This document shows, piece after piece, positions 1 to 64,000 of a stretch of DNA of 64,000 bases (its first letter is position 1; every line of letters starts with the position of its first letter). The notes beneath the pieces were generated by a model. The model did no database searches and had not been told where the DNA came from. It saw nothing but the letters and a program-made list of their open reading frames with translations. This DNA is from Phocaeicola salanitronis DSM 18170 (GTDB taxonomy: Bacteria; Bacteroidota; Bacteroidia; Bacteroidales; Bacteroidaceae). The stretch covers positions 3,182,501-3,246,500 of the forward strand of contig NC_015164.1 in the NCBI RefSeq assembly GCF_000190575.1, in the 5' to 3' direction. A program made the position numbers and the translations under genes.

Positions 1-24
1 TTGCATGGACTAAAAATAGGAATG

Positions 25-1029
25 ATGGAAAGAATAAATGCTGTAATTACAGGAGTCGGCGGATATGTTCCTGACTATGTATTGACAAATGAAGAATTGT
101 CAAGAATGGTCGATACCAATGACGAGTGGATTATGACTCGCATTGGAGTAAAAGAAAGACGTATTTTAAATGAAGAAGGGTTAGGCACTTCTTATTTGGC
201 GCGTAAAGCAGCTAAGCAATTGATGCAGAAAACGAATTCAGATCCTGATTCGATTGATTGCGTGATTGTGGCAACTACAACTCCTGACTATCATTTCCCT
301 TCAACTGCTTCGATTTTATGTGATAAGTTGGGGCTGAAAAATGCGTATGCATTTGATTTGCAAGCAGCTTGCAGCGGATTCCTTTATGCTATGGAAACGG
401 CGGCAAGTATGATTCAGTCAGGAAGACATAAAAAGGTTATTATAGTTGGTGCTGATAAAATGTCTTCGATGGTGAATTATTCAGACCGTGCCACCTGTCC
501 GATTTTCGGGGACGGAGCTGCTGCTTGTATGGTAGAAGCAACAACAGAAGAATATGGAATTATCGATTCAATATTGCGCACTGATGGAAAGGGACTGCCT
601 TTCTTGCATATGAAAGCAGGTGGTTCGGTATGTCCTCCTTCATATTTTACGATAGATAATAAGATGCATTATTTGTATCAGGAAGGAAGGACTGTATTTA
701 AGTATGCAGTTTCGAACATGTCAGATGTGACGGAGGAAATCGCTCAGAAACACGGCTTGAACAAAGATAATATTGACTGGATTGTTCCTCATCAGGCGAA
801 TTTGCGTATCATAGATGCTGTCGCTTCGCGTTTGGAAGTACCCTTAAGCAAAGTGATGATTAATATCCAGCGGTACGGCAATACCAGTGCCGGCACGTTG
901 CCGCTTTGTTTATGGGATTATGAAAAACAATTGAAGAAAGGCGATAATATTATCTTCACCGCATTTGGAGCCGGTTTCACATGGGGTGCTTCGTATGTGA
1001 AGTGGGGATATGATGGCGATAAAATTTAA
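25..1029 (+). CDS. fabH: 3-oxoacyl-ACP synthase III (FabH)
   Basis: FabH condenses acetyl-CoA with malonyl-ACP to start type II fatty acid synthesis in the cytoplasm. The thiolase-fold triad is visible: Cys116 in AACSGF, His256 in PHQANLR and Asn286 in YGNTSAG, spaced as in known FabH proteins. The reading frame is open to the window edge, but the ATG codons at 22 and 25 lead directly into the usual N-terminus ([16 protein letters not shown]), so I place the start at 25. Length of 334 aa fits the family. It is followed by a terminator and then era and der, a common Bacteroidales order. Confidence 0.95.
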
Positions 1030-1048
1030 GAATAAGATTAATCTTTAT

Positions 1049-1080
1049 AAAAAACGCATCCCAATCCGATGCGTTTTTTT
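1049..1080 (+). terminator. Rho-independent terminator after fabH
   Basis: A perfect 12-bp stem (AAAAAACGCATC with GATGCGTTTTTT), a 7-nt loop and a T run lie 20 nt after the fabH stop. It should end fabH transcription before era. The A-rich left arm means it could also work on the other strand. Confidence 0.85.
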
Positions 1081-1103
1081 GTATAGTTGATGAAAGATTG
1101 AGT

Positions 1104-1985
1104 ATGCACAAAGCCGGATTTGTAAATATTGTGGGTAATCCCAATGTCGGGAAATCTACATTGATGAACTTGTTGGTGGGAGAACGTGTCTCGATTGCGA
1201 CCTTTAAGGCACAGACCACCCGTCACCGTATTATGGGAATCCTGAATACGGATGATATGCAGATTGTTTTCTCTGATACTCCTGGCGTGTTGAAACCAAA
1301 CTATAAGCTTCAGGAGTCGATGTTGAATTTCTCTGAGTCTGCTTTGGTGGATGCAGATGTTTTGTTGTATGTAACAGATACAATAGAAAAGCCGGATAAG
1401 AATAAAGAGTTTGTAGAGAAGGTCCGCAACTTGGATATACCTGTTTTGTTGCTAGTCAATAAGATTGATTTGACCAATCAAGATAATTTAGTAAAGCTGG
1501 TAGAAGAATGGCATGGATTGTTGCCCGATGCTGAAATCATTCCAATATCAGCGAAGGCAAAATTCAATGTGGATGCGGTGATGAAGCGTATCACGGAATT
1601 ATTGCCGGATTCTCCTCCTTATTTCGGAAAAGACCAATGGACGGATAAGCCTGCGCGTTTCTTTGTGACAGAGATTATCCGCGAAAAAATCTTATTATAT
1701 TACGACAAGGAGATTCCTTATTCTGTAGAAGTCGTGGTTGAGCAGTTTAAGGAGGAAGCCAAGAGCATTCACATTCATGCGGTAATTTACGTGGAACGTG
1801 AATCGCAGAAAGGGATAATTATCGGCCACCAAGGGAAAGCGTTGAAAAAAGTGGCGACTGAAGCGCGAAAGGCATTGGAACGTTTTTTCCAAAAGTCTAT
1901 TTATTTGGAGACTTTTGTCAAAGTAGATAAAGATTGGAGAAGTTCGGATAAGGAATTAAAGAACTTTGGGTATCAATTAGATTAA
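1104..1985 (+). CDS. era: GTPase Era
   Basis: Era is an essential Ras-like GTPase that binds the 3' end of 16S rRNA and helps assemble the 30S subunit. The GTPase motifs are G1 GNPNVGKST near residue 10, G3 DTPG and G4 NKID, followed by a C-terminal KH RNA-binding domain with GHQGKALK. The product is 293 aa, as expected. A TTG two codons upstream (1098) is in frame; I chose the ATG at 1104 because [14 protein letters not shown] is the typical start. der follows 37 nt later and is probably cotranscribed. Confidence 0.95.
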
Positions 1986-2022
1986 TTTCGGCTGTGATAG
2001 CCGTAAACGGAAAAAGAAGAAT

Positions 2023-3336
2023 ATGGGAAATTTAGTAGCAATCGTAGGACGTCCCAATGTGGGAAAGTCGACACTGTTTAACCGCTTGACAAAGACACGT
2101 CAGGCTATTGTGAACGAGCAGGCCGGTACAACCCGCGATCGCCAGTACGGAAAGTCTGAATGGCAAGGAAAAGAGTTTTCGGTGGTAGATACCGGCGGGT
2201 GGGTTGTTAATTCGGATGATATTTTTGAAGAAGAAATCCGGAAACAGGTAATTTTAGCCATGGATGAAGCGGATGTCATTCTTTTCTTGGTGGATGTAAA
2301 GAATGGAGTGACGGACTTGGATATGGATGTTGCCGCAATTTTGCGCAGGTCGAAGAAGCCGGTGATTGTGGTGGCAAACAAGACGGATAATAATGACTTG
2401 CAATACAATGCTGCGGAATTTTATTCTTTGGGACTGGGAGAGCCTTATTGCATTTCTGCATTGAGCGGAAGCGGCACCGGTGATTTGCTGGACTTGATAT
2501 TAAGCAAATTCCGGAAAGAAGCCGATGAAGAGTTGGATGAGGAAATTCCTCGTTTTGCCGTTGTAGGGCGTCCTAACGCAGGCAAATCATCTCTTATTAA
2601 TGCTTTTGTCGGTGAAGAGCGGAATATCGTGACTGAGATTGCCGGAACGACCCGTGATTCGATTTATACGCGTTACGATAAATTCGGCTTCGATTTTTAT
2701 TTGGTAGACACTGCCGGCATCCGGAAAAAGAATAAGGTAAACGAAGATTTGGAATATTATTCTGTTATCCGTTCCATTCGTGCTATCGAAAATTCAGATG
2801 TATGCATTCTGATGCTGGATGCTACCAGAGGCATCGAAGGCCAGGACCTGAATATCTTTTCATTGATACAGCGCAACCAAAAAGGATTGGTGGTGGTTGT
2901 CAATAAATGGGATTTGGTGGAAGAGAAGTCCGCGAAAGTCATGAAGACTTACGAAACCGCGATTCGCAACCGTCTTGCTCCTTTTACGGATTTCCCGATT
3001 ATATTTGCTTCTGCCCTTACCAAGCAGCGTATTTTTAAAGTATTGGAAACGGCAAAAGAAGTATATCAGGCACGTACGACACGCATCTCTACAGCCCGTT
3101 TGAATGAAGCGTTGCTGCCTTTGATTGAAGCTTATCCGCCTCCCTCGAATAAAGGGAAATACATCAAGATTAAATATATTACGCAGTTGCCGAACACACA
3201 GGTTCCTTCTTTCATCTTCTTTGCCAATTTGCCGCAATACGTCAAGGAGCCTTACAAGCGTTTCCTTGAGAATCAGATACGGGAACGGTGGAAATTGTCA
3301 GGCACGCCGATTAATATATTTATTCGGCAGAAATAA
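2023..3336 (+). CDS. der: Ribosome biogenesis GTPase Der (EngA)
   Basis: Der has two tandem GTPase domains and acts in late 50S assembly. The first G1 motif is GRPNVGKST near residue 8 and the second is GRPNAGKSS near residue 183; both domains have NKTD/NKWD-type G4 motifs. A C-terminal KH-like domain follows ([18 protein letters not shown]). The length of 437 aa matches the family. It sits just after era, and the pair probably forms one transcript. Convergent minus-strand transcription comes from the RNA gene downstream. Confidence 0.96.
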
Positions 3337-3362
3337 CAGAGGAGCATTTTCTCTGCCTTTTG

Positions 3363-3390
3363 TAGAGACGTCACATGGGTGGCGTCTCTA
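3363..3390. repeat. TAGAGACG interspersed palindrome, copy 1
   Basis: TAGAGACG and CGTCTCTA form an 8-bp inverted repeat around a 12-nt centre containing CACAT, 26 nt after the der stop. Copy 2 at 31950-31990 has the same arms and a closely related centre. This looks like a REP-type intergenic repeat and may act as a weak bidirectional terminator. Confidence 0.7.
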
Positions 3391-3421
3391 AACATATTGA
3401 ATCAGTTGGGGAGTATAAAAT

Positions 3422-3454
3422 AAAAAAGCGATAGTCCTCTTCTCTGACCACCGC
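3422..3454 (-). terminator. Terminator of the minus-strand RNA
   Basis: Read on the minus strand, GCGGTGGTC pairs with GACTATCGC (9 bp including two G-U pairs) around the loop AGAGAAGAG and is followed directly by six T. This is a standard intrinsic terminator and defines the 3' end of the RNA gene upstream of it. Confidence 0.75.
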
Positions 3455-3754
3455 CGGCTTCCAAAAGAACCCCCATTAATAGGGTTCTTGTTTCATCTTC
3501 ATTCAGTTGTTTGTGTTTTTTTGTTATCCTTTTTTCTTCTTTTTACCTCAAAGCAAATTCCTAACCTATGAAAACTGTAATTCCTGAAAACTTACCTTCT
3601 TAAATACTAATACCTAAAAACAAAAACATCTTTTTAAACCTAACTTAATACCTATTTGCTTTGAATGCTTAGTGCTTTTTATTTCTAATACCTTTAGTTT
3701 TTGTATGTTGTCTAATACCTATATTTGTTAGTCTTCTTGTTGGTTTCACAACCA
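3423..3754 (-). ncRNA. Candidate noncoding RNA with four AGGTATTA motifs
   Basis: A full Bacteroidetes promoter (3760-3789) and an intrinsic terminator (3422-3454) on the minus strand frame about 330 nt with no convincing ORF. The predicted RNA starts with a small GGUU-GUGA-AACC hairpin (GNRA-type loop). It then carries AGGUAUUA four times, at 3712-3720, 3685-3693, 3645-3653 and 3607-3615, in A/purine-rich, apparently unpaired sequence. A hairpin AAGAACCC/GGGTTCTT (3465-3489) precedes the terminator. The repeated motif suggests a titrating RNA or a protein-binding scaffold. It could also be a Bacteroidales 6S-like or other known family RNA that I cannot name with certainty from memory. Confidence 0.6.
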
Positions 3755-3759
3755 CGATG

Positions 3760-3789
3760 CAAAGGTATGGCTTTTTTTATTATCTGCAA
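3760..3789 (-). promoter_or_regulatory. Promoter of the noncoding RNA
   Basis: On the minus strand a -33 TTG (3787-3789) and a -7 TACCTTTG (3760-3767) are separated by exactly 19 nt, a full match to the Bacteroidetes TTG-N19-TAnnTTTG promoter. Transcription should start near 3753. An FNR/CRP-like box TTGAT-GTAA-ATCA lies at 3828-3840, centred about 80 nt upstream of that start; its role is uncertain. Confidence 0.75.
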
Positions 3790-3973
3790 TAGCTTAATGG
3801 CAATTATTATAAAAAATGCTATTTTTCTTGATGTAAATCATCTCATGTTTGTTAGAATATGTTTGAAAAAGCATCCTGTGTTCGGAAACGGTTCTCCCGT
3901 GTGCGATAACGCAGCCTTTTAATGGCAAATGTTATGTCAAATTACGCTTGCATCTTAACTTGCTTAAAACGTA

Positions 3974-4001
3974 ACTTCAAAGCGTGATTTAGGGTTGAAG
4001 T
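3974..4001 (-). terminator. Possible weak terminator after nrdG
   Basis: ACTTCAA and TTGAAGT form a 7-bp stem starting 2 nt after the nrdG stop. The downstream minus-strand sequence (TACGTTTTAAG) is only moderately T-rich, so this may be a stabilising hairpin rather than an efficient terminator. Confidence 0.35.
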
Positions 4002-4002
4002 G

Positions 4003-4479
4003 TTAAATGGGGACGCCGGATTTCAGCTTCAGGATGCGTTGGTTGCTGCTTCCGCGAAATTCCAGCCGGGGAGAGTAAAGCGATTGTTCAAACCGTCCGT
4101 CAACCAAGACATCAATGTAGCCGAGGATGGGACGGCGAAGCGGGTCGGCAACTAACTCCTCATACGTATATCCGGTGTAACACCAAATGTTCAGTCCGGT
4201 CTGTTCACGGAATTTGCGGATAACGGGAAGGAATGCTTCGGAATGATAGAACGGATCGCCTCCGGAGAAGGTGATTCCGTCCAGCAAGGGATTGGCTTTG
4301 ATTTGGGAAATCATTCCGTCAATGACCTTATCGGTCAAAGGAGAACCGGCTAAAGGATTCCACGATTCAGGATTGTGGCATCCTTTGCAACGGTGGCTGC
4401 ATCCGGCAAGATAGATGGAAAAGCGGATGCCTTCACCGTCGACAATGGTTTCGGGATATGTGTAGAGGTAATGGAGCAC
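4003..4479 (-). CDS. nrdG: Anaerobic ribonucleotide reductase activating protein (NrdG)
   Basis: NrdG is a radical-SAM activase that installs the glycyl radical on NrdD. The CX3CX2C cluster motif (Cys27, Cys31, Cys34 in CSHRCKGC) holds the 4Fe-4S cluster, and SGGDPF is the SAM-binding glycine motif. At 158 aa it has the normal short form. It lies 4 nt after the nrdD stop, so the two are one operon, which fits their one-to-one function in anaerobic dNTP synthesis. Confidence 0.95.
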
Positions 4480-4483
4480 TTTT

Positions 4484-6871
4484 TTAATGATGTTTTACAC
4501 GGTCGCGTTCTTCGGCACGTTTGGCAGAATTCCAACTGTTTAAGTCCCCGGTCAGATAACCTGTGATGCGGCGCATGCGGAGGATGTTCTCGCTGTTGCA
4601 GATGGGGCATTTGTCGTAGATTACACCCCGGTATCCGCAGTTATGGCATGTGTCTACCGGATGGTTGATAGAACCGTAGCCGATGCCTTCATCGTGCATC
4701 ACTTTGACAATCTTGGCAATGGCGCGCACATTCTTTTGCGCTTCGCCGTCCAGTTCCACATACGTGATGTGTCCACCCCGTGTCAAGGCGTGAAACGGTG
4801 CCTCGCATTTGATTTTCTCAACGATGCTGATGGGTTCTTTTACGTCTACGTGGAACGAGTTGACGTAATAATCACGGTCTGTCACACCGGGAATAATGCC
4901 GTATTTCTTGCGGTCGATACGGGTGAAACGTCCGGAAAGCCCTTCGGCAGGCGTGGCGAGTATCGAGTAGTTCAGTCCATATTTCTGTTTGAATTCGTCT
5001 GCTACCCGGTTCATTTCCTCTATTGCCTCGTATAAGGTGTTCCATGCTTTGCGGTTATGCCCGTGCCCTGTGCCGTAAAGTGCGGTCATGGCATTGTGTC
5101 CGCCGATAAAACCGATGCCTAACGTGCCTTGCTTCAACACGTCGCCCACTTCATCGTTTGGATTCAGTTTGCCTCCTCCTTTCCATACATCGTTGCTCAT
5201 CATGAACGGGAACTGGCGGGCAAGGGCGGTCCGCTGGTATTGGTAGCGGACATACAGTTGTTCTCCGATAAATTCCGACATGCGGTGCACCGATTGCAGG
5301 AACAGCTCTTTGGCGTGTTGTTCGATGGCCTCCTGGCTTTGGTTTCCCGGTGTGCGCTCTGCTTCCCGGCGTGCTTCGATGGCAAGGCGGGGCAGGTTCA
5401 TTGTGGTAAACGAAAGGTTTCCCCGTCCCAGACTGGTCTTTTCGCCGTTCAGGTTTTCGAATACACGGGTGCGGCATCCCATGGTGGCAAGCTCGTAGCG
5501 GTACCGCTTCGGGTCGTTCGGATTCCATTTCTCGTTTTGGTTGAACGGGGTGTCTAAGAACATGAAGTTCGGGAAGAGGGCTTTCGCCGTAGTGCGGCAT
5601 GCTTTCAGAAACAGGTCAAAGTTGGGTGCCTCGAAGGTCATTCCGCCGTTCAGTGCCGCTTCAAAGTCGGTCATTGCTTTCTGATAATCGGCATCCGAGT
5701 AGGATACCCCGTCTTTTATCTTGAATATCTGGATGGGGAATACCGGCACTTCGCCTTGCGTGCCCAGTCCTTCAACGGTGGCTTGGAGCAGTTCTTCGAT
5801 GACCATCCGTCCTTCGGGAGAAGTGTCCGTCCCGTAATTGATGGAACTGAAAACCACTTGGTTCCCGCCTCGCGAGTGCATGGTGTTCAGGTTGTGGATA
5901 AATCCTTCCATAGCCTGATGCGTGTCTTTCCGCACTTGCTTGTGGGCGGAGTGCAGGATGTGTGCCAGTTCTTCTTCGGTGAGAAAGCAGCCTTCGTTTG
6001 CCAGTGCTGCAAGGAAAGCCTTTTGGGCTTTTGCGTCCGGTTCTATCGAAGTCAGGTGTTTGCGTACGTGTTCCGTCAGGGCTTTTTCGTCTATCGGCGT
6101 TCCTTTCATTTCCATATAGAAAGCAATGTCCGTTACAATCGCTTTCTGATAGCTTTTCAATACGCCTTTTGCCATGAAGAAGTCGAATGCCGGAATCGCT
6201 TGCCCTCCGTGCTGCTCGTTCTGGTTGGTCTGGAAGATAATGGTAGCCAGTGTGGCATAGCTTTGGATAGACTGGGGCGTGCGGATGCTTCCGTTCTTGG
6301 TATGGAACCCCCGTTCGAACAGGTCATCCAAGTCATATTGGATACACGTGGTGGTTTTGGTGGGATAATAATCCAGGTCATGAATATGGATATCCCCCAT
6401 GCGGTGCGCTTCGGCATATTGCTTGGGCAGCAGGTATTTGTACGTGTAGTCTTTGGTGACTTCCGAGGCGAAGGTCATCATCTGTCCGGCAGGCGTATGG
6501 CTCGACATGTTGGCGTTGCTCAGGTTCACGTCGTTCTTGTCTATTGCCACGATGCCGTCCATGATGTGTTTCATCTGTGTCTTGCGCTCGCGTTCGGTAT
6601 TGCGCCACTGGCGGTAGATGATGTATTTCTTCGCTACTTCGGGCTGCACTTTCATCAGTTCGTTTTCTACGAGGTCTTGTATTTCTTCTACTCCCAATGT
6701 CGGATGGGTGAAGTGTGCGATGACCCGGCGGGTAATTTCCTCGATAAGCTGTTCCTGTTTTTCCAGTCCGGTGGCTTGGAATGCTTTCCCGATAGCGTTC
6801 GAGATTTTGGATGCCGAAAAGCTTTCTTGCTTTCCGTCCCGTTTAATGATGCAAATGTCTGCTGCGTTCAT
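4484..6871 (-). CDS. nrdD: Anaerobic ribonucleoside-triphosphate reductase (NrdD)
   Basis: NrdD reduces ribonucleoside triphosphates to dNTPs without oxygen by glycyl-radical chemistry. The N-terminus is an ATP-cone regulatory domain ([19 protein letters not shown]). The catalytic domain ends with a zinc site (CHNCGY and CPICNS) and the glycyl-radical loop RRITGYL close to the C-terminus. I chose the ATG at 6871 over a TTG at 6910, because the TTG would overlap the -7 promoter box at 6908-6915. The product is 795 aa. Its high GC and core codon use match the neighbouring housekeeping genes. Confidence 0.95.
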
Positions 6872-6907
6872 ACGTGTTGCTTTTATAAGGGGTTGAACAA
6901 ACAGTTG

Positions 6908-6936
6908 CAAAGGTAATGATTTGGATGATAATTCAA
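6908..6936 (-). promoter_or_regulatory. nrdDG promoter
   Basis: A -7 TACCTTTG (6908-6915) and a -33 TTG (6934-6936) with an 18-nt spacer lie upstream of nrdD on the minus strand. This places the transcription start near 6901 and leaves a 5' UTR of about 30 nt. The match also supports the ATG start at 6871. Confidence 0.7.
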
Positions 6937-6983
6937 AATTCAGAATCTTCGTTGTTGTCTAAATTGGATAACTTCGAAAAATA

Positions 6984-7017
6984 AAAACGGCGTTATATAT
7001 ACGTGTAACGCCGTTTT
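6984..7017 (-). terminator. Intrinsic terminator after the CCA-type transferase gene
   Basis: A perfect 12-bp stem (AAAACGGCGTTA with TAACGCCGTTTT) with a 10-nt loop. On the minus strand the right arm ends in TTTT followed by ATTTTT. It separates the nucleotidyltransferase gene from the nrdDG promoter. Confidence 0.85.
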
Positions 7018-7074
7018 ATGGATAACTTAATTTATAATTGGATTCTTCTGTTTGAAAATTGAAGAATGTTTATA

Positions 7075-8496
7075 TTAGGAAAGCCCTACCGGTTCCAGCC
7101 CCATTTCCTTGGCTTTCTCCAGCATAAACCGGAAGGCGGCATCGTGCTCGTTGGGGATGGCGCCGTCCAGGATAGCGTCTTTAATGGCACTCTTTAAGTC
7201 GCCGATTTCACGGCAGGGATGCAAGTTGAAGACCTGCATGATTTCCTTTCCGTCTACCGGAGGCTGGAAATTACGGATGCGGTCTTTCTCTTCCAGGTCT
7301 TTCAGCTTTTGGCGCACCAGCTTGAAGTTGTCCAGAAAACGTTGCTTGCGTGCCTCGTTTTTCGAGGTAATGTCCGCTTCGCAGAGTGCCATGAGGTCGT
7401 CTATGTCGTCTCCGGCTTCGAACAGCAGGCGGCGTACCGCCGAGTCGGTCACCTCGTCATCGGCAATGACAATGGGGCGCATGTGAAGCCCTACCAGCTT
7501 TTGGACGTATTTCATCTTTTCGTTCATGGGCAGTTTCATGCGCCGGAATATTTCGGGCACCATTTTTTCTCCTATGTAATTATGGTTATGGAAGGTCCAT
7601 CCCAGGCGAGGGTCCCAGCGTTTGGTGCGCGGTTTGCCGATGTCGTGCAACAAGGTCGCCCACCGCAGCCAGAGGTTGTCTGATACTTTCGCGATGTTGT
7701 CCACCACTTCCAGCGTGTGGTAGAAATTATCCTTATGCCCTCGTCCGTTGCGCACTTCTACGCCTTGCAGGGCGGTCAGTTCGGGAAATATCAGTTCCAG
7801 CAGCCCGCAGCGGTCAAGGTCGACAAATCCTTTCGAAGGGATGGGCGAGAGCAGGATTTTGTTCAGTTCGTCTTTGATGCGTTCGTACGAGATGATTTTA
7901 ATCCGTTCCCGGTTGCGCTCCAGCGCGTTGAATGTTTCGTCTTCGATGTAAAAGTTCAGCTGGGTGGCAAACCGGATGCAGCGCAGCATGCGCAAGGGGT
8001 CGTCGCTGAACGTGATGTCGGGGTCGAGCGGCGTGCGGATAATGCCTTGCTTCAAGTCGTCCAGTCCGCCGAACGGGTCAATCAGTTCGCCGAACCGGGC
8101 TTTGTTCATGCATACCGCCAGGGCGTTGATGGTAAAGTCGCGCCGGTTCTGGTCGTCTTCCAGTGTTCCGTCCTCTACGACAGGCTTGCGGCTGTCGTGG
8201 CTGTACGATTCTTTCCGTGCCCCTACGAATTCCACTTCGGTATCGAAGAATTTTACTTGCGCGGTGCCGAAATTATGGAATACCGACACGTGCGCCTTCG
8301 GTCCCAGGCGTTTCCCCAAGGCTTCTGCCGTCTGGATGCCGCTTCCTACTACGACCACATCGATGTCTTTCGACGGGCGGTTGAGGAAAATATCACGCAC
8401 GTAGCCTCCTACAACGTAGCATTCCAGCCCCAGTTCATCAGCGGTTTGGGAGATTAAACTGAATATTTTACCGGTAAAATGTTCCTTCAGATTCAT
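7075..8496 (-). CDS. CCA tRNA nucleotidyltransferase / poly(A) polymerase family, HD domain
   Basis: Class II nucleotidyltransferases of this type add or repair the 3' CCA end of tRNAs. The head domain shows VVGGYVRDIFLNRP followed by the metal-binding DIDVVVVG at about residues 28-50. The RRDFTINAL motif and the RNA-binding middle region (DDPLRMLRCIRFATQL) follow. An HD phosphohydrolase domain with LLHDIGKPRTK sits near residue 285. The length of 473 aa is typical for the HD-containing bacterial form. I leave the symbol open because CCA-adding and poly(A)-adding members cannot be separated by eye. Confidence 0.9.
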   Translation of the reverse strand: MNLKEHFTGKIFSLISQTADELGLECYVVGGYVRDIFLNRPSKDIDVVVVGSGIQTAEALGKRLGPKAHVSVFHNFGTAQVKFFDTEVEFVGARKESYSHDSRKPVVEDGTLEDDQNRRDFTINALAVCMNKARFGELIDPFGGLDDLKQGIIRTPLDPDITFSDDPLRMLRCIRFATQLNFYIEDETFNALERNRERIKIISYERIKDELNKILLSPIPSKGFVDLDRCGLLELIFPELTALQGVEVRNGRGHKDNFYHTLEVVDNIAKVSDNLWLRWATLLHDIGKPRTKRWDPRLGWTFHNHNYIGEKMVPEIFRRMKLPMNEKMKYVQKLVGLHMRPIVIADDEVTDSAVRRLLFEAGDDIDDLMALCEADITSKNEARKQRFLDNFKLVRQKLKDLEEKDRIRNFQPPVDGKEIMQVFNLHPCREIGDLKSAIKDAILDGAIPNEHDAAFRFMLEKAKEMGLEPVGLS

Positions 8497-8527
8497 GCGT
8501 TATGTTTTTTCGTTTGAAAATAGCGTG

Positions 8528-8555
8528 CAAAATTACAAAAAAAGAGATAGCTTTG
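8528..8555. promoter_or_regulatory. Divergent -7 elements between the CCA-type gene and the lipoprotein
   Basis: The 133-nt gap between the divergent genes holds TAATTTTG on the minus strand (8528-8535) and TAGCTTTG on the plus strand (8548-8555). A second plus-strand candidate, TATTTTTG, is at 8579-8586. None has a perfectly spaced -33 TTG, so these are tentative. Confidence 0.4.
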
Positions 8556-8629
8556 CAGGGAATAAACCGATTAAATTGTATTTTTGTTTTGTGATAAGCA
8601 TTTTGGGAGTGACAAAAAAACAACGCATT

Positions 8630-9466
8630 ATGAGAAAAACAGTATTGGCAGCCCTCTGCCTGATGGCGCTTCTTTCGGGCTGCAACGGAGATTCGAAGAA
8701 AGCCGGAGCCTTGTTCCAGCAGGCGGAGCTGGCATACGCTTCGGGCGATTACAGTCTGGCTAAGTTGCAGATAGACAGCATCCGTACGCTTTACCCGAAG
8801 GCGGTGGAAGTCCGCAAGGCGGCTATCCGGCTGATGCAGAACATCGACATGCAGGAGCAGCGCAAGACGCTTGCCTACCTGGACAGCATGATGCTGGTGA
8901 AGCAGGCGGCTTTCGATTCGATAAAGGGGAATTACGTATTGGAAAAAGACACCGCCTATCAGGAAACGGGCAATTATTTCTATCCCACGCAGGTGGTAGA
9001 GAAGAACATCGGGCGCTCCTTCCTCCGGGCGCAGGTGAACGAGCGGGGCGAAATGTCGCTCACTTCCATTTATTGTGCCGGAGGGAATATCCACCACACG
9101 GCGGTGAAGGTCAGCACCGATGGGGATACGTTTGCCCAGACCCAGCCTTCCTCGGACAGCTACGAGACGACCGACTTGGGGCGTGCCATCGAGAAAGCCG
9201 ATTACCGGGTGGGGAAAGACGACGGGGGCGTGGCGTCATTCATCGCTGCCAATCGGGATAAGCGCACGTTCCGTCTGGAGTTTATCGGAGACAGGAACTA
9301 TCGGACTACAATGCGGAGGGACGATGTGAAAGCTATCGTAGCAATCAATGATTTGGCGCGTATCCTTTCGGCTATGGAAGAAATCCGCAAAGAACAGAAC
9401 GAAGCGAACCTGAAATTAAAGTTCGTTATGCGGAAGATGAAGGAAGCGGAAAAGGCTGAAGAATAG
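8630..9466 (+). CDS. Predicted lipoprotein, coiled-coil, unknown function
   Basis: A 278-aa lipoprotein with a clear signal peptide and lipobox (LLSGC, Cys18 from the ATG at 8630). The mature N-terminus (KAGALFQQAELAYASGDYSLAKLQIDSIRTLYP) looks like a TPR-type helical repeat. The middle is probably globular beta structure. The end (EEIRKEQNEANLKLKFVMRKMKEAEKAEE) is a charged coiled coil. The frame extends upstream to 8495, but that part overlaps the promoter region and lacks a signal peptide, so I use 8630. I do not recognise a named family beyond a conserved Bacteroidales lipoprotein. An intrinsic terminator follows 20 nt downstream. Confidence 0.8.
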   Translation: MRKTVLAALCLMALLSGCNGDSKKAGALFQQAELAYASGDYSLAKLQIDSIRTLYPKAVEVRKAAIRLMQNIDMQEQRKTLAYLDSMMLVKQAAFDSIKGNYVLEKDTAYQETGNYFYPTQVVEKNIGRSFLRAQVNERGEMSLTSIYCAGGNIHHTAVKVSTDGDTFAQTQPSSDSYETTDLGRAIEKADYRVGKDDGGVASFIAANRDKRTFRLEFIGDRNYRTTMRRDDVKAIVAINDLARILSAMEEIRKEQNEANLKLKFVMRKMKEAEKAEE

Positions 9467-9486
9467 TCCCTTTTATGTGCCTTCCT

Positions 9487-9513
9487 GCCTGCGTAAGCCA
9501 ACGCAGGCTTTTG
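9487..9513 (+). terminator. Intrinsic terminator after the lipoprotein gene
   Basis: GCCTGCGT pairs perfectly with ACGCAGGC around a 6-nt loop and is followed by TTTTG. It lies 20 nt after the stop codon. Confidence 0.75.
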
Positions 9514-9532
9514 TCTCAGGAGTTTCACCGTG

Positions 9533-9599
9533 CTGAAACTGCAGTTTCAGTGCAGTGAAACTATAGTTTCAGTTAGCTAAAACTATAGTTTCAGCTAAC
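9533..9599. repeat. Cluster of nested GTTTCA/TGAAAC palindromes
   Basis: Three palindromes follow each other: an 18-bp perfect one, CTGAAACTGCAGTTTCAG (9533-9550); a 16-bp perfect one, TGAAACTATAGTTTCA (9556-9571); and AAACTATAGTTT (9580-9591) nested inside GTTAGCT...AGCTAAC (9572-9599). One more half-site (GTGAAACTAT) follows at about 9610. No coding potential was seen. Confidence 0.7.
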
Positions 9600-9672
9600 T
9601 GCGACAAGCGTGAAACTATTTTCTGTTTGCGAAGCCATGCTTTTGTCTTGCCATTCCCTTCTGTATAAGCCT

Positions 9673-9716
9673 AAAAAAATCCGCCGGCTCCCTTGCTCAC
9701 GCAAGCCTGCCGGCGG
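9673..9716 (-). terminator. Intrinsic terminator of the export operon
   Basis: CCGCCGGC and GCCGGCGG form an 8-bp stem with an inner TTGC/GCAA extension. On the minus strand it is followed by ATTTTTTT (complement of 9673-9680). It lies downstream of the last permease gene and its repeat, so it should end the long minus-strand operon. Confidence 0.8.
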
Positions 9717-9764
9717 CACTTGAAATCTAAGAGAACTTATAGATCAATGCTGTATTATTCCGTT

Positions 9765-9996
9765 TTCACCACAGATTACACAGATTTTTCAATCAATTTT
9801 CTGTGTGCTCTGTGGCTCTGTATTTTATTTTGAATATCCGCAAACATCCCATGTAGGGGCGTATCGCATACGCCCGAATGCGTCCACTTATCCACGCGGA
9901 TGCCTTCAGGGCGTATGCGATACGCCCCTACAGGGCAATTGGATGGAATGCGGATATTCATATTTTAATTTATTAATCTGTGTAATCTGTGGTGAA
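9765..9996. repeat. CACCACAGATT inverted-repeat element R1 (long form)
   Basis: A 232-bp element made of three nested inverted repeats: outer arms TTCACCACAGATTACACAG / CTGTGTAATCTGTGGTGAA, middle arms TGAATATCCGCA (9831-9842) / TGCGGATATTCA (9949-9960), and a perfect 24-bp inner arm pair at 9852-9875 / 9909-9932 (TGTAGGGGCG...CGCCCCTACA). It ends 8 nt before the permease stop codon. R2 is a near copy. Confidence 0.85.
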
Positions 9997-10003
9997 CTTC
10001 ATG

Positions 10004-12334
10004 TCATTCCGTCTTCAGGTTTTCCACCGGATTCTCTCGTGTGGCTTTCCGGCTGATGAGGTACACCGAAACCAGCGAGATGAGGCTCACGATGAGGACG
10101 GAAGCTATCGGAACCCACCATGGGAAAGTGCTTTCATATTCTATGATGTTGTTGATGCTTCTCACGCCTGTGATTGCCAGCGGGAGGGCAACGAGCAGGC
10201 TGATGCCGATGGAATGAAGCGAGAAGCTCATCAGTCGTTTCTGTTCTTCCAGCGGACTGGAGCCGAACACCTTGCGGATTGCCATATCCCGCTTGCGCTG
10301 GGCAATGAAGTAAATGCTCATGGCGGTCAGCCCTAACAAAGAGATAAGGAATGCCGCTCCAGTAAAGATGCCTATCAGCTTGTTCATGCGGAAGAGATGT
10401 TTGTATTGGTCACGCATTTGGTTGTGATACCAGCGTGATTTATAAGGGATATCTTTTACGAACGACTCATACAACGTGTTTAGTTGTTGTTGGTAATCTG
10501 CCAAGTCGCCGTCGTTGGTCTCTATTAAAATCTCCCATGGATGCACGTCTTTTACGTCACGGATTTGAATGCGCAAGGGACGTTGTGAATCCATAACGCT
10601 CCGGATGTGAAAGTCTTTGAACACTCCGCTGATGTAGAAGCCACGTTTCCCTTCACGTGTGTTGGGTACGTAATTGGTAATACCCGGCATCTCCTTCAAT
10701 GCATTTTCGCTCACCATCCATGCACCGTCATCGTTTGTTAACTGGTAGTCTTGTGTGATTTGAATGCCGAACATGTCGATGAAAGAAGAGTCGGCAATGA
10801 AACATTGGAAACTCATCGACTTGGTGCTCCCTTGTATGGGGACGTTCATTGTATTGTTATTTCCTCCGTCGCGCGGCGTGCCTTGGGTGAAGCAGATTCG
10901 TTTCACGAAAGGCAGTTTCAGGGCTTCGTTGCGGAAGGCGAGCAGTGTTTCGTTTTCGCCTGCTGGCGTGAGGGCAAGGATGTTTCCGTAGGTATATCCC
11001 AACGGTTCGTGCAGGATGCGGTATAATTGCACGCTCAGGAAGAGGGCGCAGGTAAGCATGGCAATGGTTAAGCCGTTTTGCACGATATTCAGTATGCGCA
11101 GGTAAATGGTTTTGGTCTTGCGGCGGAACGTGCCTTTCACTACGTCCAGCGGACTGTAGTTCGAAAGGATGGTGGCAGGGATGAAGCCCGACAGGTAAGA
11201 CAACAGTAAGATGAATGCAATATAAATAAGGAGTGTGCCTATGGTCAGGTCTCCTATCAGGTCGAGCTTGACTTGAAGCAAATCCATGGCAATTGGTTCG
11301 GCTGCCTTAGCCAGCAGGAAGCCGATAAGGAAAGCCGTGAAGGTGAGCAATGCTGATTCGGCTATCATGCGCCAGAAAATATCGGGACGTGACGAGCCGA
11401 GCAACCTGCGTGTTGCCATTTCCTTGGCTCGGTAACTGGTTTGCGCCACACTCATGCTGATGTAATTGAATACCGCCATAAGCAAGATGAGCACACCCGC
11501 CGTGAGGATAATCCATACCATAGTGATGTCGTATTGCTCCATAGGAAGAACGCAGTCTACGTTTGTTGCAAAATAGAAATCCCGAAGGGGAATAAAGCTC
11601 ACCGGTTTGCCACCAAACCACCAAATCTCTTTCAAGTAGGCACTTACATCCTTGGCTTTCTCGTTCGGGTCTACGCCTTTCGGGCAGCGTATGAAAACCA
11701 TGGCACTTGTGGCATTACTCATACGGTCGTCTTTGATGCTAATGGTCCCGTTTATGTATTCAGTATTCTCGTAAGGAATAATGGCTTGGATATTGTCGGG
11801 GATGATTGCATTGTTGAAATCTTCCATGATACCCGTGACGGTGAATGTCTGGTCATTGATTCCAGGGAAGTGCAATGTTTTACCCAAGGCGGGGTGTCCT
11901 CCGAATAGCATATTGGCACACGAGCGGGTGAGCACGATGCTGGTATTGCTTAGCAAGACTTGTTCGGGATTGCCTTCTATCAGCTTGTAGCTGAAGAACT
12001 CGAAGAAGTTTTTGCGGGTGGTCAGCAGCTTGATATTGACTGGTTTCTCTTCTATTAAAGTATATTGAACGTATCCGGGCGTATAAGAACACCAGTCTTC
12101 TACTTCCGGATACCGGCTTTGCAGCTTCTCGCCGATAAGGTAATGGGCATTGGCGAATTGACCGTTGGTAAGTACAAAGGTGCGGTCAGCGTCCCGTTGG
12201 CCTTTTTCCACGGTAAGCTGGCGGGTCACCATGTTGGCAATCAGTAGTACGAACATCAGTGAGATACTCAGCCCCGCCACGTTGACGAATGTAAAGAGCT
12301 TGTTGCGCTCTAAGAAGGTGAAGTAGGTCTTCAT
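10004..12334 (-). CDS. ABC transporter permease, MacB/FtsX type
   Basis: A 776-aa inner-membrane protein with the MacB-type layout: an N-terminal membrane helix (FTFVNVAGLSISLMFVLLIA), a large periplasmic domain, a three-helix FtsX block (about residues 275-390), a second helix and periplasmic domain, then a final three-helix FtsX block. No Walker motifs are present, so an ATPase must come from elsewhere. It is the last gene of the export operon and belongs to a different subgroup from the two following 785-aa permeases. It likely helps drive efflux or lipoprotein transport with the HlyD-like and TolC-like partners. Confidence 0.9.
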   Translation of the reverse strand: MKTYFTFLERNKLFTFVNVAGLSISLMFVLLIANMVTRQLTVEKGQRDADRTFVLTNGQFANAHYLIGEKLQSRYPEVEDWCSYTPGYVQYTLIEEKPVNIKLLTTRKNFFEFFSYKLIEGNPEQVLLSNTSIVLTRSCANMLFGGHPALGKTLHFPGINDQTFTVTGIMEDFNNAIIPDNIQAIIPYENTEYINGTISIKDDRMSNATSAMVFIRCPKGVDPNEKAKDVSAYLKEIWWFGGKPVSFIPLRDFYFATNVDCVLPMEQYDITMVWIILTAGVLILLMAVFNYISMSVAQTSYRAKEMATRRLLGSSRPDIFWRMIAESALLTFTAFLIGFLLAKAAEPIAMDLLQVKLDLIGDLTIGTLLIYIAFILLLSYLSGFIPATILSNYSPLDVVKGTFRRKTKTIYLRILNIVQNGLTIAMLTCALFLSVQLYRILHEPLGYTYGNILALTPAGENETLLAFRNEALKLPFVKRICFTQGTPRDGGNNNTMNVPIQGSTKSMSFQCFIADSSFIDMFGIQITQDYQLTNDDGAWMVSENALKEMPGITNYVPNTREGKRGFYISGVFKDFHIRSVMDSQRPLRIQIRDVKDVHPWEILIETNDGDLADYQQQLNTLYESFVKDIPYKSRWYHNQMRDQYKHLFRMNKLIGIFTGAAFLISLLGLTAMSIYFIAQRKRDMAIRKVFGSSPLEEQKRLMSFSLHSIGISLLVALPLAITGVRSINNIIEYESTFPWWVPIASVLIVSLISLVSVYLISRKATRENPVENLKTE

Positions 12335-12382
12335 TTCAATTAATAATTAACAATTAATAATTAATAGTTGGTTTGTGTCTTT

Positions 12383-12616
12383 TTCACCACAGATTACACA
12401 GATTCATCAATTGATTTTCTGCGTGCCCTGTGGCTTTGTATTTTAATTTTTAAATATCTGCAAACATCCCCTGTAGGGGCGTATCGCATACGCCCGAATG
12501 CGTCCACTTATCCATGCGGATGTCTTCAGGGCGTATGCGATACGCCCCTACAGGGCAATTGGATGGAATGCGGATATTCATATTTTAATTTATTAATCTG
12601 TGTAATCTGTGGTGAA
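12383..12616. repeat. CACCACAGATT inverted-repeat element R2 (long form)
   Basis: A 234-bp near copy of R1 with the same three nested arm pairs and the same GTAGGGGCGTATCGCATACG core. It lies between two permease genes and ends 8 nt before the stop codon of the upstream (minus-strand) permease. Confidence 0.85.
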
Positions 12617-12623
12617 CTTTATT

Positions 12624-14981
12624 TCATTCTGTCTTGATGCTGTTCGCCGGATTCTCGTTGGCGTTCTTCCAGCTTTGCACCGTGACCGTAATCATGGTGA
12701 TGGCGGTGACGAGGAGGAAGGAGGTGAGGAATATCCAGGCACGGATAGGTGTGCGTTCGGCGAATCCTTCCAGCCAGTGCTGTCCTATCCACCAGCCGAA
12801 GGGAGCGGCAACGATGAAGCATCCTATCAGTATATACAGGTAACGGCGGTTGAACATGCGCAGGATTTCGCCCGTGGTGCTGCCGAATATCTTGCGGATG
12901 CCTATCTCCTTGCGGCGGTACTCGCTTTCGAACATGGTCAAGCCGAATACGCCGATGATGCTGATGACAATGGCAAGCAGGGAGAAGAGCAGAATTTGCT
13001 TGGTGAACCGCAGTTCGTTGCGGTACGCATTGTCGAGCACTTGGTCCATAAAGCGGAAATGAAAGTCGTGTCCCGGCGTGAACTTCTCCATTGCCTTCTG
13101 CAGCGAACGGATGATTTCCACCTTGTCTGTTCCGGCAGAGACGCGGACGTTGACGGTGTTTTCCCAACCTTCCCAACCTAAATCTTTGGTAGAGAAGAAT
13201 GCCATGGGGCGTTCATCGTTATCGTTGCGGAACGAGGTAAACTTGATATTCTCGCAGAAACCTATGACAGGGAAAGCCATGCTCTTTTGGAATGGAGGCT
13301 GGTTCAGTGTGAGCCATGGGTATTTCTTTCTTGCGGCTTCGTTGAAAATGAATCCGCTGCCGTCTGTAGATTTAAAATTACGTCCTTCGGTCAAGCGGAT
13401 GCCCATTACATCCAAGTAACGGTAGTCTACCGGCATCACCTCATAGTTCATTGTCCGTTCCCCTTCGGAAATGCCCCAGCTCATATAAGTGTCGGATGAA
13501 CTGAGAACGAATTGCGAGAACGCCACGCCTTCCACACCCGAAATGCGTGACAGTTCGTCTACGACGGCATTCATTTGTTGCTTGACTTCTTTGGTTGTTT
13601 CGCCCACAATGATGGCATCTTTGTCATAACCGTATTCCGAAGTGCGGATGTATCGGCTTTGAGCATACATGATACCGATAGCGATAATCAGCATAAAGGA
13701 GATGAAGAACTGGAAACAAACCAGTGTTGTGCGCAACTTCCGTCCCTTGGGTGATAAGCCGAACGAGCCTTTCAGTACGAGGGCAGGAGGGAAAGAGGTA
13801 ACGTAGAACGATGGATATAGCCCTGCCAGTATGCCTATTAATACACTGATGCCGAAGGTGGCGATTAAGAGAATCACATGTTTGCCTAAACTCAAGTCGG
13901 CACTGACCAAATCTTCTACGCCCGAATCGCGCAAAGCCAGTATCAAAACAAGGCTGAGGGCAAAGGCAAGGATGCTGACGAGCACCGATTCCATAATCAG
14001 GCTGGTGCGGAGCGAGCCGGTAGTTGCCCCTAACACTTTTTGCGTATTGATGCTTTTGATACGCATCGGCGTTTCGGCAAGCGAGAAATTCATAAAGTTG
14101 ATAGCGGCGATGATGACGATGAGAAACGACACGCAGATAAGCAGATAGACCGTAGTACGGCTGCTGGCACTCTTATTCCCTATTTTCGAGAAATGGACTT
14201 CCGATAAGGGAGTAAGGCGGAAGAAAGGAGTGCCTTCCTTCAGTTCGATTCCTCCCGTGAAAGGTTTCATTTCTAACAGTTTTTGGCTGACTATTTTCTC
14301 GATGCTTTCCGCTTGCGTGGCATCGCTTAGGCGTACATAGCAGATATAGTTGAAATTGTTCCAGTTGTCTTTGTTCTCGTTCTTGTCGAGCGGTTTGAGG
14401 AGCATGTTTCCTAACTGTGTGTTTTCGGGGAAATCCTTATATACTCCACCTATGGTCAGCGGTTTGTTGTCCGCTTGTTTGCCTTCGAAGATGGTTTTAC
14501 CTACGGCGTCTGTACTCCCGAAAAAGCGTATCGCCATCGATTGGGGAATCAGGATGTTCCCTTCTTGGTTGAGCGCATCGGCAGAGCCGGCAATCATTTC
14601 GGGTTGGAAAGTCTTTATGAAGTTGCCGAATCCGGTTTGTGTGGTTTCGTTGAACAGATGTCCGTTCACTTCATAATCGTAACCACTGTTCCAAATCATA
14701 GCGTTAGACACCGCTTCAACGTAGGGAGAACTGTTCTCGATTATTTCTCCAAACGGACGGGATAACCATGTTTGCCAGTCTCTGTCTTCCCCTCCTTTAA
14801 ATTCGGCGCGGAATATCTTTTCATAATCCTTATACCCTTTATTGAAATTCAAATCATAGTCTACCTGCGTCATGATGACGAAGAAGGAGGCGAAGGCGAT
14901 TGCCAGCCCGATGATGTTCAGGACGCTTGCCGTGAGGAAACGCCGGAAGGTATGCGAGAAGTTGCGTGCTAAGGTGTTCAT
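12624..14981 (-). CDS. ABC transporter permease, MacB/FtsX type, tandem copy A
   Basis: A 785-aa permease with an N-terminal helix (ASVLNIIGLAIAFASFFVIM), two periplasmic MacB-type domains and two FtsX helix blocks; no ATP-binding motifs. Its first 53 residues equal those of copy B (15125-17482), and the last 200 or so residues are nearly identical too, while the periplasmic parts (about residues 54-235 and 470-620) differ clearly. This is a tandem duplication with diversified external domains. It lies in the same operon as the other permeases, separated from copy B by repeat R3. Confidence 0.9.
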   Translation of the reverse strand: MNTLARNFSHTFRRFLTASVLNIIGLAIAFASFFVIMTQVDYDLNFNKGYKDYEKIFRAEFKGGEDRDWQTWLSRPFGEIIENSSPYVEAVSNAMIWNSGYDYEVNGHLFNETTQTGFGNFIKTFQPEMIAGSADALNQEGNILIPQSMAIRFFGSTDAVGKTIFEGKQADNKPLTIGGVYKDFPENTQLGNMLLKPLDKNENKDNWNNFNYICYVRLSDATQAESIEKIVSQKLLEMKPFTGGIELKEGTPFFRLTPLSEVHFSKIGNKSASSRTTVYLLICVSFLIVIIAAINFMNFSLAETPMRIKSINTQKVLGATTGSLRTSLIMESVLVSILAFALSLVLILALRDSGVEDLVSADLSLGKHVILLIATFGISVLIGILAGLYPSFYVTSFPPALVLKGSFGLSPKGRKLRTTLVCFQFFISFMLIIAIGIMYAQSRYIRTSEYGYDKDAIIVGETTKEVKQQMNAVVDELSRISGVEGVAFSQFVLSSSDTYMSWGISEGERTMNYEVMPVDYRYLDVMGIRLTEGRNFKSTDGSGFIFNEAARKKYPWLTLNQPPFQKSMAFPVIGFCENIKFTSFRNDNDERPMAFFSTKDLGWEGWENTVNVRVSAGTDKVEIIRSLQKAMEKFTPGHDFHFRFMDQVLDNAYRNELRFTKQILLFSLLAIVISIIGVFGLTMFESEYRRKEIGIRKIFGSTTGEILRMFNRRYLYILIGCFIVAAPFGWWIGQHWLEGFAERTPIRAWIFLTSFLLVTAITMITVTVQSWKNANENPANSIKTE

Positions 14982-15023
14982 GTGGTTATTTACTATTTAG
15001 CGATTTACTATTTACGATTTCTT

Positions 15024-15117
15024 TTCACCACAGATTACACAGATTTTTTAATTGATATTTCTGTGTATCCTGTGGTCCTGTGTTTTAAATTTATTAATCT
15101 GTGTAATCTGTGGTGAA
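15024..15117. repeat. CACCACAGATT inverted-repeat element R3 (short form)
   Basis: A 94-bp element with arms TTCACCACAGATTACACAG / CTGTGTAATCTGTGGTGAA and an inner CTGTGTATCCTGTGG half-repeat, lacking the GTAGGGGCG core. It ends 8 nt before the stop codon of copy B. Confidence 0.85.
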
Positions 15118-15124
15118 CTTTATT

Positions 15125-17482
15125 TCATTCCGTCTTGATGCTGTTCGCCGGATTCTCGTTGGCATTCTTCCAGCTTTGCACCGTGACCGTTATCATGGTG
15201 ATGGCGGTGACGAGGAGGAAGGAGGCGAGGAATATCCAGGCACGGATAGGTGTGCGTTCGGCGAATCCTTCCAGCCAGTGCTGTCCTATCCACCAGCCGA
15301 AGGGAGCGGCAACGATGAAGCATCCTATCAGTATATACAGGTATCGCTTGTTGAACATGCGGAGGATTTCGCCCGTGGTGCTTCCGAATATCTTACGGAT
15401 GCCTATCTCCTTGCGGCGGTACTCGCTCTCGAACATGGTGAGCCCGAACACGCCTATCATGCTGATAACAATGGCGAGCAGGGAGAATAGCAATACCTGG
15501 CGGGTGAAGCGCAGCTCGTTGCGGTAGGCATTGTCGAGCACTTGGTCCATGAACCGGAAGTTGAAGTCATGCCCCGGCGTGAACTTTTCCATTGCCTTTT
15601 GCAGGGAGCGGATAACGGCTACCTTGTCCGTTCCGGCGGAGATGCGGACGTTGACGCGGTTTTCATAACTCCAATTTTTTGCGTTGCTGACATAAATGAA
15701 TGCCATAGGCTCTACAATGTCGTTGTTTCGGAACGTACTGAACCGGATGTTTTCGCAGAAACCCACTACGTTCCAGTCGCCGGGAGTGGCTGGCATATCT
15801 ACCGCCATCCACGGATATTTCTTGCGTGCGGCTTCATTGAAGATGTATACGCCGTTGTCGCTGGGCTTGAAGTTGCGTCCGTCGGTGATGCGAATGCCCA
15901 TTACGTCCAAGTAATGTTCGTCTACAGGGAAGCAGGCGAAATTGATGTTCTTGTCTCCTTCGCCTCGTCCCCAACTCATATAAGTATCTTGCGAATTGAG
16001 TACGAATTGCGAGAATGCCACGCCTTCCACGCCCGATATGCGCGACAGTTCGCTTACTACGGCATCTTTTTGCTTGCGTGCGTCTTGGGTTACATCGCCT
16101 ACGACAATGGCATCCTTGTCATAACCGTACTCCGAGGTGCGGATGTAGCGGCTCTGTGTGTACATGATGCCAATGGCGATAATCAGCATGAACGCCACGA
16201 AGAACTGGAAGCATACCAACGCCGTGCGCAGCTTCCGTCCTTTGGGCGAGAGGCCAAACGAACCTTTCAGCACCAGTGCGGGAGGGAAAGACGTAACGTA
16301 GAATGAGGGGTACAGCCCTGCCAGCACGCCAATCAGAATGCTGATGCCGAACGTAGCTGCCAGTAAAGGCAAATGCTTGCCGAGGCTGAGGTCGGCTGTC
16401 ACCAAATCCTGTATGCCTGAATTGCGTACGGCGAGCAGCAGCACCAGCGATACGGCAAAAGCGATGAGGCTGATAAGCACCGATTCCGCAATAAGTCCGC
16501 CGCGCAGGGAAGAAGTCTTTGCTCCCAGCACCTTCTGCGTGTTGATGCTCTTGAGGCGCATCGGCGTTTCCGCCAGCGAGAAGTTCGTGAAGTTGATAGC
16601 GGCAACGATGACGATGAGGAACGACACACAGATGAGCAGGTAGACCGTGGTGCGGCTGCTGGCACTCTTGTTGCCGATTTTAGAGAAATGCACTTCCGAT
16701 AAAGGGATTAAATGAAAGAAATCAGCGTTGTCTTTTTCTTCTTGTAACCCTTCTTGCAGTTCTTCAGGCGCTATTTTCATCAGTTTTTGGAATGCCAGCT
16801 TCTCCACTTCGGAAACGTTTGCCGGATTGTTCAGACGGTAATAGCAGGTGTAGTTCCAGTTGCCCCAGTTGTTTTTGTCTATGTCCGGGTCAAAAGGCAT
16901 AAAGATATAGTTGCCTATCTGCGAGTTCTCGGGGAAATCCTTGTAGACACCGCCTATGGTCACAGGCTTGTTATCCGACTGTTTGCCTCGGAACAGCATT
17001 TTGCCGACGACGTCCGTGCTTCCGAACATGCGCATAGCCATTGAGACGGGAATCAATACGTTGTCTTTCTTTTCCAAGGCATCGGTAGAGCCTGTTACCA
17101 TTTCGGGCTGGAACACGTTCATAAAGTCGCCGAAGCCGGTCATCATAGGTTCGTTGAAAAGATTTCCATTCACTTCATAATCGTTGTCGTTTACCCACCC
17201 GGTAATGGCGGATGCCTGGATATGTGGCGAGGCGGTGCCAATCAGTTCGGCAATGGGGCGAGGTGTCCAAAGCTGCCAGCCCCATTCCTCGTTGGGCTTG
17301 ATTTCCAGCCGGTAGATATTCTGGTAATCCTTATACCCCTTGTTGAAGTTCAAGTCATAGTCCACCTGCGTCATGATGACGAAGAAGGAGGCGAAGGCGA
17401 TAGCCAGCCCGATGATGTTGAGGACGCTTGCCGTGAGGAAACGCCGGAAGGTATGCGAGAAGTTGCGTGCTAAGGTGTTCAT
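15125..17482 (-). CDS. ABC transporter permease, MacB/FtsX type, tandem copy B
   Basis: A 785-aa paralogue of copy A with the same length, topology and terminal sequences. The periplasmic segments carry their own sequence (for example YRLEIKPNEEWGWQLWTPRP where copy A has a different stretch), so the two may recognise different ligands or form a heterodimer. It follows the GIN-domain lipoprotein gene and precedes copy A in the operon. No nucleotide-binding domain is present in the protein or nearby. Confidence 0.9.
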   Translation of the reverse strand: MNTLARNFSHTFRRFLTASVLNIIGLAIAFASFFVIMTQVDYDLNFNKGYKDYQNIYRLEIKPNEEWGWQLWTPRPIAELIGTASPHIQASAITGWVNDNDYEVNGNLFNEPMMTGFGDFMNVFQPEMVTGSTDALEKKDNVLIPVSMAMRMFGSTDVVGKMLFRGKQSDNKPVTIGGVYKDFPENSQIGNYIFMPFDPDIDKNNWGNWNYTCYYRLNNPANVSEVEKLAFQKLMKIAPEELQEGLQEEKDNADFFHLIPLSEVHFSKIGNKSASSRTTVYLLICVSFLIVIVAAINFTNFSLAETPMRLKSINTQKVLGAKTSSLRGGLIAESVLISLIAFAVSLVLLLAVRNSGIQDLVTADLSLGKHLPLLAATFGISILIGVLAGLYPSFYVTSFPPALVLKGSFGLSPKGRKLRTALVCFQFFVAFMLIIAIGIMYTQSRYIRTSEYGYDKDAIVVGDVTQDARKQKDAVVSELSRISGVEGVAFSQFVLNSQDTYMSWGRGEGDKNINFACFPVDEHYLDVMGIRITDGRNFKPSDNGVYIFNEAARKKYPWMAVDMPATPGDWNVVGFCENIRFSTFRNNDIVEPMAFIYVSNAKNWSYENRVNVRISAGTDKVAVIRSLQKAMEKFTPGHDFNFRFMDQVLDNAYRNELRFTRQVLLFSLLAIVISMIGVFGLTMFESEYRRKEIGIRKIFGSTTGEILRMFNKRYLYILIGCFIVAAPFGWWIGQHWLEGFAERTPIRAWIFLASFLLVTAITMITVTVQSWKNANENPANSIKTE

Positions 17483-17530
17483 TTTATTCAGTTAATAGTT
17501 AAAAGTTAATAGTGAATAACGGTTTTGGTT

Positions 17531-17614
17531 TTCACCACAAAGGTCACAGAGTACCACGGAGGTTATAATCTTTATTTTTAAGACTCTGTGTGCCTCAGTG
17601 TCCTCTGTGGTGAA
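17531..17614. repeat. CACCACAGATT-family element R4 (diverged)
   Basis: An 84-bp member with arms TTCACCACAAAGGTCACAGAG and the matching CTCTGTGGTGAA end. It ends 2 nt before the stop codon of the GIN-domain protein gene. Confidence 0.75.
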
Positions 17615-17615
17615 C

Positions 17616-18233
17616 TTATTCCTCAACTTTCAGCCGGCGGTCATTGATTTTGCTTAAGAAGCCGTCTTTGATGTCTGCCGAATGCGCCTTGCCGCTCAGC
17701 TTGAGCGAACTGACTCCATCGGCACGAGCTTTCAGCTTATCGCAATACACGTTGACATTGCCTTTGCCCACACCGTCGATATCTATCTGTACTGTCTGAC
17801 AATGCAGGTCGGCGATTTTTATAGTGCCGACGCCGTCTATTTCGAAACGGATGTCTTCGGCTTTTAGTGGTTCTTCGCATTCGAATGTGCCTACGCCATC
17901 TATTTCCACTTCATCGAGCGTGGGGGCGGAGAGATAGAGGGTTGTACCTTGAATGTTCTGCTCCCGTTTGCCCTCTTTCCGTTGGTCGATGATTAGTGTG
18001 CCGTTTTTTACTGTGGTGGTGAGTCGGTCCAATTCTTCGGCTTTGCCTTCTATACGGCACGACCAAGTGTCGCTTTGCGCGAAGCGGACGGTTGCCACGC
18101 CGTCGATACGGATGGAAGTGTAGCCGCTGATGTTGCGTGTTTCGCTGGTCTGGTTGTCTTTTGCCATGCAGGCGTTGAGGCTTGCGCCGAGAAGTACGAT
18201 GAGTGAAAGGATAATCTGTTTCATAAATTTCAT
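17616..18233 (-). CDS. GIN-domain (DUF2807) putative lipoprotein
   Basis: A 205-aa protein with a signal peptide and a lipobox-like LNAC (Cys22). The mature part is a run of beta strands with repeats of IDGVGT / IDGVGK (for example EIDGVGTFEC, EIDGVGTIKI, DIDGVGKGNV), typical of the GIN beta-helix domain DUF2807. Family members are found on the Bacteroidetes envelope, mostly with unknown function. The position inside the TolC-HlyD-permease operon suggests a periplasmic or outer-membrane accessory of that exporter, but this is inference. Confidence 0.85.
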   Translation of the reverse strand: MKFMKQIILSLIVLLGASLNACMAKDNQTSETRNISGYTSIRIDGVATVRFAQSDTWSCRIEGKAEELDRLTTTVKNGTLIIDQRKEGKREQNIQGTTLYLSAPTLDEVEIDGVGTFECEEPLKAEDIRFEIDGVGTIKIADLHCQTVQIDIDGVGKGNVNVYCDKLKARADGVSSLKLSGKAHSADIKDGFLSKINDRRLKVEE

Positions 18234-18279
18234 GTTTTTAATGGTTGTTGTATCGTTCTAGGGGGCGAATTGGGCTTTT

Positions 18280-18341
18280 TTCACCACAGATTTATCAAAT
18301 TATTATTCTTCATTTAATAAATCTGTGTAATCTGTGGTGAA
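18280..18341. repeat. CACCACAGATT-family element R5 (shortest)
   Basis: A 62-bp member with arms TTCACCACAGATTTAT and ATAAATCTGTG...GTGGTGAA. It ends 8 nt before the stop codon of the HlyD-like gene. Confidence 0.8.
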
Positions 18342-18348
18342 AAATCCG

Positions 18349-19599
18349 TCATTTTAAGATGAGCACTTCGTTGTCCTTGTAGCTTTCGTAGCCGGAGACG
18401 ATGACGCGTTCGCCCTGCTCCAGGCCTTCCAGCACCTCGTAGTATTGGGGGTTCTGACGTCCGATGCGGATTTGGCGGCGGTATGCTTTCTTGCCGTCCT
18501 TGTCGAGGACGAAAATCCAGTTGCCGCCCGTCACTTGGAAGAACGTTCCTTTCGGGATGAGGACGCTTTGGGTCGGTTCGCCCAATTGCAAATCGATGTA
18601 ATACGTCTGTCCGCTGCGGATATTTTCGGGGCGGTTGCCTTCGAAGACAAGGTCGGTGCGGAAACGTCCTTCGCGCACTTCGGGGTAGACTTTGCGCACC
18701 TTGAGGCTGAACGTTGCTCCCTGCCGTTCGAAGGTGGCTGGCAGCCCGTTGGTGACGCGGTCGATGTAGTGCTCGTCTATCATTGCTTCAATCTTGAAGT
18801 CGGAGAGGTCGTTTATCTGGCCCACCATTTGTCCGGCAGTGATGTTCTGTCCCAGTTCCACATCCAGCAGTCCCAGTTCTCCGTCTATCGGGGCACGCAC
18901 TTCCAGCTTGTCCTTGCGCTCGCGGATGAGGAGGACGTTCTGGCGCATGTTGTGCAGGTTGTCTTCCATCTGGTCCATTTGGATGGTGCGGTAAATGGAG
19001 TCTTGCACAAGGCGTTCACTGATGAGGGCATGCTGCTTTTGGGCTACCTGATAATCTTCTTCCGCTTGCAGATATTCTTCGCGGCTGATGAGCCGTTCGT
19101 TGTAGAGGCGTTCGTATTGTTGGAAGGTGCGGAGCTTGCGGCGGGTATCTACGTCGAGCTGTACCTTTTCGGTCTCGTTGTTCAGCTTGTCTTGCTGCAT
19201 GGTCACTTGCGTGTTACGCAAAAGGTTTTGTTTTTCGGCGAGTTCCGATTCGGCGTTCAATATCTGCAGGTCGAGGTTCGAGTTGCTCAGGCGGAGGATG
19301 ACGTCGCCTTTCTTCACGTGCGCGCCTTCCTCGACTACTTTTTCCTGCACGATGCCGCCTTCTTCGGGGCTGAGCTGCACGATAGAAATGGGTTGCACTT
19401 GTCCGTTGAGGCGGATGTAGTCGTTGAACTCTCCGTAGGTGACGTCGGCGATGTTGAGCGCGTCGCCGTCGATGCGCAAGGTGGATGCGTGGTTGCCGAA
19501 GATAATCCATACCAGCAGGGCGAGGATGACCGCGCCGCCTGCGATGTAGGGGATGTGTTTCTTCTGAATGCCTTTTTTCTTTTCGAGTTGAATATCCAT
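18349..19599 (-). CDS. Efflux periplasmic adaptor, HlyD/MacA family
   Basis: A 416-aa adaptor that should link the inner-membrane permeases to the TolC-like channel. One N-terminal membrane anchor (PYIAGGAVILALLVWIIFG, about residues 18-36) is followed by a biotinyl-lipoyl half-motif (VVEEGAHVKKGDVILRL). A long coiled-coil hairpin (about residues 110-225) comes next, then the second lipoyl half (RAPIDGELGLLDVELGQNI) and a beta-barrel/membrane-proximal region. The gene is second in the operon after tolC. Substrate is unknown. Confidence 0.92.
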   Translation of the reverse strand: MDIQLEKKKGIQKKHIPYIAGGAVILALLVWIIFGNHASTLRIDGDALNIADVTYGEFNDYIRLNGQVQPISIVQLSPEEGGIVQEKVVEEGAHVKKGDVILRLSNSNLDLQILNAESELAEKQNLLRNTQVTMQQDKLNNETEKVQLDVDTRRKLRTFQQYERLYNERLISREEYLQAEEDYQVAQKQHALISERLVQDSIYRTIQMDQMEDNLHNMRQNVLLIRERKDKLEVRAPIDGELGLLDVELGQNITAGQMVGQINDLSDFKIEAMIDEHYIDRVTNGLPATFERQGATFSLKVRKVYPEVREGRFRTDLVFEGNRPENIRSGQTYYIDLQLGEPTQSVLIPKGTFFQVTGGNWIFVLDKDGKKAYRRQIRIGRQNPQYYEVLEGLEQGERVIVSGYESYKDNEVLILK

Positions 19600-19671
19600 A
19601 ATTTTAAAATTTACGATTTTGCGATTTACTATTTACTATTCTTCATTCCTTATTCTTTTTTGAAACGCAGA

Positions 19672-19747
19672 TTCACGCAGATTTTCACAGATTATAAATT
19701 TTAATGATTAAGCCCAATCTGTGTTAATCTGCGATAATCTGCGTTTC
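19672..19747. repeat. AACGCAGATT-type inverted-repeat element R6
   Basis: A 76-bp element with arms GAAACGCAGATTCACGCAG and the partial complement CTGCGATAATCTGCGTTTC. Its right arm overlaps the last codons of the TolC-like gene, so the C-terminal residues ETQIIAD and the stop come from repeat sequence. Confidence 0.85.
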
Positions 19748-21118
19748 TTTAGTAGCATTTCTCTCTTCATTCCGAATGATTTCCTCTCCTTTATAATAAT
19801 CTACCAGGCGGCACTTCATTACGTAGGTGAGTTTGCTTTGCAGCAGTCCGGTCTGGCTTTCGAGGAGGGTGGATGCGTTGTTCTGCACGTCGAGCGAGGT
19901 CATCAGTCCTTCTTCGAACTTGCGGCGTGTGACGCGGTAGGCGATGGAGTCGGAGGTGACTTTCTTTTCCATCTGCAGGCTTTCCTTGAGGAATCCTTCG
20001 CGGTCTTGCACGGCTTGCAGCACCAGTTTCTGCAAGGCTTCTTTCTGTGCCTCGTATTGCTGGGTGGCGATGAGGTAATTGTTTTTTGCCTGCTTCACAC
20101 CAATGGAACCGGACATGCGGTTGAAGATGGGGATGCTCATCGAGATGCCGAAGTAGGAACCGAAGTTGTTCTTCATCTGGTCGGCGAAGTTGTCGTAGCC
20201 GCTTTGGTGTAACTCTTTATAATAAGAAGAAGAGATGCCACCGAAGATGCTGATGGTAGGGAAGAGCGAGCCCCACGATATCTTGCGGTTCATCCGCGCC
20301 ACTTGCTTGTTCATTTCCGACTGGCGCAGGGTGGGGTTGCAGTTGAGGGCGATGCGGAACACATCATCGGCATTGTCTGCCGAGAGCCGCACCTGTTCGA
20401 TGACGGGTGTGTCTATCAGCCGGGTGTCGAGCACGAGGGTATCCGCTACGGGATAGTTCATCGTCTGCTTCAGGGTGAGCATTGCCGTCTCATAGAGGTT
20501 GCGCTGATGGGTCAGGTTGTAGGCATCGGTGGCTTGCTGGGCTTCCATTTGTGCCACGTCTGCCATGCCTTTCAGTCCCAACGCTTCTTGGCGTCGGGTC
20601 TTGTAAACTAATGAGTCGCTTTCTACCAGCTTCTGTTCTGCCAGACGGGTCGTTCCGTAGTAATAAAGAGCGTCGATGTATGCCTGGAAGGTTTCGAGTG
20701 CGGTATTGTCTTTCGCTTCCTGCAGGGCGGCTTTGCCTAACAGTTCGTTCGCTCTTGCCCGCCGCACTTGGTTGATAAGGCTTCCTCCCTGAAAGATAGG
20801 CATCGAGCCTTCCATGGCATAGCCGTTGTTGAACGTAGATTGTGAGATGTAGGTGTTGGTTTCGGGGTCTACCGAACGTCCGTAACTGTACTGTGCACTC
20901 ACGCTTCCGCTTACTCCAGGCAGGAATTGCCCGATGGCTTCTATCTTGTCCAGCCGGTAGTTGTCGGATTCCAGTTTTCGCTGCTTCACGGTACGGTTGT
21001 GTTCTACAGCGTATGCCATGCAGCGGTCGATGTCCCATGCTTCTTGGGCGGTTGCCGCCAGGCTGCACAAACAGAGCAGCATGCCCATTGATTTTCGTAT
21101 GTTCATTGTCTTGTTCAT
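19724..21118 (-). CDS. TolC-family outer-membrane efflux protein
   Basis: A 464-aa outer-membrane channel of the OEP/TolC family. It has a signal peptide (SMGMLLCLCSLAATAQE), the family's opening EAWDIDRCMAYAVEHN, and two helical repeats with ARANELLGKAALQEAKDN and VKQAKNNYLIATQQYEAQ segments. The start at 21118 lies about 19 nt after the predicted sigma-54 transcription start. It is the first gene of the operon that continues with the HlyD-like adaptor and three permeases. The C-terminus runs into repeat R6. Confidence 0.93.
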   Translation of the reverse strand: MNKTMNIRKSMGMLLCLCSLAATAQEAWDIDRCMAYAVEHNRTVKQRKLESDNYRLDKIEAIGQFLPGVSGSVSAQYSYGRSVDPETNTYISQSTFNNGYAMEGSMPIFQGGSLINQVRRARANELLGKAALQEAKDNTALETFQAYIDALYYYGTTRLAEQKLVESDSLVYKTRRQEALGLKGMADVAQMEAQQATDAYNLTHQRNLYETAMLTLKQTMNYPVADTLVLDTRLIDTPVIEQVRLSADNADDVFRIALNCNPTLRQSEMNKQVARMNRKISWGSLFPTISIFGGISSSYYKELHQSGYDNFADQMKNNFGSYFGISMSIPIFNRMSGSIGVKQAKNNYLIATQQYEAQKEALQKLVLQAVQDREGFLKESLQMEKKVTSDSIAYRVTRRKFEEGLMTSLDVQNNASTLLESQTGLLQSKLTYVMKCRLVDYYKGEEIIRNEERNATKETQIIAD

Positions 21119-21148
21119 TATTTCGTTCTTATTTCTGCTAATTTACAA

Positions 21149-21163
21149 GCAAAAATCGTGCCA
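21149..21163 (-). promoter_or_regulatory. Sigma-54 promoter of the export operon
   Basis: Minus-strand TGGCACGATTTTTGC matches the sigma-54 consensus TGGCACG-N4-TTGC at every conserved base, with the -24 GG and -12 GC exactly 10 nt apart. The transcription start should be near 21137, giving a 19-nt leader before the TolC-like gene. The adjacent NtrC-type regulator supplies the required activator. Confidence 0.88.
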
Positions 21164-21215
21164 AAAAGTTAAGATGTTAGTTCTTAGCAGGTTATATATT
21201 TTAACATTTCAAAGA

Positions 21216-21256
21216 GTGTCAAAAAATTAGACGGTAGGTGTCAAAAAATTAGACAC
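21216..21256. promoter_or_regulatory. Two activator sites (UAS) for the sigma-54 promoter
   Basis: GTGTCAAAAAATTAGAC occurs twice, at 21216-21232 and 21238-21254; the second copy extends to a full GTGTC...GACAC palindrome. The copies start 22 bp apart, two helical turns, and sit about 80-120 bp upstream of the sigma-54 start. They also lie just upstream of the regulator's own promoter, so autoregulation is possible. Confidence 0.8.
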
Positions 21257-21287
21257 TTGACGTGAAAGGACGTATTGTTTCTTTGTG

Positions 21288-21295
21288 TATCTTTG
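21288..21295 (+). promoter_or_regulatory. -7 element of the regulator-kinase operon
   Basis: TATCTTTG matches the Bacteroidetes -7 box TAnnTTTG. No well-spaced -33 TTG is present, which would suit an activator-dependent or weak promoter. The start would be near 21302, just before repeat R7. Confidence 0.5.
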
Positions 21296-21308
21296 CAGAC
21301 AGAAAGAT

Positions 21309-21380
21309 GAAACGCAGATTCACGCAGATTTTCACGGATTAATAAAAATCAGCGTTAATCCGCGTTAATCTGCGTTGAAA
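21309..21380. repeat. AACGCAGATT-type inverted-repeat element R7 in the regulator leader
   Basis: TGAAACGCAGATTCACGCAG at the left and AATCTGCGTTGAAA at the right form an imperfect inverted repeat, closely related to R6. It fills most of the predicted 5' UTR of the sigma-54 regulator gene. Confidence 0.8.
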
Positions 21381-21395
21381 AAATCAGAAACAACA

Positions 21396-22772
21396 ATGGC
21401 AAAACAAGGAACCTTATTGGTTGTAGACGACAACCGGAACATATTGACTTCGTTGCGCTACCTGCTGGTGGATTACTTTGCGCGGATACTGACGCTCGAT
21501 TCGCCCGTAACGATTCCCACAGTGTTAGCGCAAAATGAAGTGGATGTGGTGTTGCTGGACATGAACTTCGCTTCGGGTATCAACAATGGGAATGAAGGGC
21601 TTTATTGGCTGAAGGAAATCCGCCGTATCCGTCCGCAGGCGGGTGTGGTGTTGTTTACTGCATACGCCGACATCGACCTTGCCGTGACGGGTATTAAGGA
21701 AGGTGCGGCTGATTTTGTAGTCAAGCCGTGGAACAACGACAAGCTGATTCAGACATTGGTGGAGGTATATAATAAGGTATGTGCGCAAAAAAAAGAGAAA
21801 AAGCGTACGGCAGGAAAGGCAAGCAGAACCGATACGGCAATGTATTGGGGTAACTCGCCGGCCATCCGCCCTTTACGTGCATTGGTGGAAAAAGTCAGCA
21901 CTACGGATGCCAATATTCTGATTACCGGCGAGAACGGTACGGGCAAGGATATGCTGGCGCGTGAGATACACCGCCTTTCGAACCGGAAAGACGGGCCGAT
22001 GGTCGTGGTGGATATGGGTGCCATTACCGAATCGCTGTTCGAAAGTGAATTGTTCGGTCATGTAAAAGGTTCGTTCACCGATGCCCATGCCGACCGTATC
22101 GGACGCTTTGAGGCTGCCGATGGCGGAACCTTGTTTTTGGACGAGATAGCCAATCTGCCTTATTACCTGCAGGCAAAACTGCTGACCGCCATTCAGAAGC
22201 GGAGTTTCATCAAGGTAGGAAGCAACCTGCCGCAACCTACCAATATCCGCCTGATATGCGCCACAAACCGCGACTTGGATGAAATGGTACGCAAGGGGGA
22301 GTTCCGTGAAGACTTGCTTTACCGCATCAACACCATTCACTTGCACATCCCTTCGCTCCGCGAGCGGAAAGAAGATATTCTTCCGTTGGCGCGGATGTTT
22401 TTAGAACGCTATGCCAAACAGTACGGGCGGACCAACGGTACGTTTTCTCCGGATGCGGCAGCCCGGCTATTGGCATATCCGTGGTATGGGAATATCCGTG
22501 AATTGCAGCATACGATTGAGAAAGCTGTGATTTTGGCGGATGACGGTGAGTTGCGTGCCGAATCCTTGCAACTGGCACCGGTAACGGAAAAGGAAGAAGT
22601 CCGTGCGGCAGGCGAAAAAGCTGAAACTGTTTTCCATACGCTTGATGAAATGGAGCGGACGATGATTCAGCAGGCTTTAGACCAGTGTGGAAGCAACTTG
22701 ACGCAAGCGGCGGTCAAGTTAGGCGTGACCCGTCAGACGCTTTACAATAAAATGAAACGTTATGGGTTATAG
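21396..22772 (+). CDS. Sigma-54-dependent response regulator, NtrC family
   Basis: A 458-aa three-domain regulator. The receiver domain has the phosphoacceptor Asp in LLDMNF. The AAA+ domain has Walker A GENGTGKD, the sigma-54 contact loop as GSFTDA (a variant of GAFTGA) and Walker B GGTLFLDEIANL. The Fis-type DNA-binding helix-turn-helix (NLTQAAVKLGVTRQTLYNKM) is at the C-terminus. I chose the ATG at 21396 over an in-frame TTG at 21375 inside the repeat. It overlaps the kinase gene by 11 nt and is divergent from the operon whose sigma-54 promoter it most likely activates. Confidence 0.93.
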   Translation: MAKQGTLLVVDDNRNILTSLRYLLVDYFARILTLDSPVTIPTVLAQNEVDVVLLDMNFASGINNGNEGLYWLKEIRRIRPQAGVVLFTAYADIDLAVTGIKEGAADFVVKPWNNDKLIQTLVEVYNKVCAQKKEKKRTAGKASRTDTAMYWGNSPAIRPLRALVEKVSTTDANILITGENGTGKDMLAREIHRLSNRKDGPMVVVDMGAITESLFESELFGHVKGSFTDAHADRIGRFEAADGGTLFLDEIANLPYYLQAKLLTAIQKRSFIKVGSNLPQPTNIRLICATNRDLDEMVRKGEFREDLLYRINTIHLHIPSLRERKEDILPLARMFLERYAKQYGRTNGTFSPDAAARLLAYPWYGNIRELQHTIEKAVILADDGELRAESLQLAPVTEKEEVRAAGEKAETVFHTLDEMERTMIQQALDQCGSNLTQAAVKLGVTRQTLYNKMKRYGL

Positions 22773-24069
22773 ATGGATTTATTCAACATTCTTTCGGCTT
22801 GTGGTTCTGGCAGGCGGAACTGTATTGTTGACTTTCAGTATATTGCAAGGAAGCTGGTGGGCAGGGATAACCGGCGGCATGCTGTGTGTGTTGGCAGCTT
22901 GGTTGTCCTACCGGATGCAGCAGCAGTTGCGCGAGAAGTGCTGGCTGATGTTGGAAGCCATCCGTAACCGGGATTATTCTTTCCGTCTTCCGCTGTATGG
23001 CTTTTCGGGAGGCGAGCGTGTGTTGCAAGAAACCTTAAACCAGTTTGGGAACTTGATGGGTGAGCAAAAGCAGCTGATGGAGCAGCGTGAGCGGTTTTAC
23101 GAACAGATTCTTTCCAGTGTCAGTTCGGGGGTTGTCATACTTAATGAGGAAGGGACCGTTGTCCAGACAAATCCGGCTGCAGCCCGTTTGTTTGCTGTTC
23201 CGATGCTTAGTACGTTACGGCAATTGGAACGTTATGGAGCGGAAATACCCGACATGTTGCGTACGTTGAAGGCGGGTGAACGTTGTAACCTTCAGTTTGC
23301 TATGGTGAAAGGGGAAGTGCAGTTGGCGGTCCGTGCAACAGAGATGCGGTTGGGCGAGGACACCGTGCGTATTCTTACCTTAAATGATATCCGTAACGAA
23401 TTGGATGCAAAAGAATTGGATTCGTGGATAAAATTGACGCGAGTATTGACGCACGAGATTATGAATTCCATCGCGCCCATTTCTTCTTTGAGCGAAACCT
23501 TCCTGAAGCGGGAGGACGTGATAAACAGTCCGATTTACGACGGCATCCGTGCGATACACGAAACCTCTACCGGGCTGATTTCTTTTGTGGACAGCTACCG
23601 GAAATTCTCTGCTTTGCAGAAGCCTTCGCCCGAACCGTTTTATTTGCTGGACTTGCTTCGTCAGATACAGGGGTTGAGCCTGATTCCCGAAACGATTTCG
23701 CTTACCTTGCAGATTGAGCCTCCTGAACTGATGCTGTATGCTGACCCGAACCTTATCCGGCAGGTGTTGATAAATATCCTGAAGAATGCGGTACAATCCA
23801 TCGGCGAGGTAAAAGGGCGCATTCATATACGTGCGTATAGCAATGCGGCGGATGAACACGTCTTCATTTACATCAATAACGACGGTCCCATTATTCCCGA
23901 GGCGGAAGCTGAACAGATTTTTGTGCCGTTCTTCACAACCCGTACCAATGGAAGCGGTATCGGTCTGTCATTGTCCCGCCAGATTATGAAGCTCTCCGGA
24001 GGAAGCATCAGCCTGCTCAGACCCCGCGCAAATGGCTGGAACACGACTTTTGTATTGGAGTTCGAGTAA
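22762..24069 (+). CDS. Sensor histidine kinase (NtrB-like)
   Basis: A 435-aa kinase with two N-terminal membrane helices (about residues 8-50) and almost no periplasmic loop, so it probably senses a membrane or cytoplasmic signal. A PAS-like region (SSVSSGVVILNEEGTVVQTNPAAARLF) follows. The dimerisation helix carries the His box LTHEIMNSIAP. The ATPase domain has the N box LINILKNAVQS and G boxes GSGIGLSLS. It starts inside the end of the regulator gene, so the pair is translationally coupled and forms a two-component system. Confidence 0.93.
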   Translation: MGYRWIYSTFFRLVVLAGGTVLLTFSILQGSWWAGITGGMLCVLAAWLSYRMQQQLREKCWLMLEAIRNRDYSFRLPLYGFSGGERVLQETLNQFGNLMGEQKQLMEQRERFYEQILSSVSSGVVILNEEGTVVQTNPAAARLFAVPMLSTLRQLERYGAEIPDMLRTLKAGERCNLQFAMVKGEVQLAVRATEMRLGEDTVRILTLNDIRNELDAKELDSWIKLTRVLTHEIMNSIAPISSLSETFLKREDVINSPIYDGIRAIHETSTGLISFVDSYRKFSALQKPSPEPFYLLDLLRQIQGLSLIPETISLTLQIEPPELMLYADPNLIRQVLINILKNAVQSIGEVKGRIHIRAYSNAADEHVFIYINNDGPIIPEAEAEQIFVPFFTTRTNGSGIGLSLSRQIMKLSGGSISLLRPRANGWNTTFVLEFE

Positions 24070-24236
24070 CGCAGGATACCCGTGGACTGCCTTTCAGCTG
24101 CGTTCGTAAACGCATATATACTGCGTGTGCCAAGTCAGATATATGCGCCGGCGGTTTCATATATATTGAAGCCGCGGATGAAGTATATCTTCGTTTAAAA
24201 GCTAAGAACCTGATAGAATATTTATTGGAAAATTTA

Positions 24237-24428
24237 GAAGCTGTTTTGAATTTATCGTGCGCTGATTTGGGATGAGTTTTTGAGGCATTTTCGCTTCTGT
24301 GATGAGGAAGATAGCGGGCTATCTGACGAAGAACAGGAGCGAAAAAGACCAAAAAATCGCCCAAAGCACACACGAAAACGGATACATCAAGCCAAGAAAA
24401 ACTTTTTGGAGAAATTCAAAACAGCTTC
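24237..24428. mobile_element. MITE-like element with perfect 17-bp terminal inverted repeats
   Basis: GAAGCTGTTTTGAATTT (24237-24253) and its exact complement AAATTCAAAACAGCTTC (24412-24428) bound a 192-bp segment with no complete gene. The size and ends fit a miniature element or a deleted insertion sequence; the parent IS cannot be named by eye. The rest of the 24070-24460 gap holds only small AT-rich hairpins, such as GCGGTTTCA...TGAAGCCGC near 24159. Confidence 0.7.
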
Positions 24429-24460
24429 TTAAACAGGCTCTATGTAATTGGCTCGTTTTT

Positions 24461-24862
24461 TCAGTTCTCTTTCTCGAAAATGAAGATTCTTCCGTTCTTC
24501 TTCTCTACGTTGACAAGGCTTCCTTTGGGACTAAGGTTGAATGGGGTGACTTCATCGTTGAGGCTGGTCACAATCAGGAGCGCGCTTTCTTCGGCAAAGC
24601 GGGCAACTTGGAGCTTCACATTGCTGTCGGGCATGGTGCGGTCCAGCAGGAGGCTGTCGTTGATGTAGACGGAAATGCTGTCTCCTGCAAACGAGTCGGT
24701 GAGCTGGATGGTGTACATGCCTTCGTAGGCTCCTTCGTGTTGCTTGTCTTGTTGACGGAAAGCCAGGTATAGGAACAGGCATACGACAAAGAAAACGCCA
24801 AATGCCAGGATGCCGTTGCCAATCATAAACTGCTTGTTGCTGTTAATGCTTTTGTGTTTCAT
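24461..24862 (-). CDS. Small membrane-anchored protein of unknown function
   Basis: A 133-aa protein with one membrane helix near the N-terminus (GNGILAFGVFFVVCLFLYLAF, residues about 16-36). A beta-rich extracytoplasmic domain follows (MYTIQLTDSFAGDSISVYINDSLLLDR...). No family is recognised. The codon use and long frame support a real gene. A -7-like TAAGTTTG lies upstream on the minus strand (24915-24922). It is convergent with the sensor kinase gene and divergent from the capsule locus. Confidence 0.65.
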   Translation of the reverse strand: MKHKSINSNKQFMIGNGILAFGVFFVVCLFLYLAFRQQDKQHEGAYEGMYTIQLTDSFAGDSISVYINDSLLLDRTMPDSNVKLQVARFAEESALLIVTSLNDEVTPFNLSPKGSLVNVEKKNGRIFIFEKEN

Positions 24863-24914
24863 ATATGCAAATCATTTATAAGTTCCTGTCTGTTTGATAC
24901 ATTTGTTTGATGTG

Positions 24915-24922
24915 CAAACTTA
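24915..24922 (-). promoter_or_regulatory. Possible -7 element for the small membrane protein
   Basis: TAAGTTTG on the minus strand fits TAnnTTTG and lies about 55 nt before the start codon. No matching -33 TTG was found. The rest of 24923-25116 shows no feature I can support. Confidence 0.35.
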
Positions 24923-25116
24923 CACAAAATCTACGGAATATCCATCTAAACTTTGCAGATTAATCAATAAAGTTGGAATTATGCTTCTCTCGCTATTAGA
25001 GGTGCCGCAATGTAATGCCCCTGTAAAAAAGGCGGGTTAATATGCATTCGCACTCCGGTTCTGATTGTCTTTAAAAAGAAATAAGTGATAATTTTAACTG
25101 ATTTTTGTATCTTACA

Positions 25117-25146
25117 TTGTTATTTCTGATATTTTTAGTACATTTG
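25117..25146 (+). promoter_or_regulatory. Capsule locus promoter
   Basis: TTG (25117-25119), a 19-nt spacer and TACATTTG (25139-25146) match the Bacteroidetes promoter exactly. Transcription should start near 25153, leaving a leader of about 160 nt before the UpxY-like gene. No flanking inverted repeats were found, so it does not look like an invertible capsule promoter. Confidence 0.75.
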
Positions 25147-25277
25147 CACGGGTTAATAAAACGATTTGCATTTATAAAACGGATGAATGTATTTTGTTTT
25201 GAAGAGCTTAAACGAAATGGAAGAAGAAAATAAAATTTTCAATGTTCGTTTCTTGAAGATGTATAAATAGGTTGTTT

Positions 25278-25303
25278 ATCAGCATTTTACGTAAAATGCT
25301 GAT
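25278..25303 (+). promoter_or_regulatory. Perfect 26-bp palindrome in the capsule leader
   Basis: ATCAGCATTTTAC is followed directly by its exact complement GTAAAATGCTGAT, 11 nt upstream of the UpxY start codon. In RNA it would form a strong hairpin close to the start region. It may be a pausing or recruitment site for the UpxY protein or a translation-control hairpin; a dimeric repressor operator is also possible. Confidence 0.7.
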
Positions 25304-25314
25304 ATGGCTGGAAA

Positions 25315-26388
25315 ATGTCTATGCATGAAGAGAAAAAGCAGATTTGCGGCAATTTTACAATAAGAAAACAGCCAATCCGATGGTATGTGATGCTTCTTCC
25401 TTCTTCTCATCGTGGGTTGGCTACCGGCTTAAAGGAAGAACGGGAACGGCGGATGAAGTATGGTGAGCCTGTTTTCGATTATTTTGCGCCTTCTTATGTA
25501 GAAGTGAAGAAGATAAAAGGGAAGTTCGTAAAGACCGACTGTCCTTTATTATACAATTATGTATTTATCCGTGCGACGGTAGATGAAATTTTCCATCTGA
25601 AGCGCAATTTGCCCCAATATAATTTTTTGCCCAAGGTGAAAGGAGAGAAAGAAGATTATTATCCTTACCTCTCCGACAGGGCAATGGAAAATCTGAAATG
25701 GGTAGCCGATTCTTATTCGAATGTGTTGCCGGTTTATGTTCCGAAGTCAGAGACATTGGTCAAGGGAGACCGGGTACGTATTACGGAAGGGCAATTCAAA
25801 GGAGCTGAGGCTACTGTTGTCATCCAACCCGGTGCAGGGATGAAAGACATTATGGTCAGTGTTGAGAACTGGATGTTGGTGCCTTTGTTGCATGTCAAGC
25901 CGGGACAATACGAAGTCATATCGTTGAATGAAGACAGCAAGCATGTGTATTCCAGCTTAGATAATCAACGGGTGATATCCCGGCTTCATGGCGCATTGAA
26001 GTACTTGCATCATGCGGAAGGCATACCGGAAACAGACCGGCAGTTTGCCCGGGAAGTCTTGTCTCAATACGGAAATCTTCGGATGGAAACGGATGTGATG
26101 CGCTGCAAACTCTATTCGATATTGCTTCCGGCTTATGTTTTGGCAGGCGATCAGGAAGCGTTCAACGCATTGGCCTCTACAGTCGAGTCTATACTTCCGG
26201 CGGTTAAAGCCGGACAGTCCAAGGCGTTGCTTCTTGTTACACTTTACGGATGTACCGATAACAGTATTTATTATGCGAAAGCCCATCAGCTGACTCATTC
26301 TTGGCGTATGGAAAAGAACCCGAAGAAAAGCAAGCTTCAATTGTTAAGGTGGTTGGATGATTTCGATGAATGGTATGGGCACGAATAG
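25315..26388 (+). CDS. UpxY-like transcription antiterminator (NusG paralogue)
   Basis: UpxY proteins are NusG paralogues that keep RNA polymerase elongating through their own capsule operon. The NGN domain is seen in RWYVMLLPSSHRG...YNYVFIRATVDE, and the KOW motif in LVKGDRVRITEGQFKGAEA near residue 150. A helical C-terminal part of about 150 residues follows (RVISRLHGALKYLHHAEG...), longer than the usual UpxY of about 170-190 aa; its function is unknown. It is the first gene of the capsule locus. No upxZ gene follows it here. A second ATG two codons later (25321) is an alternative start. Confidence 0.85.
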   Translation: MSMHEEKKQICGNFTIRKQPIRWYVMLLPSSHRGLATGLKEERERRMKYGEPVFDYFAPSYVEVKKIKGKFVKTDCPLLYNYVFIRATVDEIFHLKRNLPQYNFLPKVKGEKEDYYPYLSDRAMENLKWVADSYSNVLPVYVPKSETLVKGDRVRITEGQFKGAEATVVIQPGAGMKDIMVSVENWMLVPLLHVKPGQYEVISLNEDSKHVYSSLDNQRVISRLHGALKYLHHAEGIPETDRQFAREVLSQYGNLRMETDVMRCKLYSILLPAYVLAGDQEAFNALASTVESILPAVKAGQSKALLLVTLYGCTDNSIYYAKAHQLTHSWRMEKNPKKSKLQLLRWLDDFDEWYGHE

Positions 26389-26426
26389 GGAGGCTGGCAA
26401 TCGGGTAGTAATAACTGAGGTAAAAT

Positions 26427-27542
26427 ATGGATTATTTATTCTTGGCAAGTAGTTTTTTGTTGTCGTTAATTCTTGGGATGTTGATTATTCCTAAAATTCT
26501 TTTGATTTCTTATAAGAAACGTTTGTTCGACCAACCGGATAGCCGGAAGGTGCATTCGGTGCCTGTGCCCAGACTGGGTGGGTTGTCGTTTTTTCCGGTA
26601 ATATTGATATCGGTATGTTTTGTGTTGGGAATGTTCTTTTATTTGGGGCATACTGTTGAAAACCACTGTACCAATGAACTTTTGTTTTTTGCAGTGGGAA
26701 TCATGACGCTTTTCTTGGTTGGAGTAGCGGATGATTTGATAGGCGTAAGCTATCGGTATAAGTTTTTGGTACAGGTTGTAGCAGCCTTCTTGCTTGTATT
26801 GCCGGGCGAATGGTTCAATTCATTAGGCGGTTTGTTTGGTATTTATGAGTTGCCTTTTGCGGTTGGCGCACCGTTGACCGTGTTTGTGGTGGTGTATATC
26901 ACGAATGCCATTAATTTGATAGACGGCATTGACGGGCTGGCTTCCGGATTGAGTTGTATCGCCTTGTTTATATTAGGGCTTATGTGTACGCTTCAAGGTG
27001 AGGGGATTTTTGCCATGTTGGCATTTTCCACTTTGGGTGTGATTGTTCCGTTTTGGTTTTACAACGTATTTGGCAATGCCCGTCGGGGGCATAAACTGTT
27101 TATGGGCGATACGGGCAGCCTTACGTTAGGTTATATCCTTAGTTTGCTGGTCATCCATCTAAGTATGGCTGAATTTGGGCAGGAAGATACTCCCAATCCC
27201 AAGATGGTTATTGCTTTTTCCACACTGCTTGTTCCGCTTTTTGATGTGGTAAGGGTGGTGCTTCATCGGTTGCGTACCGGAAAGAATCCTTTCCTTCCCG
27301 ATAAAAACCATTTTCACCATAAACTGCTTCGCACAGGTATGCGCGTCCGTATGGTGTTGGTGACCATTTTGTTTGTTTTGTTGTTTTTTATCGGGTTGAA
27401 TGTTTGTCTGGTTGATAAGTTAGACGTTACCCTGCTGCTTATCCTTGATATCGTGCTTTGGACGCTTATGCAATTGTTTATCAACTATTGTGTAGCCCGG
27501 CATAAATCGAATCCTGTAATTATTGTTGAAAAGAAAAAATAG
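26427..27542 (+). CDS. Undecaprenyl-phosphate sugar-1-phosphate transferase, WecA/MraY family
   Basis: A 371-aa polytopic enzyme that likely starts capsule repeat-unit synthesis by moving a sugar-1-phosphate (often GlcNAc-1-P) to undecaprenyl phosphate. Family motifs are present: DDLIGVSYRYK, NAINLIDGIDGLASGL and GDTGSLTLGY, with HFHHKLL in the cytoplasmic loop. About eleven membrane helices are visible. It follows the UpxY-like gene by 38 nt and precedes the export genes. The exact sugar cannot be told from sequence. Confidence 0.92.
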   Translation: MDYLFLASSFLLSLILGMLIIPKILLISYKKRLFDQPDSRKVHSVPVPRLGGLSFFPVILISVCFVLGMFFYLGHTVENHCTNELLFFAVGIMTLFLVGVADDLIGVSYRYKFLVQVVAAFLLVLPGEWFNSLGGLFGIYELPFAVGAPLTVFVVVYITNAINLIDGIDGLASGLSCIALFILGLMCTLQGEGIFAMLAFSTLGVIVPFWFYNVFGNARRGHKLFMGDTGSLTLGYILSLLVIHLSMAEFGQEDTPNPKMVIAFSTLLVPLFDVVRVVLHRLRTGKNPFLPDKNHFHHKLLRTGMRVRMVLVTILFVLLFFIGLNVCLVDKLDVTLLLILDIVLWTLMQLFINYCVARHKSNPVIIVEKKK

Positions 27543-27548
27543 AAAGAG

Positions 27549-28373
27549 ATGAAATTATTCCATTTGTTTAGGAAATCCGTTCTTTGGGGAGTAGCTGTCT
27601 GGGCATTAAGTGCTTGTTCCACTCCGAAAGAGGTTATTTATTTTCAGGACTTTCAGCCGGGCGAAACGGAAATCCGGATTGCCGATGCGGTAGAAATTAG
27701 GGTGCGTCCCGAAGATAAGATTTCGATTATCGTCAACAGCCGCGACCCGCAGTTGACCGACTTGTTCAATCTGCCTTACGTCAGCCGTCAGCTTGGGCAA
27801 TCATTGCGCACCAATGGCTTGACAACAGGAACAAGTAATGGCGTATCCGGTTATACGGTAGATGATGAAGGGAATATCGATTTCCCTGTATTAGGCAAAG
27901 TTCACGTGGCAGGCATGAAGCGTGAGGAAATTGCCGCCTATATCAAGAACGAGCTGATGGCTAAGAATCTGGTAAAAGACCCGGTGGTGACCGTAGAGTT
28001 CATGAATCTGTGCATTTCGGTGCTGGGTGAAGTAAACCAGCCCGGACGTTACAGCATCGACCGTGACAAAGTAACGATTTTAGATGCGTTGAGCATGGCG
28101 GGCGACCTGACTATTTACGGACAGAGGCAAAAGGTGTTGGTGTTGCGTCAGGAAGAAGGCAAACAGCGTGTCTATGGAATCAACCTGACTTCCGGCGAGC
28201 ATGTCTACACCTCTCCGGCATATTACCTGCAGCAGAACGATGTGGTCTATGTCGAACCGAATAATGTGCGTTCGCGCCAGTCTACGGTGAACGGCAACAA
28301 TGTCCGCTCCACTTCTTTCTGGATTTCACTCGCCTCGTTGCTCACTTCCATCGGCATCCTGATATTCAACTAA
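27549..28373 (+). CDS. Polysaccharide export lipoprotein, Wza/BexD-like
   Basis: A 274-aa outer-membrane export protein. It has a lipobox LSAC (Cys23), a polysaccharide-export (PES) domain from about residue 50 (VRPEDKISIIVNSRDP), and SLBB-type repeats (ISVLGEVNQPGRYSIDRDKVTILDAL). A C-terminal membrane helix (FWISLASLLTSIGILIF) is typical of Bacteroidetes members. It starts 6 nt after the initiating transferase gene and 11 nt before the kinase, so the three are one operon. Confidence 0.92.
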   Translation: MKLFHLFRKSVLWGVAVWALSACSTPKEVIYFQDFQPGETEIRIADAVEIRVRPEDKISIIVNSRDPQLTDLFNLPYVSRQLGQSLRTNGLTTGTSNGVSGYTVDDEGNIDFPVLGKVHVAGMKREEIAAYIKNELMAKNLVKDPVVTVEFMNLCISVLGEVNQPGRYSIDRDKVTILDALSMAGDLTIYGQRQKVLVLRQEEGKQRVYGINLTSGEHVYTSPAYYLQQNDVVYVEPNNVRSRQSTVNGNNVRSTSFWISLASLLTSIGILIFN

Positions 28374-28384
28374 AAACTGAAACA

Positions 28385-30793
28385 ATGGCAATACCCAACA
28401 ATCCGACACGCCCCAAGCAGGGCGATGATTTCATCCGTATTCAAGATTTGTTCTACCTGTGCCTCGCCAAATGGCGTTGGTTTGTAGTTTCGCTCGTACT
28501 TACCTTAGGCATTGCAGTCTATTATTTGCTGACTACTCCGCCTGTATATACCCGTGCGGCTTCCCTGCTTATCAAGGAAGACAGCAAGGGGCAGTCGCTT
28601 TCCGGCGATGTCGGTTCGACGTTTGCCGATATGGGATTGTTTCAGGCAAATACCAATGTCAACAACGAGCTGCTTTCCTTGCAGTCTCCTGCCGTAATGC
28701 TTGATGTCGTGAAACGGTTGCATTTGCACACCGATTATCTGACCGACGGCACTTTCTATAAGCAAGTGCTTTATGGGCAAACCCTTCCTTTCAGCATCTC
28801 TTTCTTCGGGTTGCAGGATAACGAGACCGCTTCGCTTACGTTGCGTCAGGGAGCGAGCGGCAAACTGGAGCTTTCCGATTTTACCCGCAACGGAGAGAAA
28901 GTGGAAGGAATCTCCGAAGGAAAACTGAACGATACGATTGCCAGCCCGGTAGGCAAACTGCTGGTAGAGCCTACACCTTATTATAATATAGGCTTTCACG
29001 AACCGGTTTACGTTAGCCGCTCTTCGCTGCATGGCGCGACTGGTGCTTATTCGTCCCGTTTGTCGGTTGTGTTGAGTGACGAGAAGTCTACGGTCATCAA
29101 TCTTTCGTTTCAGGATGTATGCATTCAGCGTGCCGAAGATGTGCTGAATACCGTGATTGCCGTGTACAATGAAAATTGGGTGAAAGACAAGAACCAGATT
29201 GCGGTCAGCACATCCATGTTCATCAACGAGCGCTTGGGAGTCATCGAAGGAGAGTTGGGCAATGTGGATGAAAACATTTCTTCTTACAAGAGCGAGCATC
29301 TGCTGCCCGATGTGCAGGCGGCTTCCAATCTGTATATGGCACAAAGCAGCGAGACCAATGCGCAGATACTGGCACTCAATACCCAATTGTCCATGGCACG
29401 TTATATCCGTAATTACCTTACCGCAGCCAGCAGCCGTAATCAGTTGCTTCCTGCCAATTCGGGCATCGAAAGTGCCAATATCGAACAGCAGATCGGCGAG
29501 TACAATACCATGCAGCTGCAGCGCAACAACCTGGTTGCGAACAGTAGCGAGCAGAATCCGCTGGTAAAAGACCTGGACCAGTCGCTTGCTTCCATGCGCC
29601 GTGCCATTATCACATCGGTAGACAACCTGATGGTGACCTTGGATACCCGCATCCGCAGCCTTCAGCGCAGCGAACAGCAGACTACCGAACGCTTGGCTGC
29701 CAACCCTTCGCAAGCCAAATACTTGCTGTCGGTAGAACGCCAGCAGAAAGTGAAGGAAGCACTTTACCTCTTCCTGCTTCAGAAGCGCGAGGAGAATGAA
29801 TTGTCACAAGCTTTTACGGCGTATAATACCCGTGTGATTACTCCGCCTACGGGCAGTATGCTTCCTACGGCTCCTGTACGGCGCAACATTCTGCTTGTCG
29901 CCTTTGCCTTAGGCTTGCTGATTCCCGTAGTCATTGTTTTTGTCCGCGAGAATATGAATACGAAGGTGCGTGGCAAGAAAGACCTTGAGTGTCTGTCCAT
30001 GCCTTTTGCCGGTGAAATTCCGTTGGCAGGAGAATCTCGGCGGAAACATCTTTTTGCTTCGAAAACGTATGATGCGCCTCGGGGCATTGTGGTGAAGCAA
30101 GGCAAACGCAACATCATCAACGAAGCGTTCCGTGTGTTGCGCACGAACCTGGAATTTATGACGAGCGAGAACGAAAAGGCAAACGTCATTCTGCTTACTT
30201 CGTTCAATCCCGGCAGCGGAAAGACTTTCCTCTCCCTTAATATTGCCGGAAGCCTTGCCTTAAAGGGTAAGAAAGTCCTGATTATCGATGGCGACTTGCG
30301 CAAAGCGTCCGTTTCGGCATTTATCGATTCTCCTAAAACCGGGCTGAGCGACTATCTCGGACGAAAGACCGATGCGATAGACACTGCCGTGGTAGAAGCT
30401 CCCCAATGCCCGGGCTTGTATATATTGCCTGTAGGTACATTGCCTCCCAATCCGACCGAACTGCTTGCCGAAGACCGCTTTGGCAAACTGGTTGCCGGCT
30501 TGCGTGACCGTTACGACTATATCTTTATCGATTGTCCTCCTATTGAGATTGTAGCGGATACGCAGATTATCGAAAAGGTCGCAGACCGTACCCTCTTTAT
30601 TGTCCGTGCCGGCTTGTTGGAGCGGAGCATGCTTGCCGAACTGGAAACCATCTATCAGGAGAAACGTTTCAAGAACATGGCGGTAATCCTGAACGGCACA
30701 TTGGACGGCAATAACCGGTACGGCTACAAGTACGGTTACAAGTATGGCTATCACTACGGATACGGCAGCAAAGATTACTATAACAATGAATAA
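28385..30793 (+). CDS. Chain-length determinant / BY-type tyrosine autokinase, Wzc-like
   Basis: An 802-aa co-polymerase. The N-terminal Wzz domain (first membrane helix FVVSLVLTLGIAVYYLL) is followed by a long periplasmic coiled coil and the second helix (ILLVAFALGLLIPVVIVFV). The cytoplasmic BY-kinase has Walker A NPGSGKTF, Walker A' LIIDGDLRKA and Walker B DCPPIEIV. The C-terminus is a tyrosine cluster with 10 Tyr in the last 25 residues (RYGYKYGYKYGYHYGYG), the autophosphorylation tail. It works with the Wza-like protein and the PHP phosphatase to set chain length. Confidence 0.94.
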   Translation: MAIPNNPTRPKQGDDFIRIQDLFYLCLAKWRWFVVSLVLTLGIAVYYLLTTPPVYTRAASLLIKEDSKGQSLSGDVGSTFADMGLFQANTNVNNELLSLQSPAVMLDVVKRLHLHTDYLTDGTFYKQVLYGQTLPFSISFFGLQDNETASLTLRQGASGKLELSDFTRNGEKVEGISEGKLNDTIASPVGKLLVEPTPYYNIGFHEPVYVSRSSLHGATGAYSSRLSVVLSDEKSTVINLSFQDVCIQRAEDVLNTVIAVYNENWVKDKNQIAVSTSMFINERLGVIEGELGNVDENISSYKSEHLLPDVQAASNLYMAQSSETNAQILALNTQLSMARYIRNYLTAASSRNQLLPANSGIESANIEQQIGEYNTMQLQRNNLVANSSEQNPLVKDLDQSLASMRRAIITSVDNLMVTLDTRIRSLQRSEQQTTERLAANPSQAKYLLSVERQQKVKEALYLFLLQKREENELSQAFTAYNTRVITPPTGSMLPTAPVRRNILLVAFALGLLIPVVIVFVRENMNTKVRGKKDLECLSMPFAGEIPLAGESRRKHLFASKTYDAPRGIVVKQGKRNIINEAFRVLRTNLEFMTSENEKANVILLTSFNPGSGKTFLSLNIAGSLALKGKKVLIIDGDLRKASVSAFIDSPKTGLSDYLGRKTDAIDTAVVEAPQCPGLYILPVGTLPPNPTELLAEDRFGKLVAGLRDRYDYIFIDCPPIEIVADTQIIEKVADRTLFIVRAGLLERSMLAELETIYQEKRFKNMAVILNGTLDGNNRYGYKYGYKYGYHYGYGSKDYYNNE

Positions 30794-30825
30794 TTAACAG
30801 TTAACAATTAACAATGAATAATGCG

Positions 30826-30988
30826 AATCAGGAGTTAAACGTAGTTATGTTTTACAGGAGTTATCACTTCGTTCAGGAGTTAAAGGTCAATAGCTTTGCT
30901 TCTGAAAACGGTGGAAAAGGTATTGGCATTTAACTCCCAGCCGATCGGTGGGCGATAACTGCCTGTAACTCCCTTTTAACCCCTGATT
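30826..30988. repeat. ATCAGGAGTTAA-type inverted-repeat element, copy A
   Basis: AATCAGGAGTTAAA (30826-30839) and TTTAACCCCTGATT (30975-30988) form near-perfect ends around 163 bp, with inner GGTCAATA / TATTGGCA arms. The flanks are AT-rich runs of TTAACAATTAACAATGAATAA. A related element is at 54776-54947. It fills the gap between the kinase and phosphatase genes. Confidence 0.65.
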
Positions 30989-31033
30989 GGCATTAATTAT
31001 TAATTGTTCATTATTAATTATTTAATTCGATTT

Positions 31034-31729
31034 ATGTGGCTGTTTCGAAAAAAGCAAATGCTGGAAGAAAGCGGTTTCTTCCGGGGCTTTACCGACTGGC
31101 ATTGCCATATTCTTCCCGGAGTAGATGACGGGGTGCAGACAATGGAGGAAGCTTTGGAAATACTTGCAGAATATGAACGGTTGGGGATAAGGGAAGTGTG
31201 GCTTACTCCGCATGTCATGGAGGACATCCCCAACACCACCGGTTGCCTGAAAGAAAAGTTCAGGGAGTTGCAGGATGTCTATAAAGGAAACGTCATCCTG
31301 CACCTTGCTTCCGAAAACATGCTGGACAGCCTGTTCGAGGAGCGGCTGGCAAAGAATGATTTCCTGCCGTTCGGCGCAAACGGCGACCACCTTTTGGTAG
31401 AAACCAGTTACTACAATCCCCCGATGGGGCTTCAGAATCTTCTGCTGCGCATCCGGATGAAAGGCTATTTTCCCGTACTTGCCCATCCGGAACGCTATGC
31501 ATATATGGAAAAGGACAGATACAACTACCTGAAAACAATGGGGGTAAAGTTCCAGCTGAATTTATTTTCATTGGTCGGGGCGTATGGTGACCGTTCCAGA
31601 CACATTGCCCATATGTTATTGGAAAAGAAAATGTACGATTTTACAGGAAGTGATTTACACAAGCTGGAAATGCTGCATGACTTCTTGCAAAAAGATTTTC
31701 GAAAAATAAAGAAATGTTTGTCATCCTGA
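31034..31729 (+). CDS. PHP-type tyrosine phosphatase, CpsB/YwqE-like
   Basis: A 231-aa metal-dependent phosphatase that should remove phosphate from the Wzc-like tyrosine tail. The PHP metal motif DWHCHILPGVDDG is near residue 20, with later metal ligands in LTPHVMED and LAHPERYAYM, and the final GSDLHK. I start at the ATG at 31034 rather than an in-frame TTG at 31004 inside the repeat region. The last codons (CLSS, stop) are formed by the TTGTCATCCTGAG repeat, so the native C-terminus may have been replaced. Confidence 0.9.
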   Translation: MWLFRKKQMLEESGFFRGFTDWHCHILPGVDDGVQTMEEALEILAEYERLGIREVWLTPHVMEDIPNTTGCLKEKFRELQDVYKGNVILHLASENMLDSLFEERLAKNDFLPFGANGDHLLVETSYYNPPMGLQNLLLRIRMKGYFPVLAHPERYAYMEKDRYNYLKTMGVKFQLNLFSLVGAYGDRSRHIAHMLLEKKMYDFTGSDLHKLEMLHDFLQKDFRKIKKCLSS

Positions 31730-31855
31730 GTGCCCATTTCCTGTGGAAAGCCCATTCGATTATGACAGGTATTGTCATCCTGAGCGCCAGCGAAGGATCT
31801 CGTAGACATCCACGTAGATGTGAGATTCTTCCTCCCTACGGTCGTCAGAATGACA
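31718..31855. repeat. TGTCATCCTGAG repeat pair with inverted end
   Basis: TTGTCATCCTGAG occurs at 31719-31730 (supplying the phosphatase stop codon) and at 31772-31784. The second copy ends with the complement TCAGAATGACAA near 31846-31855, forming a hairpin repeat with CGAAGGATCT and AGATTCTTC inner arms. This is a familiar intergenic repeat type in gut Bacteroidales. Confidence 0.75.
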
Positions 31856-31949
31856 AGAGGGTTAAGGATAATCCGTCATTGGTAATCCAGCGTTACATAG
31901 GTAGCGTGTTTTTATTACCGCAGGATAAAATAAGTTTGCGAAAATACTG

Positions 31950-31990
31950 CAAGTAGTAGAGACGCCACGATGTGATGTCTCTACTACTTG
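31950..31990. repeat. TAGAGACG interspersed palindrome, copy 2
   Basis: CAAGTAGTAGAGAC and GTCTCTACTACTTG pair perfectly over 14 bp around GCCACGATGTGAT. Same family as 3363-3390, here extended. It lies 10 nt beyond the stop codon of the HU-like gene and could serve as its transcript end. Confidence 0.75.
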
Positions 31991-31999
31991 CCAATTGAA

Positions 32000-32515
32000 C
32001 TACAAACTCGCCGCCATACCGCCGGTGCTTTCCGGGTCATCGTTGCCCGTTCCGCTACGCTTGGCAGCTTCCAGGTCTACGGTTGTCTCTCCGGCTTTTT
32101 CCGCCTTAACGGTGGCTTTCTGTGCTTTACGGCTCGCCACAAGGTTGAACGTGGCTTTGCTGATCATGTTTTCGAAGTCGGGACCGGGTGTAAAGACCAG
32201 ATTCACCGCCTTGATGTTGGCGGCGGTAAACTTCTCCATGCTTTCGGCACTCTCGCAACTGATGGAAGCGTGGAACGTGCCCAGCTCGCCCAAGGCAATC
32301 TTGTTGCCGTTCAGCACCTGCTCCACGATGCAGTTGCACAGGTCGCTCACCACCCCTTTGAATGTGCCCCGCGTGAAAACGGCGTTGTGCGCTGCCAGGT
32401 GGTTGATGAACTTGTCGCCGTTCCAGTTTTCGCGGATTTGCAGCCGGGCGTAGGCTCTTTCGCCGGCTTCGGGTGCCAAGTGGTTGTTCTGCATGTAAAC
32501 ACTGTAATCTAACAT
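32000..32515 (-). CDS. HU-like DNA-binding protein of the capsule-associated type
   Basis: A 171-aa protein with an HU/IHF-like fold: FINHLAAHNAVFTRGTFKGVVSDLCNCIVEQVLNG resembles the HU helices, followed by LGTFHASISC and the beta-arm region with NLVFTPGPDF. The C-terminal tail is Lys/Ala-rich (RKAQKATVKAEKAGE). Such HU-like proteins often sit beside Bacteroides capsule loci; their role is not settled. It reads against the flanking capsule genes. Confidence 0.8.
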   Translation of the reverse strand: MLDYSVYMQNNHLAPEAGERAYARLQIRENWNGDKFINHLAAHNAVFTRGTFKGVVSDLCNCIVEQVLNGNKIALGELGTFHASISCESAESMEKFTAANIKAVNLVFTPGPDFENMISKATFNLVASRKAQKATVKAEKAGETTVDLEAAKRSGTGNDDPESTGGMAASL

Positions 32516-32598
32516 AATACGTTCCTTTCTTTTTTAAATGGTAAAACTTCGGGTTACTTGTCTTCGTGATGTCTGCGCTCTTCATCCTTTCGACATGA

Positions 32599-32630
32599 CA
32601 AAGATAAGGCGCCGGAAGTGCGTTTTGCAA
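32599..32630 (-). promoter_or_regulatory. Promoter of the HU-like gene
   Basis: Minus-strand TATCTTTG (32599-32606) with TTG at 32628-32630 and a 21-nt spacer. The leader would be about 80 nt. Immediately upstream (32633-32692) the motif CCGTTGA recurs irregularly four times (CCGTTGA, CCGTTTA, CCGTTGA, TCGTTGA), a possible binding region. Confidence 0.55.
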
Positions 32631-32713
32631 ATCCGTTGAAAGACGTTTATGATCCGTTTACTGCCTGTTGAATTCCGTTGAGGATTCGTTGACTCCATAC
32701 AAGCAAAGGCCCT

Positions 32714-33013
32714 ATGGAAGACGGCAACCAGGTTGTATTCAATATCTATGGAGGCAGTCGGCAGATAAACCCTACGGCTGCTACAGCTATCCGGAATTAC
32801 TATGGCGGCCGGTTCGCCGCCGATAAGTTGCGCGAGGAATCCCTCAACCTATCCGGCTTTCCGCCCGAAGCGCAAGCGTTGGCAGTCCATGTCAGCCACG
32901 CTGGGAACCTGACTCTCTTACGTCGTCCAGCTCGCGCAATGCGAGTCGGCAAGCGCATTGGCAAAGAGGCTCCGCAAACGAACATAAGTGAAACGGCTGA
33001 CTCACTTATGTGA
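32714..33013 (+). pseudogene. Probable remnant of a capsule-locus hypothetical gene
   Basis: Only the first 50 or so residues look protein-like (VVFNIYGGSRQINPTAATAI...YYGGRFAADKLREESL). I recall similar openings in hypothetical proteins beside Bacteroides HU-like genes, but cannot verify it. The rest becomes arginine/alanine-rich and runs into the CACTTATG repeat, so the gene is probably truncated or frameshifted. The divergent position beside the HU-like gene fits a decayed accessory pair. Confidence 0.4.
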
Positions 33014-33057
33014 AACGCCCGACTTACTTATGTAAAACAGTCCACTCACTTATGTTC
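32980..33057. repeat. TCACTTATGT direct and inverted repeats
   Basis: GAACATAAGTGA (32980-32991) is the exact complement of TCACTTATGTTC (33046-33057). Between them lie two more copies at about 20-22 bp spacing, ACTCACTTATGTGAAACG and ACTTACTTATGTAAAACA. The region is noncoding in appearance and lies just upstream of the C14 tract. Confidence 0.65.
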
Positions 33058-33081
33058 ATCCAAACGCTATCCTGAGAACAA

Positions 33082-33375
33082 TTGCTTCGGCACGCCCGTT
33101 CCCCCCCCCCCCCCTCCCATGAGACGGCTTCCGCCCGTACCGTACTCGTGCTTGGCTCCAACGACATGCTGCGTGCCAACCGCCTTGCGGACATTATCGT
33201 CATCGGCCGTGACATGGAAGCGGCTTGCAAAGATGTCTGCACCACCCTCCAGCAACCGGCAAACCGGTACACACCCATCACGGTACAGGGGCATCCGGCA
33301 AGGAAGTATGACAACCGCATCACGGTGATCGGGGCAGAATTGGATGAGATAGATTTGAGGGAGTGGCTGGGATAA
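33082..33375 (+). pseudogene. ORF spanning a C14 tract, possible gene fragment
   Basis: The 97-aa frame begins just before a run of 14 C (33101-33114). The part after the tract looks like a real protein (TVLVLGSNDMLRANRLADIIVIG..., ending ITVIGAELDEIDLREWLG), while the part before it does not. It may be the 3' end of the decayed gene at 32714, or a separate gene switched by tract length. No family is recognised. Confidence 0.35.
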
Positions 33376-33454
33376 TTATCTTTTCCGATTTGTATAGAGA
33401 TAGTTGGAAATGCAAGAAATTTCCTTGCTTGTAGCATTTGGATGTAAAAAAAGC

Positions 33455-33462
33455 TATCTTTG
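33455..33462 (+). promoter_or_regulatory. -7 element of the AAA ATPase gene
   Basis: TATCTTTG fits TAnnTTTG and would start transcription near 33469. Possible -33 TTG elements at 33429 and 33438 have poor spacing. AAGGAG directly abuts the ATG at 33491, an unusual spacing for a ribosome-binding site. Confidence 0.5.
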
Positions 33463-33490
33463 CATATAGGTTATAGATATTTTTAAGGAG

Positions 33491-34417
33491 ATGAACAACA
33501 AACTATATTTGAAGGGATTCACTTGCTTTCAAGACTGTACCTTGGAGTTTTGTGGAGGAATCAATGTCTTTATCGGTCGTAATGGAACAGGAAAAACCCA
33601 TATCTTGAAGTGTATGGCAGCTGCCATGAAGGCCAATTCCTTGTTTGAACAATCCACTTCCAAGACCAAAGACAAGTTCGGTGATTTGCTGACAGAAAAG
33701 TTGTCGGGGTACTTTAAGCCGGACACGTTGGGACATTTGGTAAACAAATATGGTTCCGGTACAGCTTCTGTGACGCTGACGATGGATTCAGGTAGTTTGA
33801 GTTTCAATTTCAGTGAGAAAGCATCGTTGGCAAAAACAGACAATAATGCCTATATCTCACAACCTCACTTCATCTATATTCCTCCTCGGGAAATGTTTTC
33901 TTTGTTTGAAGGCTTCGTCAGTCTTTATGAAAAACGGGAAATTTCCTTTGACGAGACCTATCTCGATTTGGCAAAGGCAATGGATGCTGCACCTTTGAAA
34001 AGCGAGGCATTGAGAGAAGCAGAGGATATGTTGGCTCCCTTACTTGAGAAATGGAATGTGAAGGTGCTTCGAAAAGGGAACCGTTTCTATGTCATAGAGG
34101 ATGGCAAAGAATATGAGGCTCATTTGGTAGCGGAAGGATTGAGGAAAATGGCTACCTTATTATATTTATGCATCAATGGAGAGTTGAAGCCGGGCAATAT
34201 TCTGTTTTGGGACGAGCCGGAGTCGAACATGAATCCTATATTGATTTCTACGGTAGTCGATTTGTTGGTGGAACTTTCCAAAAAATATGGTATACAGTCG
34301 TTCATTTCCACTCACGATTACCTGTTGTCCCATAAGTTGTCCATGTTGGCTGAATATGCAGCCGGTGATAGTCCGGAAATGCGCTTTTTCAGTTTGAAAA
34401 AAACGAGCATGATGTAG
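33491..34417 (+). CDS. AAA/ABC-type ATPase (AAA_15/AAA_21-like), 3' end frameshifted
   Basis: A 308-aa ATPase of the SMC/RecF-like group found in phage-defence and DNA-repair systems. It has Walker A GRNGTGKTH (residues about 30-38), a degenerate signature region (VAEGLRKMATLLYL), Walker B NILFWDEPESNMNP and the switch His in STHDY. The stop at 34417 follows an A7 run (34397-34403). Reading -1 from that run continues a plausible C-terminus (NEHDVDVEVADKLIDINH...YAAFFDL) to 34497, giving about 335 aa. So the gene is frameshifted, phase-variable or uses slippage. No nuclease domain is visible. Confidence 0.8.
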   Translation: MNNKLYLKGFTCFQDCTLEFCGGINVFIGRNGTGKTHILKCMAAAMKANSLFEQSTSKTKDKFGDLLTEKLSGYFKPDTLGHLVNKYGSGTASVTLTMDSGSLSFNFSEKASLAKTDNNAYISQPHFIYIPPREMFSLFEGFVSLYEKREISFDETYLDLAKAMDAAPLKSEALREAEDMLAPLLEKWNVKVLRKGNRFYVIEDGKEYEAHLVAEGLRKMATLLYLCINGELKPGNILFWDEPESNMNPILISTVVDLLVELSKKYGIQSFISTHDYLLSHKLSMLAEYAAGDSPEMRFFSLKKTSMM

Positions 34418-34557
34418 ATGTGGAAGTGGCAGACAAACTGATTGACATCAACCATAATCCTATTTTGCAGGAATATGCTGCCTTTTTTGATTTGTAAAAT
34501 GAATATATGCAAAAGGGAGAATAGAATTGATTTAGAAGTTTTTATAGCCCCTGATTA

Positions 34558-34587
34558 TTGCTGATTGAAAGAAAATTAGTATCTTTG
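34558..34587 (+). promoter_or_regulatory. Promoter of the two small membrane-protein genes
   Basis: TTG (34558-34560), exactly 19 nt, then TATCTTTG (34580-34587): a full-consensus Bacteroidetes promoter. The start near 34594 gives a leader of about 10 nt before the ATG at 34604. Confidence 0.75.
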
Positions 34588-34603
34588 TAACTAAGATAGA
34601 ACA

Positions 34604-34999
34604 ATGAATAAGTATATGTATTGCATAATATGGTCAGTAGCTCTATTTGTGGTGACCTTTTATGGTTTGCTGAGTCAAGAAAAAGCTTTTGACTTTACTG
34701 GGAAGGATCTCTTGCCGGTGGCTCAAACTCATATTATGCCTATGATAATGGCCATGACATTGTATTTGTGGGATGTACTCTACAATGTGTCAATGCGTAG
34801 GCTGAATGATGAAAAGTCTACGTTCTGGATATTGCTTATGATAATACTCTTTTTAGGATGTTTTGTGTTCTCAATTTTGGTTAACGATAACACGATAGGG
34901 TGGATACTCTTTATTGGCTCGTGGCTGTCATTGACCATGTTAAAGTTCAAAACAACCGAAAGCGAACAAGTGCAGCCCTATCAAATATTGGAGGATTAA
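34604..34999 (+). CDS. Small multi-pass membrane protein, unknown function
   Basis: A 131-aa protein with four likely membrane helices (IIWSVALFVVTFYGLL, MPMIMAMTLYLWDVLY, FWILLMIILFLGCFVFSI, IGWILFIGSWLSLTML). It has its own promoter and is followed 3 nt later by another small membrane protein, so the two are cotranscribed. I recognise no family. The position between two ATPase genes in an accessory segment suggests a cargo or defence role, but nothing in the sequence proves it. Confidence 0.65.
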   Translation: MNKYMYCIIWSVALFVVTFYGLLSQEKAFDFTGKDLLPVAQTHIMPMIMAMTLYLWDVLYNVSMRRLNDEKSTFWILLMIILFLGCFVFSILVNDNTIGWILFIGSWLSLTMLKFKTTESEQVQPYQILED

Positions 35000-35002
35000 A
35001 AG

Positions 35003-35614
35003 ATGAGTTTAACTGTATTTACAATAGCATTCTCGATAATGATTGTGGGTATGATCATGTTCCTGATCATTAACTTCAAGAGCTTACCCGTAGTCAAAGC
35101 AGGTAAGGTAACAAAGCTTTGCCCTAAGACTAAACACATACTAGGTTATATGCCCGACACGATCAAGGTGAATGGTACGAAGATAGACGTAAGTCATGAC
35201 GAGAAGATGCTTGTCAGTGGCAACTCCATGAAATTTTTCAATATATATGATGGCCAACGCATCTATGTAAGACGGTTGTCCGATAGTGAAAAATTTAACA
35301 TAACCAGATATCCGGTGTTGGTATTTCACATCGTTAATAATCCCAATAAAGACGATGCTGACTATAAACTGAGGAAATTTGTAGGCTATGTTGATTCCAT
35401 TCAGTGGACTGATATCTTCTCCAAGTTCAAGGATAAGATTAAGATTTCCGAAAAAGATTTTATCCGTCAATGCCAATCCAAGTATCAACGCCTGCCTGAT
35501 GCAGAACGGAGCAACTTGATTCTGTCCGAGACTTATGATGAGGATAATAATAGAATTTGTTATTCACTTCATCCTGTAAACTCTGTTTACGGAAAAGTGG
35601 AATATGCACTGTGA
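35003..35614 (+). CDS. Membrane-anchored protein with a possible S24/S26-like Ser-Lys motif
   Basis: A 203-aa protein with one N-terminal membrane helix (VFTIAFSIMIVGMIMFLIIN, residues 5-24) and a cytoplasmic or external domain. VSGNSMKFFNIYDGQRIYVRR (residues 71-91, Ser75) resembles the Ser box and the DGD.V.V strand of LexA/UmuD or signal peptidases. DYKLRKFVGYVD (Lys122 or Lys125) resembles their Lys box. This similarity is by eye only and unproven. It is cotranscribed with the upstream small membrane protein. Confidence 0.6.
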   Translation: MSLTVFTIAFSIMIVGMIMFLIINFKSLPVVKAGKVTKLCPKTKHILGYMPDTIKVNGTKIDVSHDEKMLVSGNSMKFFNIYDGQRIYVRRLSDSEKFNITRYPVLVFHIVNNPNKDDADYKLRKFVGYVDSIQWTDIFSKFKDKIKISEKDFIRQCQSKYQRLPDAERSNLILSETYDEDNNRICYSLHPVNSVYGKVEYAL

Positions 35615-35777
35615 ATAGTATATACCCTTTACAGGATGAAGCGTTGTCTTGAATATCAGTGGAATGCTCGCTGTGAATCAAAATTTAAGAATAGTATATA
35701 GCAGTGAAGCTCTTGAAAAGTTTTACTTTCAGAACTAGACGGAAGTTCTTTTTCAAACTTTTTTAAATACAACTCGG

Positions 35778-35818
35778 TTTAGGGCACTCAAAAGTGTCCT
35801 TTCAAAGGAGGATGCCCT
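35778..35818. repeat. Inverted repeat after the membrane-protein pair
   Basis: TTTAGGGCA and TGCCCTAAA bound an inner palindrome CCTTTCAAAGG; the motif CACTC also recurs as its complement GAGTG just outside. A smaller stem AGAACT...AGTTCT followed by T4 lies just upstream near 35734-35755 and could terminate the preceding gene. Boundaries are approximate. Confidence 0.5.
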
Positions 35819-35825
35819 AAATTGA

Positions 35826-36002
35826 GTGCTTACGGCAAAAGCTGATACAATTGAAAAATCCTTGTGGCTTGTCGGAGATAAATATTATAGGAAAGAATCA
35901 TTTGTATATGTGATAAACACTGGATTAACAACTGATTTTAGTACAAACCTGACTTTCGGAGAGATAAAAACAAAATTAGTTCAAATCTATAATGCTGCAT
36001 AA
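35826..36002 (+). pseudogene. Short ORF or 3' gene fragment before the OLD-like gene
   Basis: A 58-codon frame opening with GTG directly after a stop codon (LTAKADTIEKSLWLVGDKYY...) and ending 6 nt before the OLD-like ATG. The composition is protein-like, but there is no good start or ribosome-binding site, so it may be the tail of a lost gene. No family is recognised. Confidence 0.35.
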
Positions 36003-36008
36003 TATATT

Positions 36009-37481
36009 ATGAAACTAAAAATGAATATACACAAAATAAAGTGTATTAATAATTTGGAAATTGAATTTCCTACGGAAAAAGGTCTATACGCAATTACAGG
36101 CCAAAATGGCTCTGGTAAAAGTACAATTGTTGCTTGTGCTTCAAGTGTGTTTTTTAATATGCGTATGAATGATTATTTTGGTAAAACAGATGAAGATGCA
36201 TATATTACTTTTGAATTGGGAAATTCCAAGCGATCATGGAAAAAAACAGATCACAAATGGATAAAAGCATCTGATGGAGTGATGAATATCAAAGGCTTTT
36301 ATGAGGGTAGTTTAATTTTTGGCAATCGATTCAGAGATACATCTTATGACAAATTGCGAATAATTGAAACAATTGATGCAAACAAACTTATACCTGCGAA
36401 TGATTTTATTAGAAAAAATCTAGGACAAATATTACAGGGTGATTCTAATTTTTATGAAAAGCTATGGTTTGTTTCTTCGAATTATGAAAAATTTGATGGT
36501 ACTGTGTTTTTCTATGAAAAAAATGGGAAAAGGATAAGTCAATTTCATATGTCAACAGGAGAGAATTTACTCATTAGTATTCTTAACTCTCTATATATAA
36601 GAAATAACGATCGAGCAAATTTGAATAAACCATGCCTTATATTCCTTGATGAAATTGAATTAGCTCTTCATCCATCTTCATTAAAAAGATTAGTGCATTT
36701 CTTACAGGAAATGTCAAACCAATATAATTATGCCATATACTTTTCAACTCATTCCATAGAGTTAATAAGCGGAATATCTCCTGCTAATATATTTTTTATT
36801 GAAAGACACAGTGACAATTCTATTGAAATTATGAATCCATGTTATCCTGCATATGCGACAAGAATATTATATGACCATTCGGGTTATGATAATGTTATTT
36901 TGGTTGAAGATGATTTGGCACGAGAAATTATTAGACGCATTTTAAGAAAGGAATGCTTATTAAATAATCGTTTAGTACATGTTTTACCGTGTGGTGGGTA
37001 TTCAAACGTAATTGACTTGGCTGATGATGTTGTTAGAAATAACTTGTTAGGCAAAAAAGCTTCAATTTGCATTATCTTAGATTTAGACATCAAAACTAAC
37101 GCAGAAAACTATATAGCTCATAATAACATTGCTAATAATATACCTCTGAATTATTTACCAATAGAAAGCTTGGAAAAATATTTAAGAAATAAATTAGTCA
37201 AGAATGTAGATCACACTCTATTTAGGCGTTTAAACGACTATATCTTTCAACAAAAAAGTTTAACTGAGATTATTAATGATTACACTCAGAACAATAATGC
37301 TGATAATGATAATAATGGTAAGAGATTTTATAAACTTATTGATACTGAGTTGAGAGAAAGAAGAAAAGATAGAAATGAGTTAATCGAAATGATTGTAGAG
37401 TATCTTTTTGAAAAGAATGATGATATGATAAAAAGAACTACTTCATTCCTAACAACGCAATTTAAAAATAATAATTTCTAA
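36009..37481 (+). CDS. OLD-like ATPase with TOPRIM domain
   Basis: A 490-aa protein of the OLD (overcoming lysogenization defect) type, a group that includes phage-defence nucleases. The ATPase has Walker A GQNGSGKST (residues about 33-41), the signature STGENLL, Walker B CLIFLDEIELALHP and the switch His in STHSIEL. The TOPRIM domain follows, with VILVEDDLAREII (metal Glu) and IILDLDIK (DxD). The remaining C-terminus is Asn/Lys-rich. No UvrD-like partner (as in Gabija) is adjacent. Very AT-rich codons differ from the flanking core genes, a sign of transfer. Confidence 0.85.
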   Translation: MKLKMNIHKIKCINNLEIEFPTEKGLYAITGQNGSGKSTIVACASSVFFNMRMNDYFGKTDEDAYITFELGNSKRSWKKTDHKWIKASDGVMNIKGFYEGSLIFGNRFRDTSYDKLRIIETIDANKLIPANDFIRKNLGQILQGDSNFYEKLWFVSSNYEKFDGTVFFYEKNGKRISQFHMSTGENLLISILNSLYIRNNDRANLNKPCLIFLDEIELALHPSSLKRLVHFLQEMSNQYNYAIYFSTHSIELISGISPANIFFIERHSDNSIEIMNPCYPAYATRILYDHSGYDNVILVEDDLAREIIRRILRKECLLNNRLVHVLPCGGYSNVIDLADDVVRNNLLGKKASICIILDLDIKTNAENYIAHNNIANNIPLNYLPIESLEKYLRNKLVKNVDHTLFRRLNDYIFQQKSLTEIINDYTQNNNADNDNNGKRFYKLIDTELRERRKDRNELIEMIVEYLFEKNDDMIKRTTSFLTTQFKNNNF

Positions 37482-37495
37482 CTAATATTAGATTT

Positions 37496-37538
37496 AGTAG
37501 TCAATCTCTTTGCCTGCTCAAGGATTTTGACTACTTTT
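37496..37538 (+). terminator. Possible terminator after the OLD-like gene
   Basis: AGTAGTCAA (37496-37504) and TTGACTACT (37527-37535) pair perfectly and are followed by TTT. A further AACGGTT/AACCGTT hairpin lies near 37637-37655. The rest of the 243-nt gap before the flippase has no other feature I can support. Confidence 0.55.
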
Positions 37539-37724
37539 ACAATTGAGTTATTTGACAGCATCGCACCGCAAAACACTGAAAATCGCACGGTTCCCAAATC
37601 GTTACTGCTGTTTCTTAAATACTCCGTTAAATGTTTATTTCTCAAACGGTTGTATCAAACCGTTGAAAATCTAAAATAAATTCTTAGGGAAATATCCTTC
37701 GGAATAAGAATCTTATAATAATTA

Positions 37725-39263
37725 ATGGCTTCTCCTGCACTTAGAATCATAAAGAATAGCGGATTTTTATATATTCGTATTGCGGTAGTGACATTTCTAT
37801 CGCTATATTCTACTCGTTTGATACTTGAAGCATTAGGAACATCCGACTTCGGTATATATAACATTGCCGGGGGAATGATAGCCATGCTTGGGTTTCTTAA
37901 CGGGGCTATGGCTAGTGCGACCCAGCGTTATATGTCGTATAGCGAAGGTGAAAACAATAAAGAAAAGAAGAAGGTTATTTTCAATATTAGTCTAATCATT
38001 CACTTTTTCATTGCGCTGATACTTTTAATATTATTTGTTATAATTGGATGGGTTTGTTTTACTTTTATTCTCAATATACCCAATGACCGCATATTTGCAG
38101 CACAGATTGTTTACTGTTGTTTAATTGTAAGCACCGTGTTTAGTGTGACAAGTGTACCTTATGATGCCGTGCTCAATGCGCATGAAAATATGTTATACTA
38201 TTCAATTGTTGGGATAATCGATGCTACATTAAGATTGGTTGTTGCAGTTTTATTATTTCGTGTGTCAACAGACAAATTAATAGTATATGGACTATTAATG
38301 GCATTAATTCCGCTCATTACATTTAGCATTATGCGAATTTACTGTCATCGTCATTATGAGGAATGCGTGGTTTCGTTACGCAAATATTTCGATTGGGGAA
38401 AAACCAAGGAGATGGCCGCTTTTGCAGGGTGGAACTTTCTATCTAAAGCAGGTAATGTTATTGTAATACAAGGATCATCTATTGTATTGAATTCATTTGG
38501 TGGTATCCTTATTAATGCAGCCCATGGTATAGCTAACCAATTAGCTGGCTATTTGTTAGTATTTTCTAGCAATATGCAAAAAGCTCTTAATCCCGTCATT
38601 GTGAAGAAAGAGGGAGAACATGACAGACACCAGATGCTTGCTTATTCATTGGCAGGCAATAAATTTTCATTTATACTCTTTGCATTTTTTGCTATTCCTT
38701 TTTGTATTGAGATGCCATATGTTTTGCAACTATGGTTGAAAGAACCTCCGGAATACGCAGTGCTTTTTTGTCGGTTAATTGTGATACGCCGACTGATAGG
38801 ACAACTTACAAGTACATTTGTTACTTCAATAGGTGCAACTGGCAACATTAAACAAGATTCTATTGCTAATGCTATCATCATGACATTGGCGTTGCCTGTT
38901 GCATGCTTATGTTATATACAAGGCGCACCGATATATGCTATGTATGTGGTGCTTATTTTTATGGTGTGTTTGATGGGGATTGCCGATTTATATTTTATGC
39001 ATAAACAGTGCGGATTGTCAAGCATCACATTCTTCAAAGAAGTACTAACTCCTTGTGTGACAATTTCAGTATTTACATTTGTCACAGGTATTATATACCT
39101 TTATTTTATGCCCATAGGTATATTGCGACTTTCTTGCGTAATGATTACTTGTTTTTTAGTCTGCATCGTATCAACTTATGCCTTGGGAATGTCACATAAT
39201 GAGAAAAGGGTAATCAACGGAATTTTTAGTAAACTGGTATCAGGAATATGCAACAGAAATTAG
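37725..39263 (+). CDS. Wzx-type polysaccharide flippase
   Basis: A 512-aa MOP/MATE-fold protein with about 12-14 membrane helices. It should flip the lipid-linked capsule repeat unit across the inner membrane. The opening IIKNSGFLYIRIAVVTFLSLYSTRLILEALGTSDFGIYNI is typical of the O-antigen flippase family. It is the first gene of the AT-rich biosynthesis block and overlaps the next gene by 16 nt. It pairs in function with the Wzy polymerase at 43390. Confidence 0.9.
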   Translation: MASPALRIIKNSGFLYIRIAVVTFLSLYSTRLILEALGTSDFGIYNIAGGMIAMLGFLNGAMASATQRYMSYSEGENNKEKKKVIFNISLIIHFFIALILLILFVIIGWVCFTFILNIPNDRIFAAQIVYCCLIVSTVFSVTSVPYDAVLNAHENMLYYSIVGIIDATLRLVVAVLLFRVSTDKLIVYGLLMALIPLITFSIMRIYCHRHYEECVVSLRKYFDWGKTKEMAAFAGWNFLSKAGNVIVIQGSSIVLNSFGGILINAAHGIANQLAGYLLVFSSNMQKALNPVIVKKEGEHDRHQMLAYSLAGNKFSFILFAFFAIPFCIEMPYVLQLWLKEPPEYAVLFCRLIVIRRLIGQLTSTFVTSIGATGNIKQDSIANAIIMTLALPVACLCYIQGAPIYAMYVVLIFMVCLMGIADLYFMHKQCGLSSITFFKEVLTPCVTISVFTFVTGIIYLYFMPIGILRLSCVMITCFLVCIVSTYALGMSHNEKRVINGIFSKLVSGICNRN

Positions 39264-40201
39264 GTAAGATAGGTATTATTTACAAGAAAGATATACCAAT
39301 GAGCCAATTGACAGGCATGAATCAAGTGGACATTATTCCTCTTGTAGTGTACCCTTCATCGCTTCAACAGATGACTGATCTATGTAATATTCTGATAGAA
39401 TATGGCTTAACATGGGAAATTTTAGGAGGATTGACTAATACTTACTTATGTGAATCATTTAAGCGTGACGTTGTAATTTCTACTCGCAAACTCAACCGAA
39501 TTCATCAATTGGATGGGATACTGACAGTTGAGTGTGGTTGTAATCTAACATCGGTATCAAAACATTTGGTAGAACAAGGGTGTATAGGTTATGAGGGATT
39601 GGTGGGAATTCCAGGCACTGTGGGAGCTGCTACTATTAATAATAGTGGTGCTTTTGGTTGTGAGATGGGTAAAGTTGTAAAAGGCATTCAATGTCTCTCA
39701 ATGAGGAATGGGCAATTGAAATATTTCAGTAACGATGAATTGCAGTACGAAAAACGTAATTCCATATTGAAAGGGAGTAAAGAATATTGTGTGTTAAGCA
39801 TTGATCTTAACACGTCTCATAAAAGTAATATTGAGGATTTGACAGCTTTGATGCGTAAGAACTTAGAAATGCGCCGAATTAAAGTTGACGGAAGACGTAA
39901 AAGCCTTGGAACCGTATTTGTTGCCACTTCAATGAAAGAATTGTATAATCGTCATCGCATGGCATTGTTCTTTTGGAAAGTTTTGAATTTGCCTAATAAA
40001 CTGTTATTTCACCGAAACGATTGGAGTCTCTATTTGCAATTCCTTTGTTTGGGACATCCTGAACTATCTCGCCATTGCGATTCTATTGGGCGGTTTTGTT
40101 GGGAGAAAGATACAACAGAAAGTGACTTTATGCAATACATCCATACTATGCAGAACTTGGCTGGTGAAAAACTTGTTTTAGAAATCGACATAAAAGAATA
40201 A
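39248..40201 (+). CDS. MurB-like FAD-binding oxidoreductase in the capsule locus
   Basis: A 317-aa protein with a MurB-like FAD-binding core: EILGGLTNTYLCESF near residue 57 and YEGLVGIPGTVGAATINNSGAFG near residue 115. MurB reduces UDP-GlcNAc-enolpyruvate in cell-wall synthesis; the genome surely has its own murB elsewhere, so this copy may modify a capsule sugar nucleotide, perhaps with the adjacent pyruvyl transferase-like enzyme. It overlaps the flippase gene by 16 nt. The C-terminal half (DSIGRFCWEKD...) is not clearly MurB-like. Confidence 0.75.
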   Translation: MQQKLGKIGIIYKKDIPMSQLTGMNQVDIIPLVVYPSSLQQMTDLCNILIEYGLTWEILGGLTNTYLCESFKRDVVISTRKLNRIHQLDGILTVECGCNLTSVSKHLVEQGCIGYEGLVGIPGTVGAATINNSGAFGCEMGKVVKGIQCLSMRNGQLKYFSNDELQYEKRNSILKGSKEYCVLSIDLNTSHKSNIEDLTALMRKNLEMRRIKVDGRRKSLGTVFVATSMKELYNRHRMALFFWKVLNLPNKLLFHRNDWSLYLQFLCLGHPELSRHCDSIGRFCWEKDTTESDFMQYIHTMQNLAGEKLVLEIDIKE

Positions 40202-40211
40202 AGATATCGCA

Positions 40212-41279
40212 ATGAAGAAAATAGGAATTTATACCATTATAGCCAATAATTATGGTGCGCAATTACAAGCTTATGCCACTGCCCGCTATTTACAGCAGAT
40301 TTGCAAAAACAGTAAGGTGGAATTGGTATATGTACCTGAAATACCCACAAGTCATAATTGGCGATCTGTAGTAAAGTCTTTTTTACCACAAGAAATGATT
40401 AGGAGACGACGGTTTGAACAGTTTCAAAAGCTTTCACCTTTGACACGAAGTTATACAGCAAGTGAGATATTAAAATCGCCCCTTCAATACGATCTGCATA
40501 TTGTTGGCAGTGATCAAGTGTGGAATGTATCAGGAGGAATGGACAATCATTTGCACTATTTTTTACCGTTTCAAACATCTTCTCCAAAGATTGCATTAGC
40601 AGCAAGTTTTGGAACATCAGAAATACCTATAAAACTAAAGGATGAAGTGAAAGGTTACCTCTCCGGTTTTTCATCAATCGCTGTTCGAGAGATAGATGGA
40701 ATCAAGATTCTGAATGAGTTAGGAATCTATGCTAATGTTATTTTAGACCCAACATTTTGGATGGATACAGAAGAATGGGAATTTTTAGCTGGAACAACTC
40801 CAATACTCAAAGGTGACTATATTGTTACCTATGGGTTTGAAGTCTCAAATAAAAACGTTCAAATTCTTATAAATGATATAAGAAATTTGTATAAGTTACC
40901 AGTAATTGCCATTGACGGTGCAAGAATATTTAAATTCGACAAAGTTTTTAATAGCTGTGGACCTTTAGAATTTTTAAATATTATACGATATGCGAAATTG
41001 GTAGTTACTAGTTCATTTCATGGAACAGCTTTTTCTGTTATTTTTAATAAAGATTTTTGGGTTCTAGCACATTCTTCTAAAAACTCACGTATGGAGAATC
41101 TATTGTCTGAATTAGAAATTACAGATAGAATACTTCCATTTAACACTTTTTTATTTAAGTCTATTATAAGTAAAGCACCTTCCATTAATTATGGCAAATT
41201 GAATAGAAGGTTATCTATGCTAAGGCAAAAAAGCCAGGCATATATAAAGAATATTATATTAAGTAAGAAATATGATTAG
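40212..41279 (+). CDS. Polysaccharide pyruvyl transferase family protein
   Basis: A 355-aa GT-B-like enzyme of the CsaB/WcaK family, which puts ketal-linked pyruvate on sugars or acts in related steps. The opening IGIYTIIANNYGAQLQAYAT and the motif HIVGSDQVWN (near residue 97) are characteristic, as is VVTSSFHGTAFSVIF near residue 265. It lies 10 nt after the MurB-like gene and overlaps the next glycosyltransferase by 8 nt, so all three are cotranslated. Confidence 0.88.
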   Translation: MKKIGIYTIIANNYGAQLQAYATARYLQQICKNSKVELVYVPEIPTSHNWRSVVKSFLPQEMIRRRRFEQFQKLSPLTRSYTASEILKSPLQYDLHIVGSDQVWNVSGGMDNHLHYFLPFQTSSPKIALAASFGTSEIPIKLKDEVKGYLSGFSSIAVREIDGIKILNELGIYANVILDPTFWMDTEEWEFLAGTTPILKGDYIVTYGFEVSNKNVQILINDIRNLYKLPVIAIDGARIFKFDKVFNSCGPLEFLNIIRYAKLVVTSSFHGTAFSVIFNKDFWVLAHSSKNSRMENLLSELEITDRILPFNTFLFKSIISKAPSINYGKLNRRLSMLRQKSQAYIKNIILSKKYD

Positions 41280-42402
41280 AGTTTTTGTAAATTTATTGCC
41301 TTTTTATCTCCAAAGTTCAACTGATATAAATTATGCACGTTCATTGGGGAAAAGTTCCTCCAAAATAGGTGCATTTTTCTATTATCCTCATAAATGGTCT
41401 TGGGGCTTAAAAGAGAATTTAAAGCTTGTTATAAATAAATTCTTGTCTATAATTGGTTGTCGTAAAAGAATAAATGTTGTCCACCCTAAAGAATTTTTGA
41501 ATTCCGAATTCAATGAGAAAGAGTTTGATATTGTGTATTCACAAGGAACATGTCCACAAAATTCAGGAAACGTACCATTGTTTATAGAATCAGGATTATG
41601 GCGTCCTGGTCAAAATAAAGCATATACTGAATTTGACGAACATTATTTCACGCAAGTTACCATACCATTATTTCAAGATTATTTGAAGCATAATTCAATT
41701 GTTAATCTTAAAAGCAATATTGAGATAGAAAATGCTAAACAATTATTCCCTTGTTATAAAAACAGTTTCGTAAAGATTCCATTTCTTTTACCTGATCTAA
41801 TTCCAATTTCTCAAAGTGAATTATTAGCAAAGCATAAAGAAGATGATACAATAAGAATTGGTTTTGTTGGGGGACAGGCAAATCGTAAAGGATTACCTGC
41901 ACTTATTCAGGCATACCAAAAGGTCAAGTTGGAATTAAAAGGAATAAAGAAAATGGAACTTCATATTATAAGTGGATATAATGATGGAAATGTTTATGTA
42001 CCAAAAGGGTATGATATAAAAGAGCATGGAAAATTGCCATATGGAAATGTTTTACAAGTTATGAAAACATGGCACATATTTGCGATGGTAAGTAATAATG
42101 AATCTTATGGTTTGGTTTATATAGAAGCAATGGCAAATGGTTGTATAAATATTGTCAGAGACTTTTATCCTCAAAGAGAATTTGTTGATTTTGGTAAGAT
42201 TGGGTTTCTTGCATTCCCTGATAATATAGAATCCATTTCAAAGGCATTAAAAGATGCAATCATGTTAACCCGTGATGCGAGAATATCTATGGCTGTATCG
42301 GGATTGGAAAAATTCAATACTGAATACGAATATACCCATGTTGTCAAACAATTTAGAGAAGCATTAAATAAGTGCGCATCTCTTAAATACGTTAATAGAT
42401 GA
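41272..42402 (+). CDS. Glycosyltransferase, GT4-like
   Basis: A 376-aa GT-B enzyme. The C-terminal nucleotide-sugar domain has IRIGFVGGQANRKGLPALIQAY (near residue 198) and the E-X7-E region NNESYGLVYIEAMANG (near residue 279). The N-terminal acceptor domain is poorly conserved. It overlaps the genes on both sides, consistent with one assembly operon. Donor and linkage cannot be read from sequence. Confidence 0.85.
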   Translation: MIRVFVNLLPFYLQSSTDINYARSLGKSSSKIGAFFYYPHKWSWGLKENLKLVINKFLSIIGCRKRINVVHPKEFLNSEFNEKEFDIVYSQGTCPQNSGNVPLFIESGLWRPGQNKAYTEFDEHYFTQVTIPLFQDYLKHNSIVNLKSNIEIENAKQLFPCYKNSFVKIPFLLPDLIPISQSELLAKHKEDDTIRIGFVGGQANRKGLPALIQAYQKVKLELKGIKKMELHIISGYNDGNVYVPKGYDIKEHGKLPYGNVLQVMKTWHIFAMVSNNESYGLVYIEAMANGCINIVRDFYPQREFVDFGKIGFLAFPDNIESISKALKDAIMLTRDARISMAVSGLEKFNTEYEYTHVVKQFREALNKCASLKYVNR

Positions 42403-43379
42403 GAGACATAATACTAAAAGGGAGTAGAAAGATATACAGAATTCTCGCTAATCTTGAATATCATTCGCCTATATGCGAAACAGATCGTAGTAAGGCAAAT
42501 GACTACATTTATGAATTGCTCTCAAATAATAGTCCGTGCATGATTTCACGCTTTGGTACAATCGAAATAGGCATAGTGACAAATTATTTGGCATTGCATA
42601 GCAATAAATCGTTGTTAAAACGTTCCATTGACTATATTACAGATAATACAGGTTTGCCATGGTGGGACAAGTTGTATTTTAAATCAATGAAGAATAATGC
42701 TGGTATATTTCCTGAGACAACAGAAATTCTTGAACGTTTCTCTAAACGGTATCTGCGGGATATTCCTGAAATTGATTTATTGGGATCATTTAACTATGCA
42801 GAAAAATTCATGCCTTTACGCAGTAATGTAGTCAAAGTACATCTTGAATGCCTTTACCCATTTTGGGCTGAAAGACCTTGGACGCTTGCGCTTTGTGGCA
42901 AGAAAGTACTGGTAGTGCATCCATTTGTGGAGACTATTAAAACACAATATACTCATCGTGAAAAGTTGTTTGATAACCTTAATTTGTTGCCTGAATATGA
43001 GTTAAAAACATTACGAGCAGTTCAGAGTAACGCAGGAGCAGAAGTACCTTACAAAGATTGGTTTGAAGCTCTTAAATGGATGGAGGATGAAATTGACAAA
43101 ATTGATTTTGACATTTGTATATTGGGCTGTGGCGCATATGGTCTGCCTTTGGCTGCGACTATCAAGCGAATGGGAAAAAAAGCGATTCATTTGGGAGGCG
43201 GTTCTCAATTACTTTTTGGAATTAAAGGCAAGCGTTGGGACAATGATGGCTATCATTGGAAAAATTTACCGCAATTAAATACTAATTATAGTAGCTTGTA
43301 TAATGATTATTGGGTAAGACCGTCACAAAACGAAACTCCTTCAGCTGCTAATAAAGTTGAAGGGGCTTGTTATTGGTAA
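42399..43379 (+). CDS. GT-D fold glycosyltransferase-like protein
   Basis: A 326-aa protein resembling the GT-D (DUF1792-type) glycosyltransferases. It has CMISRFGTIEIGIVTNYL near residue 47, a middle WAERPWTLALCGKKVLVVHPF stretch, and FDICILGCGAYGLPLAATI with AIHLGGGSQLLFGIKGKRW near the C-terminus. The last motif is typical of this family. Start and stop overlap neighbours in the AT-rich biosynthesis operon. Confidence 0.75.
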   Translation: MRDIILKGSRKIYRILANLEYHSPICETDRSKANDYIYELLSNNSPCMISRFGTIEIGIVTNYLALHSNKSLLKRSIDYITDNTGLPWWDKLYFKSMKNNAGIFPETTEILERFSKRYLRDIPEIDLLGSFNYAEKFMPLRSNVVKVHLECLYPFWAERPWTLALCGKKVLVVHPFVETIKTQYTHREKLFDNLNLLPEYELKTLRAVQSNAGAEVPYKDWFEALKWMEDEIDKIDFDICILGCGAYGLPLAATIKRMGKKAIHLGGGSQLLFGIKGKRWDNDGYHWKNLPQLNTNYSSLYNDYWVRPSQNETPSAANKVEGACYW

Positions 43380-43389
43380 AGTAATAGGA

Positions 43390-44685
43390 ATGAATACCAT
43401 ATTATATTTATATTGGGCTGTTGCCATTTTATTAGTATATCTTTTTTTTCTGTTGCTACAAAAGCGATATAGATTAATATTGCCTTCTGTGATACATACG
43501 TCTATTTGGCTGGCAACAGTTGTTTTAATAATTTTTCAATTAAATGGTTACTTTATTACAGAACAACTAATTGAGGAAAGATTCCAGTATGTGGGGAAAT
43601 TCATTTGTTTTATGATGATTTCATCTGTTATGGGATTTATTCTCGCACATGTATTGACATCAAAGGGCGAAACATATAATGAAGTAGACATTATTGAAAT
43701 AGCAACAATTGACGCAATATTGCACAAATTTCGTTGGATTCCAGTTGTTTGTGGAGTAATCGGAATTGTCTTATTATTGTTCATCGTTTCAACAATGGGG
43801 AATATATCTTCATTTGGGGAATATAGAAGTTTTGCGATTAATGTTGAGCCGACCGGTGTTGTTGCTATTGTACAACGGTTAAGTGGACATATAAGTGTTT
43901 TAGGAGCATTTTATTTGTTATTATTAGGTTATAAATTTGGAATAACAGGCATTCATATCCCTTTACTTGTTAAGAATGTAATTCTTTGTTCTACTATTAA
44001 TATGGCTATAGGTGGGCGTGTGTGGGTTGTAATGTCTGTGTTACCAGTTCTTACGATGTATATTTTTTCTCGACATTATTCTGGACTGGAAACCAAGATA
44101 AAAAAGAGAGATAACATTCGAATCTTGTTAATGCTTGTAATATCGGTGTCGCTTTTTTCGATTATCGGGATACTCAGAAATGAAAGTGGTAATAGCGTTT
44201 CTAATGAGCAAAATTTTATTGATAAGTTTTTATATCTCACAGATGGATCTAGAATGACTAATATGGTGATTAGTATGTATCCTCCAGGTACATATAACTT
44301 AGAATATGGTAGGAGTGAGTTCCTTTCAAATTTTATTGGTTCGCCAATGATGGATAGATTTAATCGTGCTATATCAGACAATGTAGGTTTAATGGTGACC
44401 GTAAAATCTGTTATGCCAAATCTATATTTTGATTATGGATTTAAGGGGGGGATTATTATGTGGGGGGTATTTTGTTTTATTCTTGAATTTCTCTGTATTC
44501 GTTTAAAATACACACACAATATTGTCATATTGCTTTTTTGGGGTATATTAGCACAAATAATGTTTCAAGCACCTATTGCGAATATATTCTCTTTAAATAC
44601 ACCTAGAATTGAATGGATAATTCTTATTTACTTATTTCGAAAACAAATATTTAGTTCCATCCCAGGAATAAATAATTATATATAA
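43390..44685 (+). CDS. Wzy-type O-antigen/capsule polymerase
   Basis: A 431-aa protein with about ten or more membrane helices and a large periplasmic loop (about residues 280-355, with SEFLSNFIGSPMMDRFNRA). This is the layout of the polymerase that joins flipped repeat units in the Wzx/Wzy pathway. I use the ATG at 43390; an in-frame TTG at 43357 would overlap the previous gene by 23 nt. Low sequence conservation is normal for Wzy, so the call rests on topology and context. Confidence 0.8.
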   Translation: MNTILYLYWAVAILLVYLFFLLLQKRYRLILPSVIHTSIWLATVVLIIFQLNGYFITEQLIEERFQYVGKFICFMMISSVMGFILAHVLTSKGETYNEVDIIEIATIDAILHKFRWIPVVCGVIGIVLLLFIVSTMGNISSFGEYRSFAINVEPTGVVAIVQRLSGHISVLGAFYLLLLGYKFGITGIHIPLLVKNVILCSTINMAIGGRVWVVMSVLPVLTMYIFSRHYSGLETKIKKRDNIRILLMLVISVSLFSIIGILRNESGNSVSNEQNFIDKFLYLTDGSRMTNMVISMYPPGTYNLEYGRSEFLSNFIGSPMMDRFNRAISDNVGLMVTVKSVMPNLYFDYGFKGGIIMWGVFCFILEFLCIRLKYTHNIVILLFWGILAQIMFQAPIANIFSLNTPRIEWIILIYLFRKQIFSSIPGINNYI

Positions 44686-44699
44686 TATAGAGCAACTTT

Positions 44700-45299
44700 A
44701 TGAATATTTTACAGCGTATAAAACATGGTTTGGGTATTTTCATCCACTATTATGTCAAGCCTAATCCGTCACGTTTAGGTTACTTCGGTAAAGGAGCTAT
44801 GATTGGCATTCCCGCCGATTTGAAGAAACCTGAGAATATCTTCCTCTATGATTTTGCCCGCATAGGTCGGCGCAGTACGATTATGACCATGGGGGACAGT
44901 AAATTCGTCATGAAACGTGGTTGTTTGACTGCAGAAGGTCTGGTAGTCGTCACCTCTAATCATCGTCAATATATAGGTCAATTCTTGAGCGGACGAAATG
45001 AAGATAATGAATATAAAGACATCATTGTAGAAGAAGATGTTTGGATAGGAATTAATGTTACACTTTTGGCTGGCTCACGCATTGGCCGAGGTGCCATTAT
45101 TGGTGCTTGTTCTGTGGTAACAAAGGAGATTCCACCTTATGCTGTAGCCGTTGGTAATCCTGCAAAGGTTATCAAATTTAAATGGTCGATAGATGAAATC
45201 ATGGAGCACGAACGCCAAATTTATGATGAGAAAGACCGAATGCCACGCGAATTGCTTGAAAGAAACTACCAAAAGTGGCTCAACAAATCACATAAATAA
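44700..45299 (+). CDS. Left-handed beta-helix acyltransferase
   Basis: A 199-aa hexapeptide-repeat enzyme of the LacA/NodL type that should O-acetylate (or otherwise acylate) a capsule sugar. Repeats and the catalytic region are seen in VTSNHRQYIG (His), EDVWIGINVTLLAGSRIGRGAIIGACSVVTKEIPPYAVAVGNPAKVI. It lies between the polymerase gene and a glycosyltransferase gene in the same operon. Confidence 0.88.
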   Translation: MNILQRIKHGLGIFIHYYVKPNPSRLGYFGKGAMIGIPADLKKPENIFLYDFARIGRRSTIMTMGDSKFVMKRGCLTAEGLVVVTSNHRQYIGQFLSGRNEDNEYKDIIVEEDVWIGINVTLLAGSRIGRGAIIGACSVVTKEIPPYAVAVGNPAKVIKFKWSIDEIMEHERQIYDEKDRMPRELLERNYQKWLNKSHK

Positions 45300-45309
45300 T
45301 AATATTATT

Positions 45310-46377
45310 ATGCGAATATTTGTCACCAATATTAGTCCGAAGGATAAGATAATAGAATATGGCATTTCATTATCAGCCAGCAACTTCAATTACAATTTAA
45401 TAGAAGGCCATTGTTTCGACAAAGTATATTCAATTTACCCTGGTTTTGTCAAAGGAAAATTGGATAAGTTGGATGACGAAACATTTGAGGCGGTGTATTC
45501 TTCGTGGCGTTGGAAAGGTAAACTTAGGCAACGGTTGGCTCGATTTGTAGAGCAATACAAATTATTCAGAAAGATACCTCGCAAATCAACGGTTTGGTAT
45601 TATAATTTAAGCACGCTGAATGTTTTGCTTGTATTACTATTAAAAATATTTAAGCCTAGTGTCCAGCAAAATATCATAATTCTTGACTTTACACCCGACC
45701 TGTTTTTTAACAAGAGAGTGCTGTCCTTGATAAACAGAATGCATGGCCGCATATCCTTGTCAACATACGAAAAATTTAATTCTCGTAATTTAGTGGTTAT
45801 GCCAGGGGTTGTTCCTGTTTCCCATAACTCATATCCACAATTAAGCAATGTAAAGCGTGAATTTCTATTGTCGGGAGCATTGCGGGAAAATATAGCTATG
45901 CACTCGATGCTTCTTGATGCTTTTGCCGAGATGCCCGAATTGACTCTTCACATATCGGGCGTGTTGCTCGACCACAAGGGAAAAACGGAAAGTTATAGTC
46001 GTAAATATCCCAATATTCATTTTTATGGGAAGATGCCATATAACGAGTACAATGAATTGCTGTCGTCTGTTTCTTTCTCATTCAATACAAGGAAACCAAC
46101 TGCTCCCGAAAACAAGTGTAATTTCCCGTCAAAGGTAATAGAAGCGTTACTTTACAACCGCATAGTGATTTCTACCATCCACTATCCACAATTGGAAGGC
46201 ATCAATTATTTGGAAGTGCCAACGGATAAGGAAGCATTCAAGCAAGAGATAAGGCGGATTGCGGCATTGAGCGATACTGAATTACTTAGATATGCCAATC
46301 AAAGTGAAGAGGTTATTAGGCGGTTTAGCACCGAGAAATGGAATGATATAATGGCTCAAATAGAGGAGTTTGAATGA
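45310..46377 (+). CDS. Glycosyltransferase, GT4-like
   Basis: A 355-aa GT-B-like enzyme. The C-terminal half carries LLSGALRENIAMHSMLLDAF, the HISGVLLDHKG strand, and a family motif region FNTRKPTAPENKCNFPSKVIEALLYN. The frame extends upstream to 45193 inside the acyltransferase gene; the ATG at 45310 is the natural start, 10 nt after that gene. It overlaps the next glycosyltransferase by 4 nt. Confidence 0.8.
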   Translation: MRIFVTNISPKDKIIEYGISLSASNFNYNLIEGHCFDKVYSIYPGFVKGKLDKLDDETFEAVYSSWRWKGKLRQRLARFVEQYKLFRKIPRKSTVWYYNLSTLNVLLVLLLKIFKPSVQQNIIILDFTPDLFFNKRVLSLINRMHGRISLSTYEKFNSRNLVVMPGVVPVSHNSYPQLSNVKREFLLSGALRENIAMHSMLLDAFAEMPELTLHISGVLLDHKGKTESYSRKYPNIHFYGKMPYNEYNELLSSVSFSFNTRKPTAPENKCNFPSKVIEALLYNRIVISTIHYPQLEGINYLEVPTDKEAFKQEIRRIAALSDTELLRYANQSEEVIRRFSTEKWNDIMAQIEEFE

Positions 46378-47411
46378 AAAATATTGTATTTTTTAACCTT
46401 GCGGTAATGCCCTACCATGTGGCAGTGTTTCGTGCAATCATAAACAAAGGTTATCAATGTGTGGTATATTGGTGGGGGCGTGCGCCCAAGACATCCTATC
46501 GTGCACCGAAGATAGAGAGGTTAATTCAAGTAAACAGATTTGATTTTTCTGATGCTAGATCTTTATATCAAGATGCATCGAAGTGGTCGCCTGTGTGTGT
46601 AGTATGCAATGGCTGGATGGATCGTGGATATAACAGTGCTTGCGCTATGTTTAAACGTTCGGGAATACCAACATTAGCGGTATCCGATACTCAATGGCGA
46701 GGTGGAAAACAATGGTTAAATAGGTTATTTTCCCCATTCCGACATAAACGATACTTTGATTATATTTGGGCAGCCGGTCTGCTGCAATATGATTATGCAC
46801 GCAAGTTAGGCTATGATTCATCTCACATTTTGCTTAATTGCTTCTCGGCTGACACTGAAGTATTTTCTAGGGTTTCATTAGACGATAAACGCAACATTTA
46901 TCCTCGCCGCTTTCTTTATGTAGGTCGGTTTGTTGAGGTAAAAGGCATAGACACCATGCTTAAAGCATGGGAAAGCATAGTTGACAAACGTGGGTGGACG
47001 TTGGAACTCGTGGGTGATGGCCCATTGAAAGAAACATTCAGACGCGATTATCCAAACGTGATTATTAAGGACTTTATGCCGCAATCGGATTTGGCGATAG
47101 AGGCTGCAAATTCAGGCTGCTTTATACTTCCGTCGCATTTTGAACCTTGGGCCTTGGTGATACAAGAATTTGCCAGTGCCGCAATGCCCATTGTGTGTAC
47201 AAGAAAATGCGGTGCCGCATACCATTTTGTATTAAATGGCTATAACGGTTATGTGGTAGAAGCCGATGATGTGGCGGCGATGGTCAAAGCGATGCAGAAA
47301 ATAATTAAGGCCACCGATATGGAGTTAATTACGATGTCGGAGCATAGTCGCCAACTTTCGCAAGCCGTGACACCCGAATTTGTGGCAGATACGCTGCTGA
47401 GTATTCTATAA
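46374..47411 (+). CDS. Glycosyltransferase family 4
   Basis: A 345-aa GT4 enzyme with the donor-site motif RFLYVGRFVEVKGIDTMLKAW (near residue 179) and the E-X7-E region SHFEPWALVIQEFASAAMP (near residue 255). It starts in the ATGA overlap of the previous gene. It is part of the repeat-unit assembly set. Confidence 0.9.
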   Translation: MKNIVFFNLAVMPYHVAVFRAIINKGYQCVVYWWGRAPKTSYRAPKIERLIQVNRFDFSDARSLYQDASKWSPVCVVCNGWMDRGYNSACAMFKRSGIPTLAVSDTQWRGGKQWLNRLFSPFRHKRYFDYIWAAGLLQYDYARKLGYDSSHILLNCFSADTEVFSRVSLDDKRNIYPRRFLYVGRFVEVKGIDTMLKAWESIVDKRGWTLELVGDGPLKETFRRDYPNVIIKDFMPQSDLAIEAANSGCFILPSHFEPWALVIQEFASAAMPIVCTRKCGAAYHFVLNGYNGYVVEADDVAAMVKAMQKIIKATDMELITMSEHSRQLSQAVTPEFVADTLLSIL

Positions 47412-47436
47412 CGAAATAATAAAATATATACATATT

Positions 47437-48159
47437 ATGAACTGGGAACTAATTAATAAGCTCCGCCGTTTTGCACGGACATCTTGGTTTAAGTCATTGT
47501 ACCTGAATTTTGTAATGCTACCTTTTAAACAGGCAATTAGAATACCAATTATTGTGTCAAAATACACTTATTTCTATTCTCTTTCTGGCAGGATAGAACT
47601 CACATCTCCACCGAGCTTTGGCATGATTCGGTTCGGTTATTTTGGAGAGGATGTTATTACGCCAAAAGATGCTCGAACTCTTTTGCAAATAGAAGGTATA
47701 ATGAAACTTGCATCGAATGTTCATTTTGGATGTGGAGTGGTTATCAGGGTAGAACCTGATGCGGTGTTAGATATAGAAACTAATGTAAGAGTTAGTAACC
47801 GCACTAAGATTATTTGTTATGACAACATTAAAATTTGCCATGATACGAGAATAGCTTGGGAGTGTCAACTTATTGATACCACATTTCATTATATGCGTAA
47901 CATGAATGATAATTCTGTAACAGAATTGACAAAACTTATTGTAGTGGGTGCGCATAACTGGATTGGCAATAGGTGCAATATAATGAAGGGTGCTGTAATT
48001 CCCAATTATACGATTGTCGCTGCAGGCAGTTTGTGCAACAAACACTATGACTTCCCTCAGTATAGTTTGATTGCTGGGACACCTGCAAAATTAATAAAAA
48101 CCGGTATATATCGTTGTCTTGATAAAGAGGAAGCCGAAATTAGAGCATCTTTAAAATGA
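47437..48159 (+). CDS. Left-handed beta-helix acyltransferase, WcaB-like
   Basis: A 240-aa hexapeptide-repeat protein. The last third shows NIKICHDTRIAWECQLIDTTFHYMR followed by GAHNWIGNRCNIMKGAVIPNYTIVAAGSLCNK, and the ending SLIAGTPAKLIKTG typical of sugar O-acetyltransferases. It overlaps the next glycosyltransferase by 4 nt. Confidence 0.85.
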   Translation: MNWELINKLRRFARTSWFKSLYLNFVMLPFKQAIRIPIIVSKYTYFYSLSGRIELTSPPSFGMIRFGYFGEDVITPKDARTLLQIEGIMKLASNVHFGCGVVIRVEPDAVLDIETNVRVSNRTKIICYDNIKICHDTRIAWECQLIDTTFHYMRNMNDNSVTELTKLIVVGAHNWIGNRCNIMKGAVIPNYTIVAAGSLCNKHYDFPQYSLIAGTPAKLIKTGIYRCLDKEEAEIRASLK

Positions 48160-49286
48160 AAATTCTTCAAACAATCGCAGGTTTCGGTGCACATAGCGGT
48201 GGAACATCCACTTGTACATACGATTTGCTTTCAGCAATGCGTGTAATTGGGTGTGATGTAGATTTAATGACCATCCAGTCAACAGACCTAATGGGTAAAG
48301 GTGAGGCATGGATAAAAGCATTGCCTAATGATGCTATTACTCCATACGGATATTCTCGAAATATGAATCGCTTTTTGAAACAAAACGATTACGACCTTTA
48401 TCATACCAATGGTATGTGGATGCATTGTAATCACGCAACTTGTGTGACAGCTCGCAAAAAGGACAAACCTTATATCATCACACCGCATGGGATGCTATAT
48501 CCGCAAGCTTTGGCTCGTTCGGCATGGAAAAAGAAAATCTTACTGAATTTTGGTGGTGTCAATCAAGACTTGCGCTTGGCTGATTGCATTCACTGCACAT
48601 GCAAGGAAGAAATGATGCATTATCGCAATTTAGGATATAAAAATCCTGTGGCTGTCATTCCTAATCCGGTACCTGTCCCATCATTTGTAAATGATTTAAT
48701 CCACGAACGTTATATAAAAAGAATCGGCTTTTTAGGACGATTGCATCCACGGAAGAATGTAGAAAGTCTATTGGATGCATGGATTTCATTAGGTATAGCA
48801 GTAAAAGACGCTCGGCTGGTTATTATGGGAAAGGGAGAGCCGCAATATGAACAAATGTTGAAAGAACGTGTGCGGCAGCATGGATTGAAAAATGTAGAGT
48901 TTGCCGGTTTCGTTACAGGACGAGAGAAGTTTGAACGACTGGCTTCATTGACAGCCTTATGTGTGCCGAGTGATTTTGAAAATTTCGGTATGATTGTGAC
49001 CGAAGCCCTTTCTGTGGGTACTCCGGTTATTGCCAGTCTGGGTACGCCATGGGAAGAACTGAATACGGAACATTGCGGTTATTGGGTAAAGAATGATGTT
49101 CCGACATTGGCTGGAACGATTGCAGATGTTCTGTCCTTATCGGCAGAAGAGATTGCTCGTATGGGGGAAAATGGGAAACGGTTGGTACAGGCAAAGTATA
49201 AGGATACACAAGTGGCACTGATGATGAAGCAACTGTATGAATGGATGCTGAACGGGAGAGAAAAGCCAGATTTTGTGTATGAATAA
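48156..49286 (+). CDS. Glycosyltransferase family 4
   Basis: A 376-aa GT4 enzyme with the N-terminal GFGAHSGGTSTCTYDL glycine loop, PYIITPHGMLYPQAL, the donor motif IGFLGRLHPRKNVESLLDAW (near residue 190) and CVPSDFENFGMIVTEALSVG (E-X7-E). It is the last gene before the DUF4143 ATPase insertion; base composition becomes less AT-rich toward its 3' end. Confidence 0.92.
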   Translation: MKILQTIAGFGAHSGGTSTCTYDLLSAMRVIGCDVDLMTIQSTDLMGKGEAWIKALPNDAITPYGYSRNMNRFLKQNDYDLYHTNGMWMHCNHATCVTARKKDKPYIITPHGMLYPQALARSAWKKKILLNFGGVNQDLRLADCIHCTCKEEMMHYRNLGYKNPVAVIPNPVPVPSFVNDLIHERYIKRIGFLGRLHPRKNVESLLDAWISLGIAVKDARLVIMGKGEPQYEQMLKERVRQHGLKNVEFAGFVTGREKFERLASLTALCVPSDFENFGMIVTEALSVGTPVIASLGTPWEELNTEHCGYWVKNDVPTLAGTIADVLSLSAEEIARMGENGKRLVQAKYKDTQVALMMKQLYEWMLNGREKPDFVYE

Positions 49287-49332
49287 TTCGATTGATTTAA
49301 TAGACTGAAGCTCTAGGCTTTTGCTTTTTCCT

Positions 49333-49425
49333 TTGGATTATTTCAAATTCGAACCAATTATTTCCTTGGATTTTTTCATTTTTTGGCGAATTATTTCCTT
49401 GGATAATTTAAAATCGTTATATTTG
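49333..49425 (+). promoter_or_regulatory. 33-bp period repeats and promoter of the DUF4143 gene
   Basis: TTTCCTTGGAT-type units repeat with their TTGGAT cores at 49333, 49366 and 49399, an exact 33-bp period. A -7 TATATTTG is at 49418-49425; the last TTGGAT sits close to the -33 position. The array may be an operator read by the ATPase itself or by a nearby regulator. Confidence 0.65.
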
Positions 49426-49452
49426 CATATTGGAAATCAATTGATTGGCGCT

Positions 49453-50826
49453 ATGTATCACAAACGACTTATAGACGGTTATCTGAAGGAATGGGCTGAA
49501 CGGGATACACACAAGCCTGTTTTGTTGCGTGGAGCACGTCAAGTGGGAAAATCTACGGCAGTACGCAATTTGAGTAAACAGTTTGAATATTTTGTAGAAA
49601 TAAACTTTGAGAAACAGCCTGATTACAAGGCGTTTTTTAAAAATAACCTTGACGTTAAACGTATCACAGCCCAGCTTGCCGCAGTGTATGGAACGCCGGT
49701 TATAGCGGGTAAAACACTTTTATTCTTTGATGAGGTGCAAAGTTGTCCGGAAGCTATTATGGCACTGCGCTTCTTTAAAGAAGATATGCCGGATTTGCAC
49801 ATCATAGCCGCAGGTTCGTTGTTGGAGTTCGCATTGGCTGAATTGCCTACTTTTGGCGTGGGGCGCATACATTCCATGTTTATGTATCCGATGACTTTTG
49901 ATGAGTTTTTAGAAGCGAACGGAGAAGATTTGCTATTGCAAGCGCGAAATGATGCCACATCCGACAATCCATTGCCCCAACCGTTGCATGACAAACTGAT
50001 TGAGTTGATGCGAATCTATATGCTTGTGGGAGGCATGCCGGAAGTGGTGGACAAATGGGTATCTACGCACGATTTCATACAATGCCAAGAAGTACAAGAC
50101 GACATTATAGTGAGTTATGAAGATGATTTTCCCAAATATCGGAAGAAAGTAGACCCGATGCTTCTCCGCTATACCTTGCGTAATGCGGCCGTACAGGCGA
50201 CCAAAAAATTTGTTTATACGCAAGTGGGAGGAGGGTTCAAGATAAACGAAGTGAAGAAGGCCCTTGAAATGCTGGTACTGGCCGGTATTCTGATACCGGT
50301 GACACATACGGATGCTAACGGACTACCTTTTGGTAGTGAAGCGGATTTTTCTTATCGGAAAATGTTGTTGCTCGACACTGGTCTGATGCTTAGGTTACTT
50401 AATATGACTTTGGGGGATGTAACTGAAATTACTACACACGTACTGACAGCCAATGCTACGGATTTAGTAAACAAGGGAGCTATGGCCGAGCAAATAGCCG
50501 GTTTGGAACTATTGCGCTATCAAAGTCCGAATATCCGACATGATTTGTTCTACTGGGTACGTTTGTCGCGGAATTCACAAGCGGAAATCGATTATTTGAT
50601 AGCTCATGGACAAGAGGTGGTGCCCATAGAGGTAAAAGCGGGTGTACAAGGTGGAATGAAAAGTTTATGGATGTTCATGCGTGAAAAGCATCTGTCGAAA
50701 GCAGTGAGATGTTCGTTGGAAAATTTTGGCGCATTTGACAATGTGGATGCAGAAGCAGACAATGCCGTCAGGCACGTGTGCATCTGTCCCTTGTATGCCA
50801 TATCAATGATGCGCGCGCTCATTTAG
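49453..50826 (+). CDS. AAA ATPase with DUF4143 domain
   Basis: A 457-aa protein of the AAA_14/DUF4143 family. Walker A is RGARQVGKSTAVRNL near residue 28 and Walker B is TLLFFDEVQSCPEAI near residue 92. The C-terminal DUF4143 part has a PD-(D/E)XK-like stretch (SQAEIDYLIAHGQEVVPIEVKAG). The physiological role of this widespread family is unknown. I start at the ATG at 49453 after the promoter; the frame runs upstream through the repeats. It interrupts the capsule biosynthesis genes and looks like an inserted cargo gene. Confidence 0.9.
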   Translation: MYHKRLIDGYLKEWAERDTHKPVLLRGARQVGKSTAVRNLSKQFEYFVEINFEKQPDYKAFFKNNLDVKRITAQLAAVYGTPVIAGKTLLFFDEVQSCPEAIMALRFFKEDMPDLHIIAAGSLLEFALAELPTFGVGRIHSMFMYPMTFDEFLEANGEDLLLQARNDATSDNPLPQPLHDKLIELMRIYMLVGGMPEVVDKWVSTHDFIQCQEVQDDIIVSYEDDFPKYRKKVDPMLLRYTLRNAAVQATKKFVYTQVGGGFKINEVKKALEMLVLAGILIPVTHTDANGLPFGSEADFSYRKMLLLDTGLMLRLLNMTLGDVTEITTHVLTANATDLVNKGAMAEQIAGLELLRYQSPNIRHDLFYWVRLSRNSQAEIDYLIAHGQEVVPIEVKAGVQGGMKSLWMFMREKHLSKAVRCSLENFGAFDNVDAEADNAVRHVCICPLYAISMMRALI

Positions 50827-50937
50827 GTAACGTTGTTATTTTACTCAATAATGACATTGTACTGCATAAAATAGCTTGATTTTGTGCAATAAGCATCATT
50901 ATTTGAATAAAAGAGAGTTATTTATTCGTAGGACAAT

Positions 50938-51501
50938 ATGACTGAAACAATAATCGACTTGTCCAAGTATCACAACGCATTGAGCCGCCGGAATCAGGTA
51001 GTGAGGATGTTGTGGACCATTGTGTGGGGTGTCTTTGCCCGTCCTCTGCCACGTAGTGTAGGGAGCGGTTGGAAGCGTTTTCTATTGCGTCTGTTCGGAG
51101 CGAAGATTGACCGGACTGCTATTGTGTATTCGTCGGCAAAAGTGTATTATCCTGCCAACCTCATTATGGAACGGTATGCCTGTCTTGCCTCGGACGTGGA
51201 CTGCTACAATGTGGCTCCTGTCCATATAGGGGCAAACACGACTGTTTCGCAAGGTGCTTATCTATGCACGGCAAGCCATGATATCACCAATCCGTTGAAT
51301 CCTCTTGTCACTGCACCGATTGTTATAGAAGACCAGGCTTGGGTAGCTGCCGGAGCTTTTGTAGGGATGGGTGTGACGATAGGGCAGGGAGCAGTGGTCG
51401 GTGCACGGGCTGCAGTATTCAAAGATGTGGATGCTTGGACGGTAGTTGGAGGGAATCCGGCTAAGTTTATCAAGAAAAGAATTATTAAAGATATCGTATG
51501 A
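50938..51501 (+). CDS. WcaF-like putative acetyltransferase
   Basis: A 187-aa hexapeptide-repeat acetyltransferase of the WcaF/colanic acid type: an N-terminal RRNQVVRMLWTIVWGVFARP region, LCTASHDITNP with the catalytic His, and APIVIEDQAWVAAGAFVGMG repeats ending VVGGNPAKFIKKR. It overlaps the next, related acetyltransferase gene by 4 nt (ATGA). Confidence 0.88.
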   Translation: MTETIIDLSKYHNALSRRNQVVRMLWTIVWGVFARPLPRSVGSGWKRFLLRLFGAKIDRTAIVYSSAKVYYPANLIMERYACLASDVDCYNVAPVHIGANTTVSQGAYLCTASHDITNPLNPLVTAPIVIEDQAWVAAGAFVGMGVTIGQGAVVGARAAVFKDVDAWTVVGGNPAKFIKKRIIKDIV

Positions 51502-52049
51502 TGATTTTCAATCCTATACAGACTAATGCCATGCCGTTGAAAGATAAATTGAAGAATATGGTATGGAGAATCGTGAATAAAACTTTATTTAGATTTACCC
51601 CCCCCTATTTAAGTTTATTTAGGAAATGGAGGGTGCTTTTAGTGAGGCTTTTTGGAGGGCAGGTAGATTGGAATGCTTCGTTGCATCCTACAGCTGTTAT
51701 TGATTATCCATGGAATCTGATGATGAGAGAGAAAGCATCATTAGGAGAAAAATGTTGGGTGTATGCAATGGCGCCGATAAGTATCGGAGAATTGACTTGT
51801 ATCGGGAAAGATGTCTATTTGTTAACCGGAAGTCATGATATTGAAAAAAGCACGTTTGATTTGGTGACTAAACCTATTAAAATAGGAAAGGGGTGTTGGA
51901 TTGCTACAGCAGCTACGGTCTTACCCGGTATAGCAATAGGTGATTATTGTGTGGTAGCAGCCAATTCTGTAGTAATAAAGAATGTAGAGGCTTGCAGTGT
52001 AGTCGGTGGTAATCCAGCCAAGTTTATTAAGAAACGTATTATCAAATAA
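51498..52049 (+). CDS. WcaF-like putative acetyltransferase, second copy
   Basis: A 183-aa paralogue of the preceding gene: LLTGSHDIEKSTFDLVTKPIKIG and the same ending VVGGNPAKFIKKRIIK. The two differ enough to act on different positions. A C8 run lies at 51598-51605 in the coding sequence (codons for TPP), a minor slippage risk. It is followed 11 nt later by a GT2 gene. Confidence 0.88.
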   Translation: MMIFNPIQTNAMPLKDKLKNMVWRIVNKTLFRFTPPYLSLFRKWRVLLVRLFGGQVDWNASLHPTAVIDYPWNLMMREKASLGEKCWVYAMAPISIGELTCIGKDVYLLTGSHDIEKSTFDLVTKPIKIGKGCWIATAATVLPGIAIGDYCVVAANSVVIKNVEACSVVGGNPAKFIKKRIIK

Positions 52050-52060
52050 TAATCCTTTAT

Positions 52061-52966
52061 ATGCTTGATCTTTCAGTCATTATCCTCACTTACAATGAGG
52101 AAATGCACATCCGTCGGTGTTTGGAAAATGTTGTGCCGATAGCCAAGGATGTCTTTATCATTGACAGCTTTTCCACTGACGCAACACTCGACATTGCCAA
52201 AGAGTTCGCCAATGTACATATCCTGCAAAACAAGTGGGAAAACAATTATGCCAGACAGTTTAATTGGGGTCTGGAACATGCAAATGTTACTACCCGATGG
52301 GTGTTGCGGTTGGATGCCGATGAATATTTGCTTCCCGAGCTGGTACAAGAATTGCAAGAGAAGTTGCCTTCGTTGCCCGATGATGTGACCGGCATCATTT
52401 TCAACCGCCGGCATATCTTTATGGACAAATGGATGAAGAGGGGCATTTATCCTGTAAAACTATTGAGGGTGTTCCGCTATGGAAAAGGTATGTGTGAGCA
52501 ACGGCTGATGGACGAGCATATCCAGTTGACTGAAGGACGTGCTGTAGAATTTGAGCATGATTTCTGCGACCATAACCTGAATAATCTTTCCTGGTTTTGC
52601 CATAAGCACGTAAACTATGCGATTCGCGAAGCTGTAGACTTGCTGGATATAGAATTGGACCTGACGGGGGCTGCAGAAACGGACGAAAACAAGCAAATCA
52701 GTACGCAAGCCAAAGCCAAGCGGATGAAAAAGCACCAATATGCAAAGCAGCCTTTGTTTTGGCGGTCGTTCGCTTATTTCTGTTACCGCTATTTCTTGAA
52801 AGGTGCATGTCTGGATGGCAAAGTGGGTTTTATATGGACTTTCCTGCAAGGGTGGTGGTACCGCACACTGGTAGATGCCAAAATATATGAGATAAAGAAG
52901 GCTTGCGGAAACGATAAGGAGAAGATACGGGGGTATCTGAAAGAGGTATATAACATTCAATTATGA
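52061..52966 (+). CDS. Glycosyltransferase family 2
   Basis: A 301-aa GT-A enzyme of the WaaE/KdtX-like group. LSVIILTYNEEMHIRRCLENV opens the domain, FIIDSFSTDATLDIAKEF follows, and the metal-binding WVLRLDADEYLL is near residue 90. The C-terminus holds a hydrophobic WRSFAYFCYRYFLKGA segment. It overlaps the next GT2 gene by 4 nt. Confidence 0.92.
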   Translation: MLDLSVIILTYNEEMHIRRCLENVVPIAKDVFIIDSFSTDATLDIAKEFANVHILQNKWENNYARQFNWGLEHANVTTRWVLRLDADEYLLPELVQELQEKLPSLPDDVTGIIFNRRHIFMDKWMKRGIYPVKLLRVFRYGKGMCEQRLMDEHIQLTEGRAVEFEHDFCDHNLNNLSWFCHKHVNYAIREAVDLLDIELDLTGAAETDENKQISTQAKAKRMKKHQYAKQPLFWRSFAYFCYRYFLKGACLDGKVGFIWTFLQGWWYRTLVDAKIYEIKKACGNDKEKIRGYLKEVYNIQL

Positions 52967-53745
52967 AAATATCAATTATTACCGCTACTTATAATAGCGG
53001 CACTACGTTGCGTGATACATTGGAGAGTGTGTTGTGTCAGACTTACCAGGACATCGAATGCCTGGTTGTTGACGGAGCCTCGAAAGACAATACGCTGGAT
53101 ATCGTGAAAAGTTATGAAACGAAGTTCGGCGGGAAACTGAGATATATCAGCGAACCGGATAAAGGCATTTATGATGCCATGAACAAGGGGATAACGATGG
53201 CGACAGGCGATGTGGTGGGCATACTTAATTCGGATGACTTCTACACAACAGATACGATACTGGAACAGGTGGCGGAAACAATGAAGGCGCAACCGATGAT
53301 AGACGCGGTATATGGCGATGTGCATTATGTGGACGAGAAAGATTTAAGCCGGAGCGTGCGTTATTATTCTTCGCGTTTATTCAAACGCAGCCTGATGCGG
53401 TTCGGGTTCATGCCGGCACATCCTTCGTTTTATTGCCGGAGGGAGGTATACGAAAGATACGGGGCGTTTGATGTCTCGTATAAAGTGGCTGCTGATTTTG
53501 AAAATTTGCTCCGGCTGATATTTATCCATAAAATCCGTACACGTTATATTCCGGCAGATTTTGTGACCATGCGTATGGGTGGAGCTTCTTCATCGGGACT
53601 GAAAAGCCACCGGCAAATCATGAAAGACCATTTGCGTGCCATGAAGCAGAACGGGGTATTCTCGAATAGTTTGCTGCTTTGCTTCCGTTATCCTTATAAG
53701 GTAGGGGAGGTGGTATGGGCACGATTGACAGGCAGACGGGTTTGA
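52963..53745 (+). CDS. Glycosyltransferase family 2
   Basis: A 260-aa GT-A enzyme: KISIITATYNSGTTLRDTLES at the N-terminus, CLVVDGASKDNTLDIV, and the metal site VGILNSDDFYTTD near residue 85. Such enzymes act at the membrane in repeat-unit assembly. It is the last clear glycosyltransferase of the locus. Confidence 0.92.
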   Translation: MKISIITATYNSGTTLRDTLESVLCQTYQDIECLVVDGASKDNTLDIVKSYETKFGGKLRYISEPDKGIYDAMNKGITMATGDVVGILNSDDFYTTDTILEQVAETMKAQPMIDAVYGDVHYVDEKDLSRSVRYYSSRLFKRSLMRFGFMPAHPSFYCRREVYERYGAFDVSYKVAADFENLLRLIFIHKIRTRYIPADFVTMRMGGASSSGLKSHRQIMKDHLRAMKQNGVFSNSLLLCFRYPYKVGEVVWARLTGRRV

Positions 53746-53760
53746 TAACTGGCTTTTTTT

Positions 53761-54675
53761 ATGAAAAGAATATTTTTACTCTTCTTGCTGGCAGGGGTAT
53801 TGGGAACGGCATCTGTCAAGGCACAGCCTGCCATACCTGCCGGGCAAGTGGATATCTTTATGGGAGTGGACTTGAATTACCGCGACTTGCTTCATAACGG
53901 ACGGGTGTATGATTTCCTGATAAACCTGACTCCCGGCATCAAATGGAATATGGGTAAGGGATGGCAGGCTACGGCGCAAGCGTTTATCCCTGTTTATAAT
54001 AATTATGGCGACCGGTATAAGAAGGTGCGGCTGACCATGGCTGTGCTTTCGAAAGAAATGAGTTTCCGTTCGCGCTGGTATCTGAAGGCTAGCGGAGGAT
54101 TGTTCGGAAGCGAGCGTTACGGACTGGACCTGAAAGGAATGTATGTGGTGAATGACTGGCTGGCATTGGAAGCTCAAGCCGGTTGGACAGGATATTGCTC
54201 AATGGCAGCAGGCTGGGAAGCCAGCTTGCCGAAGCGTTTGACAGCATTGGCTGGAGCAGACTTTTATTTGAGTAAATGGAATACGCAATTTAGGGTGAGA
54301 GGCGGAAGGTTTGTGTATGAAGATTACGGTGCCATTGTAGAAGCCATGAGGCATTTCAGGCATTGTACGGTGGGTGTGTATGGGGAATACAGCAATGAAG
54401 GCGGGAAAAACGCGGGATTCAAGGTCGTGATGATGATACCGCCTTATAAGCGTCACCGCAGGAAGGTGAATTTCCGTCCTGCATCTAATTTCCGCCTGAC
54501 TTATAGTTTGGAGGGAGATGCGTATGCCAATAAGATGTATGCGACAGATCCTGAAGAAAACGAACGGGAAGGATGGTTTGACCGGGAGGCGTTGAAATGG
54601 GGAAGCAATACGATGGAACCGGACTTTGAGAATGAAGAACGAAAAATGAAGAATGAAGAATGTGTACAAAATTAA
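53761..54675 (+). CDS. Predicted outer-membrane beta-barrel protein
   Basis: A 304-aa protein with a signal peptide (KRIFLLFLLAGVLGTASVKAQ). The remainder alternates short amphipathic strands (AGQVDIFMGVDLNYRD, RWYLKASGGLFGSERYGLDLK, LTALAGADFYLSKWNTQFRVRGG), as in an outer-membrane barrel. Function is unknown. With the following YjbH-like gene it may form an outer-membrane pair for polysaccharide secretion or attachment, by analogy with Gram-negative YjbEFGH systems. The 16-nt gap to the GT2 gene suggests cotranscription. Confidence 0.75.
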   Translation: MKRIFLLFLLAGVLGTASVKAQPAIPAGQVDIFMGVDLNYRDLLHNGRVYDFLINLTPGIKWNMGKGWQATAQAFIPVYNNYGDRYKKVRLTMAVLSKEMSFRSRWYLKASGGLFGSERYGLDLKGMYVVNDWLALEAQAGWTGYCSMAAGWEASLPKRLTALAGADFYLSKWNTQFRVRGGRFVYEDYGAIVEAMRHFRHCTVGVYGEYSNEGGKNAGFKVVMMIPPYKRHRRKVNFRPASNFRLTYSLEGDAYANKMYATDPEENEREGWFDREALKWGSNTMEPDFENEERKMKNEECVQN

Positions 54676-54682
54676 TCGATAT

Positions 54683-54753
54683 TTTACCACAGAGGACACA
54701 GAGGCACACAGAGGCTTTAAAAATTTCCTCTGTGTTGCTCTGTGGTGAATTTT
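54683..54753. repeat. CACCACAGA-family element R8
   Basis: TTTACCACAGAGGACACAGAGG and the complementary right half CTCTGTGTTGCTCTGTGGTGAA form an inverted repeat starting 7 nt after the barrel-protein stop codon. It is a diverged member of the family seen at 9.8-21.4 kb. Confidence 0.75.
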
Positions 54754-54775
54754 ATCATATAAGCTAATTATGCTG

Positions 54776-54947
54776 ATCAGGAGTTAAGGAGTTAAAAGGA
54801 GTTATCACTTCGCTACGCTCCGTTAGAAGTTAAGCCAATAGTTATGTTGGTGGGAGCATTAGTAAAAGTATTGGCTTAACTTCTTAACTTCTTAACTTCT
54901 TAACTCCTTCTAACTCCTGTGACGCATAACTACATTTAATTCCTGAT
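54776..54947. repeat. ATCAGGAGTTAA-type inverted-repeat element, copy B
   Basis: ATCAGGAGTTAA (54776-54787) and TTAATTCCTGAT at the right end (one mismatch) bound the element. Inside, GAAGTTAAGCCAATA (54826-54840) pairs perfectly with TATTGGCTTAACTTC (54869-54883). The right half contains an 8-bp tandem repeat of TTAACTTC, about four units. Related to copy A at 30826-30988. Confidence 0.7.
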
Positions 54948-54958
54948 TGATATTAATT

Positions 54959-55741
54959 ATGAATAGTTACTTAAACGGTTTCCTTTTTTGCATTGCATTT
55001 TTATTGTCGGGAAGTTTGCTTTCGTTGTCGGCACAAGAATATGGAGGAATCACAGGCATGATTCATGTGCCTACGGCAGAAATGGCACCGGAAGGGGAAG
55101 CCCGTATCGGTGTGTTTTTTCTGAATGGGGAATTCTTGCCTGACCGTATTGCTTATCAAGGTACGAAGTATAATACGACAAACCATTTCCTCGCCATTAC
55201 ACCTTTTCCGTGGATAGAATTGTCGTATGTATGCACTCTCCTGAAAGGAGAAGACAATAAGGGTGAAGTAGGCTATAACATGAAGGACCGGCATTTCGCC
55301 GTGAAACTCCGTCCGCTGAAAGAAGGCAAGTGGTGGCCTGCCATAGCCATAGGGGCACAAGACCCGGGGCGTTCGGTGCCTGATAATGGAGACTATGCTT
55401 ATTTTCAGAACTTTTATCTGGCAGCGAGCAAACATCTGGCATGGAAAGGGCATGAATGGGGAGTGCATCTGGCTTACCGGTATTACCGTTCGGACTTTAA
55501 TATAAAATGGCGGGGAATAGCCGGAGGCATTACTTACCGCCCTTCGTTTGCAAAAAACTTCAGGGCAATAGTGGAATATACCGGAAACGATATAAATATA
55601 GGAGTGGACTGCCTGTTGTGGAGGCATCTGTTCTTGCAGGCAAGCCTGCAGGATGGGAGGCATTTTACAGGAGGGGCTTGCTTTAAAATCAATCTCTTGG
55701 GTAAGAAGAAAACGGTCCGCAAAGAAAAAGATGTGTATTGA
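54959..55741 (+). CDS. YjbH-like outer-membrane exopolysaccharide protein
   Basis: A 260-aa protein with a signal peptide (CIAFLLSGSLLSLSAQ) and the YjbH-type opening YGGITGMIHVPTAEMAPEGEARIG. Repeated strand motifs (IELSYVCTLLKG, FAVKLRPLKEGKWWPAIAIGAQD, WGVHLAYRYYR) point to an outer-membrane beta barrel. YjbH proteins are linked to exopolysaccharide export. I use the ATG at 54959; an in-frame TTG at 54947 lies in the repeat. Confidence 0.8.
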   Translation: MNSYLNGFLFCIAFLLSGSLLSLSAQEYGGITGMIHVPTAEMAPEGEARIGVFFLNGEFLPDRIAYQGTKYNTTNHFLAITPFPWIELSYVCTLLKGEDNKGEVGYNMKDRHFAVKLRPLKEGKWWPAIAIGAQDPGRSVPDNGDYAYFQNFYLAASKHLAWKGHEWGVHLAYRYYRSDFNIKWRGIAGGITYRPSFAKNFRAIVEYTGNDINIGVDCLLWRHLFLQASLQDGRHFTGGACFKINLLGKKKTVRKEKDVY

Positions 55742-55771
55742 ATTTATGGTTTAACTAAATCTATTTTAAAG

Positions 55772-56944
55772 ATGAAACAATTTGTAAAGTTGGGAATGTT
55801 CGCATTCCTTGGTGTGGCTTTCGCCACAAGTTTTGTTGGATGTAGTGATGACGATCCGGATTACAGCAGTGTAACACCGCCGGAAGTAGCCGTATCTCAT
55901 AGTATCAGTGGCCGGGTGACGGGCATGGACGGTAAAGGGATTGTGGCGACTGTAAGCATGAACGGGACTTCTATGCAAACCGGTGCGGACGGTGTATTCC
56001 AATTTGAACGTGTGGAAGCCGGAAGTTATACGCTGACAGCTGAAGCGGAAGGAAAGCAATCGAGAGAAACGGTTGTTACGGTATCGGCAAGCGGAAGCGG
56101 AGCCAATGCGGTATGGAACGTAGCGTTGCCCAATGCCGGTACGACCGTTGAAATCGATGCCGATGGAGGTGCGGAAGCAAGCGTGACTTCGGAAACGATT
56201 GAAGGGAATGCGCAAGGTGCCGTGACGGTAGATGTGACCGTGGCTGAATCGACATTGCCGGAAGGCAGCTCGATTGTGATTACTCCTATTTACAGTATGG
56301 ATGAGGCTGCAGAAAGGTCGCGTGCAAACGAGGAGGTGATGCTGATTGGTACGAATGTAGAAACTACGGATGCGGATGCCACTCTGGAGCAGCCTATCGC
56401 TTTGGCGTATGATGTAGAACCGGAAATGGCAGAGGCGGTAAGGGCACGGAAGTATGAAAACGGACAATGGACGGATGCTGAATATACTGTGGAGAACGGT
56501 CGGGTAACTGTTATGGCTGACCAGTTTACGTCTTATTCATTGACCTTGGATGCGGATGTATCTTCTTCTTCCAGTTCAGTCGCTTTGGATTTTGGACAAG
56601 GCTTGTGGGATAACCTGTATGGGAGCGGGGATATGTCGGTGGCTTCTGCTTCTTTCTCATACCACATCGGTATGGAAATCACTTCATCGGGTACTGACCG
56701 GATTACGGCTTATTTGATAGAAATATTAGCCAGAATGGCAGGCGCTTCTGTCTCTACGGCTATAGGCAATTATCCGATTGGCGTGACTCTGCCCATCGGT
56801 ACGGCTTTGCAAATTAGCGGTACGCAGCAAGTAACGCTTTGGACCGTTTCTGCATTGGGGCATTCGGCATCGGGCAGACAATATGGAGATATGTCTATAT
56901 CTGCTCAGGCTTATAACCGGGAACACAATGGAGGAACCAATTAA
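55772..56944 (+). CDS. Lipoprotein with carboxypeptidase-regulatory-like domain
   Basis: A 390-aa surface lipoprotein: lipobox FVGC (Cys24) followed by SDDDPD, which matches the Bacteroidetes lipoprotein surface-export signal type. A CarboxypepD_reg-like beta sandwich spans about residues 43-100 (SISGRVTGMDGKGI...GVFQFERVEAGSYTLTAEAEG). The second half (VTVDVTVAESTLPEGSSIVITP) is also beta-rich, with no named family. It follows the YjbH-like gene by 30 nt and may be cotranscribed. Confidence 0.8.
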   Translation: MKQFVKLGMFAFLGVAFATSFVGCSDDDPDYSSVTPPEVAVSHSISGRVTGMDGKGIVATVSMNGTSMQTGADGVFQFERVEAGSYTLTAEAEGKQSRETVVTVSASGSGANAVWNVALPNAGTTVEIDADGGAEASVTSETIEGNAQGAVTVDVTVAESTLPEGSSIVITPIYSMDEAAERSRANEEVMLIGTNVETTDADATLEQPIALAYDVEPEMAEAVRARKYENGQWTDAEYTVENGRVTVMADQFTSYSLTLDADVSSSSSSVALDFGQGLWDNLYGSGDMSVASASFSYHIGMEITSSGTDRITAYLIEILARMAGASVSTAIGNYPIGVTLPIGTALQISGTQQVTLWTVSALGHSASGRQYGDMSISAQAYNREHNGGTN

Positions 56945-57002
56945 CACGATGTTTGTAAAAGCTGCTTGGCAGTTTTGCTCATAATTTGGCAGGCATCCGA
57001 TT

Positions 57003-57135
57003 ATTGAACACAGAGACACAGAGGTACAGAGAAATAAATAGAGAGACGACAAAATTCACAGAGCCTGTTTTTTCTCCGTGATCTTTATCCTCTCTAAAAA
57101 ATAAAACTCTGTGTCTCTGTGCCTCTGTGTTCAAT
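57003..57135. repeat. ACACAGAG-type inverted-repeat element R9
   Basis: ATTGAACACAGAGACACAGAGG and the complementary right end CCTCTGTGTTCAAT bound 133 bp. This is a long-armed member of the same intergenic repeat group as R4 and R8. The rest of the 56945-57343 gap holds the rimP promoter. Confidence 0.75.
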
Positions 57136-57248
57136 TTTTTTTCGTAAACCAATTTGTTTTACTATAAAGCGTTTGGAAGATGGGATGAAAAGCGGGCTTC
57201 GGCATCTTTTTTAAAATCAGTTAAATGTGAAATAATTATTCTAATATT

Positions 57249-57278
57249 TTGTTGTACATGATATTATTTGTATCTTTG
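57249..57278 (+). promoter_or_regulatory. rimP-nusA-infB promoter
   Basis: TTG (57249-57251), exactly 19 nt, then TATCTTTG (57271-57278). Transcription should start near 57285, leaving a leader of about 60 nt before rimP. Confidence 0.8.
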
Positions 57279-57300
57279 CACGCGAGATGAATGAGAAGGT

Positions 57301-57326
57301 GGAGGGGCGGTAAAGCTCCTTTTTTT
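57301..57326 (+). promoter_or_regulatory. Possible attenuator in the rimP leader
   Basis: A short stem GGAG (57301-57304) with CTCC (57316-57319) is followed directly by seven T, all inside the predicted leader. The stem is short, so this could be a leader terminator under control of translation factors or chance. Confidence 0.35.
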
Positions 57327-57343
57327 ATTCTTAATAGTATTAC

Positions 57344-57811
57344 ATGATAGAAAAAAACGTGGTAACCCGGATTGTCGAGGAATGGCTGGACGGGAAAGAT
57401 TATTTTCTGGTAGATGTCTCTGTAAGTCCGGATGACAAGATTGTAGTTGAAATCGACCATGCGGACGGCGTATGGATTGATGATTGTGTGGACTTGAGCC
57501 GGTACATCGAATCGAGACTGAGCCGGGAAGACGAGGATTATGAGCTGGAAGTCGGTTCGGCAGGAATCGGCCAGCCGTTTAAAGTGTTGAAACAATATCA
57601 AATCTACATCGGGAAAGAGGTAGAGGTGATGGACAATACCGGGAAGAAATGGAAAGGCGTGCTGGCGGATGCCAACGAGGAGAACTTTACCGTTACGATG
57701 ACGGTAAAGGTGAAGCCTGAAGGGGCAAAACGTCCGAAGCTGGTAGAACAGAACGTGACTTTTACGTATGATGAAATAAAATACACCAAATACTTAATTA
57801 GCTTTAAATAA
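57344..57811 (+). CDS. rimP: Ribosome maturation factor RimP
   Basis: A 155-aa protein needed for 30S subunit maturation. The N-terminal domain shows LVDVSVSPDDKIVVEIDHADGVWIDDCVDLSRYIES and the key region YELEVGSAGIGQPF (the usual EVSSPG site reads EVGSAG in this group). The C-terminal SH3-like domain follows (VEVMDNTGKKWKGVLADANE). It is the first gene of the nusA-infB operon; nusA starts 3 nt after it. Confidence 0.93.
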   Translation: MIEKNVVTRIVEEWLDGKDYFLVDVSVSPDDKIVVEIDHADGVWIDDCVDLSRYIESRLSREDEDYELEVGSAGIGQPFKVLKQYQIYIGKEVEVMDNTGKKWKGVLADANEENFTVTMTVKVKPEGAKRPKLVEQNVTFTYDEIKYTKYLISFK

Positions 57812-57814
57812 ATT

Positions 57815-59086
57815 ATGGCGAAGAAAGAACCTGCTGTCAGCTTGATTGACACATTTTCGGAGTTTAAAGAACTGAAGAATATCGACCGCACTACGATGGT
57901 GAGCGTGTTGGAAGAATCGTTCCGTAGTGTAATAGCGAAGATGTTCGGTACAGACGAGAATTATGATGTAATCGTTAATCCGGATAAAGGAGATTTTGAG
58001 ATATGGCGCAATCGGGAGGTTGTTGCAGACGAAGATTTTGCCAATCCGAACCGGCAGATTTCGCTGACCGAAGCCCGCAAGATAGATGCTTCGTATGAGG
58101 TGGGTGAAGAAGTGACGGATGAAGTGATTTTCGAGAAGTTCGGCCGGCGTGCCATTCTGAACCTTCGCCAGACGTTGGCTTCGAAGATATTGGAACTGGA
58201 AAAAGACTCCTTATATAATAAGTATATCGACCGGGTTGGAACCATTATTGCGGCTGAGGTGTATCAGATATGGAAGAAGGAAATCCTGTTGTTGGATGAT
58301 GAGGGCAACGAACTGTTGCTTCCGAAGGCAGAACAGATTCCGAGTGATTTTTACCGGAAAGGCGAGACCGTGCGTGCGGTAGTGGCGCGTGTGGACAACA
58401 AGAACAATAATCCGAAGATTATCTTGAGCCGTACGGCGCCGGAGTTCTTGCAGCGTCTGTTCGAACAGGAAGTTCCTGAAATCAATGACGGTTTGATTAC
58501 CATCAAGAAGATTGCCCGCATCCCCGGCGAACGCGCCAAGATTGCGGTTGAGTCGTATGATGACCGGATTGACCCTGTAGGCGCTTGTGTGGGAGTGAAG
58601 GGTTCGCGCATTCATGGCATTGTGCGTGAATTGCGGAATGAGAATATTGACGTTATTAACTATACATCGAATATCCAGTTGTTCATCCAGCGTGCATTGA
58701 GCCCGGCTACGGTTTCTTCGATTGTGATGCACGAAGAAGAAAAACGGGCGGAAGTGTACCTGAAGCCGGAAGAGGTTTCATTGGCTATCGGTAAGGGAGG
58801 CATGAATATCAAGTTGGCAAGTATGCTGACCGAATATACGATAGACGTATACCGTGAAGTGGATGAGAATGCGGTAGATGAAGATATTTATCTGGACGAG
58901 TTCAAGGATGAAATCGACGGATGGGTAATTGATGCCATCAAAGGCATCGGCATTGAAACGGCAAAAGGCGTGTTGAATGCTCCGCGTGAGATGTTGATTG
59001 AGAAAGCCGATTTGGAGGAAAATACGGTAGATGATGTATTGAGAATTTTGAAAGCCGAGTTCGAGGAAAGCGGAAGTGACAGTTGA
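57815..59086 (+). CDS. nusA: Transcription termination/antitermination factor NusA
   Basis: A 423-aa elongation factor that binds RNA polymerase and nascent RNA. It has the N-terminal polymerase-binding domain, an S1 domain (KGETVRAVVARVDNKNNNPKIILSRT near residue 180), then two KH domains (DPVGACVGVKGSRIHGIVRELRNENIDVI and LAIGKGGMNIKLASML). The short C-terminus lacks the tandem acidic repeats of proteobacterial NusA, as expected in Bacteroidetes. Confidence 0.95.
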   Translation: MAKKEPAVSLIDTFSEFKELKNIDRTTMVSVLEESFRSVIAKMFGTDENYDVIVNPDKGDFEIWRNREVVADEDFANPNRQISLTEARKIDASYEVGEEVTDEVIFEKFGRRAILNLRQTLASKILELEKDSLYNKYIDRVGTIIAAEVYQIWKKEILLLDDEGNELLLPKAEQIPSDFYRKGETVRAVVARVDNKNNNPKIILSRTAPEFLQRLFEQEVPEINDGLITIKKIARIPGERAKIAVESYDDRIDPVGACVGVKGSRIHGIVRELRNENIDVINYTSNIQLFIQRALSPATVSSIVMHEEEKRAEVYLKPEEVSLAIGKGGMNIKLASMLTEYTIDVYREVDENAVDEDIYLDEFKDEIDGWVIDAIKGIGIETAKGVLNAPREMLIEKADLEENTVDDVLRILKAEFEESGSDS

Positions 59087-59182
59087 TTGATAGTGGATAA
59101 CGCCAGAAACGGCATCATCACTATGAATGATTAACTGTTAATTATCAATTATTTTCGGACTCTATTAAAAACAGAAAGATTT

Positions 59183-62110
59183 ATGACGATAAGACTGAAC
59201 AAAGTAACAAGAAATTTGAATGTAGGGATTGCTACGGTGGTGGACTTTTTGCAAAAGCAAGGATATACTGTTGAAGCCAATCCGAATACGAAAATAACGG
59301 AAGAACAATATGCTGCACTTGTGAAAGAGTTTAGCAAAGACAAAGATTTGAAAATAGAGTCCGAAAAAATTTCTCAAGAACGGCAGAATAAGGAACATAA
59401 CATGGCTTCCGTTTCGATAGAAGGCTTGCAGGCGAGAAAAAAGAAACCGGAAGAGATTGAGACCGTAGTTCCGGCAGATGTCATTCCGCAGCTTAAGCCT
59501 GTGGGAAAAATTGATTTGGATAGCTTGAATAAGAAGAAAGTAAAAGCGGCTTCAGCCGGACCGGTAGCGGAGAAGGCTGGAAAAACAGAACCGGAAGCGT
59601 TGGTTTCGGAAAACGTGGGAGAGAAAGATAATGTGTCTGCCCATGAAGAGTCTCATGTAGAAAAGCCGCAGGATATAGAACAGATAAATGAAAACCTTGA
59701 ACGGCCTGAACCGGAACAAAAGGCAGAGGGCGTGAAACCTAATTTAATGGAAGAAAAAAAAGAAACTCCTGAAGTGCAGACGGCTGAAGAAACTACGGAT
59801 GATGGAATATTTAAGATTCGCCCGACAGAGTTTAAATCGAAGATTAATGTAGTAGGTCAGATTGACTTGGCTATGCTTAACCAGTCTACCCGTCCGAAGA
59901 AGAAATCGAAAGAAGAAAGACGGAAAGAACGCGAAGAAAAGGACAAGTTGCGTTTGGAACAACGGAAGCAGATGAAAGACGCTATTATCAAGGAAATCCG
60001 GAAAACCGATGAAAAGGCGGAAAAGGGAAATGACGGGGATAATAGTGCGAAGAAAAAACGGAACCGCATCAATAATAAGGAACGTGTGGACATCAATGCT
60101 GCCGGAAGCGGTGTTGTCATGAAGAATGAGCGCCCGGGGAAGAATGCGTCCCAAGGTGGAGGCAAGCATAACAAAGACCGTTTTAAGAAATCTGTTGTGA
60201 AGCCGGAAGTGAATGATGAGGATGTGGCAAAGCAGGTAAAGGAAACGTTGGCACGTCTGACTAATAAGGGAAAGAACAAGGCGGCCAAGTATCGGAAAGA
60301 GAAACGCGAAACGATTCAGAACCGCCAGCTGGAGCAGGAAGAACTGGAACAGGAAGAAAGCAAAGTGCTGAAACTGACCGAGTTCGTTACAGCCAATGAG
60401 TTGGCAAGCATGATGAACGTATCGGTTACTCAGGTCATCTCGACTTGTATGAGTGTCGGGATTATGGTTTCTATCAACCAGCGTCTGGATGCTGAAACCA
60501 TCAATCTGGTTGCAGAAGAATTCGGATTCAAGACAGAATATGTCAGCGCCGAAGTGGCTCAGGCTGTAGAGGAAGAAGCGGATGCGGAAGAAGATTTGCA
60601 GCCTCGTGCCCCGATTGTTACGGTGATGGGGCACGTAGACCATGGAAAGACATCGTTGTTGGACTATATCCGTAAGGCAAATGTCATTGCAGGCGAGGCT
60701 GGAGGAATTACGCAGCACATCGGAGCTTATAATGTGAAGTTGGAGGACGGCCGTCACATCACGTTCCTGGATACTCCGGGACACGAAGCGTTTACTGCCA
60801 TGCGTGCCCGTGGTGCGAAAGTAACCGATGTGGTTATTGTCATTGTGGCTGCCGATGATAACGTGATGCCGCAAACGAAAGAAGCACTTAACCATGCGAT
60901 GGCAGCCGGTGTCCCTATCGTATTTGCCATCAACAAAATAGATAAACCGAATGCCAATCCGGACAAGATTAAGGAGGAATTGGCTCAAATGAACTTCTTG
61001 GTAGAAGAATGGGGAGGCAAGTACCAGTCTCAGGATATTTCGGCAAAAAAAGGTACCGGCGTGAAAGAATTGCTGGAAAAGGTACTGTTGGAAGCCGAGA
61101 TGCTGGATTTGAAAGCCAATCCGAACCGGAAAGCTACGGGATCCATTATTGAATCGTCTTTGGATAAAGGACGTGGTTATGTAGCTACCGTATTGGTATC
61201 AAACGGTACGTTGCATGTGGGCGATATTGTGCTTGCCGGTAAATATTACGGTAAGATAAAAGCCATGTTTAACGAACGTAACCAGCGTATGAAAGAGGCT
61301 GGCCCTTCGGAACCGGTTTTGATACTGGGATTGAACGGAGCACCAGCAGCGGGTGATACGTTCCATGTATTCGATACAGACCAGGAAGCTCGTGAAATAG
61401 CCAATAAGCGTGAACAGCTTCAGCGTGAACAAGGTTTGCGTACGCAAAAGATGCTTACATTGGATGAAGTGGGACGCCGTTTGGCATTGGGTGATTTCCA
61501 CGAGTTGAATGTCATTGTGAAGGGTGATGTGGACGGTTCCGTTGAAGCCTTGAGCGATTCGTTGATTAAGTTGTCTACCGAACAGATTCAGGTGAATGTC
61601 ATCCATAAGGGAGTAGGGCAGATTTCTGAGTCGGATGTATCGTTGGCGGCCGCTTCGGATGCCATTATCGTTGGCTTCCAGGTTCGTCCTTCGAGCAATG
61701 CCGCTAAGTTGGCAGAGCAAGAAGGTGTGGATATCCGCAAGTATTCGATTATCTATGATGCGATAGAAGAAGTGAAATCGGCAATGGAAGGCATGTTGGC
61801 TCCGACCATGAAAGAGCAGGTAACCGCCACCATTGAGGTACGTGAAGTATTCAACATCAGCAAGGTGGGTATGGTAGCCGGTGCGATGGTGAAGACCGGT
61901 AAAGTGAAACGTACCGATAAAGCGCGCTTGATTCGCGATGGTATCGTTATCTTTACAGGGGCAATCAATGCGTTGAAGCGCTTCAAGGACGATGTGAAAG
62001 AAGTAGGAACCAACTTCGAATGCGGTATCAGCCTGACCAATTGCAACGACTTGAAAGTCGGTGATGTCATCGAGACATTCGAAGAAGTGGAAGTGAAACA
62101 AACTTTATAA
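59183..62110 (+). CDS. infB: Translation initiation factor IF-2
   Basis: A 975-aa GTPase that brings initiator tRNA to the ribosome. The first 400 or so residues are a charged, variable region (many K/E runs such as [17 protein letters not shown]). The IF2_N motif follows ([26 protein letters not shown]). The G domain starts at residue 483 with GHVDHGKTS, with DTPGHEAF and NKIDKP. Domains II-IV complete the protein. It lies 96 nt after nusA. Confidence 0.96.
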
Positions 62111-62114
62111 TCAA

Positions 62115-62193
62115 TGAATAATTAGCAATGAACAATGAATAACGAGTGGAAGGAATGCATCTTCGTTATTCATTGTTCATTGTTAGTTATTCA
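62115..62193. repeat. Inverted repeat between infB and cvpA
   Basis: A perfect 19-bp arm pair, 62127-62145 (AATGAACAATGAATAACGA) and 62163-62181, extends outward with imperfect ATGAATAATTA / TAGTTATTCAT pairing. The hairpin lies directly after the infB stop and may act as a transcript end or processing site. The sequence type (AATGAACAATGAATAA) recurs beside the element at 30826. Confidence 0.7.
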
Positions 62194-62214
62194 TTATTAA
62201 TTGTTAATTAGAAA

Positions 62215-62715
62215 GTGTCTCCGCTAGACTGGTTTATAGCAGGTATAATTGCTTTGGGAGTTGCCATAGGTTGTATAAAAGGAGCCATCCGGCAATTGGC
62301 TTCCATTGTGGGACTGCTTACAGGTTTGCTGGTAGCACGTGCCTTGTTTGTGGTTGTGGGGGACAGACTGGGTGAAGAGTTAGGTACTTCGGTTACGTTT
62401 GCCCGTATATTGGCATTTATTCTAATCGGCGTATTGGTGCCGGTTGTTTTTCTTTTTTTGTCTTCTGCGTTGACCCGTATCGTGAATGGATTGCAGCTGG
62501 GATGGGTCAATCGGCTCTTAGGCGCAGGATTGGGAGCTGTCAAGTATATGCTATTAGTGAGCATTGCCATCCATTGTCTGGAATTTATTGATTCTGAAGA
62601 TAGCTTAATCACCTCAACCAATAAGCAACAATCTTTGTTATATATTCCGGTAAAGGATAGTGCAAGCTATTTTTATCCGGTCATAAAGGACGTTACGAAA
62701 AAATTAATCAATTGA
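62215..62715 (+). CDS. CvpA-family membrane protein
   Basis: A 166-aa protein with four likely membrane helices (WFIAGIIALGVAIGCI, LLTGLLVARALFVVV, ARILAFILIGVLVPVVFLFLSSAL, GAGLGAVKYMLLVSIAI). It has the CvpA opening LDWFIAGIIALGVAIGCIKG. The start codon is GTG (62215), with a GAAAG stretch before it. CvpA in E. coli affects colicin V production; the role here is unknown. It follows infB as in other Bacteroidales and leads into suf genes. Confidence 0.88.
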   Translation: MSPLDWFIAGIIALGVAIGCIKGAIRQLASIVGLLTGLLVARALFVVVGDRLGEELGTSVTFARILAFILIGVLVPVVFLFLSSALTRIVNGLQLGWVNRLLGAGLGAVKYMLLVSIAIHCLEFIDSEDSLITSTNKQQSLLYIPVKDSASYFYPVIKDVTKKLIN

Positions 62716-62718
62716 TAT

Positions 62719-64000
62719 ATGCAGTTAGAACCCAATAAATATGTAAAAGAATTAACCCAGGAAAAGTACAAGTACGGATTTACGACGGATGTTCAGACTG
62801 ATATAATCGAAAAAGGGCTGAACGAAGATGTCGTGCGGTTGATTTCTGCCAAAAAGCAGGAGCCAGACTGGTTGCTTGACTTCCGATTGAAGGCATTCCG
62901 GTATTGGCAGACATTGGAAATGCCGACATGGGCGCACTTGACGATTCCTGAAATCGATTATCAGGCTATTTCGTATTATGCTGATCCGACAAAGAAGAAA
63001 GACGGTCCGAAAAGCCTGGAGGATGTAGACCCGGAACTATTGAAAACGTTTAATAAGTTGGGCATTCCCTTGGAAGAACAACTTGCCTTGAGTGGTATGG
63101 CTGTAGATGCAGTCATGGACTCTGTTTCGGTCAAGACAACATTTAAAGAGACCTTGATGGAGAAGGGCATTATTTTCTGCTCCATGAGCGAGGCTGTGCG
63201 TGAACATCCGGATTTGGTGAAGAAATACTTAGGTTCGGTAGTAGGCTATCGCGATAATTTCTTTGCCGCACTTAATTCGGCAGTGTTCAGTGACGGTTCG
63301 TTTGTCTATATTCCGAAAGGTGTACGTTGTCCGATGGAACTTTCGACTTATTTCCGTATCAATGCGGCAAATACGGGACAATTCGAGCGTACGCTAATCG
63401 TGGCGGATGATGACAGCTATGTGTCTTACTTGGAAGGTTGTACGGCTCCGATGCGTGACGAGAACCAACTTCATGCCGCGATTGTGGAGATTGTGGTAAT
63501 GAATCGGGCTGAAGTCAAATATTCGACGGTACAGAACTGGTATCCGGGTGATGCTGAAGGTAAAGGAGGCGTGTATAACTTTGTGACCAAGCGGGGCAAC
63601 TGTAAGGGAAGAGACAGCAAACTGTCGTGGACGCAGGTTGAAACCGGTTCGGCAATTACCTGGAAATATCCCAGTTGCATTTTGAGCGGAGACAACTCGA
63701 CGGCTGAGTTTTATTCGGTTGCCGTCACAAACAATTTCCAGCAGGCGGATACGGGGACGAAGATGATTCATTTAGGAAAGAATACCCGTTCGACAATTGT
63801 AAGCAAGGGCATCAGTGCCGGACGGAGCCAGAATTCATACCGTGGATTGGTGCGTGTGTCAGAGAAGGCGGATAATGCCCGTAACTATAGCCAATGCGAC
63901 TCTTTGCTGTTGGGAAGCCATTGCGGAGCGCATACATTCCCTTATATGGATATTCACAACGAGACTGCAGTGGTAGAGCATGAGGCGACAACCTCGAAAA
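62719..64000 (+). CDS. sufB: Fe-S cluster assembly protein SufB (partial, runs off the window)
   Basis: The frame opens with an ATG 3 nt after cvpA and stays open to the window end (427 codons read). The sequence [22 protein letters not shown], then [44 protein letters not shown] and the C-terminal [19 protein letters not shown] identify SufB, the scaffold core of the SufBCD complex that assembles Fe-S clusters. The usual length is about 480 aa, so roughly 50 residues are missing here. Confidence 0.95.

Follow-up and report, generated by a model that had tools for sequence, protein, structure and literature searches.

The gap between der and nrdG-nrdD in Phocaeicola salanitronis DSM 18170 raises the question of what is encoded by about 330 nt of DNA that has a promoter, a terminator and a short word in four copies, and no open reading frame. 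The DNA analysed here (the window, 64,000 nucleotides of contig NC_015164.1, whose positions are used below) is part of a 4,242,803-base chromosome. In this region der lies on the plus strand and ends at 3336, and nrdG-nrdD, assigned by protein family, lies on the minus strand. A first-pass annotation of the window had placed an RNA on the minus strand of the gap and proposed that it titrates a protein or base-pairs with many targets.

Anatomy of the RNA gene

The predicted RNA occupies 3422-3755 on the minus strand (about 334 nt), a region that is conserved from promoter to terminator in 19 aligned homologs. The promoter TTG-N19-TACCTTTG consists of a -33 element TTG (3789-3787), a 19-nt spacer and a -7 element TACCTTTG of the sigma-ABfr type (3767-3760) that is kept in the homologs; the predicted transcription start is G3755. 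The same simple scan that was used for terminators found no sigma-70 promoter at the locus, as is expected for Bacteroidota.

All further elements are on the minus strand as well. The transcript would begin with a 5' hairpin, UGGUU-GUGA-AACCA (3740-3755), followed by four copies of AGGUAUUA (AGGTATTA in DNA) at 3713-3720, 3686-3693, 3646-3653 and 3608-3615, i.e. with spacings of 27, 40 and 38. Next come a UUUUCAGG box at 3583-3590, which 36 of the 58 homologs share (0.018 per RNA on average in shuffles), and a AGGAUAACA box at 3522-3530, found as GGATAAC in 33 of 58 (shuffle mean 0.008 per RNA). The 3' part contains a first hairpin, AAGAACCC...GGGUUCUU (3465-3489, from the consensus fold of 19 homologs), and the intrinsic terminator (3422-3454), which is composed of a stem (3454-3428) and a T-run (3427-3422, T6). 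The terminator had been called clean in the first-pass annotation; its last stem and T-run are indeed present, but the simple terminator scan chooses the first 3' hairpin (3484-3471) instead of the last stem. There is no minus-strand ORF of at least 60 aa at the locus, and the longest ATG-started frame across 58 homologs has 27 aa. On re-reading of the sequence, the coordinates, the promoter, the absence of an ORF and the four-copy motif with its spacing of 27-40 nt were thus all as first described, and the 5' hairpin and an upstream operator are additions to that description. In addition, a near-perfect inverted repeat, TAGAGACG...CGTCTCTA, was read by eye at 3363-3390, 3' of der, where it is probably the der terminator.

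Judged by its conservation, the minus-strand locus is almost certainly a transcribed RNA gene, and its anatomy is that of a stand-alone one, with a Bacteroidota-type promoter, four copies of AGGUAUUA, a terminator and no ORF. An already known RNA, be it a housekeeping RNA or another Rfam member (6S, Bacteroidales-1 etc.), had been named as the main alternative and would fit in terms of length and conservation. In the Rfam covariance search, however, nothing in the window reached the gathering score, and permissive scans, run on the locus and on five loci of homologs, returned only noise, so that this explanation has very nearly no probability left.

Conservation and distribution

When 60 related genomes were searched by blastn with 401 bases, 37 had a match, some of these matches being promoter or tRNA-leader pieces only (L031, L036); 19 full-length homologs can be aligned from the promoter through the terminator. 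Of 199 genomes of the family, 27 were hit by a covariance model built on the 3' part of the RNA, namely 26 Phocaeicola, P. salanitronis included, and one genome of a second genus. This genus is Bacteroides, since several copies are identical to those in named Bacteroides records (14 stretches, B. xylanisolvens XB1A, B. acidifaciens and B. congonensis among them). When Bacteroides was searched by blastn with its own copy, 15 of 60 genomes had a match, one of them (G249) by a 36-base end only. By anatomy, i.e. with patterns for the 5' end, the hairpin and the terminator, 58 distinct homologs were gathered from Phocaeicola and Bacteroides, a count that does not include homologs missed by the patterns (e.g. 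L016, L024, L083, L084). The homolog searches began from this form of the RNA.

A looser 5'-hairpin pattern gave 22 matches in 19 of 392 order-level genomes, against 15 for the reversed control. Eight of these loci were read: one is a homolog from Bacteroides (L304, of the second class described below), five are tRNA leaders and two are coding. Three further matches (L288, L289, L290) coincide with the places of known copies of the RNA. No homolog outside Bacteroidaceae was seen, with 11 of these 22 matches accounted for, and searches of phage and plasmid records gave no match.

The neighbouring genes differ among the 58 homologs: 27 lie beside nrdG/nrdD, 18 beside mnmG and 2 beside galE, while 11 have none of the five genes queried as a neighbour. 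The RNA adjoins nrdG/nrdD in Phocaeicola and mnmG in Bacteroides (e.g. in B. congonensis and B. bouchesdurhonensis), where its predicted length is about 210-295 nt, and operator, promoter and RNA travel together; given this variety of neighbours, the RNA is not the leader of one gene. In three Phocaeicola genomes an additional copy of the RNA lies at most about 2 kb from galE, a gene that is also among the candidate targets (L065 at G146:C45, L066 at G017:C47, and G027:C178). Bacteroides also contains a second class of the RNA (L082, L083-L087, L304), with a GCAGUUGGGAAAUUGC hairpin, a GAAAAGCC/GGCUUUUC hairpin and fewer copies of AGGUAUUA.

As far as the sequences go, the family is conserved across two genera of Bacteroidaceae, and it is apparently undescribed: partial literature searches found no published description of the word or of the RNA, and a B. 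thetaiotaomicron ortholog, if one exists, may be numbered among the BTnc RNAs in Theta-Base.

The upstream operator

A Crp/Fnr-type palindrome, TGATTTACATCA, is found on the minus strand at 3829-3840, with its centre at about -79 from the predicted start; the extended operator is ATGATTTACATCAAGAAAAA (3841-3822). The pattern TGA[TC]N4[AG]TCA occurs upstream of all 53 main-class homologs that have upstream sequence, in 50 of them at -79 and in three at most 2 bases off, whereas in shuffled upstream regions a mean of 0.72 and a maximum of 3 of 58 carry it. The homologs not in the 53 are L022, with 29 bases upstream only, and four copies of the second class (L082, L085, L086, L087). Together with the A-tract on its downstream side, the operator is near-unique in 1.664 Mb of the genome, where it scores 25.8 (the site is in the training set) and the next best site 16.1.

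The FNR box is TTGAT-N4-ATCAA, and the operator of the RNA matches it. It is unlike the Cur consensus, which PMC6989115 and PMC3878776 give as TATGTTnTAnAACATA; the nTAn centre is common to both. In the second class, L082 has at -61 a site that agrees with the Cur palindrome at every position (0 mismatches), a match equalled in 0 of 200 shuffles; the six other promoters of this class show 3-4 mismatches, which 4 to 50 of 200 shuffles equal. The conserved palindrome suggests that the RNA is switched by a transcription factor of the Crp/Fnr family, the regulator being presumed from the operator. A weaker FNR-like palindrome is located about 70 bases before a TACCTTTG promoter that precedes a gene for an MFS-like transporter, so named from inspection by eye (L221:4940, chromosome position about 3604940); this gene is a possible second member of the regulon.

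RNA structure

The 5' hairpin covaries across the homologs, as judged from 58 sequences (18 distinct). Its co-changes are GUGGUU/AACCAC, GUAGUU/AACUAC and GCAGUU/AAUUGC, and the 18 distinct sequences contain 12 cells with a change on both sides, against 4.4 +/- 2.7 in shuffles (0 of 500 as high) and 0-3 in slid controls. Two other measures for this hairpin were not above shuffles: 3 of its pairs change on both sides (139 of 500 shuffles as high), and there are 7 further pair types (254 of 500 as high). Five pairs of the terminator stem show both-sided changes, but in 5-6 of the 19 sequences three of these five do not pair. The pairing of the first 3' hairpin is kept in three forms, i.e. AAGAACCC/GGGUUCUU, AGAAUCCC/GGGAUUCU in Bacteroides, and AAAAGCC/GGCUUUU in the second class.

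The full RNA of the window does not stand out in its fold (z -1.41), which 9 of 100 shuffles equal. The central region is weakly structured because it is nearly C-free (4% C); its folding does not exceed that of shuffles (mean z +0.32, 20 RNAs). The motif copies had first been placed in a mostly unpaired context, which holds less strongly than described, since their mean unpaired probability is 0.44 against 0.48 for the remaining central region and they are the more open part in 19 of 55 RNAs.

The repeated word

The word AGGTATTA occurs 6 times on the two strands of the window against 1.64 expected, and 0 of 100 shuffles have 6 or more. Genome-wide there are 140 copies (77+63) in 4.3 Mb, a density that predicts about 0.005 per 334-nt strand; the RNA has four, inside 113 bases. 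No second stretch with at least four of the RNA's words inside 220 bases was found in 864 kb of the genome. A short intergenic stretch beside a terminator elsewhere on the chromosome (L008, 1721455-1721547) has AGGTATTAG, AAGGTAAAAAG and TTTTCAGGATAACG in the order seen in the RNA.

The 58 distinct homologs have a mean of 2.90 copies of AGGTATTA against 0.034 in dinucleotide shuffles; at least one copy is present in 55, at least two in 50 and at least three in 34, and the homologs without any copy are L050, L082 and L091. The AGGUAUUA array is, at the level of sequence, a conserved hallmark of this RNA gene. Moreover, the 9-nt core is strict: AGGTATTAG occurs 142 times in exact form, against 69 single-substitution variants, 26 of which differ at position 9.

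Such a pattern may be read as a CsrB-like sponge or scaffold, in which the AGGUAUUA(G) repeats titrate a sequence-specific RNA-binding protein without an RRM. A strict 9-nt word, a variable spacing (14-146 nt across the homologs) and an unstructured, nearly C-free strand are the usual look of a protein array and equally expected of a sponge, and this is the main rival of the base-pairing reading. We consider it rather unlikely, if by no means negligible: no candidate protein was identified, and a pure protein sponge does not predict that the complement of the word is in excess at start codons, the observation to which we now turn.

The complement of the word at start codons

The reading we favour, which we hold tentatively and at a little under an even chance, is that of an sRNA under Crp/Fnr control that acts by base-pairing and carries the same seed several times in an array. 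According to this proposal, the RNA would be a stand-alone, trans-acting sRNA of Bacteroidaceae under a transcription factor of the Crp/Fnr family. The 5' hairpin and the two 3' hairpins would cap and terminate the transcript, and the nearly C-free, weakly structured middle strand would display several copies of the seed AGGUAUUA(G). The GGUAUUA part of the seed would pair with UAAUACC at -25 to -7 of mRNA start codons and block the entry of the ribosome; several of the targets would be mRNAs of sugar and energy metabolism, and multiple identical seeds would raise the valency. Gene anatomy, conservation, operator, motif array and the excess of UAAUACC at initiation regions can be read from the sequences; transcription, the identity of the regulator, pairing in the cell and repression are inferred. 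To our knowledge, Bacteroidota lack the usual RNA chaperones.

In a first sample of genes, which itself suggested the word and the -25 to -7 interval, TAATACC was present in this interval of 8 genes against a mean of 1.6 for words of the same composition (rank 2 of 210). In a fresh sample, for which the test was fixed beforehand, the excess was modest, with 4 genes where the mean was 1.5 (rank 8 of 210). Pooled, the word is found at 12 of 1,227 starts against 2.4 expected from a second-order Markov model (Poisson 8e-6, uncorrected), and ranks 10th of 551 words with at least 8 occurrences, near Shine-Dalgarno words. It is this excess that makes us lean towards base-pairing with many targets, i.e. 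towards the second of the two roles first proposed. According to Pfam the 12 site-bearing genes encode an alpha-L-fucosidase, an acetyl-CoA hydrolase, an MFS transporter, an ETF subunit, a GalE-like epimerase, a class-V aminotransferase, a GH3 enzyme, a TonB plug protein, a DnaJ/TerB protein and three products without a family, one of which (L139) is a doubtful ORF. pfkA was considered as a target and rejected, as its TAATACC is part of a promoter.

For two candidate targets the site was compared between genomes. Of 29 genomes, 7 have an exact TAATACC upstream of the acetyl-CoA hydrolase gene, its position varying; for galE the number is 4 of 28, P. salanitronis being included in both counts. 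The exact word was not seen in the other 22 of 29 and 24 of 28 rows, respectively; four of the 22 hydrolase rows (G171, G017, G208, G011) are read at a wrong start, and eight more rows of the hydrolase set at an ATG a few codons inside. Two genomes without a match to the RNA gave 1 site in 309 genes against about 0.7 expected, which is too few for a control.

The predicted pairing energies do not single out the motif. The native RNA pairs with 200 initiation regions better than dinucleotide shuffles do (0 of 20 as good), but when the four motifs were scrambled the mean pairing was unchanged or slightly stronger (5 of 5 scrambles), hence the excess of the native RNA is not due to the motif. This result counts in favour of the protein sponge; the scramble test has little power, as only about 1% of starts carry UAAUACC. 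The word AACCATT is just as enriched at -25 to -7 of the starts in this genome (19 against 3.3 expected) and has no known sRNA partner, so that UAAUACC may itself serve as a translation element.

The repeats of a conserved RNA gene might also act in some other way, e.g. by pairing with another sRNA or with rRNA. The fact that no partner was identified by any test leaves room for such a role, for which there is no positive evidence, and we regard it as improbable. A bolder form of the base-pairing reading is a post-transcriptional regulon built on one word, in which a Crp/Fnr-type factor would control an RNA with an array of 8-9-nt seeds, and these would recognize a UAAUACC box by the starts of dozens of mRNAs, in a so far undescribed family of Bacteroidaceae. 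This is conceivable, and we would put it at clearly below an even chance.

Relation to FopS, GibS and RbpB

According to PMC11697453, FopS sRNAs are about 65-70 nt long and consist of a single R1' seed, which is 5'-terminal, and a terminator after it; the R1' seed of FopS and GibS contains GUAUUAG, and both kinds of RNA bind the RRM protein RbpB. Compared with the descriptions in that paper and in PMC7366714, the RNA studied here resembles them in its occurrence in Bacteroidaceae, its promoter type and the presence of GUAUUAG in a single-stranded region. It differs from FopS in its length of about 334 nt, a 5' hairpin that comes first, four copies of AGGUAUUA, hairpins of its own and the FNR-like operator.

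The common word makes it conceivable that the RNA is a ligand or a decoy of RbpB. The FopS R1' consensus includes AGUAUUAGAUUUAAGGU (PMC11697453), at least 17 of the 23 R1' core bases are matched in 18 of 58 homologs against 8 of 580 shuffles, and the GUAGGAUA that RbpB is reported to prefer (PMC12119571, quoting Adams 2021) is close to the AGGAUAACA box. The distribution of RRM proteins speaks against it. PF00076 (RRM_1) had no match in the genome of the window, and 2 of 14 control genomes matched, the control B. ihuae being positive; within Phocaeicola there was no match in 21 of 29 genomes and a match in 8. In a comparison that covers 27 of the 29 genomes, all 20 genomes without an RRM match carry the RNA, as do 6 of the 7 with one (outside it are G286, without a match, and G287, with an RRM). 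As most Phocaeicola genomes searched have no RRM match yet carry the RNA, titration of RbpB or another RRM protein is disfavoured and cannot be the general job of the RNA; we find this role decidedly improbable. As for the sponge of the first-pass annotation, the array is conserved, and a protein sponge of another kind is conceivable. The 21 genomes without an RRM_1 match also contrast with the RbpB paper, which describes RRM proteins as conserved across Bacteroidaceae.

The GUAUUAG word would likewise be compatible with a FopS-like antisense repressor of susC mRNAs. Pairing was calculated for the initiation regions of 27 of the 30 SusC loci of the genome (L168, L172 and L173 excluded). The positive control, FopS R1', gave -15.6 against -10.3 kcal/mol (0 of 60 shuffles as good), and the consensus unit of the RNA paired slightly better than its shuffles (0 of 60 as good). 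The RNA's own four units, however, were not clearly better, with 24, 3, 36 and 55 of 60 shuffles as good, which leaves the susC reading with very little probability.

Seven FopS-like sRNA genes (L142-L148) are found in the genome of P. salanitronis itself, which has no PF00076 match, at about 1471397, 1910392, 2424516, 2629113, 2666318, 2759491 and 242740; six have exact cores and one has 3 mismatches, the control gave 0, and each has a promoter and a terminator by eye. These genes have no FNR-like operator within 160 bases upstream; their best score is 2.0, against 25.8 for the RNA.

Relation to other regulatory RNAs

CsrB and RsmZ are sponges with repeated GGA sites, most of which are in hairpin loops. 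The RNA is similar to these in that a trans-acting RNA would carry an array of one short word, but the word is AGGUAUUAG and not a loop-borne GGA, and the predicted pairing of the units is about that of the sequence around them. Two E. coli RNAs, FnrS and Spot 42, are stand-alone sRNAs under a Crp/Fnr-type site. Here the likeness consists of a conserved palindrome of this type at a fixed distance from the promoter and of candidate targets that are metabolic; the differences are the lack of an Rfam match, the operator position at -79 and the repeated seeds. The LhrC family of Listeria has several copies of a CU-rich seed aimed at the Shine-Dalgarno sequence. The RNA also has several copies of one seed, whose complement is enriched at initiation regions, but this seed, GGUAUUA, would be aimed at UAAUACC. 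By these comparisons, the RNA would work most like FnrS or Spot 42 in its control, and most like LhrC or CsrB in its repeated sites.

Significance

In the literature considered here, post-transcriptional control in gut Bacteroidota rests on few studied sRNAs (GibS, FopS, MasB). The findings suggest that the RNA is a dedicated RNA regulator of some gut bacteria of the Bacteroides group, with a partner that is at candidate level. The conservation in two genera, the strict word, the near-unique operator and the list of candidate targets make both the partner and the regulon of the family directly testable. Moreover, the presence of the RNA together with FopS-like sRNAs in a genome without an RRM match raises the question of which factor, if any, assists sRNAs there.
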